Assembly (NCBI GenBank): GCA_949288855.1
Contig: CASELS010000002.1
Span: 1-64,000, forward strand
DNA from: an uncultured Collinsella sp.
GTDB taxonomy: Bacteria; Actinomycetota; Coriobacteriia; Coriobacteriales; Coriobacteriaceae
Reading direction: 5' to 3'
Length of the DNA stretch: 64,000 nt
Part shown: positions 1-64,000 of the stretch, piece by piece
Layout: each line of letters opens with the position of its first letter
How positions within the stretch are numbered: position 1 is the first letter of the stretch
Made by a program: the position numbers and the translations under genes
Notes under the pieces: generated by a model
Database searches by the model: none
Seen by the model: the letters and a program-made list of their open reading frames with translations, nothing else
What the model was told of the DNA's origin: nothing

Positions 1-1
1 C

Positions 2-430
2 GAGGATCTGGCGCAACGCGCCGCTGCCGAGGCTGACTCTGCAACGGAGCCGCCGGCCGCAACGCCGGTGGGCCGCGTTCCGCGCACTCACCGCAGGGAG
101 GACACCCCTGCCGCCGCGCCCGCACGCGAGGCCCACAAGACCAAGGAGCAGAAGCGCGCCGAGGCCGAGGCTCGCGCCGAGCTCAACCGCCGCCTCAAGT
201 CGCGCCGCACGCGCTTGGCAGCCCTTGAGAAGAACCTGGAGCGCGACCGTGCGCGCTACGACGAGCTCATGGCCCTCATGGCCTCCGAGGAGCTCTACGC
301 CGACCAGGAGCGTTTCAACGCGGCGCTCGCCGAATACAACGACCTAAAGAAGAAGATCGCAGACGCCGAGGACGAATGGCTCGAGCTGTCGACCGAAATC
401 GAGGAGGAGATCGCCCGTGGATGCGCGTAA
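2..430 (+). CDS. ABC-F family ATPase, C-terminal end only
   Basis: The frame is open to the left edge, so only the last 142 residues are present. They consist of an Ala/Pro/Glu linker, a basic stretch (KEQKRAEAEARAELNRRLKSR) and two long charged heptad-rich helices with a LYADQERFNAAL segment. This is the C-terminal coiled-coil typical of ABC-F proteins of the Uup type, soluble twin-ATPase proteins that act on ribosomes or branched DNA. The two nucleotide-binding domains lie outside the window, so the assignment rests on the tail alone. The next gene starts inside its last codons (14-base overlap). Confidence 0.72.
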   Translation, partial: EDLAQRAAAEADSATEPPAATPVGRVPRTHRREDTPAAAPAREAHKTKEQKRAEAEARAELNRRLKSRRTRLAALEKNLERDRARYDELMALMASEELYADQERFNAALAEYNDLKKKIADAEDEWLELSTEIEEEIARGCA

Positions 431-716
431 AGCAGCGGCCCTTGCGCTCGCCATCCTGTCCTGGGGCTTCAGGCTCGCCGCGATAGCGCTCGTCGCCATC
501 GTGTGCATCCTGTCCTTCTCGGGGGTGGCGACGCGTCTTGGTATCGTGAACCTCGTACTCGACATCTCGCGCACCATACCCGCCTTCATCTCGGGCTACG
601 GCGTTATCGCAACGCCCTTTGGCGGCGTCTTTCGCCTTGACTTTGCCCTGACCGCGGTTGCGCTCTTTGTCCTCGACTACGCCGCGCAGCGCATCTCGTG
701 GCTCGTGAGGCGCTAG
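417..716 (+). CDS. Small hypothetical membrane protein
   Basis: A 99-residue protein that I do not recognise. The GTG start overlaps the end of the ABC-F gene, and the reading frame has the same GC-rich third positions as its neighbours. Hydrophobic residues about 6-36 could form one or two membrane passes, and residues about 72-90 another; the C-terminus is basic (QRISWLVRR), suggesting it stays in the cytoplasm. The M50 protease gene begins 8 bases after its stop codon, so the two are probably co-expressed. It could be an accessory of the protease, but nothing in the sequence proves this. Confidence 0.55.
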   Translation: MDARKAAALALAILSWGFRLAAIALVAIVCILSFSGVATRLGIVNLVLDISRTIPAFISGYGVIATPFGGVFRLDFALTAVALFVLDYAAQRISWLVRR

Positions 717-724
717 GGGGTCCC

Positions 725-1399
725 ATGCTCGACGTTGCCTACATCGCAGGCCTTCTCATCCAGGCACTCGCCCTCATCATCGGTCTTTGCGTGCACGAGA
801 GCGCTCACGCCCTTGCCGCCTGGGCGCTGGGGGATAAGACGGCACGCTCTCGCGGGCGCGTCTCGTTAAACCCGCTCGCGCACATCGACCCCTTTGGCAC
901 GGTGCTGCTGCCGCTTATCATGATCGTGCTCGGAGGCCCAGTCTTTGCCTTTGCCAAGCCGGTACCCGTCTACCTCGGCAACCTCAAGAACCCCAAGCGC
1001 GACGAGCTCATCGTGGCGCTCGCAGGACCTGCATCCAACATCGTGCTCGCCGTCGTCTTCGCCGCGCTCTGCCGGGTGCCTGCCGTAGGCTCCCTTGTCA
1101 TGGCCACGGGATCGACCCTGCCCCTCGAGTTTCTTATGAGCGCCATCCTGGTGAATTTGTCGCTCGCGTTTTTCAACCTCATCCCGCTGCCGCCGCTCGA
1201 CGGTTCCTCGATCCTCGTCCCCTTCCTCAAGGGCCGCGCGCTCGAGACCTACTACCAGATCCAGCAGTACGCGATGCCCATCCTTATCATCGTGCTCTAC
1301 CTGCTGCCGCAGATTCTGCGCATCGACATCGTGGGCGTGTACTTCAACTTCACGGTATACCCGCTCTTCTACCAGCTGGCGGCCTGGGCATTAGGCTAG
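725..1399 (+). CDS. Site-2 protease family (M50) membrane metalloprotease
   Basis: A 224-residue polytopic membrane protein. Near the N-terminus is the zinc-binding motif HESAH (HExxH form), followed by the NPLAHIDP segment, and the second motif NLIPLPPLDGSS supplies the conserved Asp of the NPDG-type site. This is the short PDZ-less class of M50 proteases often found beside scpA-scpB in Gram-positives. The ATG at 725 is chosen because AGGGGG lies 5 bases upstream; an in-frame start at 698 would extend into the preceding gene. The natural substrate is unknown. Confidence 0.85.
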   Translation: MLDVAYIAGLLIQALALIIGLCVHESAHALAAWALGDKTARSRGRVSLNPLAHIDPFGTVLLPLIMIVLGGPVFAFAKPVPVYLGNLKNPKRDELIVALAGPASNIVLAVVFAALCRVPAVGSLVMATGSTLPLEFLMSAILVNLSLAFFNLIPLPPLDGSSILVPFLKGRALETYYQIQQYAMPILIIVLYLLPQILRIDIVGVYFNFTVYPLFYQLAAWALG

Positions 1400-1447
1400 A
1401 ATAGAAAGTTGCACTAACCCACGTACACGCAAAAGGAGAGGGGCAGC

Positions 1448-2251
1448 ATGTCGTACCGCGTCAGCACCGCGGCCTACTCAGGCCCGTTCGACCTGCTGCT
1501 GCAGCTCGTCAGCCGCCATGCCGTGGACATCGGCGCCATCTCTATCACCGAGGTTGCCGAGCAGTACCTCCAAGAGGTCGACCGCATGGAAGACGTGGAC
1601 CTCGACGTGGCGAGCGACTTCCTCCTTGTGGCGGCGACCCTGCTCGACATCAAAGCTGCCTCGCTCGTGCCAACCGACGCTGACAGCCCGGTGACAGCGG
1701 ACCTCGAGGAGGACGATGAGCTCGCGGGGCTCGACGCCGAGGGTCTGCGCGAGATCCTCATCCAGCGCCTCATCGCCTACAAGCAGTTCAAGGGAGCGGC
1801 CGCCGCGCTCGGGTCGCGCATGGAGGCCGAGCGCCGCATGCACCCGCGCGTTGCCGGCCCCGACCCGGAGTTCTTAAACCTCATGCCCGACTACCTTGCG
1901 GGCATCACGCTGCGCGGCCTTGCCGTCATCTGCGCGGACCTCGACAGCAGGCGCGAGACGTTTCTGCTCGAGGCCGAGCACGTCGCCCCTCACCGCGTGC
2001 CGCTCGAGCTCACCGTAGCCTCGGTCGACCGTCTTACGGCAACACGTGTGACCTGCACGTTCTCCGACCTTATCAAAGGTGCCGAGACCACCGACCAGCT
2101 CGTCTCCACCTTCCTGGCGATCCTCGAGCTCGCCAAGCGCGGGTCCATCACGCTCACGCAAGAGGAGAACTTTGGCGAGATTCATATCGAGCGTGTGGAG
2201 GGCGCGGAGGAGTACCACCCGGGAGACGCCCTCTACGTCGAGGAAGACTGA
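1448..2251 (+). CDS. scpA: Segregation and condensation protein A
   Basis: ScpA is the kleisin subunit that bridges the two SMC heads in the bacterial condensin complex. The 267-residue protein starts with the typical YSGPFDLLLQLV helix, has the LLVAATLLDIKAASL segment of the N-terminal SMC-binding domain, a variable acidic centre (about residues 84-100) and ends with the C-terminal winged helix (SITLTQEENFGEIHI). An AAAGGAGAGGGG ribosome site precedes the ATG. scpB follows after 32 bases. No smc gene is in the window. Confidence 0.95.
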   Translation: MSYRVSTAAYSGPFDLLLQLVSRHAVDIGAISITEVAEQYLQEVDRMEDVDLDVASDFLLVAATLLDIKAASLVPTDADSPVTADLEEDDELAGLDAEGLREILIQRLIAYKQFKGAAAALGSRMEAERRMHPRVAGPDPEFLNLMPDYLAGITLRGLAVICADLDSRRETFLLEAEHVAPHRVPLELTVASVDRLTATRVTCTFSDLIKGAETTDQLVSTFLAILELAKRGSITLTQEENFGEIHIERVEGAEEYHPGDALYVEED

Positions 2252-2283
2252 TGCCCAGCGCCCGTGCGCGTAAGGAGTAGACC

Positions 2284-2994
2284 ATGAACGACCTTGAGAA
2301 CCTAAACCCGCTCTCGCCCAAGGCGGCGCTTGAGGCGCTTCTGCTCGTATCGAGCGACCCGGTGAGCGCGAGCGCCCTCGCTCAGGCACTCGACATCGCG
2401 CCCGGCGAGGCTGCATCGCTTCTGGCCGAGCTTAAAGTCGAGTACGAGGAGGCCAACCGCGGGTTCCAGCTTCGTGAGGTCGCGGGCGGTTGGCGCCTCT
2501 TCACCCATCCCGCCTTCCACGATCAGGTTGAGGCCTTCGTCCTTTCCTGGGACACGCAGAAGCTCAGCCAGGCAGCGCTCGAGACGCTCGCCGTCATCGC
2601 CTACCACCAGCCCGCCACGCGCGAGCAGGTTCGCGGCATCCGCGGCGTCAACTCCGACGGCGTCATCTCCTCGCTCGTGGACAAAGGCCTTGTGCGCGAA
2701 CTCGGTCGTGACGCCGAGCACGGTCAGGCGATCCTCTACGGCACGACCAACGCCTTCCTCGAGAAGTTTGGCCTGCGCTCCTTAAAGGACCTGCCTGACC
2801 TCGAGCAGTTCGCGCCCGACGAGCAGGCGCGCCAGTTCATTCGTGAGCGCCTCTCGGGACGCTCCATCCAATCCACCCTGGAGGAGACCGAGGAGGACCT
2901 CGACGAGGAGCGCGAGCTCATCGACGAGGTTGCAGAGGACGATGACGACCTCATGATCGTGGGCAACGCGACCGACGAGGAGTTCGATGACTGA
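2284..2994 (+). CDS. scpB: Segregation and condensation protein B
   Basis: ScpB is the dimeric partner of ScpA in the SMC-ScpAB condensin. The 236-residue protein has two winged-helix units: residues about 10-85 (LSPKAALEALLLVSSDPVS) and about 90-170, with the family signature LSQAALETLAVIAYHQPATREQVRGIRGVNSDGVI. It is longer than many ScpB proteins because of a strongly acidic tail from about residue 197 (EETEEDLDEERELIDEV and beyond), which is probably disordered. AAGGAG precedes the start. The stop overlaps the start of the pseudouridine synthase gene by 8 bases. Confidence 0.95.
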   Translation: MNDLENLNPLSPKAALEALLLVSSDPVSASALAQALDIAPGEAASLLAELKVEYEEANRGFQLREVAGGWRLFTHPAFHDQVEAFVLSWDTQKLSQAALETLAVIAYHQPATREQVRGIRGVNSDGVISSLVDKGLVRELGRDAEHGQAILYGTTNAFLEKFGLRSLKDLPDLEQFAPDEQARQFIRERLSGRSIQSTLEETEEDLDEERELIDEVAEDDDDLMIVGNATDEEFDD

Positions 2995-3844
2995 GCCGGA
3001 TAAGGTCATACCAGGGGAGGACCATCCCTGGACCATGCGCCTCCAGCGCTATCTTGCACGCGCTGGCGTAGCGAGCCGGCGCGGGTCAGAGGACCTCATC
3101 ACCGCCGGTCGCGTCTCTGTGAACGGCTCCGTTGTGACCGAGCTTGGTACCAAGGTGACCCTCGGCGTGGATGAGGTCACCGTAGACGGACACGCGATCG
3201 CCATGGGGGAGGGTCCCGTCTACCTTATGCTCCATAAGCCGGCGGGTTACCTCACCACCATGGCCGACCCTCAGGGGCGTCCCTGCGTGGCCGAGCTCGT
3301 GCCGCGCGAGCGCTTTCCCGGGCTCTTTCCCGTGGGACGACTCGACAAGGACACGACAGGCCTTCTACTCTTCACCACCGACGGCGACACGGGAAACCGG
3401 CTTCTGCATCCTTCCTTTCACGTGCCCAAGCGCTATCTCGCGCTTGTGGACGGGCGCCTTGCAGACGAGGAGCTCGGACCGCTCCGCCAAGGTATCACGC
3501 TCGACGACGGCCCCTGCCGCCCCGCGCCCTGCACCATCATTGACCGCGCCTTTGCGCGCGAGCTCTGGCCCGACGACGCGCAAACAATCGAGAACGGCAC
3601 GGTCACGCCGGTTTCAATCGAGCTGCGCGAAGGGCGAAAGAACCAGGTGAAGCGCATGTTCGACGCCATTCACCACCCGGTCATCCGCCTACACCGCGAC
3701 CGCATGGGGCCGCTTACCCTCGGCGAGCTCCCCGAGGGCGCCTGGCGCGAACTTGAAGAGACAGAAGTTACCGCACTCAAATCCGACATGCAGCGCATGG
3801 CTATCGAAAACGATCCAACCAGAACCAGAGAGGACGAGATATGA
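2987..3844 (+). CDS. rluB: 23S rRNA pseudouridine synthase, RluB/RsuA family
   Basis: Converts a uridine in rRNA to pseudouridine. An S4 RNA-binding domain occupies residues about 17-65 (RLQRYLARAGVASRRGSEDL), then the catalytic domain with GRLDKDTTGLLLFTTDGD, whose first Asp is the family nucleophile, and the late motif REGRKNQVKRMF. Length (285) fits the family. Its place directly after scpAB is typical of RluB, which makes Psi2605 in E. coli 23S rRNA; RsuA-type specificity cannot be excluded from sequence alone. It starts inside scpB, and its stop overlaps the cmk start as ATGA. A second possible start is the ATG at 3035. Confidence 0.88.
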   Translation: MTEPDKVIPGEDHPWTMRLQRYLARAGVASRRGSEDLITAGRVSVNGSVVTELGTKVTLGVDEVTVDGHAIAMGEGPVYLMLHKPAGYLTTMADPQGRPCVAELVPRERFPGLFPVGRLDKDTTGLLLFTTDGDTGNRLLHPSFHVPKRYLALVDGRLADEELGPLRQGITLDDGPCRPAPCTIIDRAFARELWPDDAQTIENGTVTPVSIELREGRKNQVKRMFDAIHHPVIRLHRDRMGPLTLGELPEGAWRELEETEVTALKSDMQRMAIENDPTRTREDEI

Positions 3845-4527
3845 TCATCGCAATCGACGGACCGGCGGGTTCCGGCAAGTCCACTATCGCCCGCGAGGTC
3901 GCGCGCAGGTTCTGCTTCGACAAGCTCGACACCGGCGCCATGTACCGCGCGGTCGCGCTCTCCGCGCTCGACCGCGGCGTCGACCTCGACGACGAGCCCG
4001 CTGTCGACGACCTTGCCAACACCATCTCGATCCGCTTTCCCCCGCGCGAGGGCTCCACGACGCGCATCGAGGTGGACGATGTTGACGTGAGCGACGCCAT
4101 CCGCACGCCGCGCATCGACTCGTGCGTCTCCAAGGTCGCCGCCTACCCCGGGGTCCGCACCGCCATGCTCACTCCCCAGCGCGCCTTTGCCGAGGGCCGC
4201 GATGTGGTTGCCGAGGGCCGCGATATCGGCACCGTCGTCTTCCCGGCGGCCGATATCAAGATCTTCCTTACGGCTGATCCCGCCGAGCGCGCCCGCAGGC
4301 GCGTGCTCCAGCGCCATGAGGACGATGATCTCACGCTCGACGATCTTGCCGACGAGGTCCAGCGCACGCTCGACGCGATCCGTCGTCGCGACGAGCTCGA
4401 CAGCTCCCGCGACGTGGCGCCCCTGACGGCCGCCCCGGACGCTGTTGAGATCGATTCCACCGCTCATACCATCGATGAGGTGGTCACGATGATCGCCGAC
4501 CTCATCCAGGAGAGGAGGGGCGCGTGA
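3841..4527 (+). CDS. cmk: Cytidylate kinase
   Basis: Phosphorylates CMP and dCMP with ATP in pyrimidine nucleotide supply. The 228-residue protein opens with a P-loop GPAGSGKST at residues 7-15, has the substrate-site motif KLDTGAMYRAVAL, and the RDIGTVVFPAADIKIFLTA segment followed by the Arg-rich lid (ERARRRVLQR). It overlaps rluB by 4 bases (ATGA) and plsC by 4 bases, so it is translationally coupled on both sides. The order cmk-plsC-ispH is common in Gram-positives. Confidence 0.95.
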   Translation: MIIAIDGPAGSGKSTIAREVARRFCFDKLDTGAMYRAVALSALDRGVDLDDEPAVDDLANTISIRFPPREGSTTRIEVDDVDVSDAIRTPRIDSCVSKVAAYPGVRTAMLTPQRAFAEGRDVVAEGRDIGTVVFPAADIKIFLTADPAERARRRVLQRHEDDDLTLDDLADEVQRTLDAIRRRDELDSSRDVAPLTAAPDAVEIDSTAHTIDEVVTMIADLIQERRGA

Positions 4528-5249
4528 AGCTTCTGCACTACACGCGTGACGACTACTACGACAACGCCATGCGCGACTACCCCGTGGCGCTCCGCGTGTT
4601 CTACTACGTCGTCATCGCCATCCTCTACGTCTTCTCCAAGATCATGTGGCGCTGGACGGTCGACAACGCCGACGAGCTGCTGCCGCGAGGGGAGCGCGGG
4701 TCGGTCATCATCTGCAACCACACCTCCATGGCCGAGGTGATCTCGATCGTCCCGCATATCGTGCGGACCGGACGCCGGGTCCGTCCGATCATGAAGTCGG
4801 AGTTCAACAACAACCCCATCGTGCGCTGGTTCTTCGCACGCGTGGGCGGCATCCCCGTCGACCGCGGTACCGCCGACATGAAGGCGCTGCGCCGCGCGCA
4901 GCACGCCCTGCAGCGTGGCGAGGACGTGCTCATCTTCCCCGAGGGCACCCGTATCCGCTCAGACGACCAGCCGGTTGTGGTGCACGGCGGATTTGCCCTC
5001 ATGGCCCAGATGGGCAAGGCCGACATCGCCCCCATGGCGGTGTGCGGCTTCCGCGACATCACGCCCGCCGGCAAGCACATCATGCGTCCCGTCAAAACCT
5101 GGATGCGCTGCGCCAAGCGCCTCTCTCTTGCCGACGCGCCGGAGGGCCTCAAGCGCTCCGAGCGCCTTCAGTGGTTTGAGGACGAGGCCGTGCGCCGCAT
5201 GTACGAGGTGCGCGACGAGCTCCGCCAGGAGCACCCCGGGAGGAGGTAG
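4524..5249 (+). CDS. plsC: 1-acyl-sn-glycerol-3-phosphate acyltransferase
   Basis: Adds the second acyl chain to lysophosphatidate to make phosphatidic acid at the inner membrane face. An N-terminal hydrophobic segment (residues about 24-40) precedes motif I at 65-71, motif II-like VGGIPVDRG at 107-115 and motif III FPEGTR at 138-143. Motif I reads NHTSMAE: the His is present, but the Asp of the usual NHx4D dyad is Glu (GAG, E71). The acid function is retained, so activity is plausible. It overlaps cmk by 4 bases and is 3 bases from ispH. Confidence 0.88.
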   Translation: MKLLHYTRDDYYDNAMRDYPVALRVFYYVVIAILYVFSKIMWRWTVDNADELLPRGERGSVIICNHTSMAEVISIVPHIVRTGRRVRPIMKSEFNNNPIVRWFFARVGGIPVDRGTADMKALRRAQHALQRGEDVLIFPEGTRIRSDDQPVVVHGGFALMAQMGKADIAPMAVCGFRDITPAGKHIMRPVKTWMRCAKRLSLADAPEGLKRSERLQWFEDEAVRRMYEVRDELRQEHPGRR

Positions 5250-5252
5250 ACC

Positions 5253-6098
5253 ATGCCGCGCATCGAGATCGCCCGCCAAGCGGGTGCCTGCTACGGCGTC
5301 GAGCGCGCCCTCAAGATGGCTCGTCAGGCCTCGGAGGAGGCCGCGCAGCCGGTACACACGCTCGGACCCCTCATCCATAACCCGCTCGTCGTCTCAGAGC
5401 TTGAGCGTGCCGGAGTGCGTCCGGCGGATACTCCGGAGGAAGCGGGGGAGGGAACCCTCGTCATCCGCGCCCACGGCGTCACGCCCAAGGTGATCTCGCG
5501 CGCGCAGGACCTCGGCCTTTCGGTCATAGACGCCACCTGTCCCTACGTAAAGCGCGTCCACCACGCCGCCGAGCGCCTCGCCAAGGCGAGCTACCAGGTG
5601 ATCGTAGTGGGGGAGAGCGGTCATCCCGAGGTGCAGGGCATCCTCGGCCACGCGGGTGAGGGCGCGCACGTTGTGTCCACCCTCGAGGACCTCGACAACA
5701 TCAACCTTGCCCGTAAGGTGGGCGTCGTCGTCCAGACGACGCAGACGCTCGCGCACCTACGGGCGGTCGTTGCCGAGCTTTTGGGCCGCGTGGAGGAGCT
5801 CACCGTTGTGAACACCATCTGCGAGGCCACAAGCGAGCGCCAACTTGCCGCAGCGGAGCTCGCGGCGCGCGCGGACGCGATGATCGTCATCGGCGGACGG
5901 TCGTCGGGCAACACCCGTCGCCTTGCCGAAATCTGCGCCGTGCGCTGCCAGAACACGCATCACATCGAAGATGCGGGCGAGCTTGACGCCTCTTGGTTCG
6001 ATCGGGCGGAGCTCATCGGCGTCACCGCCGGCGCCTCCACCCCGGCTGACCAGATCGAGCGCACGGTCCGCGCCATCTCTCAGGTCGTGGGAGCATGA
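5253..6098 (+). CDS. ispH: 4-hydroxy-3-methylbut-2-enyl diphosphate reductase
   Basis: Last enzyme of the MEP isoprenoid pathway: reduces HMBPP to IPP and DMAPP with a [4Fe-4S] cluster. The three cluster cysteines are visible at C13 (GACYGVERA), C96 (DATCPYV) and C190 (NTICEAT). The proton-donor Glu is in HPEVQG (E126) and the substrate-binding HGVTPKV and STPADQ segments are present. Length (281) matches the short Gram-positive form without a fused S1 protein. GGGAGGAGG lies just before the ATG. Its stop overlaps the next gene (ATGA). Confidence 0.96.
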   Translation: MPRIEIARQAGACYGVERALKMARQASEEAAQPVHTLGPLIHNPLVVSELERAGVRPADTPEEAGEGTLVIRAHGVTPKVISRAQDLGLSVIDATCPYVKRVHHAAERLAKASYQVIVVGESGHPEVQGILGHAGEGAHVVSTLEDLDNINLARKVGVVVQTTQTLAHLRAVVAELLGRVEELTVVNTICEATSERQLAAAELAARADAMIVIGGRSSGNTRRLAEICAVRCQNTHHIEDAGELDASWFDRAELIGVTAGASTPADQIERTVRAISQVVGA

Positions 6099-7507
6099 CA
6101 GAACCCATCAGGCCCCCGTACGCGGATGGCAGCGTCACCTACGGCGGCACCCAACCCGAAGTCGACCATAGCGAGCCTGTGGGCGGACGCGTGAGCGCGG
6201 TGAGGCCCGATTCGCCCGCATGGGATGCCGGCATCGAGCCAGGCATGATCGTGACCGAGGTTGCGGGCGAGCCCTTGACCGACATGATTGGATGGCTTTG
6301 GGGGGCAGATGCCGAGGAGGTCGACCTCACGGTCTTTGACCCCCGCGACGCGACCTATGCCGCCTGCACGCTTGAGCGCCTGCCGGGCGAGGACTGGGGC
6401 GTCGAGTTTGACGGAGCGGTCTTTGACGGCATGCGCACCTGCGTGAACGGCTGCGTCTTCTGTTTTATGACGATGCTCCCCGAGCACATGCGCACCTCGC
6501 TCTACATCCGCGACGACGACTACCGCCTAAGCTTTCTGCAGGGCAACTTCGTCACGCTCACCAACCTCACCGATGAGGACATCGACCGCATCATCACCTG
6601 CCAGCTGAGTCCCATGAACGTATCGCTGCACGCCGTCTCGGCCGATGTGCGGCGTCGCCTCATGGGCAAGCACGCCGCACGCGGGCTCGAGGCGCTCGAG
6701 CGCCTTGTTGCAGCCGGTATCGAGGTCCACGCCCAGATCGTCCTCTGCCCCGGGCTCAACGATTGCGAGGAGCTTGAGCGCACCCTCCGCTACGTTGAGG
6801 AGCGGCCCGAGATCACGAGCCTCGGCATCGTCCCGCTCGGTTACACGAAGTTCCAGAATCGCTTCTCGAGCTCCTATTCCGATGATCCGGCCGCCGCCCG
6901 CCGCGTTATCGAGCAGGTGCGTCCCTATCAGGAGCGGGCCCGCGAGCGCTTTGGCCGTACAGTATTTCAACTCTCCGACGAGTTCTACCTCGATGCCAGC
7001 GTCACGGTGCCACCGGCTGCATGGTACGACGGCTACCCCCAGTACTACGACGGCATCGGCATGATTCGGTCCTACCTCGATGACACCGCATCTACCCTGC
7101 ATGAGGAGGCCGCGCGCATCGAGCGCGTTGGGCGAGAGCTCTCATCACGCTCGCTTACGTTCACCGTCGTCTCCGGCGAGGCGGCGCGCGAGACCATTGC
7201 CGGTTTCGTGGGGCGCGAGCCGCTTTGCGGCCAGGTCGTTGCCATCAAGAATCGCTACTTTGGCGGCAACGTCGACGTGACGGGCCTCATCTGCGGCTGC
7301 GACCTCATCGAGCAGCTCGATGACGACCTCGCCGGGGTTATGCTCTTTCTGCCGGACGTCATGTTCAACGCCGACGGTCTCACGCTGGACGGCTATCATC
7401 GTGATGACGTGTTGGAGACCCTGGAGAGGCGCGGCGCCATCGCCCGCGTCGCCTCCTCGTTGCCCCTCGACCTCCTAGACGCCATCGAGGACGCCTTAGG
7501 AGTGTGA
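6095..7507 (+). CDS. PDZ / radical-SAM / DUF512 protein of unknown function
   Basis: A 470-residue protein with three parts: an N-terminal PDZ-like domain (residues about 28-80, VSAVRPDSPAWDAGIEPGMIV), a radical-SAM-type centre with a C116-x3-C120-x2-C123 cluster motif (CVNGCVFC), and a C-terminal DUF512 domain (YFGGNVDVTGLICGCDL). The family is conserved in Firmicutes and Actinobacteria, very often immediately before der, as here (31 bases). The motif implies a [4Fe-4S] cluster and S-adenosylmethionine use, but no reaction is established. The company of der suggests a ribosome- or RNA-related task; that is inference. Confidence 0.85.
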   Translation: MTEPIRPPYADGSVTYGGTQPEVDHSEPVGGRVSAVRPDSPAWDAGIEPGMIVTEVAGEPLTDMIGWLWGADAEEVDLTVFDPRDATYAACTLERLPGEDWGVEFDGAVFDGMRTCVNGCVFCFMTMLPEHMRTSLYIRDDDYRLSFLQGNFVTLTNLTDEDIDRIITCQLSPMNVSLHAVSADVRRRLMGKHAARGLEALERLVAAGIEVHAQIVLCPGLNDCEELERTLRYVEERPEITSLGIVPLGYTKFQNRFSSSYSDDPAAARRVIEQVRPYQERARERFGRTVFQLSDEFYLDASVTVPPAAWYDGYPQYYDGIGMIRSYLDDTASTLHEEAARIERVGRELSSRSLTFTVVSGEAARETIAGFVGREPLCGQVVAIKNRYFGGNVDVTGLICGCDLIEQLDDDLAGVMLFLPDVMFNADGLTLDGYHRDDVLETLERRGAIARVASSLPLDLLDAIEDALGV

Positions 7508-7538
7508 ACGGGGCCATAGGCCCGTTAGGAGTTCTTGC

Positions 7539-8876
7539 ATGAAACCCATCGTCGCCGTTGTCGGCCGACCCAACGTGGGCAAGTCCACGCTGGTCAACCG
7601 CATCGCGCAGACCGCCGACGCCATTGTGCACGAGAGCCGCGGCGTCACCCGCGACCGCAGCTACCATGACGCCGACTGGAACGGTCGCAGCTTCACCCTC
7701 ATCGATACCGGTGGTATCGAGCCGCTCAAGAGCGACGACGTCTTTGCCGCCTCGATCCGCGACCAGGCACTCGCCGGCGCCGAGGAGGCGGACGCCATCC
7801 TCTTTGTCACCGACGGCTCCGTTGGCGTTACCGAGGAGGACGAGACGGTTGCGCGCCTGCTCAAGCGCATCAAGAAGCCGACCTTCCTTCTGGTGAACAA
7901 GCTCGACAACCCCGACCGCGAGCAGGAGCGCCTCTGGGAGTTCTACTCGCTCGGCGTGGGTGACCCCATCCCCATATCCGCCACCCACGGACACGGAACG
8001 GGCGATCTGCTCGACGACCTCATCGCGGTGCTCCCCGAAGAGACCGAGGACGTGGACGAGTATCCCGACTCGCTCGGCGTGGCCATCATCGGCCGCCCCA
8101 ACGCCGGCAAGTCCTCGCTCTTCAACAAGATCATCGGCCGCGAGCGCTCCATCGTCTCCGACGTAGCGGGCACCACACGTGACGCGATCGACACCATCGT
8201 CGAGCGCGACGGCCGCCGCTACCGCCTGGTCGACACCGCCGGCATCCGCAAGAAGAGCACGGTCTACGAGAACATCGAGTACTACTCGATGGTGCGCGGG
8301 TTGCGCGCCATCGACCGCGCCGACGTGGCACTGCTCGTCGTCGACTCATCGGTGGGCGTCACCGAGCAGGACCAGAAGGTCGCCAACCTCGCCATCGAGC
8401 GCGGCTGCGCGCTCGTGGTCCTGCTCAACAAGTGGGACCTCCTTACCGATGACCGTGCCCGCGAGCAGGTTATGGAGACCGTCGACCGTCGTCTCACCAT
8501 GGCGCCGTGGGCAGAGATCCTGCGCATCTCGGCTCTCACCGGCCGTTCCGTCGAGAAGATATGGAACATGGTCGACGCCGCAGCCGAGCGCCGTGCCCAG
8601 AAACTCACTACGGCCAAGCTCAACCAGTTCCTCACCGACCTGCGCGAGTTCGGCCATACCGTCGTTGACGGCAAGCGCCGCCTGCGCATGCACTACGTAA
8701 CGCAAACCGGCACCGAGCCGCCCGCCTTCACCTTCTTTGTGAACCATCCGGACCTTGTGAACGACACCTACGCCCGCTACATCGAGAACCGCATGCGCGA
8801 GAAGTTCGACCTCAAGGGCACGCCCATCCGCCTGCGCTTCCGCTCCAAGGCCTCGGCCGACAAGGCGGGTGAGTAG
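7539..8876 (+). CDS. der: Ribosome biogenesis GTPase Der
   Basis: Essential tandem-GTPase factor for 50S subunit assembly. The 445-residue protein has two complete G domains. The first has GRPNVGKST (P-loop), DTGGIE and NKLD; the second starts near residue 175 with GRPNAGKSS, then DTAGI and NKWDLL. A C-terminal KH-like domain follows (TGTEPPAFTFFVNHPDLV). Length is standard. A leader of 31 bases with TTAGGAG separates it from the DUF512 gene, and plsY follows after 5 bases. Confidence 0.97.
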   Translation: MKPIVAVVGRPNVGKSTLVNRIAQTADAIVHESRGVTRDRSYHDADWNGRSFTLIDTGGIEPLKSDDVFAASIRDQALAGAEEADAILFVTDGSVGVTEEDETVARLLKRIKKPTFLLVNKLDNPDREQERLWEFYSLGVGDPIPISATHGHGTGDLLDDLIAVLPEETEDVDEYPDSLGVAIIGRPNAGKSSLFNKIIGRERSIVSDVAGTTRDAIDTIVERDGRRYRLVDTAGIRKKSTVYENIEYYSMVRGLRAIDRADVALLVVDSSVGVTEQDQKVANLAIERGCALVVLLNKWDLLTDDRAREQVMETVDRRLTMAPWAEILRISALTGRSVEKIWNMVDAAAERRAQKLTTAKLNQFLTDLREFGHTVVDGKRRLRMHYVTQTGTEPPAFTFFVNHPDLVNDTYARYIENRMREKFDLKGTPIRLRFRSKASADKAGE

Positions 8877-8881
8877 CTGTG

Positions 8882-9523
8882 ATGCCCTACATCGCCACCA
8901 TCGCGGTCATGGCCGCTTCCTACTTCATCTGCGGCATCCCCTTTGGCAAGATCCTTGTCCAGGCGATGAGCCATAAGGATATCCAAAAGGAGGGCTCGGG
9001 AAACATCGGCACCACCAACGCCCTGCGCGTCGGCGGTCCCAAGGTTGCCGCGCTCACGCTCGCCTTCGACCTGCTCAAGGGCATGGTCTGCGTCATGGTC
9101 TATCGCGACCTCGTACTTCCCGCACTCGGCGTGGAGACGCCTCTTGATGCGGTCTTCACCGCGCTCGTCGCCCTCGCCGCACTCTACGGCCACATCTTCT
9201 CGCCCTACTTGAAGTTCCACGGCGGCAAGGGCATCGCCACGGGCGTGGGAATCCTCTTCGGCTTCTTCTGGCCGCTCGCGGTCGTGCACCTCGCCATCTT
9301 CATCGTTCTTGTTGCCATCACCAAGTACGTCTCGGTGGGCTCGATCGTGACCGCTGCCCTCGTGCCGGTGACGGTCTATATCGCCATGCCCGGCATCCCC
9401 GTCCCCGCGCTTGCACTCTGGGCGCTTTTGGGTTGGACGGTCGTATGGGCGCACCGGGCAAACATCGACCGCCTCCGCAAGGGGACGGAGTCCAAGCTCT
9501 CCTTTGGCTCAAGCAAGCGTTAG
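8882..9523 (+). CDS. plsY: Glycerol-3-phosphate acyltransferase PlsY
   Basis: Transfers an acyl chain from acyl-phosphate to glycerol-3-phosphate, the first committed step of phospholipid synthesis in Gram-positives. The polytopic membrane protein (about 213 residues) has the family motifs GSGNIGTTNALRVGG, FHGGKGIATGVG and AHRANIDRLRKGTE. The ATG at 8882 is preferred; a GTG at 8879 is in the same frame. It pairs with gpsA downstream, which makes its substrate, and with plsC upstream, which uses its product. Confidence 0.94.
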   Translation: MPYIATIAVMAASYFICGIPFGKILVQAMSHKDIQKEGSGNIGTTNALRVGGPKVAALTLAFDLLKGMVCVMVYRDLVLPALGVETPLDAVFTALVALAALYGHIFSPYLKFHGGKGIATGVGILFGFFWPLAVVHLAIFIVLVAITKYVSVGSIVTAALVPVTVYIAMPGIPVPALALWALLGWTVVWAHRANIDRLRKGTESKLSFGSSKR

Positions 9524-9535
9524 CGAGGTTTTAGC

Positions 9536-10555
9536 ATGAAGATCACGGTAATAGGTGCGGGTTCCTGGGGCACCGCCATCGCAGGCGTGGCTGCCGCCCA
9601 CGCGGACGAGGTAATGCTCTGGTCGTTTGACGAGGCATCCACCACAGGCATCAACGAGCAGCACGTGAACCCGCTCTACCTCTCTGACTACCGCCTGCCG
9701 GACAACGTCTCGGCAAGCGGGAGCTACGAGGAGGCGCTCGCAGGCGCCGACGGCATCATCGTCGTCGTGCCCTCGCCCTTTATCCGCGCGACCGTGCGCG
9801 GCGCGGCGCCCTACATTGCCGCGGACACGCCCGTGCTCTGCCTCACCAAGGGTATCGAGGAGCACACCGGCAAGCTCATGAGCGAGGTCGTTGCAGAGGA
9901 GATCGGTCACGCGCAGCGCGTCGCCGCGCTCTCCGGCCCCAACCATGCCGAGGAGATCTGCAAGGGCAGCCTCTCCGCCGCCGTTGTGGCCTCGCCCGAC
10001 GCCGAGGTGGCCGAGTTCTTCAAGGCGCTCCTCATCTCACCGGCGTTTCGCATCTACACCTCGAGCGACATGATTGGTGTCGAGACCTGCGCCGCCGTGA
10101 AGAACGTCATCGCCATCGTCTGCGGCATCGCCGCCGGCGTGGGCCTGGGGGACAACACGCTCGCCCTTATCATGACGCGCGGCCTGGCCGAGATCAGCCG
10201 TATCGTGTACGCGCGCGGCGGCGACCCTATGACCTGCATGGGCCTTGCCGGTATGGGCGACCTTGTGGCGACCTGCACCTCGCCCCACTCGCGCAACCGC
10301 TCCTTTGGCGTCGCCTTCGCGCACGGCGAGAGCCTCGAGGACTACCAGGCACGCACGCATATGATCGTCGAGGGCGCCGCCGCTGCGAAGAGCACCTCTG
10401 AACTCGCACGTTCCCTCGGCGTCGACGCGCCCCTCACCTTCGTTCTCGAGCAGGCGCTCTACCATGGGATGAGCATCGCGGAGGCGCTGAACACCCTCAC
10501 CGACCGATTCCCGACCGAAGAGTTCTACGGCATCACCTCCTCCGAAAGGGACTAG
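9536..10555 (+). CDS. gpsA: Glycerol-3-phosphate dehydrogenase [NAD(P)+]
   Basis: Reduces dihydroxyacetone phosphate to sn-glycerol-3-phosphate for phospholipids. The 339-residue protein begins with the Rossmann motif GAGSWGTAIAG, has LTKGIEEHTGKLMSEV, the catalytic-lysine region VKNVIAIVCGIAAG, and the GMGDLVATCTSPHSRN segment near residues 240-255. The gene follows plsY by 12 bases, the usual plsY-gpsA arrangement, and rpe starts 3 bases after its stop. Confidence 0.96.
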   Translation: MKITVIGAGSWGTAIAGVAAAHADEVMLWSFDEASTTGINEQHVNPLYLSDYRLPDNVSASGSYEEALAGADGIIVVVPSPFIRATVRGAAPYIAADTPVLCLTKGIEEHTGKLMSEVVAEEIGHAQRVAALSGPNHAEEICKGSLSAAVVASPDAEVAEFFKALLISPAFRIYTSSDMIGVETCAAVKNVIAIVCGIAAGVGLGDNTLALIMTRGLAEISRIVYARGGDPMTCMGLAGMGDLVATCTSPHSRNRSFGVAFAHGESLEDYQARTHMIVEGAAAAKSTSELARSLGVDAPLTFVLEQALYHGMSIAEALNTLTDRFPTEEFYGITSSERD

Positions 10556-10558
10556 CAC

Positions 10559-11239
10559 ATGACCGACCGCATCCAGATCGCCCCGTCGATTCTCTCCGTG
10601 AACCTCGGGCACCTCGCGAGCAGCCTCGACAGCATCAAGAACGCCGACTACGTGCACATCGACGTGATGGACGGGCATTTCACGCCCAACCTCACCTTTG
10701 GTCCGGAGATGGTCCGCGCCTGCAAGGGCATGACCGACCTGCCGCTCGACGTGCACCTCATGATCACCAATCCCGATGAGACCATCGACTGGTACATCGA
10801 TGCCGGCGCCGACCTCATCACGGTCCACTACGAGACCGCCTCGCACCTTAACCGGGTGATTGAGCACATCAAGAGCCGCGGTGTGCGCGCCGGCGTGGTT
10901 CTCAATCCCTCCACGCCCGTCTGCATGCTCGAGAACATCATCGACGACGTCGATGTGGTCATGCTCATGAGCGTGAACCCTGGCTTTAGCGGCCAGTCCT
11001 TTATCGAGGGCACCATCGCCAAGCTCGAGACGCTCGCGGCGCTTTGCCGCGCGCACGGCGTGTCGCCTCTTATCGAGGTTGACGGCGGTATCTCGCCCAA
11101 GACCATCGAGCGCGTCGTCGCGGCGGGAGCGAACCTGCTCGTTGCCGGCTCGGCCGTCTTTGGGGCGGAGGATCCCGCTTCCATGGTCGACGAGCTCCGC
11201 CGCATGGGCGAGGGCGTCCTTGCTGGAAATCGCGAATAG
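10559..11239 (+). CDS. rpe: Ribulose-phosphate 3-epimerase
   Basis: Interconverts ribulose-5-phosphate and xylulose-5-phosphate in the pentose phosphate pathway. TIM-barrel protein of 226 residues with the metal-binding motifs APSILSVN, VHIDVMDGHFTPN, PLDVHLMI and the phosphate-binding VDGGISPKT and AGSAVFG loops. All signature residues are present and the length is standard. It is tightly linked to gpsA, and the cysteine desulfurase gene starts 7 bases after its stop. Confidence 0.96.
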   Translation: MTDRIQIAPSILSVNLGHLASSLDSIKNADYVHIDVMDGHFTPNLTFGPEMVRACKGMTDLPLDVHLMITNPDETIDWYIDAGADLITVHYETASHLNRVIEHIKSRGVRAGVVLNPSTPVCMLENIIDDVDVVMLMSVNPGFSGQSFIEGTIAKLETLAALCRAHGVSPLIEVDGGISPKTIERVVAAGANLLVAGSAVFGAEDPASMVDELRRMGEGVLAGNRE

Positions 11240-11246
11240 CGCCACC

Positions 11247-12416
11247 ATGCCACACGATTCGCAACGGCATATCGTAAACCTCGACATCGCCGCCTCGGCG
11301 CCCCTGCGCGCCGAGGCGCTTGCTGCAGAGGGGGAGTACGACGCCTCCGACTTTGCCGGCGCCAACCCCAATGCGCTTCACTCGCTGGGACGACGCGCGG
11401 CGGCGACCCTTGAGAAGGCACGTGGGGACATCGCCCGCTCGCTCGGTCGGCGCGTTCGACCCCACGAGATCATCTTCACGGGTGGCGGCACCGAGGCGGA
11501 CGAGCTTGCCCTTGCCGGTATCGCCGAAGCCGCCCGCGAGCGTGACCGTCGGCGTACGCGCATCATCACCTCTGCGATCGAGCACGACGCCATCCTCGAC
11601 AACCTGCCAGCCCTCCGAGCGGCAGGCTTCACCGTTGATGTCATCGGCCCCAACCGCCAGGGCATCATCGAGCCCGCGGCCCTTGCGGAGGCGATGGGGG
11701 AGGACGTCGCCCTCACCTCGATCATGCTCGCTAACAACGAGACCGGCGTCGTCCAGCCCATAGCCGAGCTCGCCCGCATCGCCCATGCGAGCGGCTCCTA
11801 CATGCACACTGACGCCATCCAGGCTTACCTGCATATTCCCTTTACGGTTGAGGAACTCGGCGTAGACGCCCTTTCCATCGCCGCGCACAAGGTCGGCGGT
11901 CCCGTTTCCACGGGCGCCCTGTACCTTGCCTCGCGCACGCCCCTGCGCCCGCGGATCTTTGGCGGCGGGCAGGAGGCCGGTCGTCGCGCGGGCACCCAGG
12001 ACGTGCGCCAGATCATGGCCTTTGCCGCCGTCGCGCGCGTCCTCGCGCCAACGGTTGCAGAGGAACGCATGCGCCTACACGCCCTCTCAGAGCACCTGTA
12101 TCGCGAGCTTACGACCTCTCCGTGCGTGAAGCCCTCCATGGTAGACGACCGCGCGGTCGATCGCTTGCCCGGTATCGTCTCGGTTGTAATCGAGGACGCC
12201 GACTCCAACGACCTCATCCTCGCGCTCGACGCCGCAGGATTTGCCGTTGCCGCCGGCTCTGCCTGCTCGAGCGGCAACACGGCAACGAGCCATGTGCTCC
12301 GTGCCATGGGCGTTCCCGAGAGGGATGCCCAAGGGGCGCTGCGCATCTCCTTCGACGACCGCGTCGACCCTGCTGACCTCGACCGTTTTGCAAAAACCCT
12401 GCTCTCGCTAATCTAG
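11247..12416 (+). CDS. Cysteine desulfurase, NifS/IscS type
   Basis: PLP enzyme that removes sulfur from cysteine and passes it as a persulfide to Fe-S cluster, tRNA or cofactor synthesis. The 389-residue protein has the class V aminotransferase signatures: TGGGTEADELAL, ANNETGVVQPI, HTDAIQAY, the PLP-lysine segment AAHKVGGPVSTGALYL, and the active-site Cys loop SACSSGNTATSHVL typical of group I enzymes. The ATG at 11247 is chosen because the longer frame runs back into rpe. No scaffold gene (iscU, sufU) or mnmA is next to it, so the sulfur acceptor is unknown; ThiI at the other end of the window is one candidate. Confidence 0.92.
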   Translation: MPHDSQRHIVNLDIAASAPLRAEALAAEGEYDASDFAGANPNALHSLGRRAAATLEKARGDIARSLGRRVRPHEIIFTGGGTEADELALAGIAEAARERDRRRTRIITSAIEHDAILDNLPALRAAGFTVDVIGPNRQGIIEPAALAEAMGEDVALTSIMLANNETGVVQPIAELARIAHASGSYMHTDAIQAYLHIPFTVEELGVDALSIAAHKVGGPVSTGALYLASRTPLRPRIFGGGQEAGRRAGTQDVRQIMAFAAVARVLAPTVAEERMRLHALSEHLYRELTTSPCVKPSMVDDRAVDRLPGIVSVVIEDADSNDLILALDAAGFAVAAGSACSSGNTATSHVLRAMGVPERDAQGALRISFDDRVDPADLDRFAKTLLSLI

Positions 12417-12440
12417 TCGACCGATCAGAAAGGCACGCAT

Positions 12441-13250
12441 ATGCACGTGGGGGACCTTGAGCGAGCGCTCTTAACCGCTTTTCCCGCCTCGGATGCCGAG
12501 CCGTGGGACCATATTGGACTTTCCGTCGGCGACCGCACGCGCAGCGTTCATCGCGTGGCGTGCGCCCTCGACGCTACATATCAAAACGTTCTGAGCGCGG
12601 TGGAGGCTGGGGCGGACGTGCTGGTGGCCCACCATCCAGTCTATATCTCCGCTCCCGTTAGCTTTAATCCCACGCCAGATGCGGTTACGCCCCAGGCATC
12701 TGCCGCCGTATGGGCCGCCATCGAGCGCGGCGTGGCGATCATCTCGCTTCACACCAACCTCGACCGATCCCGTGCCGCGCGCGCAACCCTCGGCGCGCGC
12801 CTTGGCGGCAAGGTCATCGCATCCCTCGAACGTCCCGCTGACCCTGAGGCCACCGGCCTTGGCGCGCTCATCGACATCGATCCCTGCGACTTAGAGGAGC
12901 TTGCCTCCCGTACCGCGGCCGCCTTTAACACCGTCCCGCGTCTTTGGGACGGCGGTGCACCCGAACATCGACGCATCGCGGTCATGGGCGGCTCGCTCGG
13001 AGATTATGGAGAGCTTGCCCTCGAAGCAGGTGCGAGCGCCATCATCTGCGGTGAGGCAGGCTACCATGTATGCCAGGACCTAGCCGCCCGCGGCATGAGC
13101 GTCGTGCTGCTTGGCCACGACGCCTCCGAGCTTCCCTTCGCCGACGTTCTCATGAACGCCGTCCTAGAAGCCGGCATCGATCCACATGACGTAATCAAGT
13201 TGCCCGAGCGCCGCCAATGGCGCTCATGGGGAGAAGGAGAGAACCTATGA
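12441..13250 (+). CDS. Nif3-like dinuclear metal-centre protein
   Basis: Member of the NIF3/DUF34 family, a toroidal hexamer with a two-metal site of unresolved function (GTP cyclohydrolase I type 2 in some annotations, on weak evidence). The 269-residue protein starts with WDHIGLSVGD, carries the metal-binding VLVAHHPVY pair of histidines and ends with the second metal half-site GEAGYHVCQDL plus LLGHDASE. The stop codon overlaps the start of the zinc-ribbon gene (ATGA). This NIF3-zinc-ribbon pairing is widespread in Gram-positives, which suggests joint function. Confidence 0.9.
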   Translation: MHVGDLERALLTAFPASDAEPWDHIGLSVGDRTRSVHRVACALDATYQNVLSAVEAGADVLVAHHPVYISAPVSFNPTPDAVTPQASAAVWAAIERGVAIISLHTNLDRSRAARATLGARLGGKVIASLERPADPEATGLGALIDIDPCDLEELASRTAAAFNTVPRLWDGGAPEHRRIAVMGGSLGDYGELALEAGASAIICGEAGYHVCQDLAARGMSVVLLGHDASELPFADVLMNAVLEAGIDPHDVIKLPERRQWRSWGEGENL

Positions 13251-13960
13251 CGGACGCACAGATCCTGCTCGAGCTGCAGGAGCTCGATCTTGCCCTCGAG
13301 CGCGACAAGAAGACGCTCGCAGACCTGCCCGAGTTGCGCGAGCTCGCTCAGAAGCGTGCTGCCTACCGCAAGCTCATCTCCCAGCGCGACCATATCAAGG
13401 GCGTATGCTGTGACCTCGAGGCCGAGATTGCCGACCTCGAGGACGACCAGGTAAAGACCGAGGACGAGGTGACGCTCGCCCAGGAGGACGCCCAGCGCCT
13501 GAAGGATTACCGTGAGGTCCAGAAGCTCGAGATCGAGCTTTCCGATCTTGCCAAGAAGCTCGACAAGATCGCCTTCACCTTGACCGATAAGAAGCGAGAG
13601 CTCGCAGGCATTACGGAGAAGGCCGAGAAACTCAACGCCTACGTCGACAAGTTTGAAAAGTCGCTTCTGGCAGATGCCCAGAAAACCAAGGCGGTCGCGA
13701 CCGAGCTCCAGACAAAGATCGACGAGCAGGAGCGCAGGCGCGGCCATCTCGCCGCCTCGCTCGGAGCTGACATGCTCGCCGCATACGAGGAGTCCCGCCG
13801 CACCCATAAGGGCATCGCCGTCGAGACCCTCGCAGGCAACGTTCCCTCGGCATGCCGCATGGCGCTCACCGAGGCATCGGTTGAGGACCTTTCCCGCAAG
13901 GGCGCCATTGCGACCTGCCCCTACTGCGGGCGCATCCTCATCCAGGACACGGAGGCGTGA
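13247..13960 (+). CDS. Coiled-coil protein with C-terminal zinc-ribbon remnant
   Basis: A 237-residue protein: residues about 5-170 are a long charged coiled coil, followed by a short C-terminal ribbon. Homologues end with two CxxC knuckles; here the second is intact (C224, C227 in CPYCGRIL) but the first is reduced to one cysteine (C203, in SACRMA). Either zinc is held by three Cys plus another ligand, or the site is lost. The ATG at 13247 overlaps the Nif3 stop and has GAGAAGGAGAG upstream. Function is unknown; the family travels with Nif3-like proteins. Confidence 0.85.
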   Translation: MTDAQILLELQELDLALERDKKTLADLPELRELAQKRAAYRKLISQRDHIKGVCCDLEAEIADLEDDQVKTEDEVTLAQEDAQRLKDYREVQKLEIELSDLAKKLDKIAFTLTDKKRELAGITEKAEKLNAYVDKFEKSLLADAQKTKAVATELQTKIDEQERRRGHLAASLGADMLAAYEESRRTHKGIAVETLAGNVPSACRMALTEASVEDLSRKGAIATCPYCGRILIQDTEA

Positions 13961-13961
13961 T

Positions 13962-15176
13962 ATGGGGGAGCGAGACGCTCAAAAGACCGTTCTTCTCTGC
14001 GTCACGGGCTGCATTGCCGCCTACAAGTCCTGTGAGATCGTGCGCCTGCTCCAGAAGCAGGGCATCCGCGTCAAGGTCCTCATGACCGAGCACGCCTCGC
14101 AGTTTGTGGGACCGACCACCTTCCGCGCGCTCACGCATGAGAAGGTCGCTATCGATCTCTTCGACGACCCGACCGACCCCATCCACCACATCTCGCTCGC
14201 GCAAGAGCCGGACCTCGTGCTCGTGGCGCCCGCGACGGCCAACGTCATCGCCAAGATGGCGCACGGCATCGCCGACGACCTCATGTCCACCACACTGCTC
14301 GCAACGGAGAAGCCCGTACTCGTGGCCCCCGCTATGAACGCCGGCATGTGGCGCGCCACCGCAACGCGCGAGAACGTCGAGACGCTCCGTCGCCGCGGCG
14401 TGACGACCGTGGGCCCAGGCTCGGGCTACCTCGCCTGCGGTGACGTCGACACCGGGCGCCTTGCCGACCCTGAGGATATCGTCGCCGCCGCGCTCGCCGC
14501 GCTCGAGCCCGACACCACCCTCGCCAACACGTCGGTTCTCATCACCGCCGGCCCAACCTTCGAGCCCATCGATCCGGTGCGCTTTATCGGCAACCGCTCC
14601 TCCGGCAAGATGGGCGCGGCGCTTGCCGAGACCGCCCTCAAGCTCGGCGCGCGCTCCGTCACGCTCGTCCTTGGCCCCAGCTCCGTTGAGACGCCCGCCG
14701 GCGTACAGGTGCACCGCGTGGAAACGGCTGCCGAGATGCTCGAGGCCACCGAGCGCGAAGGTGAGGAAGCTGACATCATCGTCTGCGCCGCTGCGGTCGC
14801 CGACTACCGACCCCGCAACGTCGCCAACCGCAAGATCAAGAAAGCGGACGGTGGTCTTAACGCGATTGAACTCGTCGAGACGACCGATATCCTCGGCACC
14901 ATCTCGCACAAGAAGGGGGAGCGCACGGTCATCGGCTTTGCCGCCGAGACCAACGATCTTCTCGACCATGCGCAGGCCAAGCTCTCCACCAAAGGGTGCG
15001 ACGCTATTGTCGCCAACGATGTCACGCGTGACGACTCCGGCTTTGGGACCGACACTAACAAAGCCTGGTGGGTCACATCTGACGGCGCAGAGGAACTGCC
15101 GACGCTCAGCAAGGCAGAGCTTGCCCGCGAGATCTGGCGCCGTGCCGCTCAAATTCATGGTTGCTCGCAAGATTAA
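13962..15176 (+). CDS. coaBC: Bifunctional PPC decarboxylase / phosphopantothenate-cysteine ligase
   Basis: Makes phosphopantetheine from phosphopantothenate and cysteine in coenzyme A synthesis. The N-terminal flavoprotein half (residues about 8-185) shows VTGCIAAYK, the PAMNAGMW substrate motif and the catalytic Cys in GYLACGDVDTGRL. The C-terminal CoaB half has TAGPTFEPIDPVRFIGNRSSGKMG and later the AAVADYRP and KKGERTVIGFAAE segments. The ATG at 13962 follows the zinc-ribbon stop by one base. The tRNA-Pro gene begins 71 bases downstream. Confidence 0.96.
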   Translation: MGERDAQKTVLLCVTGCIAAYKSCEIVRLLQKQGIRVKVLMTEHASQFVGPTTFRALTHEKVAIDLFDDPTDPIHHISLAQEPDLVLVAPATANVIAKMAHGIADDLMSTTLLATEKPVLVAPAMNAGMWRATATRENVETLRRRGVTTVGPGSGYLACGDVDTGRLADPEDIVAAALAALEPDTTLANTSVLITAGPTFEPIDPVRFIGNRSSGKMGAALAETALKLGARSVTLVLGPSSVETPAGVQVHRVETAAEMLEATEREGEEADIIVCAAAVADYRPRNVANRKIKKADGGLNAIELVETTDILGTISHKKGERTVIGFAAETNDLLDHAQAKLSTKGCDAIVANDVTRDDSGFGTDTNKAWWVTSDGAEELPTLSKAELAREIWRRAAQIHGCSQD

Positions 15177-15247
15177 CCAAATTACCCCTTGCGTTCGGGC
15201 CATGACTTGAGTAAAGTATCTTTTGCTGCTTGAGAGAGCAGTTGTTT

Positions 15248-15324
<77 letters not shown>

Positions 15325-15333
15325 GAAACTTCA

Positions 15334-15360
15334 GGGCATCGGCAAAACCGATGCCCTTTT
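15334..15360 (+). terminator. Terminator after tRNA-Pro
   Basis: A perfect 9-bp stem GGGCATCGG/CCGATGCCC with a CAAAA loop, followed directly by TTTT. It lies 10 bases beyond the tRNA 3' end and ends the coaBC/tRNA transcript before the CDP-alcohol phosphatidyltransferase gene. Confidence 0.9.
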
Positions 15361-15435
15361 CGTATCTACACGGCATGAGACCGATTTCCTTGGGTATCAT
15401 GCCTTCTAGTTGTTCGTAAACGGTGGGGGAGTCCC

Positions 15436-16143
15436 GTGGGCCTGAGAAGACGCATAAAGAAGGAGCTAATCGGCACCTCGGAGTATCCGTCTAACCAGAT
15501 TTTCACCATCTCCAACTTCATCACGTTTCTGCGCCTCGTGCTCACGATCGTATTCCTGTACCTCTTCGTGACCGACTTCAACCGCTACGTCGCTTTGGTG
15601 ATCTACGCGGTCGCGGCATCCACCGACTGGCTGGACGGCCAGATTGCGCGCATGACGCACACCGTCAGCTGGCTCGGCAAAATGCTCGACCCTGTCGTCG
15701 ACCGAGCGCTGCTCTTCACCGGCGTGCTCGGCCTTGTCTGGCGCGCCGAGCTCCCTGTGTGGATCTGCGTCGCCATCATCGCGCGCGACGCCTACCTCGC
15801 CTGCGGCAACGCCGTTGTCCGCCACTACCACAAGCGCCCCATCGACGTCGTCTACACTGGCAAGGCGGCAACGGCGCTCCTTATGACCGGCTTCTCGTTC
15901 ATGCTGCTCGGCCTTCCCGTTATCCAAGGTCCCGCGCTCTTCCCCTCGCTGGGCGCCATCCTCCCCGGACTCGACGGCACCGCCCAGCCCTTCGGTATCT
16001 ACCTTGTGTATCTTGGCGTGGTCTTCTCTCTCATCACTGCCGTGGTCTACACGGCAAAGGGCTACCGCGCCATCCGCCAAGCCCAGCTTCATCCGGAGGA
16101 CGAGGAGGAGGACTTCCTCAACCCCGACATCGTCGAATCATAA
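15436..16143 (+). CDS. CDP-alcohol phosphatidyltransferase (PgsA-like), first copy
   Basis: Integral membrane enzyme of 235 residues that moves a phosphatidyl group from CDP-diacylglycerol to an alcohol. The full CDP-OH signature is present: DxxDG, AR, G, D, D in DWLDGQIARMTHTVSWLG and KMLDPVVDR. It is less canonical than the second PgsA of this window (36877-37491), with an acidic tail (EDEEEDFLNPD), so it may make cardiolipin or another lipid rather than phosphatidylglycerol-phosphate. The GTG start is preceded by GTGGGGGAG. It lies upstream of garA-like and ftsR-like genes; mycobacteria have pgsA2 near garA. Confidence 0.82.
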   Translation: MGLRRRIKKELIGTSEYPSNQIFTISNFITFLRLVLTIVFLYLFVTDFNRYVALVIYAVAASTDWLDGQIARMTHTVSWLGKMLDPVVDRALLFTGVLGLVWRAELPVWICVAIIARDAYLACGNAVVRHYHKRPIDVVYTGKAATALLMTGFSFMLLGLPVIQGPALFPSLGAILPGLDGTAQPFGIYLVYLGVVFSLITAVVYTAKGYRAIRQAQLHPEDEEEDFLNPDIVES

Positions 16144-16246
16144 CGTCCGCTTCTTGATTCATCGTGTAGCTTAAACCTATCCCGGGCAGGGTGGGGTAGA
16201 ATGAATTGAACCACGATTGCGCACGGCGCAGACGATAGGAGTAACC

Positions 16247-16681
16247 ATGTCATTCACACCGGATGTCCAGGGCGGCGCAAACAACAACGTCGACCAGACC
16301 CGCGTTTTCCGTATGCCCACCGACGATGCCACGGCGCCGGACCTCATGAAGAGCGTATCGCTCTCTCATCCCGTGCTCACCATCATCAAGGGGCCGCAGA
16401 CCGGCAACACCTTTGAGCTCGACGAGGGCGAGACCACCATCGGTCGCGACCCGGCGAATTCCATCTTCCTGAACGATATGACCGTCTCGCGTGCCCACGC
16501 CAAGATCGTCCCCGGTCCCACCGGTATGGTTATCGAGGACCTCGGCTCGCTCAACGGTACGTGGGTCGACGGCGCCATCGTGAATTCGGCGCCCTTGCAT
16601 GACGGTTCGTCTGTCCAGATCGGCACCTTCACGCTGATCTTCCACGAGACCAAGCCGGAGCGCATCGAAACGGGTGATTAA
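16247..16681 (+). CDS. FHA-domain protein, GarA/OdhI-like
   Basis: A 144-residue phosphothreonine-binding protein. The FHA domain spans residues about 43-125 with the binding residues G66-R67, S81, H84 and N103 (GSLNGTWVDG). The N-terminal tail carries DQTRVFRMP with Thr18, resembling the phosphorylated ETTSVFRAD tail of mycobacterial GarA and corynebacterial OdhI, which folds back on the FHA domain and turns these regulators of 2-oxoglutarate metabolism off. An FtsR-like MerR gene follows, as in mycobacteria (Rv1827-Rv1828). A switch role is therefore likely by analogy. A possible -10 TAGAAT lies at 16197. Confidence 0.85.
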   Translation: MSFTPDVQGGANNNVDQTRVFRMPTDDATAPDLMKSVSLSHPVLTIIKGPQTGNTFELDEGETTIGRDPANSIFLNDMTVSRAHAKIVPGPTGMVIEDLGSLNGTWVDGAIVNSAPLHDGSSVQIGTFTLIFHETKPERIETGD

Positions 16682-17654
16682 TTTGGCCGAGCGCAGCTAC
16701 CTGAGCATCGGCCAGGTCGTCAACTATCTGCGAAGCTCCTATCCCGACCTCTCCAACTCCAAGATCCGCTTTCTTGAGGACGAGGGGCTCATCACGCCGC
16801 ATCGAACCCCTAAGGGCTACCGCCAGTACTCCAAGGAGGACGTGGACCGGCTCGAGGTCATCCTGCATCTGCAGAAGACGCGCTACATGCCTCTGAACGT
16901 CATCAAGCAGCGCCTCGACAACGCCTCGGACCTCTCCACGCTCGCCTACGAGGTGGGCCTCCTTTCCGACGTGCCGCTCAAGACGGAGCCCAAGGAGACG
17001 CAGCAGAAGCTCCATCCCATCGAGGACGTTCCCGACCTTCTGGGAGTCAAGATCTCGTTTCTGCGCCAGCTTGCCGAGAACGACCTCATCAAGATCGTGC
17101 GGAGCCCCAAGAACCGCGAGCTCATCGATGGTCGCGACTTCGACATCATCCGCTATGCGTCTGAGCTCTCGCGCTTTCACATCGAGCCGAGGAACCTCCG
17201 CCAGTACGTCGTTGCCGCCAACCGTGAGTCAACCATGTTCGAGCAGGTGCTCACCGGTATGCTCGGCATGGACACCTCCGAGGGCGACCGCAACGCAAAG
17301 ATCGAGCGCGCCTTCAAGAAGCTCCACGACCTCACCGACGGCGTGCGCACGTCGCTCCTTAAGAACCGGGTCTTTGAGTCGCTGAACGCCATCGTCGAGG
17401 ATGCAGACATCGACGCCATTGACGAGCAGATCGAGCAGACGGAGGCAAAACGCGCGCGCGAGGTGGCCGAGGCCTCCGCAGAAGAAGCCTCAGCCGCCCC
17501 GGCGATCTCCGCCGGGGCTCCGGGGGAGAACACCGCCTCTGCTGACAGTGTCCGTGGCCGTGAGCCCGAGGTTCAACCCCTGCCGCTGCCCGGGCTTGAG
17601 ACCGCATCCGTAAGAACTGAGAAGAAGGCCTCCCGTCGCAAACCCAGGCCTTAG
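16674..17654 (+). CDS. MerR-family regulator, FtsR-like
   Basis: A 326-residue transcription factor. The MerR winged helix (residues about 8-78) has LSIGQVVNYLRSSYPDLSNSKIRFLEDEGLI, and residues about 112-180 form a second winged-helix-like unit (VPDLLGVKISFLRQLAENDLI), the layout described for Rv1828/FtsR rather than for metal-sensing MerR proteins. The C-terminus is a variable Ala/Glu-rich tail. The GTG start lies within the FHA gene (8-base overlap). In Corynebacterium FtsR activates ftsZ; the same role here is inference from synteny and architecture. Confidence 0.82.
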   Translation: MINLAERSYLSIGQVVNYLRSSYPDLSNSKIRFLEDEGLITPHRTPKGYRQYSKEDVDRLEVILHLQKTRYMPLNVIKQRLDNASDLSTLAYEVGLLSDVPLKTEPKETQQKLHPIEDVPDLLGVKISFLRQLAENDLIKIVRSPKNRELIDGRDFDIIRYASELSRFHIEPRNLRQYVVAANRESTMFEQVLTGMLGMDTSEGDRNAKIERAFKKLHDLTDGVRTSLLKNRVFESLNAIVEDADIDAIDEQIEQTEAKRAREVAEASAEEASAAPAISAGAPGENTASADSVRGREPEVQPLPLPGLETASVRTEKKASRRKPRP

Positions 17655-17672
17655 ACAAACGAGGGGGAATCC

Positions 17673-18206
17673 ATGACCGACCTTGATTATGATGCCTACA
17701 TCCCGTCCATTCCCGATTACCCGGAGCCCGGTGTCATCTTTAGGGATATCACACCGCTTTTTGCCAATGCCGATGTGCTTAAGGCCGCCATTGACACGAT
17801 AGCCGGCCATTTCCAGGGTCAGGGCATCACCAAGGTCGTCGGTCCCGAGGCGCGCGGGTTCCTCGTGGGCGCCCCCGTGGCCATCGCGCTCGGCGCCGGC
17901 TTCATTCCCGCGCGCAAGCCCGGCAAGCTCCCGCGCAAGACGATCTCCGAGACCTATGAGCTCGAATATGGTACCGATACGATCGAGATCCATGCCGATG
18001 CCCTCGAGCCCGGTGACAAGGTGCTGCTCGTGGACGACCTCATCGCTACCGGTGGCACCATCTGCGCCGCCGCCAAGCTCGTCGAGAAGACCGGCGCCTC
18101 CGTTGCCGGCTTTGGCTGCATCCTCGAGCTCGAATTCCTGAACCCTCGCGAGACGCTCGCCAAGCTCGGCGACTTTGATGTGTTCTCGCTTGTGAAGTCC
18201 CGTTAG
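17673..18206 (+). CDS. apt: Adenine phosphoribosyltransferase
   Basis: Salvages adenine to AMP using PRPP. The 177-residue protein has the PDYPEPGVIFRDITPLF N-terminal segment, the adenine-site region VVGPEARGFLVGAPVA, ARKPGKLPRKT, and the PRPP-binding motif VLLVDDLIATGGT. GAGGGGGA precedes the ATG. It sits 18 bases after the FtsR-like gene and works logically with the NCS2 purine permease encoded 5 kb away. Confidence 0.95.
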   Translation: MTDLDYDAYIPSIPDYPEPGVIFRDITPLFANADVLKAAIDTIAGHFQGQGITKVVGPEARGFLVGAPVAIALGAGFIPARKPGKLPRKTISETYELEYGTDTIEIHADALEPGDKVLLVDDLIATGGTICAAAKLVEKTGASVAGFGCILELEFLNPRETLAKLGDFDVFSLVKSR

Positions 18207-18259
18207 AGAACGTAAGAAAAGCTGCGCGAAACCCTCATCGTTTTGAAGGTTTTTCACAA

Positions 18260-18298
18260 TAGAGGCAGACCCTATGACAATCATGGGGCCTGCCTCTA
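18260..18298 (+). terminator. Long hairpin between apt and the NlpC/P60 gene
   Basis: A 9-bp outer stem TAGAGGCAG/CTGCCTCTA encloses a 7-bp inner stem (18270-18276 with 18282-18288, one G-T pair). There is no T run after it on the + strand (TACTTGTTAAGG), so it may be an attenuator or leader structure for the hydrolase gene, 51 bases downstream, rather than a simple terminator of apt. Confidence 0.5.
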
Positions 18299-18349
18299 TA
18301 CTTGTTAAGGCCCTGTAACACTATCATCGTACCTTCGGGGGTTTTCTTC

Positions 18350-19573
18350 ATGACCTTCCAACCACGTACCCGTCGTGCCGTGCGTTGTCTTTCTGCCCTT
18401 ACCCTTGCCGGCGTCCTTGGTCTTTCCGGTGCCGCTCCCTATATCACGCTCCAGCCGGTGAGCGCTTTCGCCGACCCTCAGTCCGAGCTCGATGCCGCCA
18501 AGGCCAAGCTTGCCGAGATTGGCGCCGAGTACCAGGCGCTCCAGACCGAGCTTCAGCAGGCGGGCGCGCAGCTCGAGGAGACGGCGTCCCAGATCGCCGA
18601 TACGCAGACCGAGCTTGCGTCTGCGCAAGCGCTTCTCTCTGAGAACGTGTCCTCCGACTACAAGAAGGGGAGTGTCAGCCTTATTGACATCCTCCTCAGC
18701 TCGCAGGATTTCACCGACCTCATCTCGCGCGTCTTCTACGTGAGCAAGGTCAATGACGCTCAGACCAACGCCATCGAGTCGGTCAAGGAGCTCCAGGTCC
18801 AGCTTCAGCAGCAGCAGACCGAGCAGCAGCAGGCGCTCTCTGACACCCAGGCAAAGGTAGACGCCCAGGCCGAGAACCAGGCGCGCGCTGCAGCGGTGGT
18901 CGACTCGCTTTCCGCTGAGGTCCAGGCCCAGATTGAGGCCGAGGCCCAGGAGGACGAGAACCTCGCTGCCGGCATGCAGTCTGCCCAGGACGCCTCCAAC
19001 GGCGCCTCCCAGGTCCCCGTCACCGGTAACCAAAACACATCCAATAACAGCGGCTCCACTTCTGGCAACAACAACCAGAGCACTAACAACCAGGGCGACA
19101 ATCAGAATCAGAACCAGCCCTCTGGCGGTGGTCAGAACACCACACCCGCCCCCGCGCCCGAACCGGAGCCTGAGCCTGAGCCCGAGACCCCCTCTACGGG
19201 CAGTGGCACCGCCACGGTCTCGACCCCCGTTGGCTATGCACTCCAGATGGCCGGTCAGCCCTATGTCAGCGGCGGCGAGAGCCTTGCTGAGGGCGGCTTC
19301 GACTGCTCTGGTCTTGTCTACTATGCCTACCAGAAGATCGGTATCACGCTGCCCCGCACCTCAGGCGGTCAGTACACCTACTTCCGCAACAACGCGGGAC
19401 GTTTCACCACCAGCGTGAGCCAGCTCCAGTACGGCGACGTTGTCTTCTTTCCCGGCCACGTTGCGTTCTACGTGGGCAACGGCCAGGTGTTTGGCGCCAC
19501 GCGCCCCGGTCAGGTAGCCGGTTACGGCAACATCGGCTGGTACGGTACCTTCCTGGGCGGCGGACAGCTCTAG
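18350..19573 (+). CDS. Secreted NlpC/P60 peptidoglycan hydrolase
   Basis: A 407-residue exported cell-wall endopeptidase. A signal peptide (RTRRAVRCLSALTLAGVLGL, cut near ...SAFA) is followed by a coiled coil over residues about 38-215, a low-complexity Asn/Gln/Ser linker with a Pro-Glu repeat (EPEPEPEPE), and a C-terminal NlpC/P60 domain. The catalytic Cys319 is in FDCSGLVYYAY and His370 in GHVAFYVG. The architecture matches RipA/PcsB-like division hydrolases whose coiled coil keeps them inactive until activated. The ATG at 18350 (GGGGGT upstream) is chosen over a longer frame because it starts the signal peptide. Confidence 0.93.
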   Translation: MTFQPRTRRAVRCLSALTLAGVLGLSGAAPYITLQPVSAFADPQSELDAAKAKLAEIGAEYQALQTELQQAGAQLEETASQIADTQTELASAQALLSENVSSDYKKGSVSLIDILLSSQDFTDLISRVFYVSKVNDAQTNAIESVKELQVQLQQQQTEQQQALSDTQAKVDAQAENQARAAAVVDSLSAEVQAQIEAEAQEDENLAAGMQSAQDASNGASQVPVTGNQNTSNNSGSTSGNNNQSTNNQGDNQNQNQPSGGGQNTTPAPAPEPEPEPEPETPSTGSGTATVSTPVGYALQMAGQPYVSGGESLAEGGFDCSGLVYYAYQKIGITLPRTSGGQYTYFRNNAGRFTTSVSQLQYGDVVFFPGHVAFYVGNGQVFGATRPGQVAGYGNIGWYGTFLGGGQL

Positions 19574-19693
19574 ATTCCAGACAGGAATTTCAGCTATTCA
19601 ATAATCTGGAAATGCTTGTCCAAATAGACGCAAATCCTGTGGTGGCAAAATCATGGGAAAACGCGAGGCTGAAACAGGGAATACGCTGGAAAC

Positions 19694-19725
19694 ATCAACT
19701 ATATTGTTGAATAGTTGATTTTTTT
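19694..19725 (+). terminator. Probable terminator after the NlpC/P60 gene
   Basis: A 9-bp, A/T-rich stem ATCAACTAT/ATAGTTGAT with an 8-base loop, followed by a run of seven T. Just after the stop codon (19574-19611) there is also a TTCCAGA/TCTGGAA inverted repeat with a wide loop. No gene is visible between 19574 and 19867. Confidence 0.65.
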
Positions 19726-19786
19726 CCTCGGTAGGTAGGACTTAATTTTCTTTGAAACGCTCGTTATCGCTAAAGAACGATTTCCA

Positions 19787-19829
19787 AAAACTAAAAGAGC
19801 AGCCCTGGAGCACAATCGCTCCAGGGCTG
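19787..19829 (-). terminator. Terminator of the DUF1836 gene
   Basis: A perfect 11-bp stem CAGCCCTGGAG/CTCCAGGGCTG with an 8-base loop (19800-19829). On the minus strand it is followed by CTCTTTTAGTTTTT. It lies 38 bases beyond the DUF1836 stop codon. Confidence 0.88.
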
Positions 19830-19867
19830 TATTGCATTCGGTCCATGTCGCAAGGCAGCATTTCTAA

Positions 19868-20491
19868 TCAGTGGTTGGATGCCTCGTCATATCCAAGAAA
19901 ATCGAGGTAACCCACGAGGTGAGCCTTGGCGGCGAAGGCGAGGACGGCGCTTCGAACGAGCAGGGACTCCCGTGTGACGCGCGAAGCGGTATCAGTCCAC
20001 TCATCATCGCCCCCGATGGAGAAGAAGTGCCTGAGGGCGCGTTCGAGCTCGGTTGCCACGTAGTCATAGGCAACATCGGTCATGTAGGTCATCTTCTGGA
20101 TACGGAAGAGATCCGAGATAGCAGAGATAGACAGAACCTGCTTAAACACGCAGATGACGAGAAGCCGAGCAATCTGTTCGCGTCCGTAAAGCTTCTTTTG
20201 AGGGGCGCTCAAGAGATGCGCCTTCACATAATTGTTCACCATGGACGGAGTGAGCCACGGGCCCTCGGAACATTCGTTCAGAGGCTCGAAAACATTCTCC
20301 ACAAGCGCGATAACCTGCTCGCGGTAGAGCTCAACCGTTGGGAGCTCGTTGTAGCGGGGGAAGTGGAAAGAGAGAATTCGCTGAGCCATAGGGGAGCGCA
20401 CAAAGTCATCCGGTAAGACGGTGGGCGCAATATCCTCCTGAGAGATGCTACTGGAGGCATCGGACATGGGAATGACCCGAGGATGCTGCAT
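19868..20491 (-). CDS. DUF1836 protein, probable MerR-fold DNA-binding protein
   Basis: A 207-residue protein of the DUF1836 family, common in Gram-positives and without known function. Residues about 80-130 (LTPSMVNNYVKAHLL, PQKKLYGREQIARLLVICVFKQVLS) follow the spacing of a MerR-type winged helix, in which a first helix-turn-helix is followed by a wing containing Lys-Lys-x-Tyr and an Arg-Glu-Gln helix. I infer DNA binding. It is divergent from degV across 127 bases that contain two spaced palindromes. The ATG at 20491 is chosen because GGGAG lies 8 bases upstream; ATG at 20467 is an alternative. Confidence 0.82.
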   Translation of the reverse strand: MQHPRVIPMSDASSSISQEDIAPTVLPDDFVRSPMAQRILSFHFPRYNELPTVELYREQVIALVENVFEPLNECSEGPWLTPSMVNNYVKAHLLSAPQKKLYGREQIARLLVICVFKQVLSISAISDLFRIQKMTYMTDVAYDYVATELERALRHFFSIGGDDEWTDTASRVTRESLLVRSAVLAFAAKAHLVGYLDFLGYDEASNH

Positions 20492-20532
20492 ATCAGACGC
20501 TCCCAACACTCGAAATCTTTTGCTCTATTAGG

Positions 20533-20551
20533 ATACTAGCACACCTAGTAT
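20533..20551. promoter_or_regulatory. Perfect spaced palindrome, candidate operator 1
   Basis: ATACTAG-5 bp-CTAGTAT, arms perfectly complementary, in the divergent DUF1836/degV intergenic region. CTATTAG, also part of the 24-bp repeat in degV, begins just upstream at about 20525. The geometry suits a dimeric regulator. No protein is known to bind it. Confidence 0.5.
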
Positions 20552-20559
20552 GAAAAACT

Positions 20560-20574
20560 AGCTATACTGTAGCT
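20560..20574. promoter_or_regulatory. Second spaced palindrome overlapping a -10-like hexamer, candidate operator 2
   Basis: AGCTA-5 bp-TAGCT, with the same 5-bp spacer as operator 1 and centred 25 bp from it. It overlaps TATACT (20563-20568), a good -10 hexamer for degV, so a bound protein would block the promoter. No convincing -35 is visible. Confidence 0.45.
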
Positions 20575-20618
20575 AACGAACATGACACGCGCTGTTGGGG
20601 CGATACGAAAGGATTGGC

Positions 20619-21467
20619 ATGAGCTGGGCGATCATCGCAGATTCGAGCTGCAATCTTAGGGACTACACACCTCAGGCTCCGGATACGCTCTATGCATACG
20701 CGCCACTCAAGATCAACGTCGGCGGCACCGAGTTTGCCGACGACGCTAATCTCGACGTAGCCGAGCTGAACCGTCTCGTAGCCGAGGAGAAGAGCGCCAG
20801 CTCGAGCGCTTGCCCCAGCGCAGGGGAGTGGGCAGAGCTGTTCCGGAGTGCGGAAAACGTCATCGCCATCACCATCTCTGCCAACCTTTCGGGCAGCTAT
20901 GAGGCAGCCTCCATGGCGCGCGACCTTGTGCAGGAGGAGGGCGGTCATCGCATCCATCTCGTAAACTCGCGCGCTGCCGGCGGCAAGCTCGAGATGCTCG
21001 TCATACTATTAGATAGGTACCTAACTGTCCATCCTGAGGCCACCTTTGCGGAGGCCTGCGCCTATATCGACGGCATCGAGCAGTGCTCCACCGTTCTGTT
21101 CTCACTCAGCAGCTACGAGAACCTTACCAAATCCGGCCGTATGCCCAAGATGGCCGGCATCCTTGCCAATAAGCTAAACATCCGCGTGCTCGGCACGGCA
21201 TCTGAAGAGGGCACCATCAAGATCGTCGCACCCACGCGCGGACAGAAGAAGATGGTCGCGAAGGTCGTTCAGTCCATGGAGGCTGACGGCTACAAGGGCG
21301 GTCTCGTATGCATGGACCATGTGGACAATGAGGCGGGCTGCCAGGAGATCGCCGCTGCCATCACCGCCAAATGGCCCGAGGCTGAGGTCATGGTCATGCC
21401 TTGCGGCGGCCTCTGCTCGTACTACGCTGAGGCAAAGGGCATCATAATCGGCTACGACTGGAAGTAA
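20619..21467 (+). CDS. DegV/FakB-family fatty-acid-binding protein
   Basis: A 282-residue DegV-fold protein. The family binds a fatty acid in a cleft and, in characterised cases (FakB), presents it to the kinase FakA for phosphorylation and use in phospholipids. ADSSCNL, the SANLSGSYEAA lipid-carboxylate motif, and the late TRGQKKM and CGGLCSYYAEAKGIIIGY segments are visible. No fakA gene is in the window. The ATG at 20619 has GAAAGGA upstream. Codons 129-136 (ATA CTA TTA GAT AGG TAC CTA ACT) are a cluster of A/T-rich rare codons unlike the rest of the gene, and match a repeat at the trxB end. Confidence 0.9.
   Translation: MSWAIIADSSCNLRDYTPQAPDTLYAYAPLKINVGGTEFADDANLDVAELNRLVAEEKSASSSACPSAGEWAELFRSAENVIAITISANLSGSYEAASMARDLVQEEGGHRIHLVNSRAAGGKLEMLVILLDRYLTVHPEATFAEACAYIDGIEQCSTVLFSLSSYENLTKSGRMPKMAGILANKLNIRVLGTASEEGTIKIVAPTRGQKKMVAKVVQSMEADGYKGGLVCMDHVDNEAGCQEIAAAITAKWPEAEVMVMPCGGLCSYYAEAKGIIIGYDWK
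21005..21028 (+). repeat. 24-bp imperfect direct repeat, copy A (inside degV)
   Basis: It matches positions 21998-22021 at 22 of 24 bases. Its core TAGGTACCTA is a perfect palindrome, and the wider 16-bp AGATAGGTACCTAACT is one mismatch from perfect. It coincides with the rare-codon cluster of degV, so the DNA sequence itself appears to be constrained. Confidence 0.6.
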
Positions 21468-21501
21468 CATCGCGCGCGAAACGTTATCGAGTTACGAGAA
21501 A

Positions 21502-21527
21502 GGGAGGGTTCTGGCCCTCCTTTTCCT
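21502..21527 (+). terminator. Terminator of degV
   Basis: Stem GGAGGG/CCCTCC with the loop TTCTGG, followed by TTTTCCTTCT, 35 bases after the degV stop codon. Confidence 0.8.
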
Positions 21528-21529
21528 TC

Positions 21530-21997
21530 TACAACTCAACTTTACATAAGATATATTATCGTGACTACAAAGCGGAATTGACTAGCCTCTGGCTAAGAAG
21601 ACATCTTGAATCGGAAACTCCGCACTCATTTGCTGATAAATCACGCTCTCAGACCCATACTCCGACTACAAGGACCGACTCATTTGTCTCGTACACACAA
21701 TTCCGCGCGCACACGAATCTTCTAACGTCACCAACCATGTCTAGCAAATCCCGTTTAAGCAAACGCGCACGCACAACTAATCTTAACGACACCGGACGGT
21801 CCGGGATTTCATTGTCGGTCGCTACAATCGATATGAATCAATCGTTTAGCAATCGGTCGTGACTGTGGATCACGGACCATCATGGCGCCTGGATGGCTGG
21901 CTACGACATTACTAGTACTCGATGCAAGTTTTATTGCACGCATAACAATACTTGAGCCAAACTCTCTCGGACGCTTGTTGCCTCACTCTTCGCATGC
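21530..21997. other. Gene-free, lower-G+C convergent intergenic region
   Basis: About 470 bases between the degV terminator and repeat copy B hold no credible gene on either strand. G+C counted on three 60-base lines is 27, 31 and 34, against clearly higher values in neighbouring genes. Short hairpins occur: AGCC/GGCT near 21583-21593; a bulged GGTCGTGA/TCACGGACC at about 21855-21879; TGCAA/TTGCA near 21923-21938; and a TACTAGTA palindrome near 21909. Convergent genes rarely have gaps this long. It may be a relic, a small-RNA locus or recombination debris; nothing decides. Confidence 0.5.
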
Positions 21998-22021
21998 ACT
22001 ATTAGTTAGCTACCTAACTGT
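21998..22021 (+). repeat. 24-bp imperfect direct repeat, copy B (abutting trxB stop)
   Basis: It matches copy A in degV at 22 of 24 bases. It contains the inverted repeat AGTTAG-CTAC-CTAACT, and its last base is part of the trxB stop codon (minus strand). The starts of copies A and B lie 993 bases apart. Confidence 0.6.
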
Positions 22022-22953
22022 TATCCTCGAAGATAATGATAAGCCGATGTTGCGGCGATAGCTCCGTCTGCGGCGGCGGTGATTACCTGACGGAGGCGCT
22101 TGGACCGAACGTCACCGGCCGCAAACAGCCCCGGCGTCTTCGTAGCCATCCCCTCATCGGTAACGACTCCCCCATCGGCGGCAATCTCGACAAGGTCGGA
22201 GAACAGCTCCACAACGGGCTTCGTACCAGCGAACACGAAGATGCCGATGCTCCCCTCTTCAAATTCCTCAGTGTATTCCTCACCCGTCTCGTTGTTGCGA
22301 AACGTCACCTGGGAAATAAAGGTGCCACCGGACACCGCGATGATTGAGCGGGAATAGGCAACGCTAACATTCGACTGCTTGAGCAGCTTGTCAACGACGC
22401 CCTGCGGCGCGCGGAACTGATCGCGTCTGACAACCATAACGACCTCGGAGGCGATTTGCGAGAGGAACAAAGCCTCCTCGCAGGCAGCATTGCCGCCACC
22501 GATCACAAACACCTTCTTGCCGCGATAGAACATACCGTCGCAGGTTGCGCAGTACGAGATGCCTCTGCCACGGAAGGTATCCTCACCGACAAAGCCGGCG
22601 GTACGAGGGACTGCGCCCGTAGCCAAGATGAGCGTCGGGGACTCATAGCTCTCTGAGCCGGACGTAAGCCGATATGCTCCAGAAGACATGCGTTCGACAG
22701 AATCGACCATTGCGTACACGGTTTCGGCTCCCGCAGCCTCGGCGTGCTCACGGAACTTGTCGCCGAGCTCGGCACCAGAGATGGAAGTGAATCCAGGATA
22801 GTTCTCGATCACATCGGTCGTGGTAATCTGGCCTCCGGGCATACCCTGTTCAAAGACGGCCGCCGTAAGTCCCGAGCGAGCCGCATATATCGCTGCGGAA
22901 TAGCCCGCAGGGCCGCCGCCGAGAATAGCAACATCGAAGGTACGCTCGCTCAT
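22021..22953 (-). CDS. trxB: Thioredoxin reductase
   Basis: NADPH-dependent flavoenzyme that reduces thioredoxin. The 310-residue protein has the FAD motif GGGPAGYSAA near the N-terminus, the redox-active C135-A-T-C138 (CATCDG), the NADPH-binding GGGNAACEEALFLS, and the C-terminal GDVRSKRLRQVITAAADG. The ATG at 22953 is preferred to a TTG six bases upstream because AAGGCGG lies 7 bases before it. No thioredoxin gene is adjacent. Its end touches repeat copy B. Confidence 0.95.
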   Translation of the reverse strand: MSERTFDVAILGGGPAGYSAAIYAARSGLTAAVFEQGMPGGQITTTDVIENYPGFTSISGAELGDKFREHAEAAGAETVYAMVDSVERMSSGAYRLTSGSESYESPTLILATGAVPRTAGFVGEDTFRGRGISYCATCDGMFYRGKKVFVIGGGNAACEEALFLSQIASEVVMVVRRDQFRAPQGVVDKLLKQSNVSVAYSRSIIAVSGGTFISQVTFRNNETGEEYTEEFEEGSIGIFVFAGTKPVVELFSDLVEIAADGGVVTDEGMATKTPGLFAAGDVRSKRLRQVITAAADGAIAATSAYHYLRG

Positions 22954-23028
22954 AATCAACCGCCTTAAGCTCAGAAGATAATCAAACCGTTATCACAAGA
23001 CATGATAGCAATGTACCCAAATAACGAA

Positions 23029-23059
23029 ACGGGCCGACCGCACATGGCGATCGGCCCGT
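23029..23059 (-). terminator. Terminator of the purine permease gene
   Basis: A 9-bp perfect stem ACGGGCCGA/TCGGCCCGT with a 13-base loop. On the minus strand it is followed by TTCGTTATTT. It lies between the permease stop and trxB. Confidence 0.7.
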
Positions 23060-23095
23060 AATTCGTTCCTAGCTGCTCAGACAGCGCAGAGCGTA

Positions 23096-24409
23096 TTAGA
23101 GGAGCAGGAAGTAGAGCAGGAACGCCGCAGCGGCGACCCACATGAGCGGACGGATCTGCTTCACCTTGCCGGTAACAATGGCAACGATGACGTAGGTGAT
23201 GAAGCCGAGACCGATACCGTTGGAGATCGAGTAGGTGAACGGGATGCCCGCGATGATCATGAACGTCGGGAAGCCCTCGAGGATGTCGGTCCAGTCGATG
23301 TCAACGACGTCGCTCATCATGAGGAAGCCGACGAAGACCAGCGCGCCGCAGGTGGCAGCGGAGGGAATGCAGCTGATGACCGGCGAAAGGAACGCAGCGA
23401 GCAGGAAGAAGATGCCCGTGACGATCGAGGTGAGGCCCGAGCGACCGCCGTCAGCGGCACCCGAAGAGGACTCGACGAAGGTGGTGATGGACGAAGCGCC
23501 GAAGAAGCCACCCACTGCAGCAGCGACGGAGTCGACGATGAGGATCGGACGAATGTCCTCAACCTTACCGTCGTCAGTCAGGAACTCGCCCTGCTTAGCA
23601 ACGGCCATGGCGGTACCCATGGTGTCGAAGAAGTCGCTCATCATGAGCGAGAAGGCGAAGAGCAGAAGCGTGGGCGTGGTGATAGCCTCGATAAGGCCCA
23701 TGGCACCGGAAGCGCTCGCCTGCATGGGGGCGCCGAAGGTGCTGAAGTCAAGCGGAGCGACAACAGCGGTCGGAATCGGCGTGACGCCCAGCGGGATACC
23801 GATGATAGCGGCGACGATGATACCCCAGAGAAGCGCGCCCTTGACGTTCATCGAATACAGCACGACCGAAAGGACGATGGAGACGACACCGACGATGAAG
23901 GCGCCGGACTGCACGTCACCGAGGGCAACCATGGTGGACTCGTTCGCAACGATGATGCCGGCGTCCTTGAGGCCGATCATGGCGATGAACAGGCCAAGAC
24001 CGATGGAGATGCCATGACGGAGCGAAACCGGAATGGCGTCCATGATAGCCTCACGCAGGCCGCAGAGAACGAGCACGAGAATCGCGATGCCCTCGATCAT
24101 GATGACGGCCATGGCGGTCTGCCAGCCGTAGCCCATCGAGCCGCAGAGGGTGTAGGCAACAATCGAGTTGATGCCCATGCCCGAGGCGCAGGCCAGCGGG
24201 CGGTTGGAGAACACGCCCATGACGATGGTCATGATGGCGGCACCGATGCAGGTGGCCGTAACGGCCGCGGTCGTGGGAATACCCGCCGCGGAAAGAATGC
24301 TCGGGTTCACCACGATGATGTACGCCATAGCCAAAAACGTGGTAAGACCGGCGCGCACCTCCGTAGCAGAGTTCGAGCCGCGCTCGGATAGCTTGAAGAA
24401 CGTATCCAT
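23096..24409 (-). CDS. NCS2-family purine permease (AzgA/PbuG type)
   Basis: A 437-residue polytopic transporter, probably of adenine, guanine or hypoxanthine. The family signatures are FFKLSERGSNSATEVRAGLTTFLAMAYI at the N-terminus, NPSILSAAG, ASGMGINSIVAYT in place of the usual GMGxNAxxAxT, and GASSITTFVESSSGAADGGRSGLTS. About 12-14 hydrophobic segments are visible. It is the last gene of an nrdR-dut-permease run. The 50-base gap upstream is too short for a purine riboswitch. Apt (17673-18206) could trap an imported base. Confidence 0.9.
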   Translation of the reverse strand: MDTFFKLSERGSNSATEVRAGLTTFLAMAYIIVVNPSILSAAGIPTTAAVTATCIGAAIMTIVMGVFSNRPLACASGMGINSIVAYTLCGSMGYGWQTAMAVIMIEGIAILVLVLCGLREAIMDAIPVSLRHGISIGLGLFIAMIGLKDAGIIVANESTMVALGDVQSGAFIVGVVSIVLSVVLYSMNVKGALLWGIIVAAIIGIPLGVTPIPTAVVAPLDFSTFGAPMQASASGAMGLIEAITTPTLLLFAFSLMMSDFFDTMGTAMAVAKQGEFLTDDGKVEDIRPILIVDSVAAAVGGFFGASSITTFVESSSGAADGGRSGLTSIVTGIFFLLAAFLSPVISCIPSAATCGALVFVGFLMMSDVVDIDWTDILEGFPTFMIIAGIPFTYSISNGIGLGFITYVIVAIVTGKVKQIRPLMWVAAAAFLLYFLLL

Positions 24410-24458
24410 CTACTCCCCTTTTCCTTCGATGTGTTCTTCCCTTATATGCTCGGATGCC

Positions 24459-24902
24459 CTACTGGGCACCGCTGGAGCCAAATCCCCCCGTACCGCGATC
24501 GGTCTCATCGAGTTCGTCGACCTCTACGAGGTTGACGACGGGGACCTCCTGGATCACGAGCTGGGCGATGCGCTCGCCGCGCTCGATCTCAATCGGGTTC
24601 TTAGAATCGAGGTTGACCACGATGATCTTGAGCTCGCCGCGATAATGGGCGTCGATGAGACCAGGCGTGTTAGCAATGGACAGGCCCCTCTTGAGAGCCA
24701 TACCGCTTCGCGGCTGTACGAAGCCGGCGTACCCGTCGGGGATAGCGATGGCAAGCCCCGTAGGAACCAGCCGACGACCCAGGGGCTCGATCACGCACGA
24801 CTCGTTGGCACGAAGATCGAGACCAGCATCCCCCGTATAGGCATACGAGGGCACCTCGACGCTCGGGTCCAAGCGCTTGATAGCAACATCGATCGTAGGC
24901 AC
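24459..24902 (-). CDS. dut: dUTP diphosphatase
   Basis: Cleaves dUTP to dUMP, keeping uracil out of DNA and feeding dTMP synthesis. The trimeric 147-residue form shows all five motifs: DAGLDLRA, PRSGMAL, GLIDAHYRGE, ERIAQLVI and the C-terminal RGTGGFGSSG that closes on the active site. It lies 4 bases downstream of nrdR, joining two deoxynucleotide-pool genes. Confidence 0.96.
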   Translation of the reverse strand: MPTIDVAIKRLDPSVEVPSYAYTGDAGLDLRANESCVIEPLGRRLVPTGLAIAIPDGYAGFVQPRSGMALKRGLSIANTPGLIDAHYRGELKIIVVNLDSKNPIEIERGERIAQLVIQEVPVVNLVEVDELDETDRGTGGFGSSGAQ

Positions 24903-24906
24903 GAAA

Positions 24907-25350
24907 TCACCTCAGCTTAGCGAGCTCGTCAACGAACTCATCGATATCCTTGAAGTCACGGTACACCGAGGCGAAGCGAATGTAGGCCACCTTATCGAGC
25001 GCCTCGAGCCGCTTCAGAACCATATCACCGATGTCGTGAGAGGTGATGGATTTAAAGGGCTTGGTGCGAAGCTCCTGCTCGATCCCATCGATCAGGTTGT
25101 TCAGCGTGGCAAGATCGATATCGCGCTTAGACGTGGCGCGCATGAGACCGACCAGCAGCTTATTCCTATCGAAGGGCTGCGTGGTGCCGTCGCTCTTTAT
25201 GACCTCAATGGGGTCCTCGCACCGCTCGAACGTTGTGAAACGGTACCCGCAAGAGCGGCACTCGCGCCTGCGCTTGATGGCATTGGAGGTCTCCTGCATA
25301 CGGGAATCGATAACTCGTGTATCGTCTGCTCCACATTTTGGACAGCGCAT
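24907..25350 (-). CDS. nrdR: Transcriptional repressor NrdR
   Basis: Represses ribonucleotide reductase genes when dATP is high. The 147-residue protein has the N-terminal zinc ribbon (MRCPKCGADDTRVIDSR then CRSCGYRFTTFE) and an ATP-cone (residues about 46-136, VIKSDGTTQPFDRNKLLVGL). Length is exactly typical. There is no nrd operon in the window, so its targets lie elsewhere. Confidence 0.97.
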   Translation of the reverse strand: MRCPKCGADDTRVIDSRMQETSNAIKRRRECRSCGYRFTTFERCEDPIEVIKSDGTTQPFDRNKLLVGLMRATSKRDIDLATLNNLIDGIEQELRTKPFKSITSHDIGDMVLKRLEALDKVAYIRFASVYRDFKDIDEFVDELAKLR

Positions 25351-25451
25351 CAGGTCTCCTCGCTCGGTGAAAACCTGTTAAGCATACCACGAGTTGTGGT
25401 GCTGACCAGAATATTTCGCATATGTTGTGAGATTGAAACCGATTCAAGGAA

Positions 25452-25479
25452 CGGACGGGGTTCAGACCCTTCCCGTCCG
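25452..25479 (-). terminator. Probable terminator of the LysM gene
   Basis: An 8-bp stem CGGACGGG/CCCGTCCG with a 12-base loop. Read on the minus strand it is followed by the modest T stretch TTCCTTG, 16 bases after the LysM gene stop. Confidence 0.6.
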
Positions 25480-25495
25480 ATGCACAAACCGCTTG

Positions 25496-25951
25496 CTATG
25501 ACTGAGAGGGGACGAGGACCGTGTCCCCCGCGATGAGCACCACCGAATCGAAGGAGTTGTAGGACTCGATAATGTCTGCAGTCTCCTGCGTGCTGAGACC
25601 CTCGATAGGATGAGACTCGGCAAGCGTCCAGAGAGAATCGCCTTCGCGGACAGACGTCTCTGCCCAAGCGACCTCAGATGCGGCTTGCGAGACAAGGTCC
25701 GCCCTGTTGGAGAACGCAGACACACCGGCGACAAAGACAATCAGGAACATGACGGCAACGCCGGCGACAGCGCAGACGCGTGCGAGGCGCGACGTGCGGG
25801 TCTCCGGACGATGGGCCACCTTGCGCTCAGGGCGAGCGTGCCCCAGCGATCCCTCGACAACAACAAAGCGAGTCTTAACATCCGCGCGACGAGCGGGCGC
25901 CCCAGAGGCGAGCGCGAGGTTACCGTAGACCATCATGTTGGAGTTCATCAT
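25496..25951 (-). CDS. LysM membrane protein, probable SOS division inhibitor (YneA/DivS-like)
   Basis: A 151-residue protein: a basic cytoplasmic N-terminus, one membrane helix at residues about 57-80, and a LysM peptidoglycan-binding domain at about 98-148 (VREGDSLWTLAE, LIAGDTVLVP). It is divergent from lexA, and an SOS box lies in its promoter spacer. This is the arrangement of B. subtilis yneA and of corynebacterial divS, SOS-induced inhibitors of septation. The function is inferred from position and architecture. The ATG at 25951 has GAAGGGA upstream; a longer frame would run into the SOS boxes. Confidence 0.82.
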   Translation of the reverse strand: MMNSNMMVYGNLALASGAPARRADVKTRFVVVEGSLGHARPERKVAHRPETRTSRLARVCAVAGVAVMFLIVFVAGVSAFSNRADLVSQAASEVAWAETSVREGDSLWTLAESHPIEGLSTQETADIIESYNSFDSVVLIAGDTVLVPSQS

Positions 25952-26020
25952 CTCTGTTCCCTTCTCCGTAGATTCGACAACATGGTTATATCGAATCGTG
26001 CGGACAAAAGACTGGCGCAA

Positions 26021-26032
26021 GAACGAGTGTTC
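26021..26032. promoter_or_regulatory. SOS box 1 (LexA operator)
   Basis: GAACGAGTGTTC, a perfect match to the Gram-positive core GAAC-N4-GTTC. First of three boxes at exact 28-bp steps between the LysM gene and lexA. Confidence 0.85.
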
Positions 26033-26039
26033 GTGTATT

Positions 26040-26067
26040 ATTATCGGCGAACAGCTGTTCCTGTCAA
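26040..26067 (-). promoter_or_regulatory. Promoter of the LysM gene
   Basis: On the minus strand TTGACA (26062-26067) and GATAAT (26040-26045) are separated by 16 bp. SOS box 2 lies wholly inside the spacer, so LexA would occlude RNA polymerase. Confidence 0.75.
26049..26060. promoter_or_regulatory. SOS box 2 (LexA operator)
   Basis: GAACAGCTGTTC, a perfect 12-bp palindrome flanked by C on the left and C on the right. It is the central box of the three. Confidence 0.9.
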
Positions 26068-26076
26068 GAGAAATTC

Positions 26077-26088
26077 GAACAGCAGTTT
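26077..26088. promoter_or_regulatory. SOS box 3 (LexA operator, one mismatch)
   Basis: GAACAGCAGTTT deviates from GAAC-N4-GTTC at the last base only. It starts 24 bases before the lexA ATG and 28 bp from box 2, consistent with autoregulation of lexA. Confidence 0.75.
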
Positions 26089-26111
26089 GTATTTTTGAGA
26101 GGACGGTCCCT

Positions 26112-26750
26112 ATGGCAAGGAAGATTACGAAGCGTCAGCAGCAGATTTACGACTTCATTCGCACCTACCAGCAGGAGAAGGGCTATCCGCCCAGCGTTCG
26201 TGAGATGGCCGCAGCGGTGGGACTCTCTTCTCCCTCGACCGTGCATGCACATCTCTCTGCCCTTGAGGCACACGGCCTTATCAAGCGCGATGCAACGAAG
26301 CCGCGTGCACTCGAGCTCTTCAATGAGGACGGTTCGTCTGTGAAGCTCGCCGAGGTAAAAGAGTCTCCCAACAGAAACACCGTCGAGCTTCCGCTCGTCG
26401 GTCGCGTTGCTGCGGGCATGCCCATCCTCGCCGAGCAGAACGTTGAGGATACCTTCACCCTCCCCACGGAGATTACGACCGATTCGTGCTCGTTTATCCT
26501 TGAGGTCCACGGTGACTCTATGATCAACGCCGGCATCTTCAACGGCGACTATCTGGTGGTCCGCGAGCAGAAGAGCGCGATGAACGGAGAGATCGTCGTT
26601 GCGATGATCGATGGCGAGGCCACGGTAAAGACCTTCTACAAAGAGCGCGGTCGCGTCAGGCTTCAGCCGGAAAACGATGCGATGGAGCCCATCTACGCCG
26701 AGAATCCGACCATCCTCGGTAAAGTTGTGGCCCTGATGAGGCGCTTCTAA
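26112..26750 (+). CDS. lexA: SOS repressor LexA
   Basis: Represses DNA-damage genes and cleaves itself when activated by RecA filaments. The 212-residue protein has an N-terminal winged helix (residues about 4-65, KRQQQIYDFI then PSVREMAAAVGLSSPSTVHAHL), the cleavage site Ala101-Gly102 in VAAGMP, the catalytic Ser136 (GDSM) and Lys173 (EATVKTF). The ATG at 26112 has GAGAGGA upstream. The divergent LysM gene and three SOS boxes upstream complete a classical SOS locus. Confidence 0.97.
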   Translation: MARKITKRQQQIYDFIRTYQQEKGYPPSVREMAAAVGLSSPSTVHAHLSALEAHGLIKRDATKPRALELFNEDGSSVKLAEVKESPNRNTVELPLVGRVAAGMPILAEQNVEDTFTLPTEITTDSCSFILEVHGDSMINAGIFNGDYLVVREQKSAMNGEIVVAMIDGEATVKTFYKERGRVRLQPENDAMEPIYAENPTILGKVVALMRRF

Positions 26751-26752
26751 GC

Positions 26753-27469
26753 ATGCCGGAGAGACTCCGAGCCGTCCGGGAACGCATCACCCTGTTCGAT
26801 ACGCTTCGCGGGTTCACCATCATCTCGATGGTCGTCTTCCATGCTTGCTATGACCTTGCCTATATTGAGGGCGTTCCCCTGTCATGGTTCACGGGGACGC
26901 CCTTTCAGGCTTTCTGGCGATGCTCCATCAGCTGGACCTTTCTGTTTATCGCAGGTTGGATGGCATCGTTCTCACGCAACAACCTCAGACGTGGAGGCAT
27001 ATACGCCGCCGCTGCAGCAATTGTCTTTATCGCCACCACCCTGGTGAGCATAGACACGCCTGTGAGCTTTGGAATCTTGTTCTGCATGGCGGCATGTACG
27101 TTGCTGGTCGCGCTAACCATACCGGTGCTCCGGAATGTGCCCGCGCCAGTGGGATTTATCGGCTCACTGCTGCTCTTCGCTCTTACCTACACCATCCCGC
27201 TTGGTCGCTACGAAATTGCGGGGCTCGCTTGGCTGGGCTTTCCCGGGCCCGCCTTTGTCTCGGGGGATTACTATCCCCTTCTCCCCTACCTCTTCATGTA
27301 TCTCGCTGGCTTCTTCGCATCGGTGATAGTCGATGGCATCACCAGAGGGGACTATCCGGCATGGACAAAGCGCGACTGGTGCCCGCCCCTTACCGCTGTC
27401 GGTCACGCCAGCCTCGTCATCTATCTGTTGCACCAACCTCTGCTGTTGGCGCTTATTGAATTGCTGTAA
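26753..27469 (+). CDS. DUF1624 / HGSNAT-like multipass membrane protein
   Basis: A 238-residue protein with about seven hydrophobic segments. The opening RITLFDTLRGFTIISMVVFHACYDLAY and the later GHASLVIYLLHQP are the signature of the heparan-alpha-glucosaminide N-acetyltransferase catalytic family (DUF1624), related to membrane acyltransferases. The His of VVFHACYD is in the usual catalytic region. It starts 2 bases after lexA and may be co-transcribed with it. The acceptor of any acyl group is unknown. Confidence 0.8.
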   Translation: MPERLRAVRERITLFDTLRGFTIISMVVFHACYDLAYIEGVPLSWFTGTPFQAFWRCSISWTFLFIAGWMASFSRNNLRRGGIYAAAAAIVFIATTLVSIDTPVSFGILFCMAACTLLVALTIPVLRNVPAPVGFIGSLLLFALTYTIPLGRYEIAGLAWLGFPGPAFVSGDYYPLLPYLFMYLAGFFASVIVDGITRGDYPAWTKRDWCPPLTAVGHASLVIYLLHQPLLLALIELL

Positions 27470-27492
27470 CGATTACGCCACGGAACCCGAAA

Positions 27493-28788
27493 TTAATTTG
27501 CTTTAGATCCAAAGGGCTCGAGGATGCCACCAAGACGCGGGCCAACCTTGGCAACCACATGGACGCCGTTTTCATCGAACTCTTCAACGAGTACCTGCCC
27601 CTGTTCGTGAATCGCCTTGAGCAGGGCGCCCTCTCGATATGGCAGGACCACATCGACGATGGCATCGAGCCGCGCGGCTTCGACAGAGAGCCGATCGACG
27701 AGCGCGTCCAAACCTTCGCCGGTATAGGCAGAACAGAGCACCGCTTCCGGGAAGCGAAGTGAGAGCGCCCGCCTGTCCTCATCGCCCAGCAAATCGCATT
27801 TATTGAACACGACGACCGCCGGCGTATCGCCCGCACCGATCTCCTCGAGAACCCGGTCCACCGCCTCCAGATGGCGCTCGAAGTCATCGTCGGAGGCATC
27901 CACCACCTTCAAGATAAGGTCGGCGTCACGTGCCTCGGCGAGCGTAGATTTAAAGGCCTCCACCAGTCCATGCGGGAGCTTCTGGATAAACCCGACAGTG
28001 TCGGTGATGGTGAGCTCTCGTCCACCGGGAAGCCGATAGGCCCTCGTTGTGGGGTCAAGCGTGGCAAAGAGCTTGTCCTGCGCAAGAACCGCAGAACCGG
28101 TGAGCTTGTTAAGCAGCGAGGATTTCCCGGCGTTGGTATAGCCGGCAAGCGCCACGCGAAACGAATTTGAGGAGACACGGCTCTTAGCCTGCACGTCACG
28201 CCTGCGCTCGAGCTCCTTAAGCTCACGGCGAAGCGAAGCGATGCGGTTGCGAATCAGGCGGCGGTCGACCTCAAGCTGACTTTCGCCCTGACCGAAACGG
28301 CTGCCGATACCACCTCTGGTCTGCTCCTTAGCAAGATGGCTCCACATGCCGCGCAGACGTGGCAGCAGATACTGCAGCTGGGCAAGTTGTACCTGAAGGC
28401 GTCCTTCGCGCGTTGTCGCATGAAGGCCGAAGATGTCGAGAATGAGCGCGGTGCGGTCGATGATCTTAACCGGTTCGCCGACGGCGCGCTCGAGGTTTGA
28501 CTGTTGCGAGGGTGTGAGGTCGTCGTCGAAGATAACGACGTCTGCATCGATGCGGCGGACAAGGCTGCAGAGCTCATCGACTTTTCCGGATCCGATATAC
28601 GTTCGAGGATTCGGGCGGTCGAGGCGCTGCGATATGCGCGCAACCGTCTCGGCCCCTGCCGTGTCGGCCAAACGCTCGAGCTCGTCGAGCGACCTCTCGA
28701 CAGGCCATCCGCCAGGTCTGCCCTCTACGCCCACGAGCACCGCTCGCTCGGGCACCGGCGCAGTGGAAACGAGAGGAAAGCGCGCCAT
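27493..28788 (-). CDS. hflX: GTPase HflX
   Basis: Ribosome-splitting GTPase that rescues or recycles 70S ribosomes under stress. The 431-residue protein has the N-terminal HflX domain with NPRTYIGSGKVDEL, a coiled linker (DRRLIRNRIASLRRELKELERRR), and a G domain with the P-loop GYTNAGKSS, DTVGFIQKLPHGLV and NKCD. The ATG at 28788 begins one base after the miaA stop; longer frames would overlap miaA. The order miaB-miaA-hflX is common in bacteria. Confidence 0.95.
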   Translation of the reverse strand: MARFPLVSTAPVPERAVLVGVEGRPGGWPVERSLDELERLADTAGAETVARISQRLDRPNPRTYIGSGKVDELCSLVRRIDADVVIFDDDLTPSQQSNLERAVGEPVKIIDRTALILDIFGLHATTREGRLQVQLAQLQYLLPRLRGMWSHLAKEQTRGGIGSRFGQGESQLEVDRRLIRNRIASLRRELKELERRRDVQAKSRVSSNSFRVALAGYTNAGKSSLLNKLTGSAVLAQDKLFATLDPTTRAYRLPGGRELTITDTVGFIQKLPHGLVEAFKSTLAEARDADLILKVVDASDDDFERHLEAVDRVLEEIGAGDTPAVVVFNKCDLLGDEDRRALSLRFPEAVLCSAYTGEGLDALVDRLSVEAARLDAIVDVVLPYREGALLKAIHEQGQVLVEEFDENGVHVVAKVGPRLGGILEPFGSKAN

Positions 28789-28789
28789 G

Positions 28790-29707
28790 TTACAGTCCCT
28801 CCCTCTCCCGAATGAGCGCGATGGCGCCATCGACCCCGGTCTCGTCCATATCGATCCAAAAGATACGGTTATCACGCTTGAACCAACTGAGCTGCCGCTT
28901 GGCGTAACGGCGGGAGCGCATCTTGATGAGATCAACTGCCTCAGCAAGCGATAACGCCCCCTCGAGATAATCGATGATCTCTTTGTAGCCGATAGCCTGC
29001 CGCGAGGTGAGGGCGGACGACAGACCTTGGTCAACCAGCCCCTTCACCTCATCAATCAAGCCCATCTCCATCATGTGGTCGACGCGCTCGTTGATGCGCT
29101 CGTAGAGCACCGCGCGGTCGCAGGTAAGACCATACTGGGAAGACCGGTAGTGCGCGCGGTTCTCGGAGAAACCGGCGCGCTGCTCCGCATAGGACACGCC
29201 CTCGTCGCTCATCTCCAGCGCCCGGACCACGCGGCGCGTGTTGTGGGGATGGATGGCCTCGGCGCTCGCGGGGTCACGCTCGGCAAGCAGGGCGTGAAGC
29301 GCGTCCGCCCCGATACGCTCAAGAAGCTCCTCGTAGCGGGAGCGAGAAGAGCTTTCAAGCTCACCCGAGGGGAAGTCGAACTCGTCGATCACCGCGCGCA
29401 CGTAGAGACCTGTGCCGCCGCACAGAACGGCAGGATGACCGGAGGCATTGATCTTGTCGATAGCAGCGCGCGCATCACGCTGAAACAGTGCGGCGGAATA
29501 CGCTGTACCGGGATCGGCCACGTTTACCATCAAAAGCGGCGCGTGGCACTCACCAGGGCTCATCTTGGCCGTACCGATATCCATACCGCGGTACACCTGC
29601 ATCGAATCGGCAGAGATGACCGAGGTGCCTATCGCCGCAGCAAGACCGTCTGCCACCGCGCTCTTACCGACGGCTGTGGGGCCCACAACGGCGACGACGT
29701 CGATCAT
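28790..29707 (-). CDS. miaA: tRNA dimethylallyltransferase MiaA
   Basis: Adds an isopentenyl group to A37 of tRNAs that read UNN codons, giving i6A37. The 305-residue protein has the P-loop GPTAVGKSA, the DSMQVYRGMDIGTAKM substrate motif, HHNTRRV in the form HPHNTRRVVRALE, and the late RRYAKRQLSWFKRD segment. The start overlaps the miaB stop (ATGA), so the two enzymes that act in sequence on the same base are translationally coupled. Confidence 0.96.
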   Translation of the reverse strand: MIDVVAVVGPTAVGKSAVADGLAAAIGTSVISADSMQVYRGMDIGTAKMSPGECHAPLLMVNVADPGTAYSAALFQRDARAAIDKINASGHPAVLCGGTGLYVRAVIDEFDFPSGELESSSRSRYEELLERIGADALHALLAERDPASAEAIHPHNTRRVVRALEMSDEGVSYAEQRAGFSENRAHYRSSQYGLTCDRAVLYERINERVDHMMEMGLIDEVKGLVDQGLSSALTSRQAIGYKEIIDYLEGALSLAEAVDLIKMRSRRYAKRQLSWFKRDNRIFWIDMDETGVDGAIALIREREGL

Positions 29708-31077
29708 CGCGGATCGCCGACAACGGTGCCGGAGAGATACCAGGTGCGCGCCACGTCGATATCGACGTCGACGATCTTGCCGATCAGCGAGGCGGGATCG
29801 ACCCCCTCGGGTACCGGCGCATGGACGGTCTGGTTCATGGGGCTCTTGCCCTGGAGGCGATGAGAGTCCTTCTTGGACACGCCCTCAACAAGAACCGGCA
29901 CACGGGCCCCGAGCTCATGCTGGTTATAGTCGTACGCCGTGCCCTCGATAACCTTGACCAGACGGTCGAAGCGCTCCTGTATTACCTCGCGCGGCGTGTC
30001 GTCGGGAATCTCTGCCGCAGGCGTGCCGGCGCGGCGCGAATAAATGAACGTAAACGCCTGGGAGAAACGCGCCTCCTCGGCGAGACTCAGCGTCTGGGCG
30101 AAGTCCTCCTCGGTCTCGCCGGGGAACCCGACGATGATATCGGTCGTGAGGGCGATGTGGGGGATGCGCTCGCGCACACGCTCAACAAGGTCGAGGTAAT
30201 ACTCGCGCGTGTAACGGCGATTCATGAGCTTCAAGATGCGCGAGGAGCCCGACTGGACCGCCAGATGGAGGTGCGGCATGACCTGGGGCACCTCGGCAAG
30301 CGCGTCGATGGTCTCGGGCAGGAGGTCCTTGGGATGCGAAGAGGTGAACCGGATGCGCTCAATGCCCGTCTCCCCCACCGCGCGGAGAAGCTCCGCGAAG
30401 CGCGGGTTCCCGTACCGGTCGCGACCGTAGGAGTTGACGTTCTGACCCAAGAGGGTGACCTCGCGCACAGCGGTGCGGGAAAGACCCTCGACCTCGTCGA
30501 CAATCTCCTCAAAAAGACGGCTCCGCTCGCGCCCGCGGACGTACGGCACGATGCAGTAGCTGCAAAAGTTGTTGCAGCCCGTCATGATGGGCACCCAAGC
30601 GTGGTACCCCGTCGCACGGTGCCAGGGAAGTGAGGTAGCCACATCGTCTGGATTCTCGCTGGTAAGCACGTGCCTGCCGCCCTCGGCAAACGTGGCGTTG
30701 AGAAGCTCAGCAAGATGGGTGATGGCGGACGTGCCAAAGACCACATCTACGTTATCGAGCGTATCGAGCAGGCGCTCGCCATCACGCTGGGCGATGCAGC
30801 CGCCGATAGCGATGACGCGCCTTCCCGAAGGTGCGTCCGGCAGGCTCTTCATGGACGAGCACTGGCCGTACAGGCGCTGATCTGCCGCCTCGCGCACGCA
30901 GCACGTCATGAAGATGACGATATTGGCCTCCTCCGGCGAGGATGCCTCAAGGCATCCGCAGGAGTCGAGCAGGCCGCTCACGCGCTCGGCGTCATGCAGG
31001 TTCATCTGGCAGCCGAAGGTGCGGATGAAGTACGTCTTCTGGACGAGAGACGGGTAGGAAAGGGACATATCGGCCAT
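29704..31077 (-). CDS. miaB: tRNA-2-methylthio-N6-dimethylallyladenosine synthase MiaB
   Basis: Radical-SAM methylthiotransferase that converts i6A37 to ms2i6A37. The 457-residue protein has the N-terminal MTTase domain (TFGCQMNLHD; cysteines in MTCCVREAAD and GGCIAQRDG), the radical-SAM cluster motif CNNFCSYCIVPYVRGRERSR, and a C-terminal TRAM domain ending near VDVDIDVARTWYLSG. The ATG at 31077 lies one base after the spoVS stop. A second in-frame ATG is three codons later. Confidence 0.96.
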   Translation of the reverse strand: MADMSLSYPSLVQKTYFIRTFGCQMNLHDAERVSGLLDSCGCLEASSPEEANIVIFMTCCVREAADQRLYGQCSSMKSLPDAPSGRRVIAIGGCIAQRDGERLLDTLDNVDVVFGTSAITHLAELLNATFAEGGRHVLTSENPDDVATSLPWHRATGYHAWVPIMTGCNNFCSYCIVPYVRGRERSRLFEEIVDEVEGLSRTAVREVTLLGQNVNSYGRDRYGNPRFAELLRAVGETGIERIRFTSSHPKDLLPETIDALAEVPQVMPHLHLAVQSGSSRILKLMNRRYTREYYLDLVERVRERIPHIALTTDIIVGFPGETEEDFAQTLSLAEEARFSQAFTFIYSRRAGTPAAEIPDDTPREVIQERFDRLVKVIEGTAYDYNQHELGARVPVLVEGVSKKDSHRLQGKSPMNQTVHAPVPEGVDPASLIGKIVDVDIDVARTWYLSGTVVGDPR

Positions 31078-31078
31078 A

Positions 31079-31396
31079 TCACGCCACCGTTTGCGAGTCT
31101 TGGGTCTCGATGATATCGGACCCCTGGAGAGAGATCTGGTGCACGTAGACGGACAGGCGGATCGCCGTGCGCGACTCACCGTTGATAAGGATGTCGGAGA
31201 ACACGGGGGCGCAGGAGATGTCAAACCCGGTGGGAATCAGAAAGCCACGGGCGATTGCCATAGCCTTGATCGCCTGGTTGACCGCGCCGGCGCCGACGCA
31301 CTGGAGGTTAACCGGAACGCCGTCCTTGACCATGCCGGCGATGGCTCCCGCAACCGAGGCGGGCGAAGACTTGCTCGATACTTTCAGGTAATCCAT
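31079..31396 (-). CDS. spoVS: SpoVS-family protein
   Basis: A 105-residue Alba-like protein. The core KVSSKSSPASVAGAIAG and GAGAVNQAIKAMAIARGFL is strongly diagnostic of SpoVS, named for a spore-coat and septation role in B. subtilis but also present in non-sporulating bacteria, where it may bind RNA or DNA. A variable C-terminal tail makes it about 20 residues longer than the Bacillus protein. Its place between a GHKL ATPase/RNase Y pair and miaB suggests an RNA-linked role, by inference. A -10-like TACTAT (minus) lies 20 bases upstream. Confidence 0.9.
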   Translation of the reverse strand: MDYLKVSSKSSPASVAGAIAGMVKDGVPVNLQCVGAGAVNQAIKAMAIARGFLIPTGFDISCAPVFSDILINGESRTAIRLSVYVHQISLQGSDIIETQDSQTVA

Positions 31397-31478
31397 CTAC
31401 CTTGCTCCTGCGGATATAGTACGAATGGTGTTGCAGTTAATTGAGAGTAACCCAAGCCCGCATCTCGGGCAAGAAGGT

Positions 31479-32561
31479 TCACTCCTCCTTGCTGATGTCG
31501 AACGTGACCGTGATGCGGTCGCGGGTCACGCGGACGGTTGGCTCGTGCGCAAGCGTTAAGAAATAACGCTCCGACAGATACGAGAAATCGCGCTCGAGCT
31601 GACGGGAGAACGCCTGCACGTCCTCGCGCGAGAGCCTAAGCCCGCGCCGATCGCGCGACAAGTCCACCGGAAGGTCATGCGGGCGCGAGGTCTTCTCCCT
31701 CAGAAGGCGCGAGGCGACGCTGCGAAGCGGACGAATGGTGCCGGCGAGCACGCGATGGGCGGTTCGCTCGGACAACTCCAGGCCAAGCGTGGCCGCTATG
31801 CGCATGAACTCGGCCGCGTCGGAGGCGTAGCCGAGCCTGTCGACGACGGGCAGCTCTCCCTCGGAATCGATGAACAGAATCTGCGACGCATCGAGCCCCT
31901 TGCGCGCCCGGTCGTAGAGCGTGGCCGCAATCTCCGTCACCGATCCGACGTACACCTCGCATCCATGGAGCTCCTCGAGCGCAAACTCGGCAGCGCAGCG
32001 GATGATGTTGTGTGGACCCTTGGTGACGACCACGCGCCCCTCTTCGTCCTTGGCCGTCTCGGGCCAGGTGGACTGATCGGCGCGCTCGGGCAGCACATCG
32101 GTATCGGCGACGACGGAAAAGACGGAGCCGAGGCCCTCGCCCGATGCGACAACGCGGGCGGACTCGCAGTTCTCGCGGATGGAGAACAGGGCCATACCAC
32201 GGCCGTGAACACCCCATCGGTCCATATGCATGGTCTCGAGCTTGGAGGTGACGCGCGCCTCGAAGATGTGCTCCTGCATATCTACGGGAACACCGCACCC
32301 GTCGTCGATGACGATCAGGGTGCGGTGCGAATCGGTCTTGCCTACCGCAAGGAAGATGTTGCGCGCGCCGGCATCGCGGGCGTTGCGCAGAAGCTCGATA
32401 ACGATGTCCTCGACATGCTGGATATCGTGCCTTGCCTGGCGACGCTCAGCCTCGGACACGCGCAGGCGGACGAAGCCCTCACCCAGGTTCTCCTCGACGC
32501 GCAGATTGGCCTCTCCGGTCATCTGGGCGATAAACGAGATGAGTTCCTGCGAGTCAGCCAT
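31479..32561 (-). CDS. GHKL-fold ATPase of unknown function
   Basis: A 360-residue soluble protein. Its N-terminal half is an HSP90/gyrase/MutL-type ATP site: the N box ELLRNARDAGA (E56, N60, D63), the G1 box IDDGCGVP (86-92) and the G2 box WGVHGRGMALFSI (116-128). There is no histidine-kinase dimerisation domain, phospho-acceptor His, sensor or membrane segment, and the C-terminal half (from about 150) is not recognised. It lies 8 bases downstream of rny and upstream of spoVS. The ATP site is clear; the job is not. A MutL-like ATP-gated clamp is one possibility. Confidence 0.8.
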   Translation of the reverse strand: MADSQELISFIAQMTGEANLRVEENLGEGFVRLRVSEAERRQARHDIQHVEDIVIELLRNARDAGARNIFLAVGKTDSHRTLIVIDDGCGVPVDMQEHIFEARVTSKLETMHMDRWGVHGRGMALFSIRENCESARVVASGEGLGSVFSVVADTDVLPERADQSTWPETAKDEEGRVVVTKGPHNIIRCAAEFALEELHGCEVYVGSVTEIAATLYDRARKGLDASQILFIDSEGELPVVDRLGYASDAAEFMRIAATLGLELSERTAHRVLAGTIRPLRSVASRLLREKTSRPHDLPVDLSRDRRGLRLSREDVQAFSRQLERDFSYLSERYFLTLAHEPTVRVTRDRITVTFDISKEE

Positions 32562-32569
32562 CGATCCCC

Positions 32570-34120
32570 CTACTTAGCGATGTCGACCGCGCGGCTCTCG
32601 CGAATGACGACGACGCGGACCTGGCCGGGATACTCCATCTCCTCTTCGATCTGATGGGCGATGTCGTGGGCAAGGACCGTGGACTCGGCATCGGAGACCT
32701 TGTCGGGCTGAACCATCACGTGGACCTCGCGGCCGGCCTGCATCGCATAGGTGCGCTCGACGCCCTCATGCGCGTTGGCGATCTCCTCAAGCTTCTCGAG
32801 GCGCTTGATGTAGTTCTCGGCGGACTCACGGCGAGCACCGGGACGCGAAGCGGAGATGGCGTCGGCAGCCATGACGAGGACCGCGACGACGGAGTCGGGG
32901 TCAACATCGCCATGGTGGGCCTCAATGGCGTGAACGATAACGGGCTTCTCGCCGTAGCGGCGCGCAAGGTCAGCGCCGATGACGGCGTGCGGACCCTCAA
33001 CCTCATGGTCAATAGCCTTGCCAAGGTCATGGAGAAGACCGGCGCGGCGGGCGATGTTGGCGTCGACGCCGAGCTCGGAAGCCATGATGCCGCAGAGCTC
33101 AGCGACCTCGATGGAGTGCGTGAGCACGTTCTGGCCAAACGACGTGCGGTAGCGCAGGGCGCCGAGCGTCTTGACGAGCTCGGGGTGCAGGTCGTGGATA
33201 CCGGTGTCGAAGGCCGCCTGCTCGCCGGCCTCGCGCACGCGCTGCTGCACGAGAGCGGACGCCTTCTGGTACATCTCCTCGATGCGCGCCGGATGGATGC
33301 GGCCGTCGGCGATGAGGTTCTCGAGCGCCACGCGGGCGGTCTCACGACGGACCGGGTCGAAGCTGGAGAGCACGACCGTCTCGGGCGTGTCGTCGATGAC
33401 GAGGTTCACGCCGGAGACCTGCTCGAAGGTGCGGATGTTGCGGCCCTCGCGACCGATGATGCGACCCTTCAGGTCATCGGAGGGAATGTGCACCGAGGTA
33501 ACGGTCACCTCGGCGGTGTGGTCCGCGGCGCAACGCTGGATAGCCAGCGAGATGATCTCCTGAGCGGTCTTGTGGCACTCGGCCTTTACCTTCTGCTCGG
33601 ACTCGCGGATGATGGCAGCGGCCTCGTGCGTGACCTCGCCGCGCACCTTCTCGAGAAGCTCCTGGTGAGCATCCTCGCGCGTGAGCTCGGAGATGCGCTC
33701 GAGCTCAGCGGTCTGCTTCTGAACGAGCTCGTCGAGCTCGCGGCTGCGCTTCTCGACCTGACCGGCCTGGCTAGAGAGCTGGTGCTCGCGCTTGTCGAGG
33801 GCGTCGTTGCGGCGATCGAGAGACTCCTCGCGCTGCATGATGCGGTTCTCGAGGGTACGAAGTTCCTTCTTGCGCTGCTTCTCCTCCGCCTCGGCGGCCT
33901 GCTTGCTCTGGAGGATCTCCTCCTTGGCCTCAAGAAGCGCTTCCTTCTTCATGGTCTCGGCCTGTCGCTGCGCGTCACCGATCATCTGGTCTGCCTGGGT
34001 GCGCGCCGACTCGAGCTTCGAATCGGCCTCGCGGAGGCTTCCCTGCTTGGCGCTGCGCATGGCGACGGCGGTACCACCGGCACCAAGTGCCAGGCAGACG
34101 ATACCGATAATGATCTCCAT
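32570..34120 (-). CDS. rny: Ribonuclease Y
   Basis: Membrane-anchored endoribonuclease that starts mRNA decay in many Gram-positives. The 516-residue protein has an N-terminal membrane helix ([20 protein letters not shown]), a coiled coil over about 25-200, a KH domain with [15 protein letters not shown], and an HD domain with the metal-binding HD in [23 protein letters not shown] precedes the ATG. The - strand promoter at 34270-34298 would give a leader of about 140 bases. Confidence 0.96.
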
Positions 34121-34269
34121 GCCTACTCCTTAAACATTTCATGTCAGATTAAAACAGCCCGCGAGAGGCGAGCCGGACATTTGCGTGGTATAACCACCCG
34201 CTATGAAAATAAGCCATATCGTTAATCTCATCGAGGATGAGCGTATATCACAAGGCAAATGACCTTTTC

Positions 34270-34298
34270 AGTCTACGTGGAGCCGCTCGAACTGTCAA
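34270..34298 (-). promoter_or_regulatory. Sigma-A-type promoter upstream of rny
   Basis: On the minus strand a perfect TTGACA (34293-34298) is followed after exactly 17 bp by TAGACT (34270-34275). The first gene downstream is rny. The 232-base rny/recX gap shows no gene. Confidence 0.8.
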
Positions 34299-34352
34299 TT
34301 GTAAACGGACCGTCAAGACCAAGGTTTGCCCACGATGCGGGCTCTATCTGGG

Positions 34353-35018
34353 TCAGTCGCTAAGACATTCCTTAACCGCACTCGAAGCTACGCTGTAGGA
34401 GAAGCCCTTTGCCATGAGAAATCGGGTGAGTTTTTCGAATGCGCGTGCCTCGGGAACCGTCTTGCGAGCGAGAAGCTCCCGGGCGCGCTCGAGGTCCTCA
34501 TCCTGGCTGAAATAGGCGCTCGGATAGTCTTCCAGCGCGTAGGGATCCTCGCCACGGCGCTTAAGCTCGAGCTCGATTTTCCGTCTGCCCCAGCCCCGGC
34601 GCTTGCGCTCTTCGATGAACTGCCTGAGATAGCGTGTGTCATCGAGATAGCGCGCCTCGCGGGCACGCTCGACGGCCACCTCAATGGAACGGGACCTAAA
34701 ACCCATAAGGCGCAGTTTCTCCGATATCTCTGTGACGCCGTAGTCCCTGCGCGACAGAGCCTCGACAAGCGCGGTAAAGCACTCTCGCTCGTCGACATGC
34801 ATCAGCTCGTCACGCAAGAACTCGTAGGAGGCGGGAAAGACGATGTCGGTCTTGGCAAATGCGCGCGCCACCCGAGGCGGGACGGAGAAGGAAAGATCCT
34901 CCCCCGCCTCAGGTTCGAACACAACCTCGGCGCGCGGTTTCGAACGGCGATACTGCGCCGATGCGCGATCGGCCTTGGTTGGAAACCGGTACGAGACCGC
35001 GCGGATAGACGCGACCAT
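34353..35018 (-). CDS. recX: RecA regulator RecX
   Basis: Modulates RecA filaments. The 221-residue protein has the three-helix RecX repeats: ALSRRDYGVTEISEKLRLMGF, AREARYLDDTRYLRQFIEERKRRGWGRRKIELELKRRG, and the C-terminal KLTRFLMAKGFSYSVASSAV. The basic N-terminal region is variable, as in other actinobacteria. It starts 4 bases after recA and is presumably induced with it. Confidence 0.93.
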   Translation of the reverse strand: MVASIRAVSYRFPTKADRASAQYRRSKPRAEVVFEPEAGEDLSFSVPPRVARAFAKTDIVFPASYEFLRDELMHVDERECFTALVEALSRRDYGVTEISEKLRLMGFRSRSIEVAVERAREARYLDDTRYLRQFIEERKRRGWGRRKIELELKRRGEDPYALEDYPSAYFSQDEDLERARELLARKTVPEARAFEKLTRFLMAKGFSYSVASSAVKECLSD

Positions 35019-35022
35019 CTAG

Positions 35023-36111
35023 CTAGGCAAGGTCAGCGGAGGCGTCGACAGCATCGCCCACAGGCTCATCTGAGAGCTCCAGGCCGCTGGCGACACGAAC
35101 CTTGTGCTCGATCTCGTCAGACAGCTCGGGGTTGGTGCGCAGGAACTCCTTGGCAGCCTCGCGACCCTGACCGAGACGCTCGGTCTCGTAGGTGTACCAC
35201 GCGCCGGACTTGTTGACGATGCCGTATTCGACGGCCATATCGAGAATCGAGCCCTCCTTGGAGATGCCCGTTCCGTACATGATGTCGAACTCGGCACTGC
35301 GGAAGGGAGCCGCCACCTTGTTCTTAACGACCTTGGCGCGCACGCGGTTGCCCACCACATCGCTGCCGTTCTTGATGCTGTCGATGCGGCGGATGTCGAT
35401 ACGTACGGAGGAGAAGAACTTGAGCGCACGGCCGCCCGTGGTGGTCTCGGGGTTACCGAACATGACGCCGATCTTCTCGCGGAGCTGGTTGATGAAGATG
35501 CACGTCGTCTTGGACTTGGCAAGGGAGCCGGCGAGCTTGCGCAGCGCCTGGCTCATCAGACGTGCCTGCAGACCGACCGTAGTGTCGCCGATCTCGCCCT
35601 CGATCTCTGCACGGGGAACAAGGGCGGCGACGGAGTCGATGACGACGGCGTCGATCGCACCGGAGCGAACGAGCATGTCGCAGATCTCGAGCGCCTGCTC
35701 ACCGGTATCGGGCTGGGAGATGAGCACCTCGTCGATATCGACACCGATGCGTGCGGCGTAAGAGGGGTCGAGTGCGTGCTCGGCGTCGATGAAGGCAACA
35801 ACGCCGCCCATGGCCTGGGCCTCTGCAAGAATCTCGAGAGAAAGGGTCGTCTTACCCGAAGACTCGGGGCCGTAGATCTCGATAATACGGCCGCGAGGCA
35901 CTCCGCCGATACCCAGCGCCACGTCGAGCGCGAGGGCGCCCGTGGGGATCGCCTCCACCTCGAGCTCGGGGCCGCCATCGCCGTAACGCATAATGGATCC
36001 CGAACCGAACTTCTTGATGATGTCTGCCTTAGTGGCCTCGATCATCTTGTCGCGCTCTTCACCCGTTGTGCGCTCGTGGACCTGTTTGACGGCGCCGGAA
36101 TTCTTTGCCAT
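35023..36111 (-). CDS. recA: Recombinase RecA
   Basis: Strand-exchange ATPase and LexA co-protease. The 362-residue protein has an N-terminal helix ([20 protein letters not shown]), the Walker [10 protein letters not shown], Walker [10 protein letters not shown], loop L1 around [12 protein letters not shown], loop L2 [21 protein letters not shown], and a C-terminal domain with an acidic end. No intein is present. GAGGAGG lies 8 bases before the ATG. An SOS box sits within its promoter. Confidence 0.98.
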
Positions 36112-36140
36112 GGGAAACCTCCTCGATGAACCTGCTACCG

Positions 36141-36169
36141 ATAGTAAACGAACGGTTGTTCGTCGTCAA
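36141..36169 (-). promoter_or_regulatory. recA promoter with SOS box in its spacer
   Basis: On the minus strand TTGACG (36164-36169) and TACTAT (36141-36146) are 17 bp apart. The spacer contains CGAAC-N4-GTTCG (36149-36162), a perfect LexA box, so bound LexA would block the promoter. The rest of the 256-base cinA/recA gap shows no gene. Confidence 0.88.
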
Positions 36170-36367
36170 GCGAACAGATTCAGTTTACCGGCGAGGTCAA
36201 ACAGAATACGCGCTCCGTCCAACCGAAACCTCACAGACGCTTGAACGATATCTAAAAGCTTTCTGACTCCGGGGCAAAACATGCCCGTTTCCGCAGGTAG
36301 AGAGGTTGCGAAGAAAAGCAGGTTTTGCGCACGTAGGGCCAGCGCGCGGGCATCAGGGCTTATCGAT

Positions 36368-36868
36368 TCACATCAAACCATCACAGGCGCCGCAAAGCAG
36401 TTCGAGCGCGAAGGCGGCAGCCTGCCAGCGCACCTCGTCGCGCGATCCGGCGAACACTCGGCGATACGTCTCGGTGCCGCTCGCGGTAGAGATGCCGAAG
36501 TACACAGTTCCCACCGGGTCTTCCGCCGTGCCACCGCCAGGGCCCGCGTAGCCGGTAACGCTCACCGCAGCGCTCACCTGGAAAAGCGCGCGAGCACCCT
36601 CCGCCATCTCGCGTGCGCAGGGGCTCGAGACCGCCGTATAGCGCTCGAGGGTTTCGCTCGACACGCCAAGGAAACGGTTCTTTATTTCGTCGACATAGGT
36701 GACCGCGCCACCGCGAAGGACATCGGAAGCGCCCGGGACAGAAGCGATCGTGGACGCCACCAGACCCGCCGTGCAGGACTCGGCAGTGGCGACGGTGGCG
36801 CCGCATGCAGCAGCAGTAACAACCAGCTTATGCGCGGCCTTACGCGCGCGGTCCTCAAACTCCCCCAT
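36368..36868 (-). CDS. cinA: CinA C-terminal domain protein (PncC-type NMN amidohydrolase)
   Basis: A 166-residue stand-alone CinA C-domain that hydrolyses nicotinamide mononucleotide in the NAD salvage cycle. The signature TAESCTAGLVASTIASVPGAS, the catalytic-lysine region and GYAGPGGGTAEDPVGTVYFGI are visible. The N-terminal MoCF-like domain of full CinA is absent, as in E. coli PncC/YgaD. The ATG at 36868 is chosen because longer frames run back into pgsA. It sits between pgsA and recA, its common place. Confidence 0.92.
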   Translation of the reverse strand: MGEFEDRARKAAHKLVVTAAACGATVATAESCTAGLVASTIASVPGASDVLRGGAVTYVDEIKNRFLGVSSETLERYTAVSSPCAREMAEGARALFQVSAAVSVTGYAGPGGGTAEDPVGTVYFGISTASGTETYRRVFAGSRDEVRWQAAAFALELLCGACDGLM

Positions 36869-36876
36869 GGCCACGC

Positions 36877-37491
36877 CTATACGCGGAAGACGATCTTGCG
36901 GGCGTTCCAGAAGTACTGGCCGCCGGAGACGACGGTGAGCACGACCGCAGCGATCATGAGGGCCTGCCCGATGATCCACACCATATCGAACATATCGCCC
37001 GTAAAGGCGAAGATGGCGCGCGCCAGCAGAAGGGCGCAAATGGCAACCATGGTAACCGCGGTCTTGGCCTTACCGAGCTTGTCCGCCGCAATGACCTCGC
37101 CGGCTGCGCTCGCAACCATGCGAAGCGCGCTCACGAGAAACTCGCGGAACAGGATGATGAACACCACCCATACGCTCACCATGTCCCAAACGAGGAACAG
37201 CAGAAGAGCCGAGAACACGAGCAGCTTGTCGGCGATGGGGTCGAGAAACTTACCGAAATCGGTGACCTCGCCGCGCTTGCGCGCCAGCTCACCGTCCACC
37301 TTGTCCGTGCAGCTCAGAAGCATATACAGGCAAAACGCGATAATCGCCTGGATACCGCCCGTGAGCCCCAAAAACGAAAACGCCTCGGTTGCGAACAGCA
37401 TGAAGACCGGGATGAAGACGATACGGACGCAGGTGACGATGTTCGCCGGTGTCCAGATACTCGTTAGCTCATGCTGCGGTGCGTTGCTCAT
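36877..37491 (-). CDS. pgsA: Phosphatidylglycerophosphate synthase
   Basis: Transfers a phosphatidyl group to glycerol-3-phosphate, the step to phosphatidylglycerol and cardiolipin. The 204-residue membrane protein opens with WTPANIVTCVRIVFIPVFM and has the full CDP-OH motif DKVDGELARKRGEVTDFGK/FLDPIADK. This is the canonical PgsA of the window, in the usual rimO-pgsA-cinA-recA order. Its start overlaps the rimO stop (ATGA) and it lies 8 bases before cinA. Confidence 0.94.
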   Translation of the reverse strand: MSNAPQHELTSIWTPANIVTCVRIVFIPVFMLFATEAFSFLGLTGGIQAIIAFCLYMLLSCTDKVDGELARKRGEVTDFGKFLDPIADKLLVFSALLLFLVWDMVSVWVVFIILFREFLVSALRMVASAAGEVIAADKLGKAKTAVTMVAICALLLARAIFAFTGDMFDMVWIIGQALMIAAVVLTVVSGGQYFWNARKIVFRV

Positions 37492-38843
37492 TTAGCCGTC
37501 TCCTCATCGACCACATGCCCGACGAGCTCATAGCAGAAGCTGTCGGTAAACTCGACCTCTACGATATCACCAACGGCGGCCTCGGTGGCATCCAGATGCA
37601 CCGCACCGTCGGAATCGGGCGCCTGGAACCATGCGTGGCCGATGAGCTCGACGCCGTCCTCGGTCTCCTCCACGCCGTCGACGATGACGCGGGCCCGCTC
37701 CCCCACATGGGCGGCGGTTGCCGCAAAGCCGAGCGCCTCGGCAAGGTCGGTTGCGGCCTGGGCGCGCTCGACCTTGGTCTCCTCGTCGATCTGGTCGTCG
37801 AGGCGCGCGGCAGCGGTCCCCTCCTCCTGCGAGTAGGCGAACACACTCGTGTAGTCGAAGCCCACGCGGTCCATGAAGCCGAGGAGCTCCTCGAACTCCT
37901 CGTCGGTCTCGGAAGGGAAGCCCACGAGCGCGGTCGAGCGAATGACCATCCCGGGGATCTCCTTGCGCAGGCGGCAGAACAGCTCCTCAAACTCCTCCGC
38001 CGAGCCCGTGCGGTTCATGGCGCGCAGAATGCGGGGGTTGCAGTGCTGAACCGGGATATCGATATAAGGCAGCACCTCGTCGACGTCACGGATCGTGGCG
38101 ATAAGCTCGTCGGTCATGCCCTCAGGCTGCAGGTAGAGAACGCGCACCCACGCCCCATACGGACGGGCCTCTGCCGCCACCGCGCGCAGAAGCTGGGCGA
38201 GCGTTACCGGCCCTTCCGTATCCTTGGGAAGGTCCTTGCCCCAGATACCGGTATCTTGGCCGATGAGCACAAGCTCGCGCACGCCGCCCGCAAGAAGCTC
38301 GCGTGCTTCCGCAACGATGGCCTCGGCGGAACGGGAGCGGTAGCGACCGCGGATGTAGGGAATGGCGCAGAAGCTGCAGAAGCGGTTGCATCCGTCGGAG
38401 ATCTTCAGATAGGCCACGGCGCCCTCGACGGTGCGCTTGACACCGGGGATGAAGGCGGGCTCGGGGCGCGTTACGCCCAGCACGCCGTCCACGACCGATA
38501 CGATCGCGTCCTCCTCATCGGTGCGCACAAAGGCGGCGACCTCGGGGAGCTCGCCGGCAAGCTCATCGCCGTAGCGCGAAGGCAAGCAGCCGCACATGAT
38601 GATGCGGGCGCCGCGCACGCCGCCGGCTACCTCGTCAGCGACATCGAGCGTGCACTCGATACTCTCAGACGTCGCAGACGCGAGAAACGAGCAGGTGTTG
38701 ATGAGGACGGCATCGGCATCCTCGACCGAATCGACTTCCCTATAACCGCCCGCCGCGAGCAGCGAGCGCATGCGGTCGGTATCCACCTCGTTCTTGGCGC
38801 AGCCGAGCGTTACGAACAGCAGGTTTCCAAGCGAGCTCTCCAT
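37488..38843 (-). CDS. rimO: Ribosomal protein S12 methylthiotransferase RimO
   Basis: Radical-SAM enzyme that methylthiolates an aspartate of ribosomal protein S12. The 451-residue protein has the N-terminal domain start FVTLGCAKNEVDTDRM, cysteines in NTCSF and CGCLPSRYG, the cluster motif CNRFCSFCAIPYIRGRYRSR, and a C-terminal TRAM domain. LGCAKNxVD separates RimO from MiaB and MtaB. The ATG at 38843 has AAAGGTG upstream; a GTG seven codons earlier is in frame. Confidence 0.95.
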   Translation of the reverse strand: MESSLGNLLFVTLGCAKNEVDTDRMRSLLAAGGYREVDSVEDADAVLINTCSFLASATSESIECTLDVADEVAGGVRGARIIMCGCLPSRYGDELAGELPEVAAFVRTDEEDAIVSVVDGVLGVTRPEPAFIPGVKRTVEGAVAYLKISDGCNRFCSFCAIPYIRGRYRSRSAEAIVAEARELLAGGVRELVLIGQDTGIWGKDLPKDTEGPVTLAQLLRAVAAEARPYGAWVRVLYLQPEGMTDELIATIRDVDEVLPYIDIPVQHCNPRILRAMNRTGSAEEFEELFCRLRKEIPGMVIRSTALVGFPSETDEEFEELLGFMDRVGFDYTSVFAYSQEEGTAAARLDDQIDEETKVERAQAATDLAEALGFAATAAHVGERARVIVDGVEETEDGVELIGHAWFQAPDSDGAVHLDATEAAVGDIVEVEFTDSFCYELVGHVVDEETAK

Positions 38844-38873
38844 TGGGGCGTCACCTTTCGACACAATCGTCTC

Positions 38874-39371
38874 TTAGCGGTAGTTCGTGAACTGGAGCGG
38901 CTGGCCGTAGTCCTGCTCGCGCAAAAACTGGATAACCGCCTGAAGCGCGTCCTTAGATGCAGAGCTCACGCGAAGCTTGTCGGACTCGATGGTGACCTTG
39001 ACCTTGAGCTTCTGGTCCTTGATGTCCTTGTTGATCTTCTTGGCGGTCGGCTGGTCGATGCCCTCGACGATGTGGCCGATGACGCGCACGGTACCGCCGG
39101 ACGCCGCCTGGGGAGCGTCCCAACGCACGGCGGAGATGTCGACACCACGCTTGATGAGCTTGGTGTTGAGGATATCGATGACCTGACGGGACACAAAGTC
39201 CGCCGGCGCATGAACGGTGAACGTTGCCTCGGCCTTGGCGAGTTCGATGGACGCGCCGGAGTCCTTGAGGTCATAGCGCTGCGTGATCTCACGAGAGGTC
39301 TGCTGGAAGGCGTTGTCGACCTCCTGCATGTCTACCTGGGAGACAACGTCAAAACTGGAATCCTTAGCCAT
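38874..39371 (-). CDS. yajQ: YajQ-family nucleotide-binding protein
   Basis: A 165-residue protein with two ferredoxin-like folds. The family binds nucleotides or RNA, and some members bind cyclic-di-GMP. The start SSFDVVSQVDMQEVDNAFQQ and the end LREQDYGQPLQFTNYR are diagnostic. It lies between rodZ and rimO, 30 bases from the rimO start. No c-di-GMP enzyme is in the window, so the ligand is not suggested by context. Confidence 0.94.
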   Translation of the reverse strand: MAKDSSFDVVSQVDMQEVDNAFQQTSREITQRYDLKDSGASIELAKAEATFTVHAPADFVSRQVIDILNTKLIKRGVDISAVRWDAPQAASGGTVRVIGHIVEGIDQPTAKKINKDIKDQKLKVKVTIESDKLRVSSASKDALQAVIQFLREQDYGQPLQFTNYR

Positions 39372-39394
39372 GATTGTCCTTTCCTGGGCGTGAA

Positions 39395-40723
39395 TTACTG
39401 GGTAGCGGCGGCGCTATCGTCGCCTGTGGCGTCGGTGTTCTCCTGCGTAGCGTCACCGGTCTCGCCCTCGGTGGTTGCGGGGGCGGCGGGAGTCTCGGGA
39501 GCGGTGAGGTTGATGCGGGCGACACCGGAGGTGCTCGTATCCCAGCGGACCTCCTCGCCGTTTTCCGTCACCTTGACGCTACCGGGTGTGTTGGCGGTGA
39601 TGCGGATGTTGCTCTGGGGAATGAACTCCTGCTCGAAGGGACCGACCACCTCGTCGCCGAGAACAATGGACCCGTCCACACGGACCTCGAGCCAAGAGCT
39701 GTCGCCCTCGGCGACCGAGATCTTGACGACAAGCTGCTGGGGCTCCTCGGGCGTCTGCGCCTCCGGATCCGTTGCAGGGTCGGCATCATCAGAGGAGTCG
39801 CCGTCCTCATCGGTATCGTTCGCGTCGGTGCTATCGGCGTCTTCATCCTCTTCGGGCGTCTTGGCGACCGTCTCTGCGGTAACGGCAGAGGACCCAGCCT
39901 TGTCATCATTGTCTGCAGGAGCACAGCCGCGCACCAGAAGCACCGCCATGAGGGCGATGGCTACAAGGATCGCGGCGATGAGGCCCAGAAGGAGGCGGTC
40001 GTCAAAAGACGGTCCGCCCTGACTCGGACGGCCCGATGATGCGCGACCGCGACGCGGGGGTACGCCGCGACCGGAAGCCCTACGCTCAGACGAGGGACCG
40101 GACATGCGACGACCATCGTAGGCGCCCTGAGAAGCGTAGCCCCTGTTCCGAGCCGCAGCGGCTCCGCGCCCGCTCGAGCGGCGCTCATAGCCGGCAGAGG
40201 AGCGGGGCGCACGAGACGCAGCAACGTCATCTTGGCCGTCGAAGACGGGGATACGCTGCGTCATCTGAGAAGAGGGAGATCGCCTGGCATAGGGGTTTCG
40301 CGCCCTCTGCGGCTCATGGCCGGATTCATGCTCGGACACATAGCCCGCCTGAGGCGGACGCTGCGCATAGCGGGAGCGCGGTGCGGAGTCGACCATCATG
40401 AAACGGCCCGTCGCGCTTGCGGAACGCGTGCTCACGAGTCCCGCGGCGTCTTGAAACCGGCCGCCGTGGTTGTCGGTCGCCTGCTCGTAAGCGCGCAGGT
40501 CGTCAAAGTACGCCTCGACCACCTCACGAGGGTTCAAGCCGAGGTAGCGGGCGTAGCTCGAAATCATGCCCTGCGCGTACCCGCGCGGCGGCATGGACGA
40601 GAAGTCGCCGTTCTCAAAGAACTCGATGATCTGCGGGCGGATCTTGATGGTGTTGGCGATCTGGAGGATCGTCAGCCCCATCTCGCGCCTGCGCTGGTAG
40701 AGCATATCGCCGAATCGCGCCAT
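39395..40723 (-). CDS. rodZ: RodZ-like protein (HTH, one membrane helix, DUF4115)
   Basis: A 442-residue bitopic protein that links the cytoskeleton to wall growth in rod-shaped cells. An N-terminal Cro-type helix-turn-helix (residues about 1-75, RRREMGLTILQIANTIKI and SSYARYLGL) is followed by a long Arg/Ser-rich cytoplasmic linker, a membrane helix (LLLGLIAAILVAIALMAVLLV, near 250), an acidic Asp/Glu stretch, and an extracytoplasmic DUF4115 domain (VKISVAEGDSSWLEVRVDG). No mreB is present in the window. Its ATG overlaps the ftsK stop by one base. Confidence 0.88.
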   Translation of the reverse strand: MARFGDMLYQRRREMGLTILQIANTIKIRPQIIEFFENGDFSSMPPRGYAQGMISSYARYLGLNPREVVEAYFDDLRAYEQATDNHGGRFQDAAGLVSTRSASATGRFMMVDSAPRSRYAQRPPQAGYVSEHESGHEPQRARNPYARRSPSSQMTQRIPVFDGQDDVAASRAPRSSAGYERRSSGRGAAAARNRGYASQGAYDGRRMSGPSSERRASGRGVPPRRGRASSGRPSQGGPSFDDRLLLGLIAAILVAIALMAVLLVRGCAPADNDDKAGSSAVTAETVAKTPEEDEDADSTDANDTDEDGDSSDDADPATDPEAQTPEEPQQLVVKISVAEGDSSWLEVRVDGSIVLGDEVVGPFEQEFIPQSNIRITANTPGSVKVTENGEEVRWDTSTSGVARINLTAPETPAAPATTEGETGDATQENTDATGDDSAAATQ

Positions 40724-43449
40724 CAGAACCCTCCCATCTCGGCGTCTTCTGAGGCCACACGGACCTCGAGCGCCTCGAGCTCGGACAGGCCCTCCTCGTC
40801 GAGCAGGACCTCGCGCGGTTTGGAGCCGTCGGGCGGACCGACGACGCCTTTTTCCTCAAGCATATCCATAATACGGCCTGCGCGGGCATAGCCCACCTTG
40901 AGGCGCCGCTGCAAACCGGAAGTTGAGCCGAGCTGGGACTCCACCACGATACGGGCAGCCTCCCAGATAAGGGGGTCGTCCTCGGTCGGCTCGTGCGAGC
41001 CGCCGCCGGTGACCGTTGCGGGCGAGACCGCCGAGAGGATCTCCTCGTGGTACTCCGCCTCGCCCTGGCTCTTGACGAACTCGGTGATCTGGTTGATCTC
41101 GTCATCAGAGACAAAGCAGCCCTGGATGCGCTTGGGCTTGCCCCAGTCGACCTTAGAGAAGAGCATGTCGCCGTAGCCCGTGAGCTTCTCGGCACCCATC
41201 TGGTCGATGATAACGCGGCTGTCGATACCGGTCGCCACATTGAAGGCGATACGGTTGGTGATGTTGGCCTTGATGAGGCCGGTCACAACGTTGGAGCTCG
41301 GGCGCTGGGTAGCCACGATAAGGTGGATGCCCGCAGCGCGGCCGAGCTGGGCGATACGCACGATCGAGGCCTCGACGTCTTTTCCGGCGACCATCATGAG
41401 GTCGGAGAGCTCGTCGATGATGATGACGAGGTAGGGCATCTTGGCGGGCGGGTTGTCGTAGTGCTCGAATTCGCCTGCCGCCTGCTTGGCGTTGAAGGTG
41501 GCGATGTTGCGAACACCGATGCGCTCGAACACCTTCAGGCGGCGCTCCATCTCGGACACGCCCCACTGCAGCGCGCTCGCCGCCTGCTTGGGCTCGGTCA
41601 CGACCGGGATGTAGAGGTGCGGAAGGCCGTTGTAGCCGGAGAGCTCAACGCGCTTGGGGTCGACCATGATGAGGCGGACATCCTCCGGCAGTGTGCGCAT
41701 GAGCAGCGTCACCACGATGGAGTTGATCATGACCGACTTACCGGAACCCGTGGTACCGGCGATGAGCAGGTGCGGCATCTTGGCGAGGTCGGCCACGATG
41801 GGCAGGCCCTCGGCGTCGCGGCCGATGGCAAGCTCGAGCGGGCCGCCCTTGGCATAGGGAAGCACGTCGCCCAGGTTGACGTTTTGGCGCTTGCGGTTGG
41901 GAATCTCGATGCCCACGAGCGAGGTGCCCGGGATGGGAGCGAAGATGCGCACCGACTGCGCCGCGAGCGTGAGGGCGATGTCGTCCTCGAGGCTCGAGAT
42001 ACGGCTGACGCGCTCACCCTCGCCGGGCTGGACCTTAAAGGTGGTGACGGTGGGGCCGGAGATCCAACCGACGACGCGCGAGTGCAGACCGAACTCGGCA
42101 AGCGTCGACTGCAGGGACTCAGCCGTTTGTGCGAGTTCCTGGTCAGAGGACGCCGCCTTGGCAGACTGCGGGTTGTGGCGCAGAAGCGAGGTGGGCGGCA
42201 GCTGGCGCTCCCCCTCCGCAGCAGGCTCGCTATCGGCGCTGGCTGACGCGGGAGACACAGCGGCAGGCGCCGCAACGGGCGCCTGTGCGGCGGCCTTTTG
42301 GGGCGCCTCGGCAGCGGCACTCCCCTCCCCGGCATCCGATGCGCCGCGGGGGTGCAGCAGAAAATCAGGAATCGGCGTTGCCTCGGGCGCAGGCGGAATG
42401 AGCGTCGTGGGAGCCGCAGAGGACGTAGCAGCGGGCACTTTCGCCTCGGTCGGCTGAGACGAGGACGGGGACGCCTTTTGCGACCGCTCGGCAGCCTCGG
42501 CAGTGCGTGCCTTACGAGACGAAGGAGCCTGGCTACGGTCGATGAGCGTCGTCTTGGCGGAGCCCTCATCGACATAGGTATCCTCGATGGGAATCAGCGT
42601 GGTCTCGGCGCGCTCGGCGGCAAGCTGGTCGGAGATATCGACAAAGGGGTCCTCGTCCTCATCGTCGATATCCTCGATAAGCGTGGTCTTCTGCGTATCG
42701 AGCGAGAAATCGGACTCCGCAAGACCGCCGCGCGAGGGCGCCTTGGAGCGCATACGTTTACCCAAAGACGGCTTCTCAGGCGACTCGTCGCCCCACGGGG
42801 TATCGTTCACCGCCACGCGGCGACGCTCGGCGATACGCGCTGCCTTGCCGTGAACGGCCTCCACAAGGGCGCTCACCGAGAATCCCACGAGCGTGGCGCC
42901 GGCGATGCCGATCCCCACGAGAATCACCGCGGCGATGGCCTTGCCAAACGCCGCAGCAAGTACGGAGGCAACGCCGTACCCAACGTAACCGCCGCTGCGC
43001 GCGAGCACATCCTCGCCCACCGTAACACCCCACACAAGGTCGTCCGGCGTCATGGCGAGCACCAGCAGCCCGAGCACGGAAACGAACACGATGACGGAGC
43101 CCACCACGATGCGGCCGGGAATCCGCACTTCGTTCCGCAGAAACACAAGCGCGGCGATACCCAGGATGACGAACGGCAGAAGGTACCCACCAAGGCCGAA
43201 TCCCAGATGGTAGAACCCCGCAAGGATGCTCGTGAGCGGGGCCGAGGCAGGGGTCACAACTGCAATGAGCGATGCGACCGCGACCACCGCAATGAGCACG
43301 CCGGCGATATCGCGCCCAGCGGAGCGGTCCCACAGGGGCTCGGCGGGCTCGGCAGGCCTGTCGTTAGCACGCAGGTGGCGCGCCGGCGCCTGCTTTGACG
43401 CCGCCGTGACCTTGCGGGATGTCTTCTTCTGTCCCTTGCGATCGGCCAC
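40723..43449 (-). CDS. ftsK: DNA translocase FtsK/SpoIIIE
   Basis: Septal DNA pump that clears chromosome ends and activates dimer resolution. The 908-residue protein has four N-terminal membrane segments (within about 50-200), a variable Ala/Pro/Glu linker (about 230-430), the RecA-like motor with Walker A GTTGSGKSVMI and Walker B LVIIIDELSDLMM, and the C-terminal gamma winged helix (LQRRLKVGYARAGRIMDMLE) that reads oriented DNA. It starts one base after the rnj stop. Confidence 0.96.
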   Translation of the reverse strand: MADRKGQKKTSRKVTAASKQAPARHLRANDRPAEPAEPLWDRSAGRDIAGVLIAVVAVASLIAVVTPASAPLTSILAGFYHLGFGLGGYLLPFVILGIAALVFLRNEVRIPGRIVVGSVIVFVSVLGLLVLAMTPDDLVWGVTVGEDVLARSGGYVGYGVASVLAAAFGKAIAAVILVGIGIAGATLVGFSVSALVEAVHGKAARIAERRRVAVNDTPWGDESPEKPSLGKRMRSKAPSRGGLAESDFSLDTQKTTLIEDIDDEDEDPFVDISDQLAAERAETTLIPIEDTYVDEGSAKTTLIDRSQAPSSRKARTAEAAERSQKASPSSSQPTEAKVPAATSSAAPTTLIPPAPEATPIPDFLLHPRGASDAGEGSAAAEAPQKAAAQAPVAAPAAVSPASASADSEPAAEGERQLPPTSLLRHNPQSAKAASSDQELAQTAESLQSTLAEFGLHSRVVGWISGPTVTTFKVQPGEGERVSRISSLEDDIALTLAAQSVRIFAPIPGTSLVGIEIPNRKRQNVNLGDVLPYAKGGPLELAIGRDAEGLPIVADLAKMPHLLIAGTTGSGKSVMINSIVVTLLMRTLPEDVRLIMVDPKRVELSGYNGLPHLYIPVVTEPKQAASALQWGVSEMERRLKVFERIGVRNIATFNAKQAAGEFEHYDNPPAKMPYLVIIIDELSDLMMVAGKDVEASIVRIAQLGRAAGIHLIVATQRPSSNVVTGLIKANITNRIAFNVATGIDSRVIIDQMGAEKLTGYGDMLFSKVDWGKPKRIQGCFVSDDEINQITEFVKSQGEAEYHEEILSAVSPATVTGGGSHEPTEDDPLIWEAARIVVESQLGSTSGLQRRLKVGYARAGRIMDMLEEKGVVGPPDGSKPREVLLDEEGLSELEALEVRVASEDAEMGGF

Positions 43450-43450
43450 C

Positions 43451-45118
43451 CTAGACCTCCATGACCACGGGGATGATCATCGGACGGGTCTTGGTGCGGT
43501 TCCAGATGAAGTTGGAGACGGAGTCGCGCACGGCCTTGCGCAGCGCGTCGGTGCCGCTTGAGGTGAAGTTGAACTTGCCCTTCTCGATGACCTTGATGAT
43601 GGCCTCCTGGGCGTCGCGCGCAAACTCGTCGTCGATGGTAAACGACACGCCGCGGCTGGAGAACTCGACCGCGTCGATCTTCTTGCGCTTGAGCGACACG
43701 ATGGCAACGGCCGTAACCATGCCGTCGTTGGCGAGCTTCTGGCGATCGCGCAGGACGATGGGGTCGGTGTCGCCGATACGCAGGCCGTCAACGTAGACCA
43801 CGCCGGACTCAACGGGCGTGCCGAGCTTGACCTGCCCACCGCGCATCTCGAGCGTGTCTCCGTTGTCGAGGATGAAGATGTGGTCGGCGGGGATGCCCAT
43901 CTTGCGGCCGAGGGCGGCGTGCGCGCGCAGATGCACCGCCTCGCCGTGGACCGGCATGAAGTAGCTCGGGCGCGCCATGGCGAGCATGAGCTTGAGCTCC
44001 TCCTGGCTGCCGTGGCCAGAGACGTGGACGAGCGTGCGGCTCTTGTCGTAGACGTCGCAGCCGATCTTGGCAAGGCTGTTGATCACCTGCTGGACGGCCT
44101 TCTCGTTACCGGGAACCGGCGTGGCCGAGATGATGACCGTGTCGCCGTCGTGGATGGAGAGCGTCTTGTGCTCGCCGTTGGCCATGCGGGAGAGGGCCGA
44201 GAGCGGCTCGCCCTGGGAGCCGGTGCACATGACGACGAGCTTGTCCTCGGGGAGGTTGTTGATCTCGTACGCGTCGATGAGGTCCTGCTCGTCGATGTTG
44301 AGGTAACCGAGCTCACGCGCCACACGCGTGTTGGTGAGCATGGAGCGGCCCGTGACAACGACCTTGCGGCCGCAGCGCTTAGCGGCGTCGCAGATCTGCT
44401 GGAGGCGATGGATATGACTCGAGAAGCTCGCCACAAAGACACGGCCGGGTGCGTTCTTGATGGCGGCGTAGAGCGAGGGGCCCACCTCGGCCTCGGACTT
44501 GGTGAAGCCGGGGACCGTGGCGTTGGTCGAGTCAGAGAGCAGAAGGTCGATGCCCTGCTTGGCAAAGCGGCTGATGGCAGCATAGTTGGGGCGCACGCCG
44601 TCGATGGGCGTCTGGTCGAGCTTGAAGTCGCCCGTGTGCATGACGGTGCCCTGCGGGGTCTTGATGTAGACGCCAAGCGCTCCGGGGATGGAGTGCGTCA
44701 TAGAGAAGAAGTCGAGCGAGATCTGACCGAGCGAGATGTGCGAGCCGTCCTTGACCTCGCGGAACTTAGGCGCCTTGATGCGGAACTCGGAGAGCTTGCC
44801 CTCGATAAAGCCCAGGGTGAGCTTGCTCGAGAAGATGGGCACCTTGTTGTTGAGGTCCTGCAGAAGATACGGCAGGGCGCCCGTATGGTCCTCGTGGCCG
44901 TGCGTGACCACGATACCGCGGAGCTTCTGCTCGTTCTCAAGCACGTAGGTATAGTCCGGCAGCACGAGGTCAATGCCGGGTTGGGAGTCATCGGGGAACA
45001 TAAGGCCGGCGTCGACGAGCACCATATCGGGCCCGCACTCGACCACGGTCATGTTCTTGCCGATGCCATCGAGGCCGCCGAGCGGGATGATACGAAGGGG
45101 CGGATTCTGTTTTGCCAT
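43451..45118 (-). CDS. rnj: Ribonuclease J
   Basis: Metallo-beta-lactamase-fold RNase with 5'-3' exo- and endonuclease activity in mRNA decay and rRNA maturation. The 555-residue protein has GGLDGIGKNMTVVE, the zinc motif HGHEDHTGALPY, HTGDFKLDQ, the beta-CASP region with SGHGSQEELKLMLAM and PVHGE, and the RNase J C-terminal domain. The leader (45119-45269) contains a 6-bp perfect hairpin CGCAGG-TATT-CCTGCG and no gene. Together with RNase Y it gives the Gram-positive-type decay machinery. Confidence 0.95.
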   Translation of the reverse strand: MAKQNPPLRIIPLGGLDGIGKNMTVVECGPDMVLVDAGLMFPDDSQPGIDLVLPDYTYVLENEQKLRGIVVTHGHEDHTGALPYLLQDLNNKVPIFSSKLTLGFIEGKLSEFRIKAPKFREVKDGSHISLGQISLDFFSMTHSIPGALGVYIKTPQGTVMHTGDFKLDQTPIDGVRPNYAAISRFAKQGIDLLLSDSTNATVPGFTKSEAEVGPSLYAAIKNAPGRVFVASFSSHIHRLQQICDAAKRCGRKVVVTGRSMLTNTRVARELGYLNIDEQDLIDAYEINNLPEDKLVVMCTGSQGEPLSALSRMANGEHKTLSIHDGDTVIISATPVPGNEKAVQQVINSLAKIGCDVYDKSRTLVHVSGHGSQEELKLMLAMARPSYFMPVHGEAVHLRAHAALGRKMGIPADHIFILDNGDTLEMRGGQVKLGTPVESGVVYVDGLRIGDTDPIVLRDRQKLANDGMVTAVAIVSLKRKKIDAVEFSSRGVSFTIDDEFARDAQEAIIKVIEKGKFNFTSSGTDALRKAVRDSVSNFIWNRTKTRPMIIPVVMEV

Positions 45119-45269
45119 GACTAAGTATGTTTCCTTTCAAGTCGCAAAATATGAACACGCAGGTATTCCTGCGAAAACGTATAAGTGACGCACAAAGTAA
45201 CTTTACATAGTAACGCGCACAGGCAAGGTTTTGACCGCCGATAATCGAGACCCACAGGAACTACCGAGC

Positions 45270-46028
45270 TTAACATCCCAGCAAGAACTCCAACGCCCGC
45301 AGACGCGCGTCGAGGTGGACGGCCGCCCACGCATGCGTGAGCGCGAGCAGAAGCGCGGCGGTCTGAACATCGATGGGGGCATCTGCGAGCTCGTCGAACC
45401 TGAGGGCCATAAGGGCGCGCAGCCACGCGACGGTAGCCGTATCGAGTTCCTCGGCGCCGGCGACGCTTGAGGCGCATGAAGCGCACAGCAGCCCTCCCGC
45501 CGCGGCGGAGAAGTAGCTCACGGCCTCGTCCCCGCAGAGCACGCACGAACCAAAATCGGGCCGGTACCCCAGGTGCGCCAAGGTCTTCATGGCGTACGCC
45601 GCAACGATCAGATCGCGGTGCGCTCCGTCGAGCTGCCGCGAGGCGTCACCCAAGAGGCTGAGCGCGCGCTCCGTGATGGCAAACACAAAGGGGTCCGGTG
45701 CGTCTTCGAAGGAGCAGAGCCGCGCGACCTCGACGATAGCGCTCGCCGAGGTGAGCAGCTCATAGCTTGGCATAGCCCCCAGCGGGGCGGCAAGAAGCTC
45801 CGCCTGGGAGACAACATCGAGGTTGCGCCCGCGGGCGATGAGGAGGTCGACCTCGCAGCAGAGGTCGCATCGGGCGGCCAGACGGCTGCCAGGTTTGCGC
45901 GCCCCCTTGGCAACAGCACGGAGCTGGCGCCCATCGTCGGCAAGAAGCGTCAGGATAAGATCGCTCTCGCCGAGCTTGGTCTTATCGAGCACGATGGCCC
46001 GGCACCGATATGTCCTCCCCTGCGCCAT
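45270..46028 (-). CDS. recO: DNA repair protein RecO
   Basis: Loads RecA onto SSB-coated DNA with RecR. The 252-residue protein has the N-terminal OB fold (YRCRAIVLDKTKLGESDLILTLLADD) and a C-terminal helical domain with a zinc finger (CVLCGDE then CASC). The ATG at 46028 is chosen; a TTG four codons upstream is possible. It follows era by 30 bases, the usual era-recO order. Confidence 0.92.
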   Translation of the reverse strand: MAQGRTYRCRAIVLDKTKLGESDLILTLLADDGRQLRAVAKGARKPGSRLAARCDLCCEVDLLIARGRNLDVVSQAELLAAPLGAMPSYELLTSASAIVEVARLCSFEDAPDPFVFAITERALSLLGDASRQLDGAHRDLIVAAYAMKTLAHLGYRPDFGSCVLCGDEAVSYFSAAAGGLLCASCASSVAGAEELDTATVAWLRALMALRFDELADAPIDVQTAALLLALTHAWAAVHLDARLRALEFLLGC

Positions 46029-46058
46029 GATGCCGCTCAAACAAAAGCCGCGGGTACG

Positions 46059-47099
46059 CTACTCGTCGGCAGCGTAGCCGAGCCGGCGGATTTCGCGGAC
46101 ATCGCTTCGCCAGTTGGGGCGCACGCGGACCTCGAGGTCCAAAAAGACGCGGCAGTCGAAGATCCGTTCCAGGTCGCGGCGCGCCTCGGAACCGATCTTT
46201 TTGATCATGGCGCCGCGCTTGCCGATGATGATGCCCTTCTGGCCCTCGCGCTCCACAAGAATCGTCGCCTTGAGGGCAAGCACCGAGCCGCCCTTCTTGA
46301 ACTCCATCTCGTCGCAGGTGACGCCCACCGCATGGGGCACCTCCTCACGCGTGAGGAGCAGGACCTTCTCGCGGATGAACTCGGCAACGAGTATCTCGTC
46401 GGACTCGTCGGTCTTCATACCCGCGGGGAACCAGCGCGGCCCCTCGGGCAGGTGGCTCTCCACCAGAGAGCAGAACGTATCGACATTGAAGCCCTCAACA
46501 GAGGAGACCACGAGCTCGTCGTCAAAGTCCATCAGCTCATGCGCGGCGGCGAGCTGCACGGTGACCTGGTCGGGCGTGGCGAGGTCAATCTTGGTAAGCA
46601 CGAGGATCTTGGTTGCCGAGCACTTCTTGACGCGTTCGGCGACCCACGCGTCGCCCGTGCCGATGGGCTTGGTGGCGTCGATCAAAAAGGCGACGACATC
46701 AACATCGGCAAGCTCTGCGAGCGCACTGCGGTTGAGCTCGCCGCCAAGCGAGTCCTGCGGCTTGTGGAGGCCGGGCGTGTCGACGAAGACGATCTGGCAC
46801 CCCTCGCGGTTGACGACGCCCCTCATGCGGCGGCGCGTCGTCTGCGCAACGGGCGAGGTGATGGCAACCTTCTCCCCCAAGCAGGCGTTGAGCAACGTCG
46901 ACTTGCCGGCGTTGGGCCTGCCCACCAAGGCGACGAAACCAGAACGGAACCCTTCGGGGACGTCACCGGCCACCATGCCAAACATCTCGCCCGAGGTGGC
47001 ATCGTCCTCGGCGAGGGCGTCGATCTCGTCATCGGTCATGTTGGCAAAGGGGTCGAAGTCGACCTCGTCCTCAAAGACGTCTTCAGAATACTCGCTCAA
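46059..47099 (-). CDS. era: GTPase Era
   Basis: 16S rRNA-binding GTPase needed for 30S maturation. The G domain begins near residue 54 with GRPNAGKST, then QTTRRRMRG, DTPGLHKP and LTKIDL, and a C-terminal KH domain shows GKRGAMIKKIGSEARRDLE. At 346 residues it is about 45-50 longer than usual because of an acidic N-terminal extension (EDVFEDEVDFDPFA and following). No internal ATG with a better ribosome site is evident, so the extension seems genuine. Confidence 0.94.
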   Translation of the reverse strand: MSEYSEDVFEDEVDFDPFANMTDDEIDALAEDDATSGEMFGMVAGDVPEGFRSGFVALVGRPNAGKSTLLNACLGEKVAITSPVAQTTRRRMRGVVNREGCQIVFVDTPGLHKPQDSLGGELNRSALAELADVDVVAFLIDATKPIGTGDAWVAERVKKCSATKILVLTKIDLATPDQVTVQLAAAHELMDFDDELVVSSVEGFNVDTFCSLVESHLPEGPRWFPAGMKTDESDEILVAEFIREKVLLLTREEVPHAVGVTCDEMEFKKGGSVLALKATILVEREGQKGIIIGKRGAMIKKIGSEARRDLERIFDCRVFLDLEVRVRPNWRSDVREIRRLGYAADE

Positions 47100-47131
47100 G
47101 GCAAACTCCTAGCTAGATACCGCAGCACCCG

Positions 47132-47509
47132 CTACAGCAGGGTGAACGCGCGGACGAACACGATGATGCCGACGATGGCGGACGTCACCGAAAGGGTGAA
47201 CACGCTTGCGGCGGCAATGTCCTTGGCGCGCTTGGCAAGCGGGTGCAGCTCCTGCGTGGCCAAATCGACGATGGCCTCGATGGAGGTGTTGACGAGCTCG
47301 GCAAAGAGCACGAGCCCGATGCAGAGGATGATAAGAATCCACGAGAGCGCATCGAGCTTGAGTACGAAACCTGCGATGAGCGCAGCTACGCCCACGCAGA
47401 TCTGCACGTTGATGTTGCGCTCGGTGGTGACGGCGGTCCGGAAGCCCTCGAGTGCATAGCGGAAGGACCGCAGGAACGTGGGGTGCTCCCTGTTGGAACC
47501 GGGAATCAT
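47132..47509 (-). CDS. dgkA: Diacylglycerol / undecaprenol kinase family protein
   Basis: A small (125-residue) trimeric membrane kinase. SFRYALEGFRTAVTTERNINVQI at the N-terminus, and ELVNTSIEAIVDL with the catalytic Glu, are diagnostic, and three hydrophobic segments are visible. Gram-positive members phosphorylate undecaprenol rather than diacylglycerol, which would feed cell-wall synthesis; substrate choice cannot be read from the sequence. It is in the standard ybeY-dgkA-era order. Confidence 0.93.
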   Translation of the reverse strand: MIPGSNREHPTFLRSFRYALEGFRTAVTTERNINVQICVGVAALIAGFVLKLDALSWILIILCIGLVLFAELVNTSIEAIVDLATQELHPLAKRAKDIAAASVFTLSVTSAIVGIIVFVRAFTLL

Positions 47510-47527
47510 CTCATACCTCCTGTATCG

Positions 47528-48037
47528 TCAGTCTTGCGTGTGGCGCGTCGTGGGGCCGATGCGCACCGAATCTGGGTCGTCCCCGCGCATGCAGGCGAGC
47601 TCGCGCAGCAGCTCCTCCTCGCGGGCCTCCATCTCGCGCGCCTCCTCGTCCTCGAGGTGATCGTATCCCAGAAGGTGCAGAAGGCCGTGCACGAGCATGA
47701 GGCGGCACTCGGTGGCGTCATCGTTGTCAAACTCCGGCGCCTGGCGGGCGATCTGAAGCGGGTCGATGAGGATGTCGCCGAGCTCAAGCGGCATGCCCTG
47801 GGGCTTCTCCTCCGCAAAGGGGTCGTCGATGGGAAACGAGAGCACGTCAGTTGGTGCGTCGATGCCGCGCCACTCGGCGTTGAGGGCGCGCATCTCATCG
47901 TCACCGATCCAGCTGAATGAGACCTCGGCCGTATCCGCCACGCCCTCGGCGGCGAGCACGTGGGCGCAGATGGCTTCGATCTCGCTATCGGCAAGCGGGA
48001 CCGCAAGGGAGTCGTCGTTGGTGATGAGAACGCTCAC
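47528..48037 (-). CDS. ybeY: Endoribonuclease YbeY
   Basis: Metal-dependent RNase for 16S rRNA 3'-end maturation and ribosome quality control. The 169-residue protein has the family zinc motif H-x3-H-x5-H in HGLLHLLGYDH, preceded by PTDVLSFP and LGDILID. The GTG at 48037 is chosen because GAAAGGGG lies 7 bases upstream; the frame extends 11 codons further into phoH without a good start. Confidence 0.93.
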   Translation of the reverse strand: MSVLITNDDSLAVPLADSEIEAICAHVLAAEGVADTAEVSFSWIGDDEMRALNAEWRGIDAPTDVLSFPIDDPFAEEKPQGMPLELGDILIDPLQIARQAPEFDNDDATECRLMLVHGLLHLLGYDHLEDEEAREMEAREEELLRELACMRGDDPDSVRIGPTTRHTQD

Positions 48038-48050
48038 AGGACCGCCCCTT

Positions 48051-49007
48051 TCACTTCTTGGAGGTTTCAAAGGCGTCGTACGCCTCGACGATGCGCCCGA
48101 CGAGCGAGTGCCTCACCACATCGGTGCGGTCGAGGTGAATGAAGGCGATATCGTCCACACCGCGCAGAATGTCCTCGATATCGGTGAGGCCCCCGCGGCG
48201 CCCCACGAGGTCGCGCTGCGTCATGTCGCCGGTGATGATGAACTTGGAATTGAAGCCCAGGCGGGTAAGGAACATCTTCATCTGCTCGGGCGTGGTGTTC
48301 TGCGCCTCGTCGAGAAGTACGAACGCGTCGTTTAGCGTGCGGCCGCGCATGTAGGCAAGCGGCGCGATCTCGATGACGCCGCGCTCCACGAGCTCCGAGG
48401 CGCGCTCCATGTCGGTCATATCAAAGAGCGCGTCAAAGAGCGGGCGCACATACGGGTCAATCTTCTCCTGAAGGGTCCCCGGGAGGTAGCCCAGGCTCTC
48501 CCCCGCCTCCACCACGGGGCGAGTAAGAACGATACGGGTCACCTCGCGCCGCTTGAGGGCGCCTACCGCCATCGCCATGGCAAGATAGGTCTTACCTGTG
48601 CCGGCGGGCCCCAGGCAGAAGGTGACGGTGTTGGAGCGGATGGCGTCGATGTAGCGCTTCTGGCCGAGCGTCTTGGGCCTGAGCGCGCGCCCGCGGTACG
48701 TGAGCAGGATGTCATCGCGGAAGTCCGCCGCACCCGCCCCGCTCTCGCGCAGGGCATCGAGCAGGCGCACGGCCTCGTCAGCGGTAAGCGCGCGCCCGGA
48801 GGCGGCCTCTTGCATGAGCTTGCCAAAGAGCCGGGTCAGAAGCTCGACCTCGCCGGGTGTACCGGCGAGCGTGACCGAATCGCCGCGAAACAGGATGCTC
48901 GCAGGTGTCCGCTCCTCGATAGCGCGCAAAACGGCATCGCCCGCACCCGAGAGCACCCGGGCATCGACGGTATCGGGAATTGAAAGCCGCACGGTTGCGC
49001 TATCCAT
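48051..49007 (-). CDS. phoH: PhoH-family ATPase
   Basis: A 318-residue helicase-like ATPase of the PhoH family, often linked to YbeY and RNA metabolism. Walker A GPAGTGKTYLA and Walker B LLDEAQNTTPEQMKMFLTR are intact, with TGDMTQRDL. An N-terminal KH-like region (residues about 1-85) precedes the ATPase. The ATG at 49007 overlaps the end of mtaB by 8 bases; a longer frame would lie inside mtaB. ybeY follows 13 bases later. Confidence 0.94.
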   Translation of the reverse strand: MDSATVRLSIPDTVDARVLSGAGDAVLRAIEERTPASILFRGDSVTLAGTPGEVELLTRLFGKLMQEAASGRALTADEAVRLLDALRESGAGAADFRDDILLTYRGRALRPKTLGQKRYIDAIRSNTVTFCLGPAGTGKTYLAMAMAVGALKRREVTRIVLTRPVVEAGESLGYLPGTLQEKIDPYVRPLFDALFDMTDMERASELVERGVIEIAPLAYMRGRTLNDAFVLLDEAQNTTPEQMKMFLTRLGFNSKFIITGDMTQRDLVGRRGGLTDIEDILRGVDDIAFIHLDRTDVVRHSLVGRIVEAYDAFETSKK

Positions 49008-50328
49008 CGCACTCCTCACTCGCTGCATCCTCGGACCGCGCCACGCGACCGTAGAGGGCACCGGATTCGTCCATCCCCATGATAGCAACACGAACGAGCG
49101 CTGGCGTGGTCTTGGGGGCGTCCATAACGTGGATCCGGTGGAACGAGGCGAGGGTCGCCGGGCGTCCCGCCTCCAGCACTGCGTTTTCCACCGTGTCGAT
49201 GCGCGAGCGAGCGTCATAGCGCGCGAGGTCCTGAGCGAGCGCACGCATGCGGACACTCCGCTCCTCCTTCACCTCAGGGGGAACCTGATCAGGCATATCC
49301 GCCGCGACGGTGCCGGGGCGCGCGCTGTAGCGGAACACGTGCATGCGCGAGAAACCGACCTTGCGGCAGAAGGCAAGCGACTGCTCGAACTCCTCCTCCG
49401 TCTCGCCGGGAAAGCCCACGATCACGTCGCAGGAGAGCGCAACCTCGGGAAGGCGCGTGCGGATGCGCTCGGTAAGCGCCAGGAACTCCTCCGCGGTATA
49501 CGGCCTGCCCATGCGTGAGAGCGTCTCGGTCGAACCCGACTGGAGCGGCAGGTGCAGAAACGGCGCGATGCGGTCCTTGTGCGCGGCCATGTAATCGATC
49601 AGGCGGTCGCTCACGTCCATGGGCTCGAGCGAGGACAGGCGCACCTGGGCGACGGAGGTCTCCTCCAAAATGGCGCGGAGGAGCTCGTCAATCTCCACAT
49701 GCTCGTCGCTCGGCCCCACGCCGTCGTAAGCACCGAGGTTGACGCCGGTGAGCACGACCTCGGGGATACCCGCCTCGGTAGCGAGGCGCACCTGGTCGAG
49801 CACCGCCTCAACGGGAACGGAGCGCTCGGGCCCGCGCGCCTTCCAGACGATGCAGTAGGCGCACCGGTTGTTGCAGCCATCCTGCACCTTGATGCCCCAG
49901 CGCGAGCGGCCGAGCATCTCGGCAAGCGAGCGGGCGTCGACGCCGCCCTCGGCCGCCTCATCCGTCTCGGCGTCCGTACGGTCGAGGGAGAGAAGCTCGC
50001 AGGCGCGGTCGACGACGCTTATCTTCGACGGCTCGACACAGACGCGGTCGGAGAGCTCCTCGAGCATGTCGGGGTGGAGGTTGGCAGCACAGCCGGTGGC
50101 GATGACGATGGGCTCGCCCGGCTGGCCGAGCGCATGTCGCACGGCCTTGCGGGTCTTGGCCTCCGCCTCACCGGTAACGGCGCAGGTGTTGATAACGATG
50201 AGTGCGGCCTCCTCGGCGGGAACGAGCGAGAAACCCGCCTGAGCGAACTCGCGCGAGATGCGGTCTGACTCGACGCGGTTCACCCGGCAGCCGAGATTGA
50301 TTACGGAAACGCCTGTGCTACCTGTCAT
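49000..50328 (-). CDS. mtaB: tRNA t6A37 methylthiotransferase MtaB
   Basis: Radical-SAM enzyme that makes ms2t6A37 in tRNAs reading ANN codons. The 442-residue protein has the MtaB-type opening NLGCRVNRVESD, cysteines in NTCAVTGEAEAK and ATGCAAN, and the cluster motif CNNRCAYCIVWKARGPERS. With MiaB and RimO it is the third methylthiotransferase in this window. It lies 3 bases after dnaJ. Confidence 0.95.
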   Translation of the reverse strand: MTGSTGVSVINLGCRVNRVESDRISREFAQAGFSLVPAEEAALIVINTCAVTGEAEAKTRKAVRHALGQPGEPIVIATGCAANLHPDMLEELSDRVCVEPSKISVVDRACELLSLDRTDAETDEAAEGGVDARSLAEMLGRSRWGIKVQDGCNNRCAYCIVWKARGPERSVPVEAVLDQVRLATEAGIPEVVLTGVNLGAYDGVGPSDEHVEIDELLRAILEETSVAQVRLSSLEPMDVSDRLIDYMAAHKDRIAPFLHLPLQSGSTETLSRMGRPYTAEEFLALTERIRTRLPEVALSCDVIVGFPGETEEEFEQSLAFCRKVGFSRMHVFRYSARPGTVAADMPDQVPPEVKEERSVRMRALAQDLARYDARSRIDTVENAVLEAGRPATLASFHRIHVMDAPKTTPALVRVAIMGMDESGALYGRVARSEDAASEECDG

Positions 50329-50331
50329 CGC

Positions 50332-51480
50332 CTAATCCAGAATGTCGTCTATGGCATCGCGAATGCGGTCGCCTACGCTTTTGCGCGGCGCCGGCGCATA
50401 TGCCTCGCGGTTGTGCTCCGCGTAGCTCTCCAGAATGCGACGGGACTCGTCGTCGAGCTTTGTGGGGACCGTGACGCGCACCCGCGCGACGGCGCGGCCG
50501 CGCGATCCTCCCCCGCCGATGCGGGGCATGCCGTGCTCCTCGAGGGTCACCGTGTCGCCAAACTGGGTGCCCGCCGGGACCTCGAAGACAAGCGTCTCGT
50601 CCGGCATGATGCCGGCGACCTCGACGCTGCAGCCAAGCGCCGCCTGGACCATGGAGACCTCGATCTCGCACGCGAGGTCGTCGCCCACGCGGCGGAAACG
50701 GCTGTGGTCCTCGATACCCACCGTGACGATGAGGTCACCCGACTCCGCACCGCGGAAACCCGCCTCGCCGTAGCCGCGCACACGCAGCTGCCTGCCCGAG
50801 GAGATGCCCGCGGGAATCTGGACGTCGATCTTCTCATGGCTGGGCGTGCGCCCCTGTCCGTCGCACATCTCGCAGGGGTGGTCGATGATGACGCCCTCGC
50901 CGCCGCAATCCGGGCAGGGAGACGATGACTGCATCTGGCCAAAGATGGAGCGTTGGACCGTGGTGACAAAGCCGGTGCCATGGCAGCGCGGGCACTCGGT
51001 CTCCTTCGCACCCTCGGAAAGACCGGTGCCGTGGCAGTCCTCGCACGGAGCGAGGCGGTCAAAGGAGATGGTCTTGGTGCAGCCGAGGGCCGCCTCCTCC
51101 AGGGTGATAGTGACCGAGATGGCCATGTCGCGGCCCTGGCGGCGCTGTGCGCGCCTCCTGCCGCCACCGGCCCCGCCGCCGAAGAAGGACGAGAAGATGT
51201 CGTCCATCCCCATGCCGCCGAAGATATCGTTGAGGTCGACATAGCCCGAACCCATGGGGCCGTCCGCCGAACCGTAGCGATCGTAGTTGGCGCGCTTCTG
51301 CTCGTCGGAGAGAACCGAGTACGCCTCGTTCAGCTCCTTGAACTTCTCCTCGGCATCGGGGTCGTCCGAGACATCCGGGTGCACCGTGCGCGCTTTCTTG
51401 AGAAACGCGCGCTTGATCGTGCGCTGGTCGGCATCGCGGTCGACACCCAGTACCTCGTAATAGTCCCTTTTCTCCGCCAC
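50332..51480 (-). CDS. dnaJ: Chaperone DnaJ
   Basis: Hsp40 co-chaperone that stimulates DnaK. The 382-residue protein has a J domain (residues about 6-70 with the HPD tripeptide), a Gly-rich region, four CxxCxGxG zinc motifs (CEDCHGTG, CPRCHGTG, CPDCGGEG, CEMCDGQG) and a complete C-terminal substrate-binding region. The GTG at 51480 is used because GGGAAGG is 8 bases upstream; a TTG two codons earlier is in frame. No dnaK, grpE or CIRCE element is nearby. Confidence 0.95.
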   Translation of the reverse strand: MAEKRDYYEVLGVDRDADQRTIKRAFLKKARTVHPDVSDDPDAEEKFKELNEAYSVLSDEQKRANYDRYGSADGPMGSGYVDLNDIFGGMGMDDIFSSFFGGGAGGGRRRAQRRQGRDMAISVTITLEEAALGCTKTISFDRLAPCEDCHGTGLSEGAKETECPRCHGTGFVTTVQRSIFGQMQSSSPCPDCGGEGVIIDHPCEMCDGQGRTPSHEKIDVQIPAGISSGRQLRVRGYGEAGFRGAESGDLIVTVGIEDHSRFRRVGDDLACEIEVSMVQAALGCSVEVAGIMPDETLVFEVPAGTQFGDTVTLEEHGMPRIGGGGSRGRAVARVRVTVPTKLDDESRRILESYAEHNREAYAPAPRKSVGDRIRDAIDDILD

Positions 51481-51652
51481 GGACAAAACCTTCCCCCACG
51501 ATGGCGCCCAAGCGAGGCGCCCTTAGTTACTCCAGCAAAAACCGACGGTCACACCGACGTTACCCGTTGTACCCGATGGCGGCCACCTTAAATCAAAGGC
51601 GCGCACGCACCTGCGCGGTGCCTCGCACGAGCGCCGCCCTCGGCCACGGCGA

Positions 51653-52771
51653 CTACATGTAGAAATACGGGCGGTAATACAGACCGCTCGAGCAGCTCAC
51701 AAACCAGAACATGATGACCGCGTAGAAAAGCGCGTTTGCAAACCCGCTCACAAAGCGTGCGCCACCGCGGCGCCACCACAGAGGCGTCCGGTGCAGGACG
51801 TCGTCAGAGAGCACTTGGAACACGCCGAAGCCAAAGACCGCGATGCAGATGACGGCCATGATGGAAAGCGACTGCAAAAACGCGAACAGCGCAAGGAAGG
51901 GCGTTGCGAAACCCATGACGTAGAAGCCCTGGCGCGCGCTTCCGTCCAGGCGCTCCGCGGCGACGCGCGCGCGACCGATGAGGTCGCCGCCGGCCGCCCC
52001 GTTGGTACCGGCATGCCCCATGCCGGCAACACGCACGCGGTCGCCGTCGTGCGTACCGGGCGGGAACTCGATGACGGCCTCGCTCATGACCTGGGTGCGG
52101 CCCGAACCGCCGCACTCCGGGCAGGGGTCTGCCACGACCTTGCCCGAGCCGCCGCACTCGGGGCAGACCATCTGGAACATCCCGCCGCCAAAGAGAAACG
52201 CCATGTCGACGCCGATGGTACCGGTGCCGCCGCAGCTCGGGCACGTATGCGCATGCTCGGTCGAGACCGAACCCGACCCGTGGCAGTGCCCGCAGGACTC
52301 GTAGCGGCGATACTTCACGCCCTTGCGCACGCCACATTTGACGTCTTCTGCCGTGAGCTCGACATCGACGACCACGTCGGCGCCGTTCTCGGGGTTGTAG
52401 GCGGACGAGGAGCGGCGCTGGGAGCGCCCCTGCGCCCAACCGCCAAAGCCCGCGCCAAACGGGAAGCCGCCGTCGAAGGGCGAGGCACCATAGCCTCCGC
52501 CGTAGCTGCCGTACGAGCCGCTTGCGGGCGCGGAGCCGGCAAAGGGGTTGCCCGAGCGCATGGCGTCGTAGCGGGCGCGCTTCTGCTCGTCGGAGAGCAC
52601 CGCGTAGGCCTCAGACACCTCTTTGAAGCGCTCCTCCGCATCGGGCGCCTTGTTCACATCGGGATGAAGCTTGCGCGCCTTCTGCTGAAAAGCCTTTTGA
52701 ATCTCGCGTTTGTCGGCATCTTTGGAAACGCCGAGGATCGCGTAGTAGTCCTTCTCGTTCATCGTGGCCAT
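51653..52771 (-). CDS. Membrane-anchored DnaJ-family protein
   Basis: A 372-residue DnaJ paralogue with an unusual end. It has a J domain at about 7-70 (HPD 36-38), a Gly/Ser-rich linker and four zinc cysteine pairs (160/163, 177/180, 203/206, 217/220). The C-terminal substrate domain is cut to one short module (about 225-285), and then two hydrophobic segments follow at about 290-322 and 340-362. It should therefore sit in the membrane with the J domain in the cytoplasm. It occupies the hemW-dnaJ interval, where many Gram-positives have hrcA. The ATG at 52771 is chosen; 52762 is possible. Confidence 0.85.
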
Positions 52772-52839
52772 AGAGGCAAAAACCCTTTCGAAACACACCA
52801 CAGACGGGTGATATTGTACCGAAGTGCCGCCAGCGTCAA

Positions 52840-54060
52840 TCACGCGACAGCAAGGTCCCAGAAAAGACCGTAGAGCTCGTTGCCAAGAAGCCACCCGTCA
52901 TCGGTGGGAGCGAGCCGGCGCCCGCACGCATCCGCACCGGGCAGGGGCTCCTCCGTCCAGCGAGCGAGGCCGCGCTCGAGTGCCTCGCAAACGGCCGCAT
53001 CGACGCACCGGCTGCCCATAAGCTCCCGCGCGCGGGCGATGAGCGCCTCAGAGACGCCGGCGGTCATGCGCATGCCGAGCATGAGGTCCTCGGCGAGCGC
53101 CTCGCGCGGGCTGAGCACCTCTCCCTCAAAGGCGGTACCTGCGTCGTCGCCCTGCACGAGGCGCACGCGCGCATCGTCAGCAAGGGCGTCCGCACCCTCG
53201 AGCGCAACCGACGGGAAGAGCTCGGCAAGCTCGCGGAACTCCGCACCGGTGAGCATACCTGCCGCAGAGCGCCCGATACCGAGGTAGCTCGCACCGGTCC
53301 AGTAGGCGATGTTGTGCCGGCACACCCGGCAGGCGCGGGTGTAGCTTGCAACCTCGTAGCGCTCAAACCCGACCGCGGCAAAGACATCGCGCGCCCGCTC
53401 CATGCACGATGCCTGAAAGTCCTCGTCGGGCACGATATCCGGATCGCGCTCCGCTTGGCGCGCGAGCGGCGTGCCCTCCTCCAGGGTAAGGGGGTAGACC
53501 GACACATGGTCTGGTTGCGCGCTAAGGACGCCTTCGAGCGTACGCTCCCATGAGGCGGCGGTCTGCCCGGGAAGGCCGCACATGCAGTCCACCGAGACCG
53601 TAAGCCCCGCCGCCCGTGCCGCAGCGATGGCGTGCAGCGCACCGTCACGGTTGTGGAGACGCCCAATCCGGGCGAGCTCCTCGTCCACCATGCTCTGCAC
53701 GCCAAGCGACACGCGGGTCGCACCGGCCTGCGCGAGCGCGCAGGCGAGACCCTCGTCAAACGACTCGGGATTTGCCTCGCAAGTGAACTCAGAGGGCGCA
53801 CACCAGCGCCTCACCCGCTCGACGAGACGCACCAGTCCCGCGCCCAAAACCGAAGGCGTCCCGCCGCCCACGTAGACGGTCTCAATGCTCTCGAGCGCAC
53901 CGCGGGCGCCAAAGGCGTCCAGGCGCTCGACCAGCTGCGGGAGATAGGCGGAGGCCGCCTCGCAAAGCGCCTGTCCCCTCAGACCAGAGGAGTCGAAATC
54001 GCAGTAGGCACATTTGGCGTGGCAGAAGGGAATATGCAGATAGAGAGCGCGAATGGGCAT
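52840..54060 (-). CDS. hemW: Heme chaperone HemW / coproporphyrinogen oxidase-like radical SAM protein
   Basis: A 406-residue radical-SAM protein with the cluster motif [12 protein letters not shown] directly after LYLHIPF, plus VYVGGGTPS and the HemN_C region near the end. HemW proteins insert or carry heme and lack coproporphyrinogen oxidase activity; the short form with this motif fits HemW better than HemN. The lepA-hemW order is typical of Gram-positives. It starts 3 bases after the dus stop. Confidence 0.9.
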
Positions 54061-54063
54061 CGG

Positions 54064-55059
54064 CTACGCCTCGTTGGCAACGTCTGCCTGAATCTCGTCC
54101 ACCAGCTCCATGAACTCGTCGTAGGTGGTGCACTGGACCACGCGCCCACGCCAGGCGGCCGCGTGCGGCATACCCTTGAGGTACCAGGTCGCAAACGTGC
54201 GTGCACGCGCCATAAAGGGCAGGTAGCGATGGACAAGGCCGAGGTGCTCCCGGAGCGCGTCGAGCCGCTCGAGCGCATCGTGCTGCGGCGCGGGCAGCCC
54301 CTCGCGGGCGCAGGCGAGCGCGTCGGTGAAGATCCACGGGTTGCCGTAGGTGCCGCGGGCGATAAACACGCCCGACGCGGCCGTCTCACGTAGCATGCGC
54401 GCAGCGGCCTCGGCGTCAAACACATCGCCCGAACCTATGACGGGAACATCGACGGCGCGCGCGACCTCGTCGATGACCGACCAGTCGGCGCTGCCGGTGT
54501 AGAGCTGCTTGGCGGTGCGCCCGTGCACGGCGACGGCGGATACGCCCGCGGCCTCGAGGCGACGCGCAAGCTCGGGCGCGGTGCGCTCGCCCGAGCGAAA
54601 CGCGGTGCGCATCTTAACGGTGACGGGTACGCGCGCGGCGCCCACGCAGGCGCGAACGATCTCCTCGGCGAGCTCGGGCGTCTCCATAAGCGCCGAGCCC
54701 TCGCCCTTGGTAATGACCTTGCGCGCCGGGCAGGCCATGTTGATGTCGATGAGCGTGAGCTTGTCCCCCACCCGCTCCTGGACGGCCTCGACCGCCGAGG
54801 CAAACTGCTCGGGCTTGCTGCCAAAGAGCTGCACGCAGATCTGGGGCTCCTCGTCCTCCGGCAGCACAAGGCGCCAGGTCTTGTTGCTCGCATACGCGAG
54901 GCCGGCAACGCTCACCATCTCCGAGTACGCAAGGCGCGCGCCACGGCGACGGCACATGATGCGGTACGCCGCATCGGTGACGCCCGCCATGGGCGCGAGC
55001 AAGAAGGGCTGCTCGGCAAGCAGGTCGCGCACGACCTGCGCCCCGTCCCTGGCAGCCAC
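54064..55059 (-). CDS. dus: tRNA-dihydrouridine synthase, DusB-like
   Basis: FMN enzyme that reduces uridines in tRNA. The 331-residue TIM barrel has APMAGVTDAAYRIMCRRRGA, the catalytic Cys in NMACPARKV, VTVKMRTAFRSGER, VHGRTAKQLYTGSADW and GSGDVFDAEAA. The GTG start overlaps the lepA stop by one base (TAGTG). The exact uridine modified cannot be read from the sequence. Confidence 0.94.
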   Translation of the reverse strand: MAARDGAQVVRDLLAEQPFLLAPMAGVTDAAYRIMCRRRGARLAYSEMVSVAGLAYASNKTWRLVLPEDEEPQICVQLFGSKPEQFASAVEAVQERVGDKLTLIDINMACPARKVITKGEGSALMETPELAEEIVRACVGAARVPVTVKMRTAFRSGERTAPELARRLEAAGVSAVAVHGRTAKQLYTGSADWSVIDEVARAVDVPVIGSGDVFDAEAAARMLRETAASGVFIARGTYGNPWIFTDALACAREGLPAPQHDALERLDALREHLGLVHRYLPFMARARTFATWYLKGMPHAAAWRGRVVQCTTYDEFMELVDEIQADVANEA

Positions 55060-56876
55060 TACTCGTCCACCTTCAGAATCGCCATGAACGCCTCCTGCGG
55101 CACCTCGACCGAGCCGATCGCCTTCATGCGCTTCTTGCCCTCTTTTTGCTTCTCGAGCAGCTTGCGCTTACGCGAGATGTCGCCGCCGTAGCATTTGGCA
55201 AGCACGTCCTTGCGCACGGCCTTAACCGTCGAGCGGGCGATGATCTTGTTGCCGATGGCGCCCTGGATGGGCACCTCGAACTGCTGGCGCGGGATGATCT
55301 CCTTCAGCTTGTCGCAAAGACCGCGCGCAAGCGGGTACGCCTTGTCCTTGTGGACGATGAAAGAGAGTGCGTCGACCTCGTCACCGGAGAGCAGGATGTC
55401 GAGTTTGACGAGCTCAGAGGGACGGTAGTCCGAGAACTCGTAGTCAAGCGAGGCATAGCCCTTGGTGCGGCTCTTGAGCTGGTCAAAGAAGTCGAGGATG
55501 AGCTCGGCGAGCGGGATGTCGAAGCGCATCTCGACCGATTTATCCGACAGATGGATCATGTCGGTCATCATCGCGCGGTGCTCGATAGCGAGCTGCATCA
55601 CCGCGCCGGTGTAGTCCGGCGGCACGATGACCTTGGCCGCGAGGTAGGGCTCCTCGATATGGTCGATGCGCGTGACGTCCGGAAGGTCCTGGGGACTCCG
55701 CACGTCGAGCATGGTCCCATCGGTCTTGTAGACGTGGTAGTCCACCGACGGGCTCGTAGCGATGAGATCGAGGTCGAATTCGCGCTCGAGGCGCTCCTTC
55801 ACGACCTCCATGTGAAGAAGGCCGAGGAAGCCGACGCGGAAGCCAAAGCCGAGCGCCACGGAGGTCTCGGGCGACCAGATGAGCGACGGGTCGTTCACGC
55901 GGAGCTTCTCGAGTGCGTCGCGCAGGTTCTCGTAGTCCTTGTTGTCGATCGGGAAGATGCCGGTGTAGACCATCGGCTTGGCCTCGCGGTAGCCGGGCAG
56001 GGCCTCGGCGCAGGGGCGGTCGCGATAGGTGAGCGTGTCGCCCACGTGGACCGCGCCGGGGTCCTTGAGACCGGTGACCACAAAACCGACCTCGCCGACG
56101 CCGATTGCATCCACCGGCACCTCGGCAGGGCGCTTGACGCCCACGCCGTCGACGAGGAAGGACTGGCCCGCCTGCATCATCGTAAGCATGTCGCCCTTCT
56201 TGATGCTGCCGTCAAAGACGCGCACCGTGGCCACCACGCCGCGGTACTCGTCAAAGTAGGAGTCCAAGATGAGCGCCTTCAGCGGTGCGTCGGCGTCACC
56301 GGTGGGCGGAGAGACAAGAAAGACGATCGCCTCAAGCAGATCGTGGATGCCCTCGCCGGTCTTGCCGGAGACGCAGACGGCGTCCTCGGCGGGGATGGCG
56401 AGCTCGTCCTCGATCTCGGCACGCACGCGGTCGGGTTCGGCCGAGGGGAGGTCGATCTTGTTGATGGCCGGCACGATGTCGAGATTCGCGTTCATGGCGA
56501 GGTTGGCGTTCGAAACCGTCTGGGCCTCCACGCCCTGCGTGGCGTCGACAACAAGCACCGCGCCCTCGCAGGCGGCAAGGGAGCGGGACACTTCGTAGGT
56601 AAAGTCGACGTGGCCCGGGGTGTCGATGAGGTTGAACTGGTAGGTCTCCCCGTCGTCGGCCTTGTACATCACGCGCACGGCGTTCGACTTGATGGTGATG
56701 CCGCGCTCGCGCTCGATATCCATCGAGTCGAGCAGCTGGGACGCCATGTCGCGCTCCTCGACCGTGTGGGTGAGCTCGAGGATGCGGTCCGAAATCGTGG
56801 ACTTGCCATGGTCGATATGGGCGACGATGGAGAAGTTCCTGATATGTGCGATGTCTTGGGTACTCATACCAGCCAT
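55059..56876 (-). CDS. lepA: Elongation factor 4 (LepA)
   Basis: Ribosomal translocase-like GTPase. The 605-residue protein has G1 [10 protein letters not shown]3 DTPGHVDF and NKIDLP, domains II-III ([26 protein letters not shown]) and the LepA-specific C-terminal domain ([25 protein letters not shown]). ATG 56876 or 56867 may be the start; neither has a clear Shine-Dalgarno sequence, and the rpsT terminator hairpin ends a few bases upstream. Confidence 0.96.
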
Positions 56877-56879
56877 TCT

Positions 56880-56911
56880 ATACGAAAAGGGCCCGTCTCA
56901 AAACGGGCCCT
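56880..56911 (-). terminator. Terminator between rpsT and lepA
   Basis: A perfect 9-bp stem AGGGCCCGT/ACGGGCCCT with a 6-base loop (56888-56911), followed on the minus strand by TTTCGTATA. It ends the rpsT message and lies right in front of the lepA start codon. Confidence 0.85.
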
Positions 56912-56934
56912 CGAGCATACGCTGTAACGTAGAA

Positions 56935-57198
56935 CTACTTGATGGAGTTCACGAGGCTCTGAACGCCGGACTTGCGGTTGGAAGCCTGGTTCTTGTGGAT
57001 GATGCCCTTGGACGCAGCCTGATCGAGACGCTTGTAGGCGCGAGCGGCAGCGGTGCGAGCAGCCTCGGCGTTGCCCTCCTCGACAGCAGCCTGAACGTTC
57101 TTGACGAGCGTCTTGAGCTCAGAGCGGACGGCGCGGTTGCGGACGCGCGCCTTCTCAGCGGTGCGGATACGCTTCTTCTGGGACTTGATGTTTGCCAC
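56935..57198 (-). CDS. rpsT: 30S ribosomal protein S20
   Basis: An 87-residue basic helical protein that binds 16S rRNA. ANIKSQKKRIRTAEKARVRNRAVRSELKT and the late ASKGIIHKNQASNRKSGV are diagnostic. The start is GTG with GAAAGGA 10 bases upstream, and a GATCTTCAAGATC palindrome (57216-57228) sits next to that ribosome site. E. coli S20 is autoregulated through a weak start codon, so this may be similar. A possible promoter has -10 TAGACT at 57277-57282 (minus) with a poor -35. Confidence 0.97.
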   Translation of the reverse strand: MANIKSQKKRIRTAEKARVRNRAVRSELKTLVKNVQAAVEEGNAEAARTAAARAYKRLDQAASKGIIHKNQASNRKSGVQSLVNSIK

Positions 57199-57332
57199 TT
57201 TCTTTGGTTCCTTTCGATCTTCAAGATCTGTTCGTTATCCGGGCCTCTGAGACACGGTGAGGTCACACAAGCGGTAAGTCTAGCACAAGTGCGCTACCTG
57301 CGGAAGTGTTGATGCTGTGAAAAAAGGGGCAC

Positions 57333-58295
57333 TCACCGTCTCCCCGCAAGCTTCACGACCCACTGGGTGAACGCCACCTCGGAGTCACGCGAGCCCTTGA
57401 GGGCCGACTCCACCTCGACGGCGCTTCTCAGTGCATCCTCGAGCTCAGCGCGGGAGAACTTCCTCGCCCACGTGAGGTGGTTGCGCACCTGCCACGCCTG
57501 AAGACCAAGCGTCGCGGCGAGCTCGCGCCCCTGCCCGCGCTCGTCGAGCGCCTTGGCGCAGATGAGCTCGCGCAGGCGCGTGCACAGAAGCGCGTACAGG
57601 CGCATCTCGCTTTTGGGCGGCTGCAGGCGGTAGAGCTCGAGCGCACGGGCCACATCGCGCGCGGAGACCGCGTTCAGAAAATCCCAGGGCTTCACCTCGG
57701 CGGTGCGCACAACGTAGCGCTCCACGTCTGCGCGGCGAATGTCCGGCGCCTCGACCATCTCGGCGAGCTTCTTGAGCTCGTTGTCGAGCATGCGCGTGTT
57801 GTCGCCCGCGCGCGCGATGAGCTCCTCCGCCGCATCGAGGCCCATCGTCTTGCCGTGATGGCGCGCCATGCCCTGCACCAGGACGGGGAGGTCCCTGCCC
57901 TTCTTGGCACCGCAGTCGATGATGGCCTGCTTGCCGAGCTTTGCCACCGCCTTGTACAGGCGGGTGCTCTTGGCAAGCGAGCCCGCAGTCATAAGAAGGC
58001 AGGTGCTCTCGGCAGGGTTGGCGAGGTAGGTCACGAGCGCCTCGCGCACGGGCTCCGCAAGTCGGTCACACCCCTCGAGAATGACTAGGCGAAAGTCCGC
58101 ACCCATGGGGTAGGTATTGAGCGATGAGAGGATAGCGTCGAGGTCCTGCTCGCGCGTCATGTCGCGCTCGTCGAGGTTGAAGTCGGCCATGCCCGTGCGG
58201 GCGAGGCGGTCCTTCAGACGGGAGACGGCGGTGTCGCGCTTGACCTCGTCGGTGCCGACGGCGAGGTAGGCGGGCAGCAGGACTTGTTCGGCCAC
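57333..58295 (-). CDS. holA: DNA polymerase III subunit delta
   Basis: Clamp-loader subunit that opens the beta clamp. The 320-residue protein has PAYLAVGTDEVKRDTAVSRLKDRL at the N-terminus, the DFNLDERDM segment, and a C-terminal helical collar domain (LGLQAWQVRNHLTWARKFSRAELEDAL). It has no intact Walker A, as expected for delta. comEC lies upstream and rpsT downstream, the usual comEC-holA-rpsT order. Confidence 0.93.
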   Translation of the reverse strand: MAEQVLLPAYLAVGTDEVKRDTAVSRLKDRLARTGMADFNLDERDMTREQDLDAILSSLNTYPMGADFRLVILEGCDRLAEPVREALVTYLANPAESTCLLMTAGSLAKSTRLYKAVAKLGKQAIIDCGAKKGRDLPVLVQGMARHHGKTMGLDAAEELIARAGDNTRMLDNELKKLAEMVEAPDIRRADVERYVVRTAEVKPWDFLNAVSARDVARALELYRLQPPKSEMRLYALLCTRLRELICAKALDERGQGRELAATLGLQAWQVRNHLTWARKFSRAELEDALRSAVEVESALKGSRDSEVAFTQWVVKLAGRR

Positions 58296-58342
58296 GAGGG
58301 CTCCTCTCGGTCGGTAGTCGATACGCTTGCGTGCAGCCCATT

Positions 58343-60709
58343 CTACTCCCCCAACGCCGTCTGCGCAGAAACGGGATAACGCATAGGCTGGCGCTGTGTC
58401 TTGATCTCATACCCCGCCGCGGTCGGGCGGATGCACACATCTCCTGCGTCATACGTGCACAGAAACGCGCAGTCCGCCCGGCGCACGGTCTCGACGGCCT
58501 CCTCACTCGGATGCCCGTAGCGGTTCCCCTCGCCCGCAGAGGCCACCGCGACCTCGGGATCCAACTCATCCAGAAGGGCATCATCAACCGAGGCGGCCGA
58601 TCCGTGATGACCGAGCTTGAGCACATCGATATCGCCCACGTCGTCGACGATCCGGGAAACCTCCGCACACTCAGCGTCGCCGGTCAAAAGGGCCGTAAGC
58701 GACGCCGACGCCTCTCCGTAGTGCACTGCGAGGCAAAGGGAGTCCTCGTTTTCGGTCCCCTCCACCGAGGCCAGCGGCCACACCGCCGTGCAGGTGAATC
58801 TGCCGACGGAAAACGCGTCGCCTTCCCGGACGGTTTCGATGGGAAGGTCACCGGCGGCTACGACCTCATCGGGCACCGCGTCGTCTGCCCCTTCCGCCAC
58901 GATGAGGCATCCCACGGAAAACCGGGAGAGCACCGCGGGAAGACCGCCCCAGTGGTCGGAGTCCCAGTGCGTCACCACCACGGCGTCAAGCCTCATCACC
59001 CCTTGCCGCGCAAGGGCCCCTACCACCGCATCGTCGACGCCGGCATCGACCAAAACCGCCTGCGGGCCCTCACGGATAAGGATGGCGTCGGCCTGCCCCA
59101 CGTCCATGACGACGATGGAAGCCGGTGCGAAAAAGAAGGCACCCGCCGCGCGCACCAGCCCCACCGCAACTAGAACCAGAACCGCCGTCCTCAGGAACGC
59201 TCCGGTCGGCAAGCGCCAGAGGAGGTAAATCACTGTTGCAGCGCCATATGCCCATAGGGCAAGCGTGCCGCCCGTGCCCTCAGGGTCGAGAGCGACGGTG
59301 GCGCCGGGCAGCCCCGAGCAGAGCTCGGCGATAAAGATCGAGACGCGCGCAAGAAGCGTGGCGGGAGCAAGCATAAGGTCGGCAAAAGGAAGGACCGCTG
59401 CCAGAGGCGCGCTGATGACGCCGCAGACGAGCAACGTGCTCATGAACGGGCCCAGCAGGAGGTTAGCGAGGGGCGAAACAAGCGATACCTCACCAAAGAC
59501 GGGCGCGGTGATAGGAATCGTCGCCCATTGAGCCGACAGCGTGAGCGCGAGAGGCTCGCCCACCGCACGGGGAAGACCGATACGCTCGAGCGCCGCCTCC
59601 AGGTAGCGAAAGAACAGCTGGATGAACAGGACGCTTCCTGCGGAGAGCTGGAACCCAAGGTCGTAGACGACGCCGGCATCAGCAGCTACGAGGGCCATCA
59701 CGGCAAGCGCGAGTCCCGACGGCCCGTGCGGGCGGCGCCCGAGGGCACGGGCGACCATGTCGGCGACGACCATCACAAACGAGCGCACCGCCGAGGGGGC
59801 GCAGCCGGTGAAGACGACATAGGCGCCCATGAGAACAGCCATTGCCCCGAGACGCACAGCCGGGCGCACGCCAAGCGCGATGAGCGCGCCTCCCACAAGC
59901 GCTGAGATGAGCGCGAGATGGCTGCCCGAGACCGCGACGAGGTGCGTCGTGCCCGTTACGGAAAACGCCTCCTCCGCCGCGGTGTCCCCGAGCTCCGTCG
60001 TTCTGCCGCACACGATTCCCGCAACAAGCGCCCGCGCCTCGTCCTCTTGCGGCTCCATCGCGTCGAGGACGGCCTGGCGGACACCCTCGATGGGACCGGG
60101 CGCCTTCGAACGGGAGCTCATGAGCTTTACCTCATCTACCTCGGCGACAAGCCCCGACATGTACCTGCCTCGGCCCCACTCATCATCCGAAAGCGGGCTC
60201 ACGCGGCCGACCAGAGAGAGCTTCGTGGCAGCTGCATAGGGCTCCTCAGAGCTGAAGGCGACCGATGCGATCCGCTCCCCCGTATCCGTCAGCACGTCGG
60301 CATCTGAGAGGGCGCCGTAGGCGCCCACCGAAGGATCGCCGCGCACGCAGATGATGCGAGCGCTTATCGGCAGGGACCGCACCTCCCTATACTCGGCATC
60401 CCGTCGCGCGATGCCCGCCGCGGACGATGCGCAGCCGATGGTGACGCCGACAAGGCACCACACAAGACAGGACCTGAAGAGACCCCGTTTGCAAACAGCT
60501 CGCGCCGCAAGCCCAGCAATCGCGAAGCCGAGCGCGCCAAACAAGATAAGACCGGGGTCGACGCGCTCCCCCGCCCCGGAGAATCCGCACCATCCGGCCT
60601 GCATCAGAAGCGCCGATGCCGCGAGCGCACCCGCCGCACCCCAGGCGGAGGGCGGTAGCATCTGCCGCGGTGGCAGCGCGATCTCTTCGCCCGGTGCCCT
60701 CACACGCAT
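58343..60709 (-). CDS. comEC: DNA-uptake channel protein ComEC/Rec2
   Basis: Multipass membrane protein that imports single-stranded DNA in natural transformation. The 788-residue protein has an N-terminal membrane/DUF4131 part, a central competence domain (VSGTTHLVAVSGSHLALISAL in the form SVTGTTHLVAVSGSHLAL), and a C-terminal metallo-beta-lactamase-like domain with VMDVGQADAILI and THWDSDHWGG. It appears intact. Its start overlaps the comEA stop by 10 bases. Confidence 0.93.
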   Translation of the reverse strand: MRVRAPGEEIALPPRQMLPPSAWGAAGALAASALLMQAGWCGFSGAGERVDPGLILFGALGFAIAGLAARAVCKRGLFRSCLVWCLVGVTIGCASSAAGIARRDAEYREVRSLPISARIICVRGDPSVGAYGALSDADVLTDTGERIASVAFSSEEPYAAATKLSLVGRVSPLSDDEWGRGRYMSGLVAEVDEVKLMSSRSKAPGPIEGVRQAVLDAMEPQEDEARALVAGIVCGRTTELGDTAAEEAFSVTGTTHLVAVSGSHLALISALVGGALIALGVRPAVRLGAMAVLMGAYVVFTGCAPSAVRSFVMVVADMVARALGRRPHGPSGLALAVMALVAADAGVVYDLGFQLSAGSVLFIQLFFRYLEAALERIGLPRAVGEPLALTLSAQWATIPITAPVFGEVSLVSPLANLLLGPFMSTLLVCGVISAPLAAVLPFADLMLAPATLLARVSIFIAELCSGLPGATVALDPEGTGGTLALWAYGAATVIYLLWRLPTGAFLRTAVLVLVAVGLVRAAGAFFFAPASIVVMDVGQADAILIREGPQAVLVDAGVDDAVVGALARQGVMRLDAVVVTHWDSDHWGGLPAVLSRFSVGCLIVAEGADDAVPDEVVAAGDLPIETVREGDAFSVGRFTCTAVWPLASVEGTENEDSLCLAVHYGEASASLTALLTGDAECAEVSRIVDDVGDIDVLKLGHHGSAASVDDALLDELDPEVAVASAGEGNRYGHPSEEAVETVRRADCAFLCTYDAGDVCIRPTAAGYEIKTQRQPMRYPVSAQTALGE

Positions 60710-61458
60710 ATCTGCCCCGCAAGCTTCTCAAACTTCTTCTCTCCGATGCCGCTCACACGCATCAGGTCCTCGATAGTCGAGAAGGGGCCGTTCTCCTCGC
60801 GGTCCGCAACGATTGCCTCGGCGGTCGAGGGCCCAACACCGGGCAAGACGTCGAGCTCCGCCTCGGTGGCGGTGTTGATGTTGATGAGTTGCTGGGTTAC
60901 TGCTCCGGTTTCCACAGAGTCCGCGGCGGTCCCAGCCGCCCCGGCCGCCTGCTCGCCCATGATGGGGACGTGGACCTTCTCCCCATCGGTCAGGCGCGCC
61001 GCACGGTTTAGTTGGGCGAGGTCCGCCTCGGGAAGGGCACCACCGGCGGCATCGATGGCGTCCGCCACGCGCGACCCCTCTGCAAGCGTCACCACGCTCG
61101 GCGTCGCAACCGCCCCGCTCACGTCCACCGTAACGGTCGCTGCATCCTCATCGGCCTCATCATGCGCACCGTCCGTTACCGCGCCGTCGACATCATCGCC
61201 CCGCTGGCCCTCGTCATCGGATTCTGAGTCAGAGACCTCTCCCGATGTTGCAACAGAAACGCCGTCCCCCGAACTCCGCTCGATCAGGACCCCACGAGCC
61301 GTACCGAACCCCATGCCGAGGGCGGCCGCCGCAAGCACGCAGAGAACCGCTGCCGCAACGGCGATACCCCCGAGCCCGCCTGTACCCGGTCCTCCCCCAA
61401 CCATCGTGAACATAAGCTCGCGCAACCGCGAGCGCCGAGCCGCCTGTGCCATACGCAT
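60700..61458 (-). CDS. comEA: DNA-binding competence protein ComEA
   Basis: A 252-residue membrane-anchored DNA receptor. A basic N-terminus and one membrane helix (LGGIAVAAAVLCVLAAAALGMGFGT) are followed by an acidic Asp/Glu/Ser linker, an SLBB-like domain (VSGAVATPSVVTLAEGSRVADAI), and a C-terminal double helix-hairpin-helix (LININTATEAELDVLPGVG and VSGIGEKKFEKLAGQI). With intact comEC it suggests a working DNA-uptake route; pilus genes would lie elsewhere. The 207-base gap to thiI holds no gene. Confidence 0.93.
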   Translation of the reverse strand: MRMAQAARRSRLRELMFTMVGGGPGTGGLGGIAVAAAVLCVLAAAALGMGFGTARGVLIERSSGDGVSVATSGEVSDSESDDEGQRGDDVDGAVTDGAHDEADEDAATVTVDVSGAVATPSVVTLAEGSRVADAIDAAGGALPEADLAQLNRAARLTDGEKVHVPIMGEQAAGAAGTAADSVETGAVTQQLININTATEAELDVLPGVGPSTAEAIVADREENGPFSTIEDLMRVSGIGEKKFEKLAGQICV

Positions 61459-61665
61459 CGCCCCCTCGACCGCATCCTCTCATGGGGGACACGACCGAAG
61501 GGGCGACAAAATCAGGTTTTCATGCACGGTCTAACGAATGTCTGACACGCTTCTGACCAGCGCTTTCTTTTGGCCGATACTACCTCGGCATTTGACAAAG
61601 CGGCTTCGACTTGTTCTCAGGGGCGCAATTTGTGGAGGAATCGCGAAGGCCTATCCCCTGCGCGC

Positions 61666-62895
61666 TTACCCCCTGGGTGCGAGCTCGTCGTGGCGCTCGC
61701 GCAACATGCGCGGCGGCTTGTAGGACCCGCTTTCAAAGTCGATGTACTCGACGGCGTCAACCAGATGCTCGATCATGGCCTCGTGGTCAAACAGGTCCCA
61801 CGCAGCGTGGACGGCATCGAGCTTGGCGTGCGTCTCGGGCTTGCGGGGCATGAACAGCGTGCAGCAGTCGGGAGCCGTCTCGCAGGAAATCTCGTAGGTG
61901 CCGATCGCCTCGGCACGGGCGATGATCTCCTGCTTATCGGAGCCGATAAGCGGACGGAACACCGGAATATCGACCACCTCGTTGACCGCCATGATGTTCT
62001 CGAGCGTCTGCGAAGCGACCTGGCCCAGGCTCTCGCCGGTGACGATCGCCTTTGCCCCCTCGATCTTGGCGATGCGCTCGGCAACGGCATACATGACGCG
62101 GCGGTACATGATGACGCGCAGATCGCTCGGACAGGCAAGCGAGATCTCACGCTGGCAGTCGCCAAAGGGCACAACGTAGAGCCTGCCGATCTGGATAGCG
62201 GGCGCAAGGGCCGCGATGATGTCTTGACAGAGATACTCGCTCGTATCCGCCGTCTGGGGACGGCCGGAGAAGTGCACGGGTACGCAGACCGCGCCGCGGC
62301 GAGCGAGCATCCACGTGGCGACGGGCGAATCGATGCCCGACGAGAGCAGGGTGACCACCTTGCCGGCGCTGCCCACAGGCAGGCCGCCCACGCCGCGCTC
62401 GGAACGGGCGTAAACGTAGACGCTGCCCTGCACGACGAGCACGTTCACCGTGACATCGGGGTCGCGCATCTTGACCTTCTTGTCGGGGAAGGCCTCGCAG
62501 AGCACCTCGCCCACCTGGCGGTTAAGATCCATCGAGGTAAGCGGATAATCGGTGTTCGACCTCTTGGCACTCACCTTGAAGGTCTCAAAAACCCCCGCCT
62601 CACTCAGGGCGCGAATGGCGGCGCGCCCGTACTCATCGGGCTCGCGGTTGGTGTGATACGCAAGGGACACGCGCGCCACACCGGGAACCTTGCGGATGAC
62701 CTCAAAAGCGGAGGACACGTCCTCCGCGCGCGAGAAGGTCACAAGGATATGGCCGGAGATGCGCGTGACGCAGGAGATGGAAAAGGCGGCACAGGCCGCC
62801 TTGATGGAATCCATGAGGATACGCTCGAAGTGGGCACGGTTCTTACCCTTGAGGCCCACCTCATGGTAGTGGACCAAGCAGACTCGACTGGCCAT
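61666..62895 (-). CDS. thiI: tRNA 4-thiouridine synthetase ThiI (no rhodanese domain)
   Basis: Makes s4U8 in tRNA and may supply sulfur for thiamine. The 409-residue protein has a ferredoxin-like and THUMP part (residues about 1-165, HYHEVGLKGKNRAHFE) and a PP-loop ATPase with LLSSGIDSPVATW and TGESLGQVASQT. The rhodanese domain of E. coli ThiI is missing, as in Bacillus, so a partner must deliver sulfur; the cysteine desulfurase at 11247-12416 is a candidate. The ATG at 62895 is chosen since a longer frame enters rpoZ. Confidence 0.94.
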   Translation of the reverse strand: MASRVCLVHYHEVGLKGKNRAHFERILMDSIKAACAAFSISCVTRISGHILVTFSRAEDVSSAFEVIRKVPGVARVSLAYHTNREPDEYGRAAIRALSEAGVFETFKVSAKRSNTDYPLTSMDLNRQVGEVLCEAFPDKKVKMRDPDVTVNVLVVQGSVYVYARSERGVGGLPVGSAGKVVTLLSSGIDSPVATWMLARRGAVCVPVHFSGRPQTADTSEYLCQDIIAALAPAIQIGRLYVVPFGDCQREISLACPSDLRVIMYRRVMYAVAERIAKIEGAKAIVTGESLGQVASQTLENIMAVNEVVDIPVFRPLIGSDKQEIIARAEAIGTYEISCETAPDCCTLFMPRKPETHAKLDAVHAAWDLFDHEAMIEHLVDAVEYIDFESGSYKPPRMLRERHDELAPRG

Positions 62896-62899
62896 GGGT

Positions 62900-63181
62900 T
62901 TACGCGTCAGCCACCTTGTGGCCGAGGGCGGCCTCGTAGCGGTCCTCATTGTAGGAGATATCGCCGTCGACGATCTCCTCCATAGCCATCGAGATCGTGT
63001 CCTCGCCGGACAGCGCCACGGTGATGTCGTCGATGTCGGTCACCGCGAGGACGCGGTTGTGCTGGCCGCGGAGCATGCTGTTGATGTCGCTGGCACGCTT
63101 GGAAGCGAGCGCGGCGAGAAGGAAGCGATTGTTGTCGGTCTTCTCGAGCAGCTCATCGATAGGCGGGTTGACAACAGACAC
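62900..63181 (-). CDS. rpoZ: RNA polymerase omega subunit
   Basis: A 93-residue subunit that clamps beta' and helps assembly. PIDELLEKTDNNRFLLAALASKRASDINSML is the conserved helical core, followed by an acidic tail (AMEEIVDGDISYNEDRYEAAL). It lies 6 bases after gmk, the standard gmk-rpoZ pair, and 4 bases before thiI. Confidence 0.93.
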   Translation of the reverse strand: MSVVNPPIDELLEKTDNNRFLLAALASKRASDINSMLRGQHNRVLAVTDIDDITVALSGEDTISMAMEEIVDGDISYNEDRYEAALGHKVADA

Positions 63182-63187
63182 GGGACC

Positions 63188-63757
63188 TCAGTTCCTCTCA
63201 TACGAACGAATGATACGGGAGAGCTCTGCAACCGCTTGGTCAAGATCGTCGTTGACGAGGACCTCGTCATAGCAATCGGCCAAGGCAAGTTCGCTCTCCG
63301 CGTTGGAAAGGCGCAGCTCGACCATCTCGGGCGACTCGGTTCCACGGCCGACGAGGCGCTCGCGCAAGACCGCAAGCGACGGGGGCTTGATGAAGATGAG
63401 GACGGCATCGGGGAACCGCTCCTTAACCTGGAGGGCTCCCTGCACGTCAATCTCCAAAATAAGCGACGAGCCAGAATCGAGCTTGCCGCGCACCTCGCTC
63501 ACCAGCGTGCCGTAGCAGTTGCCGTGGACGTGTGCCCACTCGACAAACTCGCCGGCGTTGACGCGGCGCTCGAACTCCTCCTTGCTGAGGAAGTAGTAGT
63601 TGACCCCGTCAACCTCTCCCTCGCGCGGAGAACGCGTGGTAGCCGAAACCGTCAGGCCCAAGCTCGGGAGCTCGGCACGCACGCGTGCCACAAGCGTTCC
63701 CTTGCCCGCACCTGACGGTCCCGAGATGACGAACAGTTTAGACGTCAAACGGCTCAC
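63188..63757 (-). CDS. gmk: Guanylate kinase
   Basis: Phosphorylates GMP and dGMP. The 189-residue protein has the P-loop SGPSGAGKGT, the GMP-binding TTRSPREGEVDGVNYYFLSKEEF, and the LEIDVQGALQVKERFPDAVLIFI segment. The GTG start immediately follows the mihF stop codon with no gap, which suggests coupled translation. Confidence 0.96.
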   Translation of the reverse strand: MSRLTSKLFVISGPSGAGKGTLVARVRAELPSLGLTVSATTRSPREGEVDGVNYYFLSKEEFERRVNAGEFVEWAHVHGNCYGTLVSEVRGKLDSGSSLILEIDVQGALQVKERFPDAVLIFIKPPSLAVLRERLVGRGTESPEMVELRLSNAESELALADCYDEVLVNDDLDQAVAELSRIIRSYERN

Positions 63758-64000
63758 TTACTTGGTGAGAGCCTCGAGCAGCTGCTCGCGCTGACGGACG
63801 CCGAGGCCCTGGACGCGACGCGTGGCGGAGATGCCCAGCTCGTCCATGATCTTGGCAGCCTTGGCCTTGCCATAGCCGGGGAGCGACTCGATGAGGGTGG
63901 AAACCTTCATGCGAGAAGCGATGGGATCCTCGGAGTTGAGGACGGAGTCGAGGGAAACCTCGCCCTTCTTGATCTTCTCACGAAGCTCGGCACGAGCGTG
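63758..64000 (-). CDS. mihF: Actinobacterial integration host factor mIHF, C-terminal 80 residues
   Basis: The frame is open to the right edge; the N-terminus lies outside. The visible part contains KIKKGEVSLDSVL, MKVSTLIESLPGYGKAKAAK and the end QGLGVRQREQLLEALTK, which match the actinobacterial nucleoid protein mIHF (helix-two-turn-helix) that bends DNA. mihF-gmk-rpoZ is a hallmark actinobacterial order and the best taxonomic clue in the window. Confidence 0.92.
   Translation of the reverse strand, partial: HARAELREKIKKGEVSLDSVLNSEDPIASRMKVSTLIESLPGYGKAKAAKIMDELGISATRRVQGLGVRQREQLLEALTK

Follow-up and report, generated by a model that had tools for sequence, protein, structure and literature searches.

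A DUF1836 protein with a predicted MerR-type fold as the probable local regulator of a divergent degV gene

Results

The DUF1836 and degV genes

The window, the whole stretch of 64,000 nucleotides from an uncultured Collinsella sp. analysed here, carries two divergent genes and, between them, several short repeats (Table 1). The product of the minus-strand ORF matches DUF1836 (PF08876) over residues 51-142 (5.2e-26), and its 91.2 bits against a Pfam gathering score of 27 place it within that family. The divergent ORF encodes a DegV protein (PF02645, 8.5e-44; TIGR00762, 1.4e-44). We took ATG 20491 as the DUF1836 start because the motif MxxxxVIPMSD is conserved there; with this start the gap spans 20492-20618, and the 127-bp divergent region described in an earlier note on this DNA is borne out. 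The nearest named DUF1836 loci belong to an uncultured Collinsella sp. (99% protein identity) and to Collinsella sp. An7 (77%). Elsewhere in the window (16217-17654), an FHA-domain-like gene is followed by a MerR-like gene, both recognised by eye and unrelated to the DUF1836-degV pair.

Table 1. Genes and promoter features of the DUF1836-degV locus (positions in the window)
Feature	Position	Strand	Remarks
DUF1836 gene	19868..20491	-	207 aa from ATG 20491; start by conserved MxxxxVIPMSD
DUF1836 gene, alternative GTG start	20509	-	product of 213 aa
degV gene	20619..21467	+	282 aa; DegV family, putative acyl-binding, FakB-like
Predicted DUF1836 operator core, CTAGTATGAAAAACTAG	20545..20561	strandless	13/14 to consensus; site conserved in 105/143 loci
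21-bp footprint of predicted operator	20543-20563		core plus flanking AT
Third half-site, ATACTAG	20533..20539		left arm of the first palindrome of the earlier note; clade-specific
AGCTA-N5-TAGCT	20560..20574		second palindrome of the earlier note; probably not an operator
TATACT, putative degV -10 hexamer	20563..20568	+	10 nt from operator centre

The degV product belongs to the DegV family and scores 42.3 bits against the cut-off of 350 of the FakB1 NCBIfam equivalog; among the four DegV proteins of the window's genome it scores lowest. FakA is present in 62 of the 65 genomes of the family and was not found in the window's genome, for which an incomplete genome is thus the likely reason. The fatty-acid link of the locus comes solely from what is known of the DegV family.

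Predicted fold of the DUF1836 protein

The earlier note had seen a MerR-like winged-helix pattern in residues 80-130 and had named a structure prediction compared with MerR folds as a check. An AlphaFold2 model from 66 aligned sequences was confident (mean pLDDT 88.8, pTM 0.81), and the first 22 rows of its structural comparison were all MerR-family proteins (Z 7.6-10.3), many of them DNA-bound. The best matches included CadR (Z 10.3) and MtaN (Z 9.3); the GlnR-DNA structure matched with Z 9.5 (2.5 Å over 72 residues) and CarH-DNA with Z 7.9 (1.9 Å over 66 residues). Of these rows, we take CadR, PbrR691, GlnR, MtaN, CarH and SCO5550 to be MerR-family members, and the remaining ones are so titled. 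Row 23, Rv1828, is presumably MerR-like as well; row 24, Rv2018, follows at Z 5.6, and plainly unrelated proteins begin at Z 4.3. Middling Z values are common for helical models, as the tool itself warns; here the MerR rows are set off from all others. The MerR-aligned part starts near residue 57-61, and therefore residues 80-130 fall inside it, so that the predicted structure agrees with the pattern first noticed. The monomer model also contains helices at 144-163 and 180-204.

Other searches gave little. Foldseek alone found no match to the model at E<=0.001; no Pfam MerR model matched the protein at E<=1, the only Pfam matches being DUF1836 and DUF7449; a PDB sequence search with the family profile returned nothing below E 0.41; and hhalign of the DUF1836 profile against the window's own MerR-like protein, a single sequence, was weak. 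Taken as a prediction, a MerR-type winged helix-turn-helix fold of the DUF1836 protein is supported.

A conserved palindrome between the two genes

Two inverted repeats had been proposed as operators, and both exist exactly in the intergenic region. ATACTAG-N5-CTAGTAT (20533-20551) is the sole match in the window at <=2 mismatches, against 0.01 expected; AGCTA-N5-TAGCT has two window matches at <=1 mismatch against 0.42 expected, and is therefore not clearly beyond chance.

DUF1836 occurs in 55 of the 65 genomes of the window's family and in 145 of the 297 genomes of its order. The order-wide comparison used 143 DUF1836 loci, namely 149 matches minus six (two in G217 and those in G220, G242, G246 and G279), with ten further loci dropped as second copies. 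Automatic sorting classed 102 loci as divergent, 24 as convergent and 17 as lacking degV within the stretch; among the 24, L019 is probably missorted because of a long overlapping frame.

A different palindrome, CTAGTAT-N3-ATACTAG, recurs at >=11/14 positions in 105 of the 143 loci, compared with 1.3% of 1430 shuffles. In the nine genomes of the window's genus, both it and the DUF1836-degV pair are conserved. Across 64 thinned sites, which were picked on 14 positions, the AT flanking either side shows 71-99% conservation although it played no part in selection; with it, the palindrome becomes 21 bp long, ATCTAGTATTNAATACTAGAT. In the window this site consists of one arm of ATACTAG-N5-CTAGTAT and the adjoining AAACTAG, and it is the sole site in the genome at <=1 mismatch. 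The first proposed repeat (>=12/14) is kept in 24 of the 143 loci, of which five belong to the window's genus and 19 to a single Collinsella-type clade, and the second (>=9/10) in just four, against 1.0% of shuffles; we rejected AGCTA-N5-TAGCT as an operator on this count. On sequence comparison, the conserved operator is CTAGTAT-N3-ATACTAG at 20545-20561, in place of the two palindromes put forward before.

The remaining 38 order loci have no TAG-type site; part have a CGG type and part a diverged or no clear site, this second part being genera g2, g5 and g6 of the family. Two g2 loci (L011, L012) have the variant GTGGTAT-N3-ATACCAC before degV, with the geometry kept and the bases changed, and genera g5 and g6 have weaker palindrome variants.

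Exact matches to CTAGTHTN3ADACTAG were found in 56 of the 297 genomes, one per genome, and the reversed control pattern in 2 genomes. Of these 56 sites, 47 lie at duf1836/degV, eight in tRNA-Thr genes and one elsewhere. A larger regulon was thus not seen, either in the window's genome (one site at <=1 mismatch) or among the 297 (one exact site in each of 56). The tRNA cases place an operator-type palindrome in the anticodon arm of tRNA-Thr(TGT) (L187, L190-L196), unrelated to DUF1836. Locus L188 has an exact operator-type palindrome, CTAGTTTGGCAAACTAG, at 1501-1517, in a genome (G108) with no DUF1836 match.

Separated genes and genomes without DUF1836

In 22 Collinsella-type genomes degV and DUF1836 are convergent, so that one site cannot serve both genes. 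All 22 loci carry two sites, one upstream of degV (13/14) and one upstream of DUF1836 (10-12/14). The other scored convergent locus, L124, has a site before DUF1836 (11/14) and none before degV. In L061, one of the 22 (genus g3), the two genes have by eye exchanged places relative to the window with their strands kept, and the pair is flanked by NlpC/P60-like and trxB-like genes.

Ten family genomes without DUF1836 retain a degV orthologue (56-65% identity). The site is present at 40 of 54 degV promoters in family genomes with DUF1836 and at none of 10 in those without it (Fisher p 1.3e-5, uncorrected for kinship; L024, with no degV sequence in its stretch, was left out of the 55 DUF1836 loci). 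Comparison thus shows that the operator and the DUF1836 protein occur together at both genes, even when these are separated.

Loci in Bacillota and a second operator class

Scanning named genomes, we kept 80 DUF1836 loci, 54 of them from Bacillota; degV was divergent and adjacent at 38 of the 54, by hand count from the listing. Their intergenic regions hold another palindrome, ATCGGTTTTTNAAAAACCGAT, with the same length and centre as the Coriobacteriia operator. GTTTT-N3-AAAAC is found in 28 of the 54 regions and is absent from 20 shuffles of each, and the CGG-type pattern (<=2 mismatches) occurs in 22 of 41 Bacillota genomes, at one place in 15 and at 2-6 places in 7.

Of 250 Bacilli genomes, 70 have DUF1836. 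A matrix derived from Coriobacteriia alone and then applied to Bacilli detected its site (p<=0.01) at 35 of the 47 loci with a DUF hit, and 28 of these are among the 30 loci with the best scores (L305-L334); three further loci had no DUF hit by profile, and L335-L354 come in part from the same genomes. One of the two misses, L334, shares its genome with L349, where the site ATCTAGTTTTCATAACTAGAT falls outside the scored region. The gene beside DUF1836 looks like hemolysin III at L344 (by Pfam) and at L345-L347 and L349 (by eye), and degV adjoins DUF1836 at L342, L353 and L354. As far as sequence comparison goes, many gut bacteria in two phyla very probably share this kind of switch and site.

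The two operator types follow the protein. Position 92, counted from the GTG start, immediately precedes an invariant Asn-Tyr pair in the second helix. Among 236 thinned loci, those with Asn92 have the TAGT type in 125 cases, both types in 9, CGGT in 1 and no site in 36, and those with Ser92 have CGGT in 45, TAGT in 1 and no site in 10; one locus combines Thr92 with CGGT, and 8 lack both motif and site. Both classes are found in both phyla, with 12 Ser/CGGT loci in Coriobacteriia and 25 Asn/TAGT loci in Bacilli. On the DUF1836 tree (140 rows, with as few as 129 columns), a single branch with a support of 98 (local SH-like) separates the two classes, whereas 7 changes are needed for the phylum label; the operator therefore tracks the DUF1836 subfamily rather than the host. 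It follows that the split is one event, which does not by itself make residue 92 responsible. We accordingly rejected the idea that residue 92 determines which operator is used, real as the association is. In both phyla, a second DUF1836 subfamily is thus accompanied by a second operator class of the same predicted geometry.

Position of the operator relative to the degV promoter

The operator centre in the window lies at about -22 relative to the putative degV start region implied by TATACT. No good -35 was seen for this promoter, and a simple sigma-70 scan did not list TATACT. In 56 thinned divergent loci, degV-side -10-like hexamers number 38 against 7 in shuffles, and 15 of them sit 19 nt from the operator centre, about -31. 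All 22 loci of the convergent clade place the degV operator centre 38-39 nt before TATAAT, about -50. The distance from operator centre to putative degV -10 thus takes values of 10, 19, 25 or 38 nt, varying by clade. Judged by the long -35/-10 spacer of MerR promoters, the locus offers a centre near -22 in the window, -31 or -50 elsewhere, and no good -35.

Discussion

We consider it highly probable that the DUF1836 protein acts as a local transcription regulator with a MerR fold, probably as a dimer, and that it binds 20543-20563 and controls both the divergent degV gene and its own. In the mechanism we propose, the protein would bind the 21-bp palindrome directly as a dimer and block the promoters of degV and of its own gene. 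Repression is the most likely outcome, as reported for YkrK at htpX, and a membrane- or acyl-chain-related signal may relieve it. The compact autoregulated degV switch suggested earlier is upheld by the comparative data as to control of degV and of the regulator through a divergent palindrome; its operator is a different one. That reading thus had the right gene, fold and kind of regulation and the wrong operator, and the case for it is stronger than its initial evidence suggested.

Whether the regulator represses or activates degV is the main alternative to weigh. MerR-type activators sit near -22, the very position of the window's operator, where no good -35 was seen, and the degV operator near -50 in all 22 convergent loci lies outside the core promoter. 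The DUF1836 protein might then activate degV, in a MerR-like or class-I manner, and repress only itself; indeed, the -50 position in the Collinsella-type clade suits activation as well as repression. We nevertheless regard this as unlikely, since positions that vary by clade would hardly be tolerable for an activator that distorts DNA, and a passage of PMC11790237 lists YkrK, the only relative that has been studied, as a repressor. The spread of operator positions is likely to be best tolerated by a repressor.

The other alternatives concern the sites themselves. Repression through ATACTAG-N5-CTAGTAT and AGCTA-N5-TAGCT is very unlikely: both repeats exist in the window and 24 of the 143 loci keep the first, but five of these fall in the window's genus and the other 19 in a single clade, and the second recurs in four. 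It is also most improbable that another regulator binds the palindrome and that DUF1836 is a bystander linked to degV, given that the site is missing before degV in all 10 genomes without DUF1836, precedes DUF1836 genes beside hlyIII where the locus has no degV, and tracks the DUF1836 subfamily across phyla in its class, and that the protein has a predicted MerR fold. Inverted repeats can form hairpins, and the palindromes could in principle be RNA elements, such as terminator or leader hairpins, instead of protein-binding sites; yet their arms are AT-rich around a centre of 3 bases, they lie on the promoter side, overlapping or abutting putative -10 boxes, and no terminator was called on them in the window, which makes this explanation barely credible.

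In comparison with MerR-family regulators (CadR, GlnR, MtaN, CueR, CarH, NmlR), the DUF1836 protein shares the predicted fold and a palindromic promoter site, whereas it has no Pfam MerR match, carries about 50 residues before the fold and has an operator whose position is not fixed. A degV-family gene under a transcription repressor has a precedent in FabT, which controls fakB4, a degV gene of S. pyogenes, according to a passage of PMC10138225. FabT is a different regulator, of fatty-acid synthesis genes, while DUF1836 is encoded beside degV and apparently has a single target. Our search of the open-licence PMC literature found no paper on degV control by DUF1836. An extract of a gene list of L. 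ruminis places DegV and DUF1836 genes side by side (PMC12688256), and the pertinent part of the CREST paper assigns DUF1836 to the Pfam HTH clan, notes hlyIII and DegV as neighbours and suggests that it regulates hemolysin III genes; this part proposes no fold type, operator or degV control (PMC3146951).

The analysis gives DUF1836, a Pfam family of unknown function, a predicted fold, a candidate DNA site and a candidate target, and it points to a local control of degV/FakB-type genes besides FabT. Three membrane-related genes, degV, hemolysin III and htpX, may thereby come under one regulator family in two gut-common phyla. A broader generalisation, which we offer tentatively and would not yet favour, is that DUF1836 proteins are widespread MerR-fold, single-target regulators of membrane-lipid or membrane-stress genes (degV/FakB, hlyIII, htpX) in Bacillota and Coriobacteriia, with one 21-bp geometry, with TAGT and CGGT specificities in the Asn92 and Ser92 subfamilies, and with an acyl or membrane signal being sensed.

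YkrK is the closest studied relative. Work in J Bacteriol in 2012, to go by titles, reportedly described YkrK as a novel type of regulator, its operator and its role as an htpX repressor. B. subtilis was the one control genome with a DUF1836 match, and in the B. subtilis-type locus L335 a sigI-like gene and rsgI are followed by a DUF1836 gene with a product of 233 aa and by a divergently oriented gene for an M48 peptidase. The same order is given around ykrK and htpX in the part of PMC11790237 (2025) that calls YkrK a repressor of HtpX. By gene order and Pfam, the sole DUF1836 protein of that genome sits at YkrK's place, and the family is therefore not wholly uncharacterised; the term "uncharacterised family" in the earlier note was too strong, the HTH clan and the gene neighbours being in print as well (PMC3146951, in the part cited above). 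The window's protein shares with YkrK the DUF1836 Pfam domain and a single divergent target, and in these respects it is of the YkrK type. The protein at YkrK's place differs in its weaker DUF1836 match (2.2e-14), in having a membrane protease gene instead of degV as its target, and in the absence of the window-type operator. A TAG-type operator was absent from all seven loci of the weak-scoring YkrK-like group (L336-L341, L343). Near the gene start, upstream of the htpX-like or the DUF1836 gene, L335-L338 and L340 carry AAGTTC-N4-GAACTT-like repeats, and such a repeat is a possible operator of the YkrK-like group.

Follow-up and report, generated by a model that had tools for sequence, protein, structure and literature searches.

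Known landmark sites on bacterial chromosomes generally mark either the origin side, such as parS and ram, or the terminus, such as matS and dif. The matS sites occur in many copies over hundreds of kb and are known only from Ter, and the ram sites are known only from the origin region. Here, one palindrome marks both sides of the chromosome. It was reached from a 24-bp direct repeat in a 64,000-nucleotide stretch of DNA from an uncultured Collinsella sp. (this whole stretch is called the window). As far as sequence comparison can tell, the repeat is probably a pair of sites for one putative dimeric protein that marks dif and parABS in the Coriobacteriaceae. The open-access PMC literature yielded neither a site or protein common to origin and terminus nor work on dif or par in Collinsella. 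The genome collections compared hold one genome per species, and the names Coriobacteriaceae and Atopobiaceae-type (the second family, f5) rest on few named records and on gene content.

Copies A (21005-21028, -) and B (21998-22021, -) are identical at 22 of 24 bases and lie 993 bp apart, as the initial annotation of the window had described, and the near-palindromic core that it had seen in both copies is also present, as AGATAGGTACCTAACT in A (21011-21026) and AGTTAGCTACCTAACT in B (22004-22019). These are near-perfect versions of a 16-bp palindrome, AGTTAGGTACCTAACT, which forms the core of the repeat; the most conserved core of the dyad is AGGTACCT, and its central GGTACC is the best-kept part. 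Copy A lies within degV (DegV family, PF02645, 20613-21467, +), in the codons for L-L-D-R-Y-L-T. Copy B does adjoin the gene for a trxB-like thioredoxin reductase (Pyr_redox_2 family, 22021-22959, -), but it starts just 3' of the stop codon and not at the stop, where it had been placed. A CTATTAG near 20525, which had been regarded as related, is a lone 7-mer at which the weight matrix gives no match. In the 1.96-Mb genome, searched with up to three mismatches, there is one further copy besides A and B (G000:C8:2913-2936), and the control pattern read backwards gave 0 matches. The palindrome AGTTAGGTACCTAACT is perfect in this third copy, and the repeat thus represents a rare type of site with dyad symmetry.

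Between the two copies, in the intergenic region of the convergent degV and trxB, lies the site of XerCD chromosome-dimer resolution, dif (AGTCACGATAATATATCTTATGTAAAGT, 21539-21566, -), which the initial annotation had overlooked, together with the origin copies described below. This site is 28 bp long with both the XerC and the XerD arm, and nothing else in the window comes close to it in similarity to the dif of Bacillus subtilis; it is also the best match to that of Escherichia coli. A dif suggested for Frankia alni, CACGCCGATAATGCACATTATGTCAAGT, resembles it (PMC3025954). The dif core GATAATNNNNNTTATGT was found in 218 of the 249 genomes of the order, usually as a single copy per genome, and the reversed control was near zero. 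In the single-contig genomes it lies nearly opposite oriC, about 45-49% of the way round the chromosome from dnaA (1.04 of 2.31 Mb in G014 and 1.23 of 2.46 Mb in G052). Because dif is situated between A and B (534 and 459 bp from centre to centre, respectively) and nearly opposite dnaA in these genomes, we take the window to contain the replication terminus, with dif flanked by the repeat. A weak sign change of the GC skew near dif in the window was not taken as evidence for the terminus. The palindrome itself is not a Xer site and falls outside the 28-bp dif. In addition, the analysis supplies a well-supported dif for the order. The terminus neighbourhood in the window (16674-31224), with genes for a MerR-type regulator, trxB, dut, nrdR, lexA, hflX, miaA and miaB, is broadly conserved around dif in two families.

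The degV site is spelled TTA GAT AGG TAC CTA, in rare codons that are conserved, and the trxB site, which in other genomes lies inside the gene, falls on V-R-Y-L-T and is spelled GTT AGG TAC CTA ACT. Where the residue is the same, codon identity over LDRYL of degV was 0.86-0.87 in 11 divergent genomes that have the site, the highest of 190 windows, whereas the gene averages 0.43; over the trxB site it was 0.81 in 14 divergent genomes from two families, the highest of 203 windows, with 0.38 for the gene. Some of the excess is built in because the genomes were picked for having the motif. The informative part of this test is therefore the other spelling in site-less relatives and the recurrence of the site's spelling in two families. 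Relatives that lack the degV site (G014, G028, G029, G041 and G058) have CGC or CGG and CTC, CTG or CTT at these residues, and site-less members of f5 also spell the same trxB residues otherwise. Since ordinary codons serve for the same residues in these relatives, the DNA itself is selected, and the suspicion first raised by the rare codons in degV, that not just the protein is constrained, is borne out. The palindrome is strong enough to dictate codon choice in two unrelated genes. Ordinary codons at the degV site of relatives had been named in advance as an argument against this constraint; such relatives do exist, but several of them carry the palindrome in trxB, across dif, instead. A trxB site without a clear degV site is found in G014, G029, G039, G041 and G052. 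The site shifts between degV and trxB by lineage and stays near dif, which fits a role at the level of the locus and not that of a promoter.

The third copy is found beside the partition genes. On C8, where the gene order is yidC-jag-rsmG-parA-parB, the perfect palindrome stands in the yidC-jag intergenic region, directly ahead of the ribosome-binding site of jag, and a weaker copy, AGTAAGGCACCTAACA, is present at C8:6515-6530, 3' of parB. The origin copies bracket parS-parA-parB in the way that A and B bracket dif. In a weight-matrix scan of 15-20 kb origin loci of the window's family, the jag-side site was found in 13 of 13 and the parB-side site as well in 8. A 16-bp palindrome near oriC and parAB recalls parS; it does not match TGTTTCACGTGAAACA, however, and three perfect copies of that canonical parS are located elsewhere in the same genome (C8, at 4434, 4481 and 4528), so a diverged parS is ruled out. 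A parS-like sequence, TGTTTCACGTGAAGCG, is found roughly 30 bp away from the parB-side motif (G000:C8 6562-6577), with a similar site in several genomes of the genus. The first 0.8 kb or so of the same contig contains an ORF out of keeping with its surroundings (G000:C8 201-839), possibly a contig-end assembly chimaera.

Two sites that flank dif opposite oriC might be expected of a polar replication-fork barrier at the terminus, that is, a functional analogue of RTP-Ter or Tus-Ter. Such a barrier is improbable here, since the near-perfect palindrome shows no clear polarity, A and B are repeated in the same orientation and not inverted as opposed polar sites would be, and copies flank parABS near oriC too. 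The common direction of A and B in the window also counts against the preferred reading, a site pair for a dimeric protein, being unlike a simple mirror-image bracket.

A search of relatives for the motif, with its copies and contexts, had been proposed with the initial annotation. With up to two mismatches the palindrome is present in 57 of the 67 genomes of the family, as a rule in 2-4 copies and mostly beside dif or the origin, and the pattern read backwards almost always gave 0. Among the 101 matches listed, 51 are less than 600 bp from dif and 22 less than 8 kb from an origin marker that is known. A further 23 come from genomes for which no origin marker was available, and 18 of these have exactly the sequence that precedes jag in their genus. 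The other 5 were counted elsewhere (two of them in G042 and one each in G030, G034 and G044). The G044 match belongs to a dif locus split between two contigs. The G042 pair (L137, G042:C8 9300-10610) lies in separate repeats of about 60 bp with GTTACC...GGTAAC stems, which contain the motif-like AGTTAGGYACCTAATT and flank an ORF of 361 aa; these resemble a dispersed hairpin repeat more than an origin or terminus site.

Most genomes that seemed empty were found by the weight-matrix scan to have degenerate or variant sites. In genus g2, for example, the palindrome before jag has compensating changes (TGTAAGGTACCTTACA), and AGGTACCT sites occur at 0.55-0.87 kb from dif. The dif-side sites stand about 0.3-1.1 kb from dif (0.3-0.7 kb in most genomes), on one or both sides. 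Furthermore, AGGTACCT occurs 20 times in the 57.6 kb that lie within 1.2 kb of dif and 4 times in the other 453 kb of the dif loci, a 39-fold enrichment (p = 7e-16, a value that overstates independence because the genomes are related). Since no clear site was seen in the dif regions of G028 and G036, and that of G058 has just a degenerate one, not every genome needs the dif-side site. In G028 (L188, G028:C9, 5185-10891) trxB is about 4 kb from dif and no AGGTACCT site is left near dif, a loss which is consistent with a site that depends on nearness to dif.

An integrase attachment core, as the initial annotation had considered, or the scar of a mobile element would also give a direct repeat, here 993 bp apart. 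However, nothing but the 3' half of degV, dif and intergenic DNA is found between A and B, with no element, and there is no insertion at the sites; each chromosome has several conserved copies, in two of its regions and at the same places throughout the family. Moreover, a search of IMG/VR with a 17-mer gave 3 matches, which is about the chance level, and a viral origin of the motif was rejected on this ground. The attachment-core explanation is close to refuted by the family-wide distribution.

In f5, the palindrome was found with up to two mismatches in 5 of 63 genomes (G116, G149, G202, G214 and G226), with exactly one copy each, all inside trxB and 385-485 bp from dif; no origin copy was found in these five, and most f5 genomes have neither a dif-side nor an origin site. 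When 257 Gb of GTDB contigs were searched with a 20-base extended pattern, AGTTAGGTACCTAACTARTA, it occurred in four places only, namely in Olsenella massiliensis, two Collinsella and one Acholeplasma. In other families, no equivalent palindrome of different sequence common to dif and the origin was found.

A 16-bp dyad is typical of the operators of ordinary transcription factors, and such a factor might control the jag-par operon, degV and trxB. The jag copy is just upstream of the start codon, directly next to the Shine-Dalgarno sequence, and might control jag, but it alone is near a gene start; the others lie mid-gene in degV or trxB, or behind trxB or parB. In addition, the copies migrate between degV and trxB among genera and keep their 0.3-0.7 kb distance from dif in most genomes, and the f5 carriers have a copy inside trxB only, so an ordinary operator is rather unlikely. 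The proposal of sites for a locus-specific regulator was right in that the repeat looks like the site of a dimeric protein, but the same palindrome is found about half a chromosome away beside parABS. Alternatively, the palindrome might act in RNA, as a hairpin in the leader of jag and in the degV, trxB and parB transcripts. All four copies are in or next to transcribed sequence, the palindrome can fold, and g2 shows paired changes. In such a hairpin, however, the best-kept centre GGTACC would fall in or at the loop, widespread copies that break the stem (AGATAGGTACCTAACT in degV and AGTTAGGTACCAAACT in trxB) are still conserved, and the tight linkage to dif would be left unexplained, which makes an RNA element very improbable.

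The dyad with its conserved centre occurs in both orientations, in and between genes, and it is tied to two chromosomal machines and not to promoters, from which we infer a site for a protein dimer with a locus-level role. The sites would be targets of one dimeric DNA-binding protein, with AGTTAGGTACCTAACT as its candidate dyad. The putative protein would mark dif at the terminus and, from a site directly before jag and usually a second one 3' of parB, parABS at the origin, and its binding would organise or position these regions rather than regulate the transcription of degV, trxB or jag. It might bridge the flanking pairs into small loops (about 1 kb at dif and about 3.6 kb at par), or both regions might be tethered at the pole or the division site. 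A bolder proposal, held tentatively and at somewhat less than an even chance, is an undescribed segregation system of the Coriobacteriales in which one sequence-specific dimeric protein on parABS and dif couples or positions origin and terminus by way of a shared recognition site. A single 16-bp probe would offer direct access to a putative chromosome-organising protein in Actinobacteria that are common in the human gut and whose chromosome segregation has received little study.

As for the binder, the initial annotation had named the DUF1836 protein (PF08876), whose gene adjoins the site (19868-20509, -), but this candidate is disfavoured and the gene is not needed for the motif to be present. 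Presence and absence of the two disagree in nine genomes, six having the motif without DUF1836 (G029, G030, G031, G042, G052 and G202) and three having DUF1836 without a motif match at up to two mismatches (G010, G012 and G036). The gene adjoins dif in most of the family, and other families have DUF1836, but not beside dif. No solved relative of DUF1836 was found by sequence, and no function for it in the open-access PMC literature. A second ParB or Noc was also rejected; each of 30 genomes has one full-length ParB, extra matches were partial and patchy, and no second full-length chromosomal ParB-like protein common to the motif carriers was found. Near dif in f5, no genes that track the motif were found.

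Among known systems, dif/XerCD is close in that the repeats bracket the chromosome's own dif, but the palindrome is a separate site from that of Xer. Like matS, which has a dedicated DNA-binding protein, MatP, in the enterobacterial Ter macrodomain, the sites are short palindromes in the dif region; unlike matS, they number one or two within about 1 kb of dif and are not restricted to Ter, being also found between yidC and jag and 3' of parB. With parS/ParB and NBS/Noc they share a 16-bp palindrome, low copy number, nearness to the origin and tolerance inside genes; however, the sequence is not that of parS, the palindrome brackets parABS and also dif, and a second ParB-like protein, as for Noc sites, is not encoded in the 30 genomes. 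RacA/ram of Bacillus subtilis would be similar in having a small DNA-binding protein that marks a region for positioning, but ram is known only from the origin region, whereas the palindrome is also present at dif.
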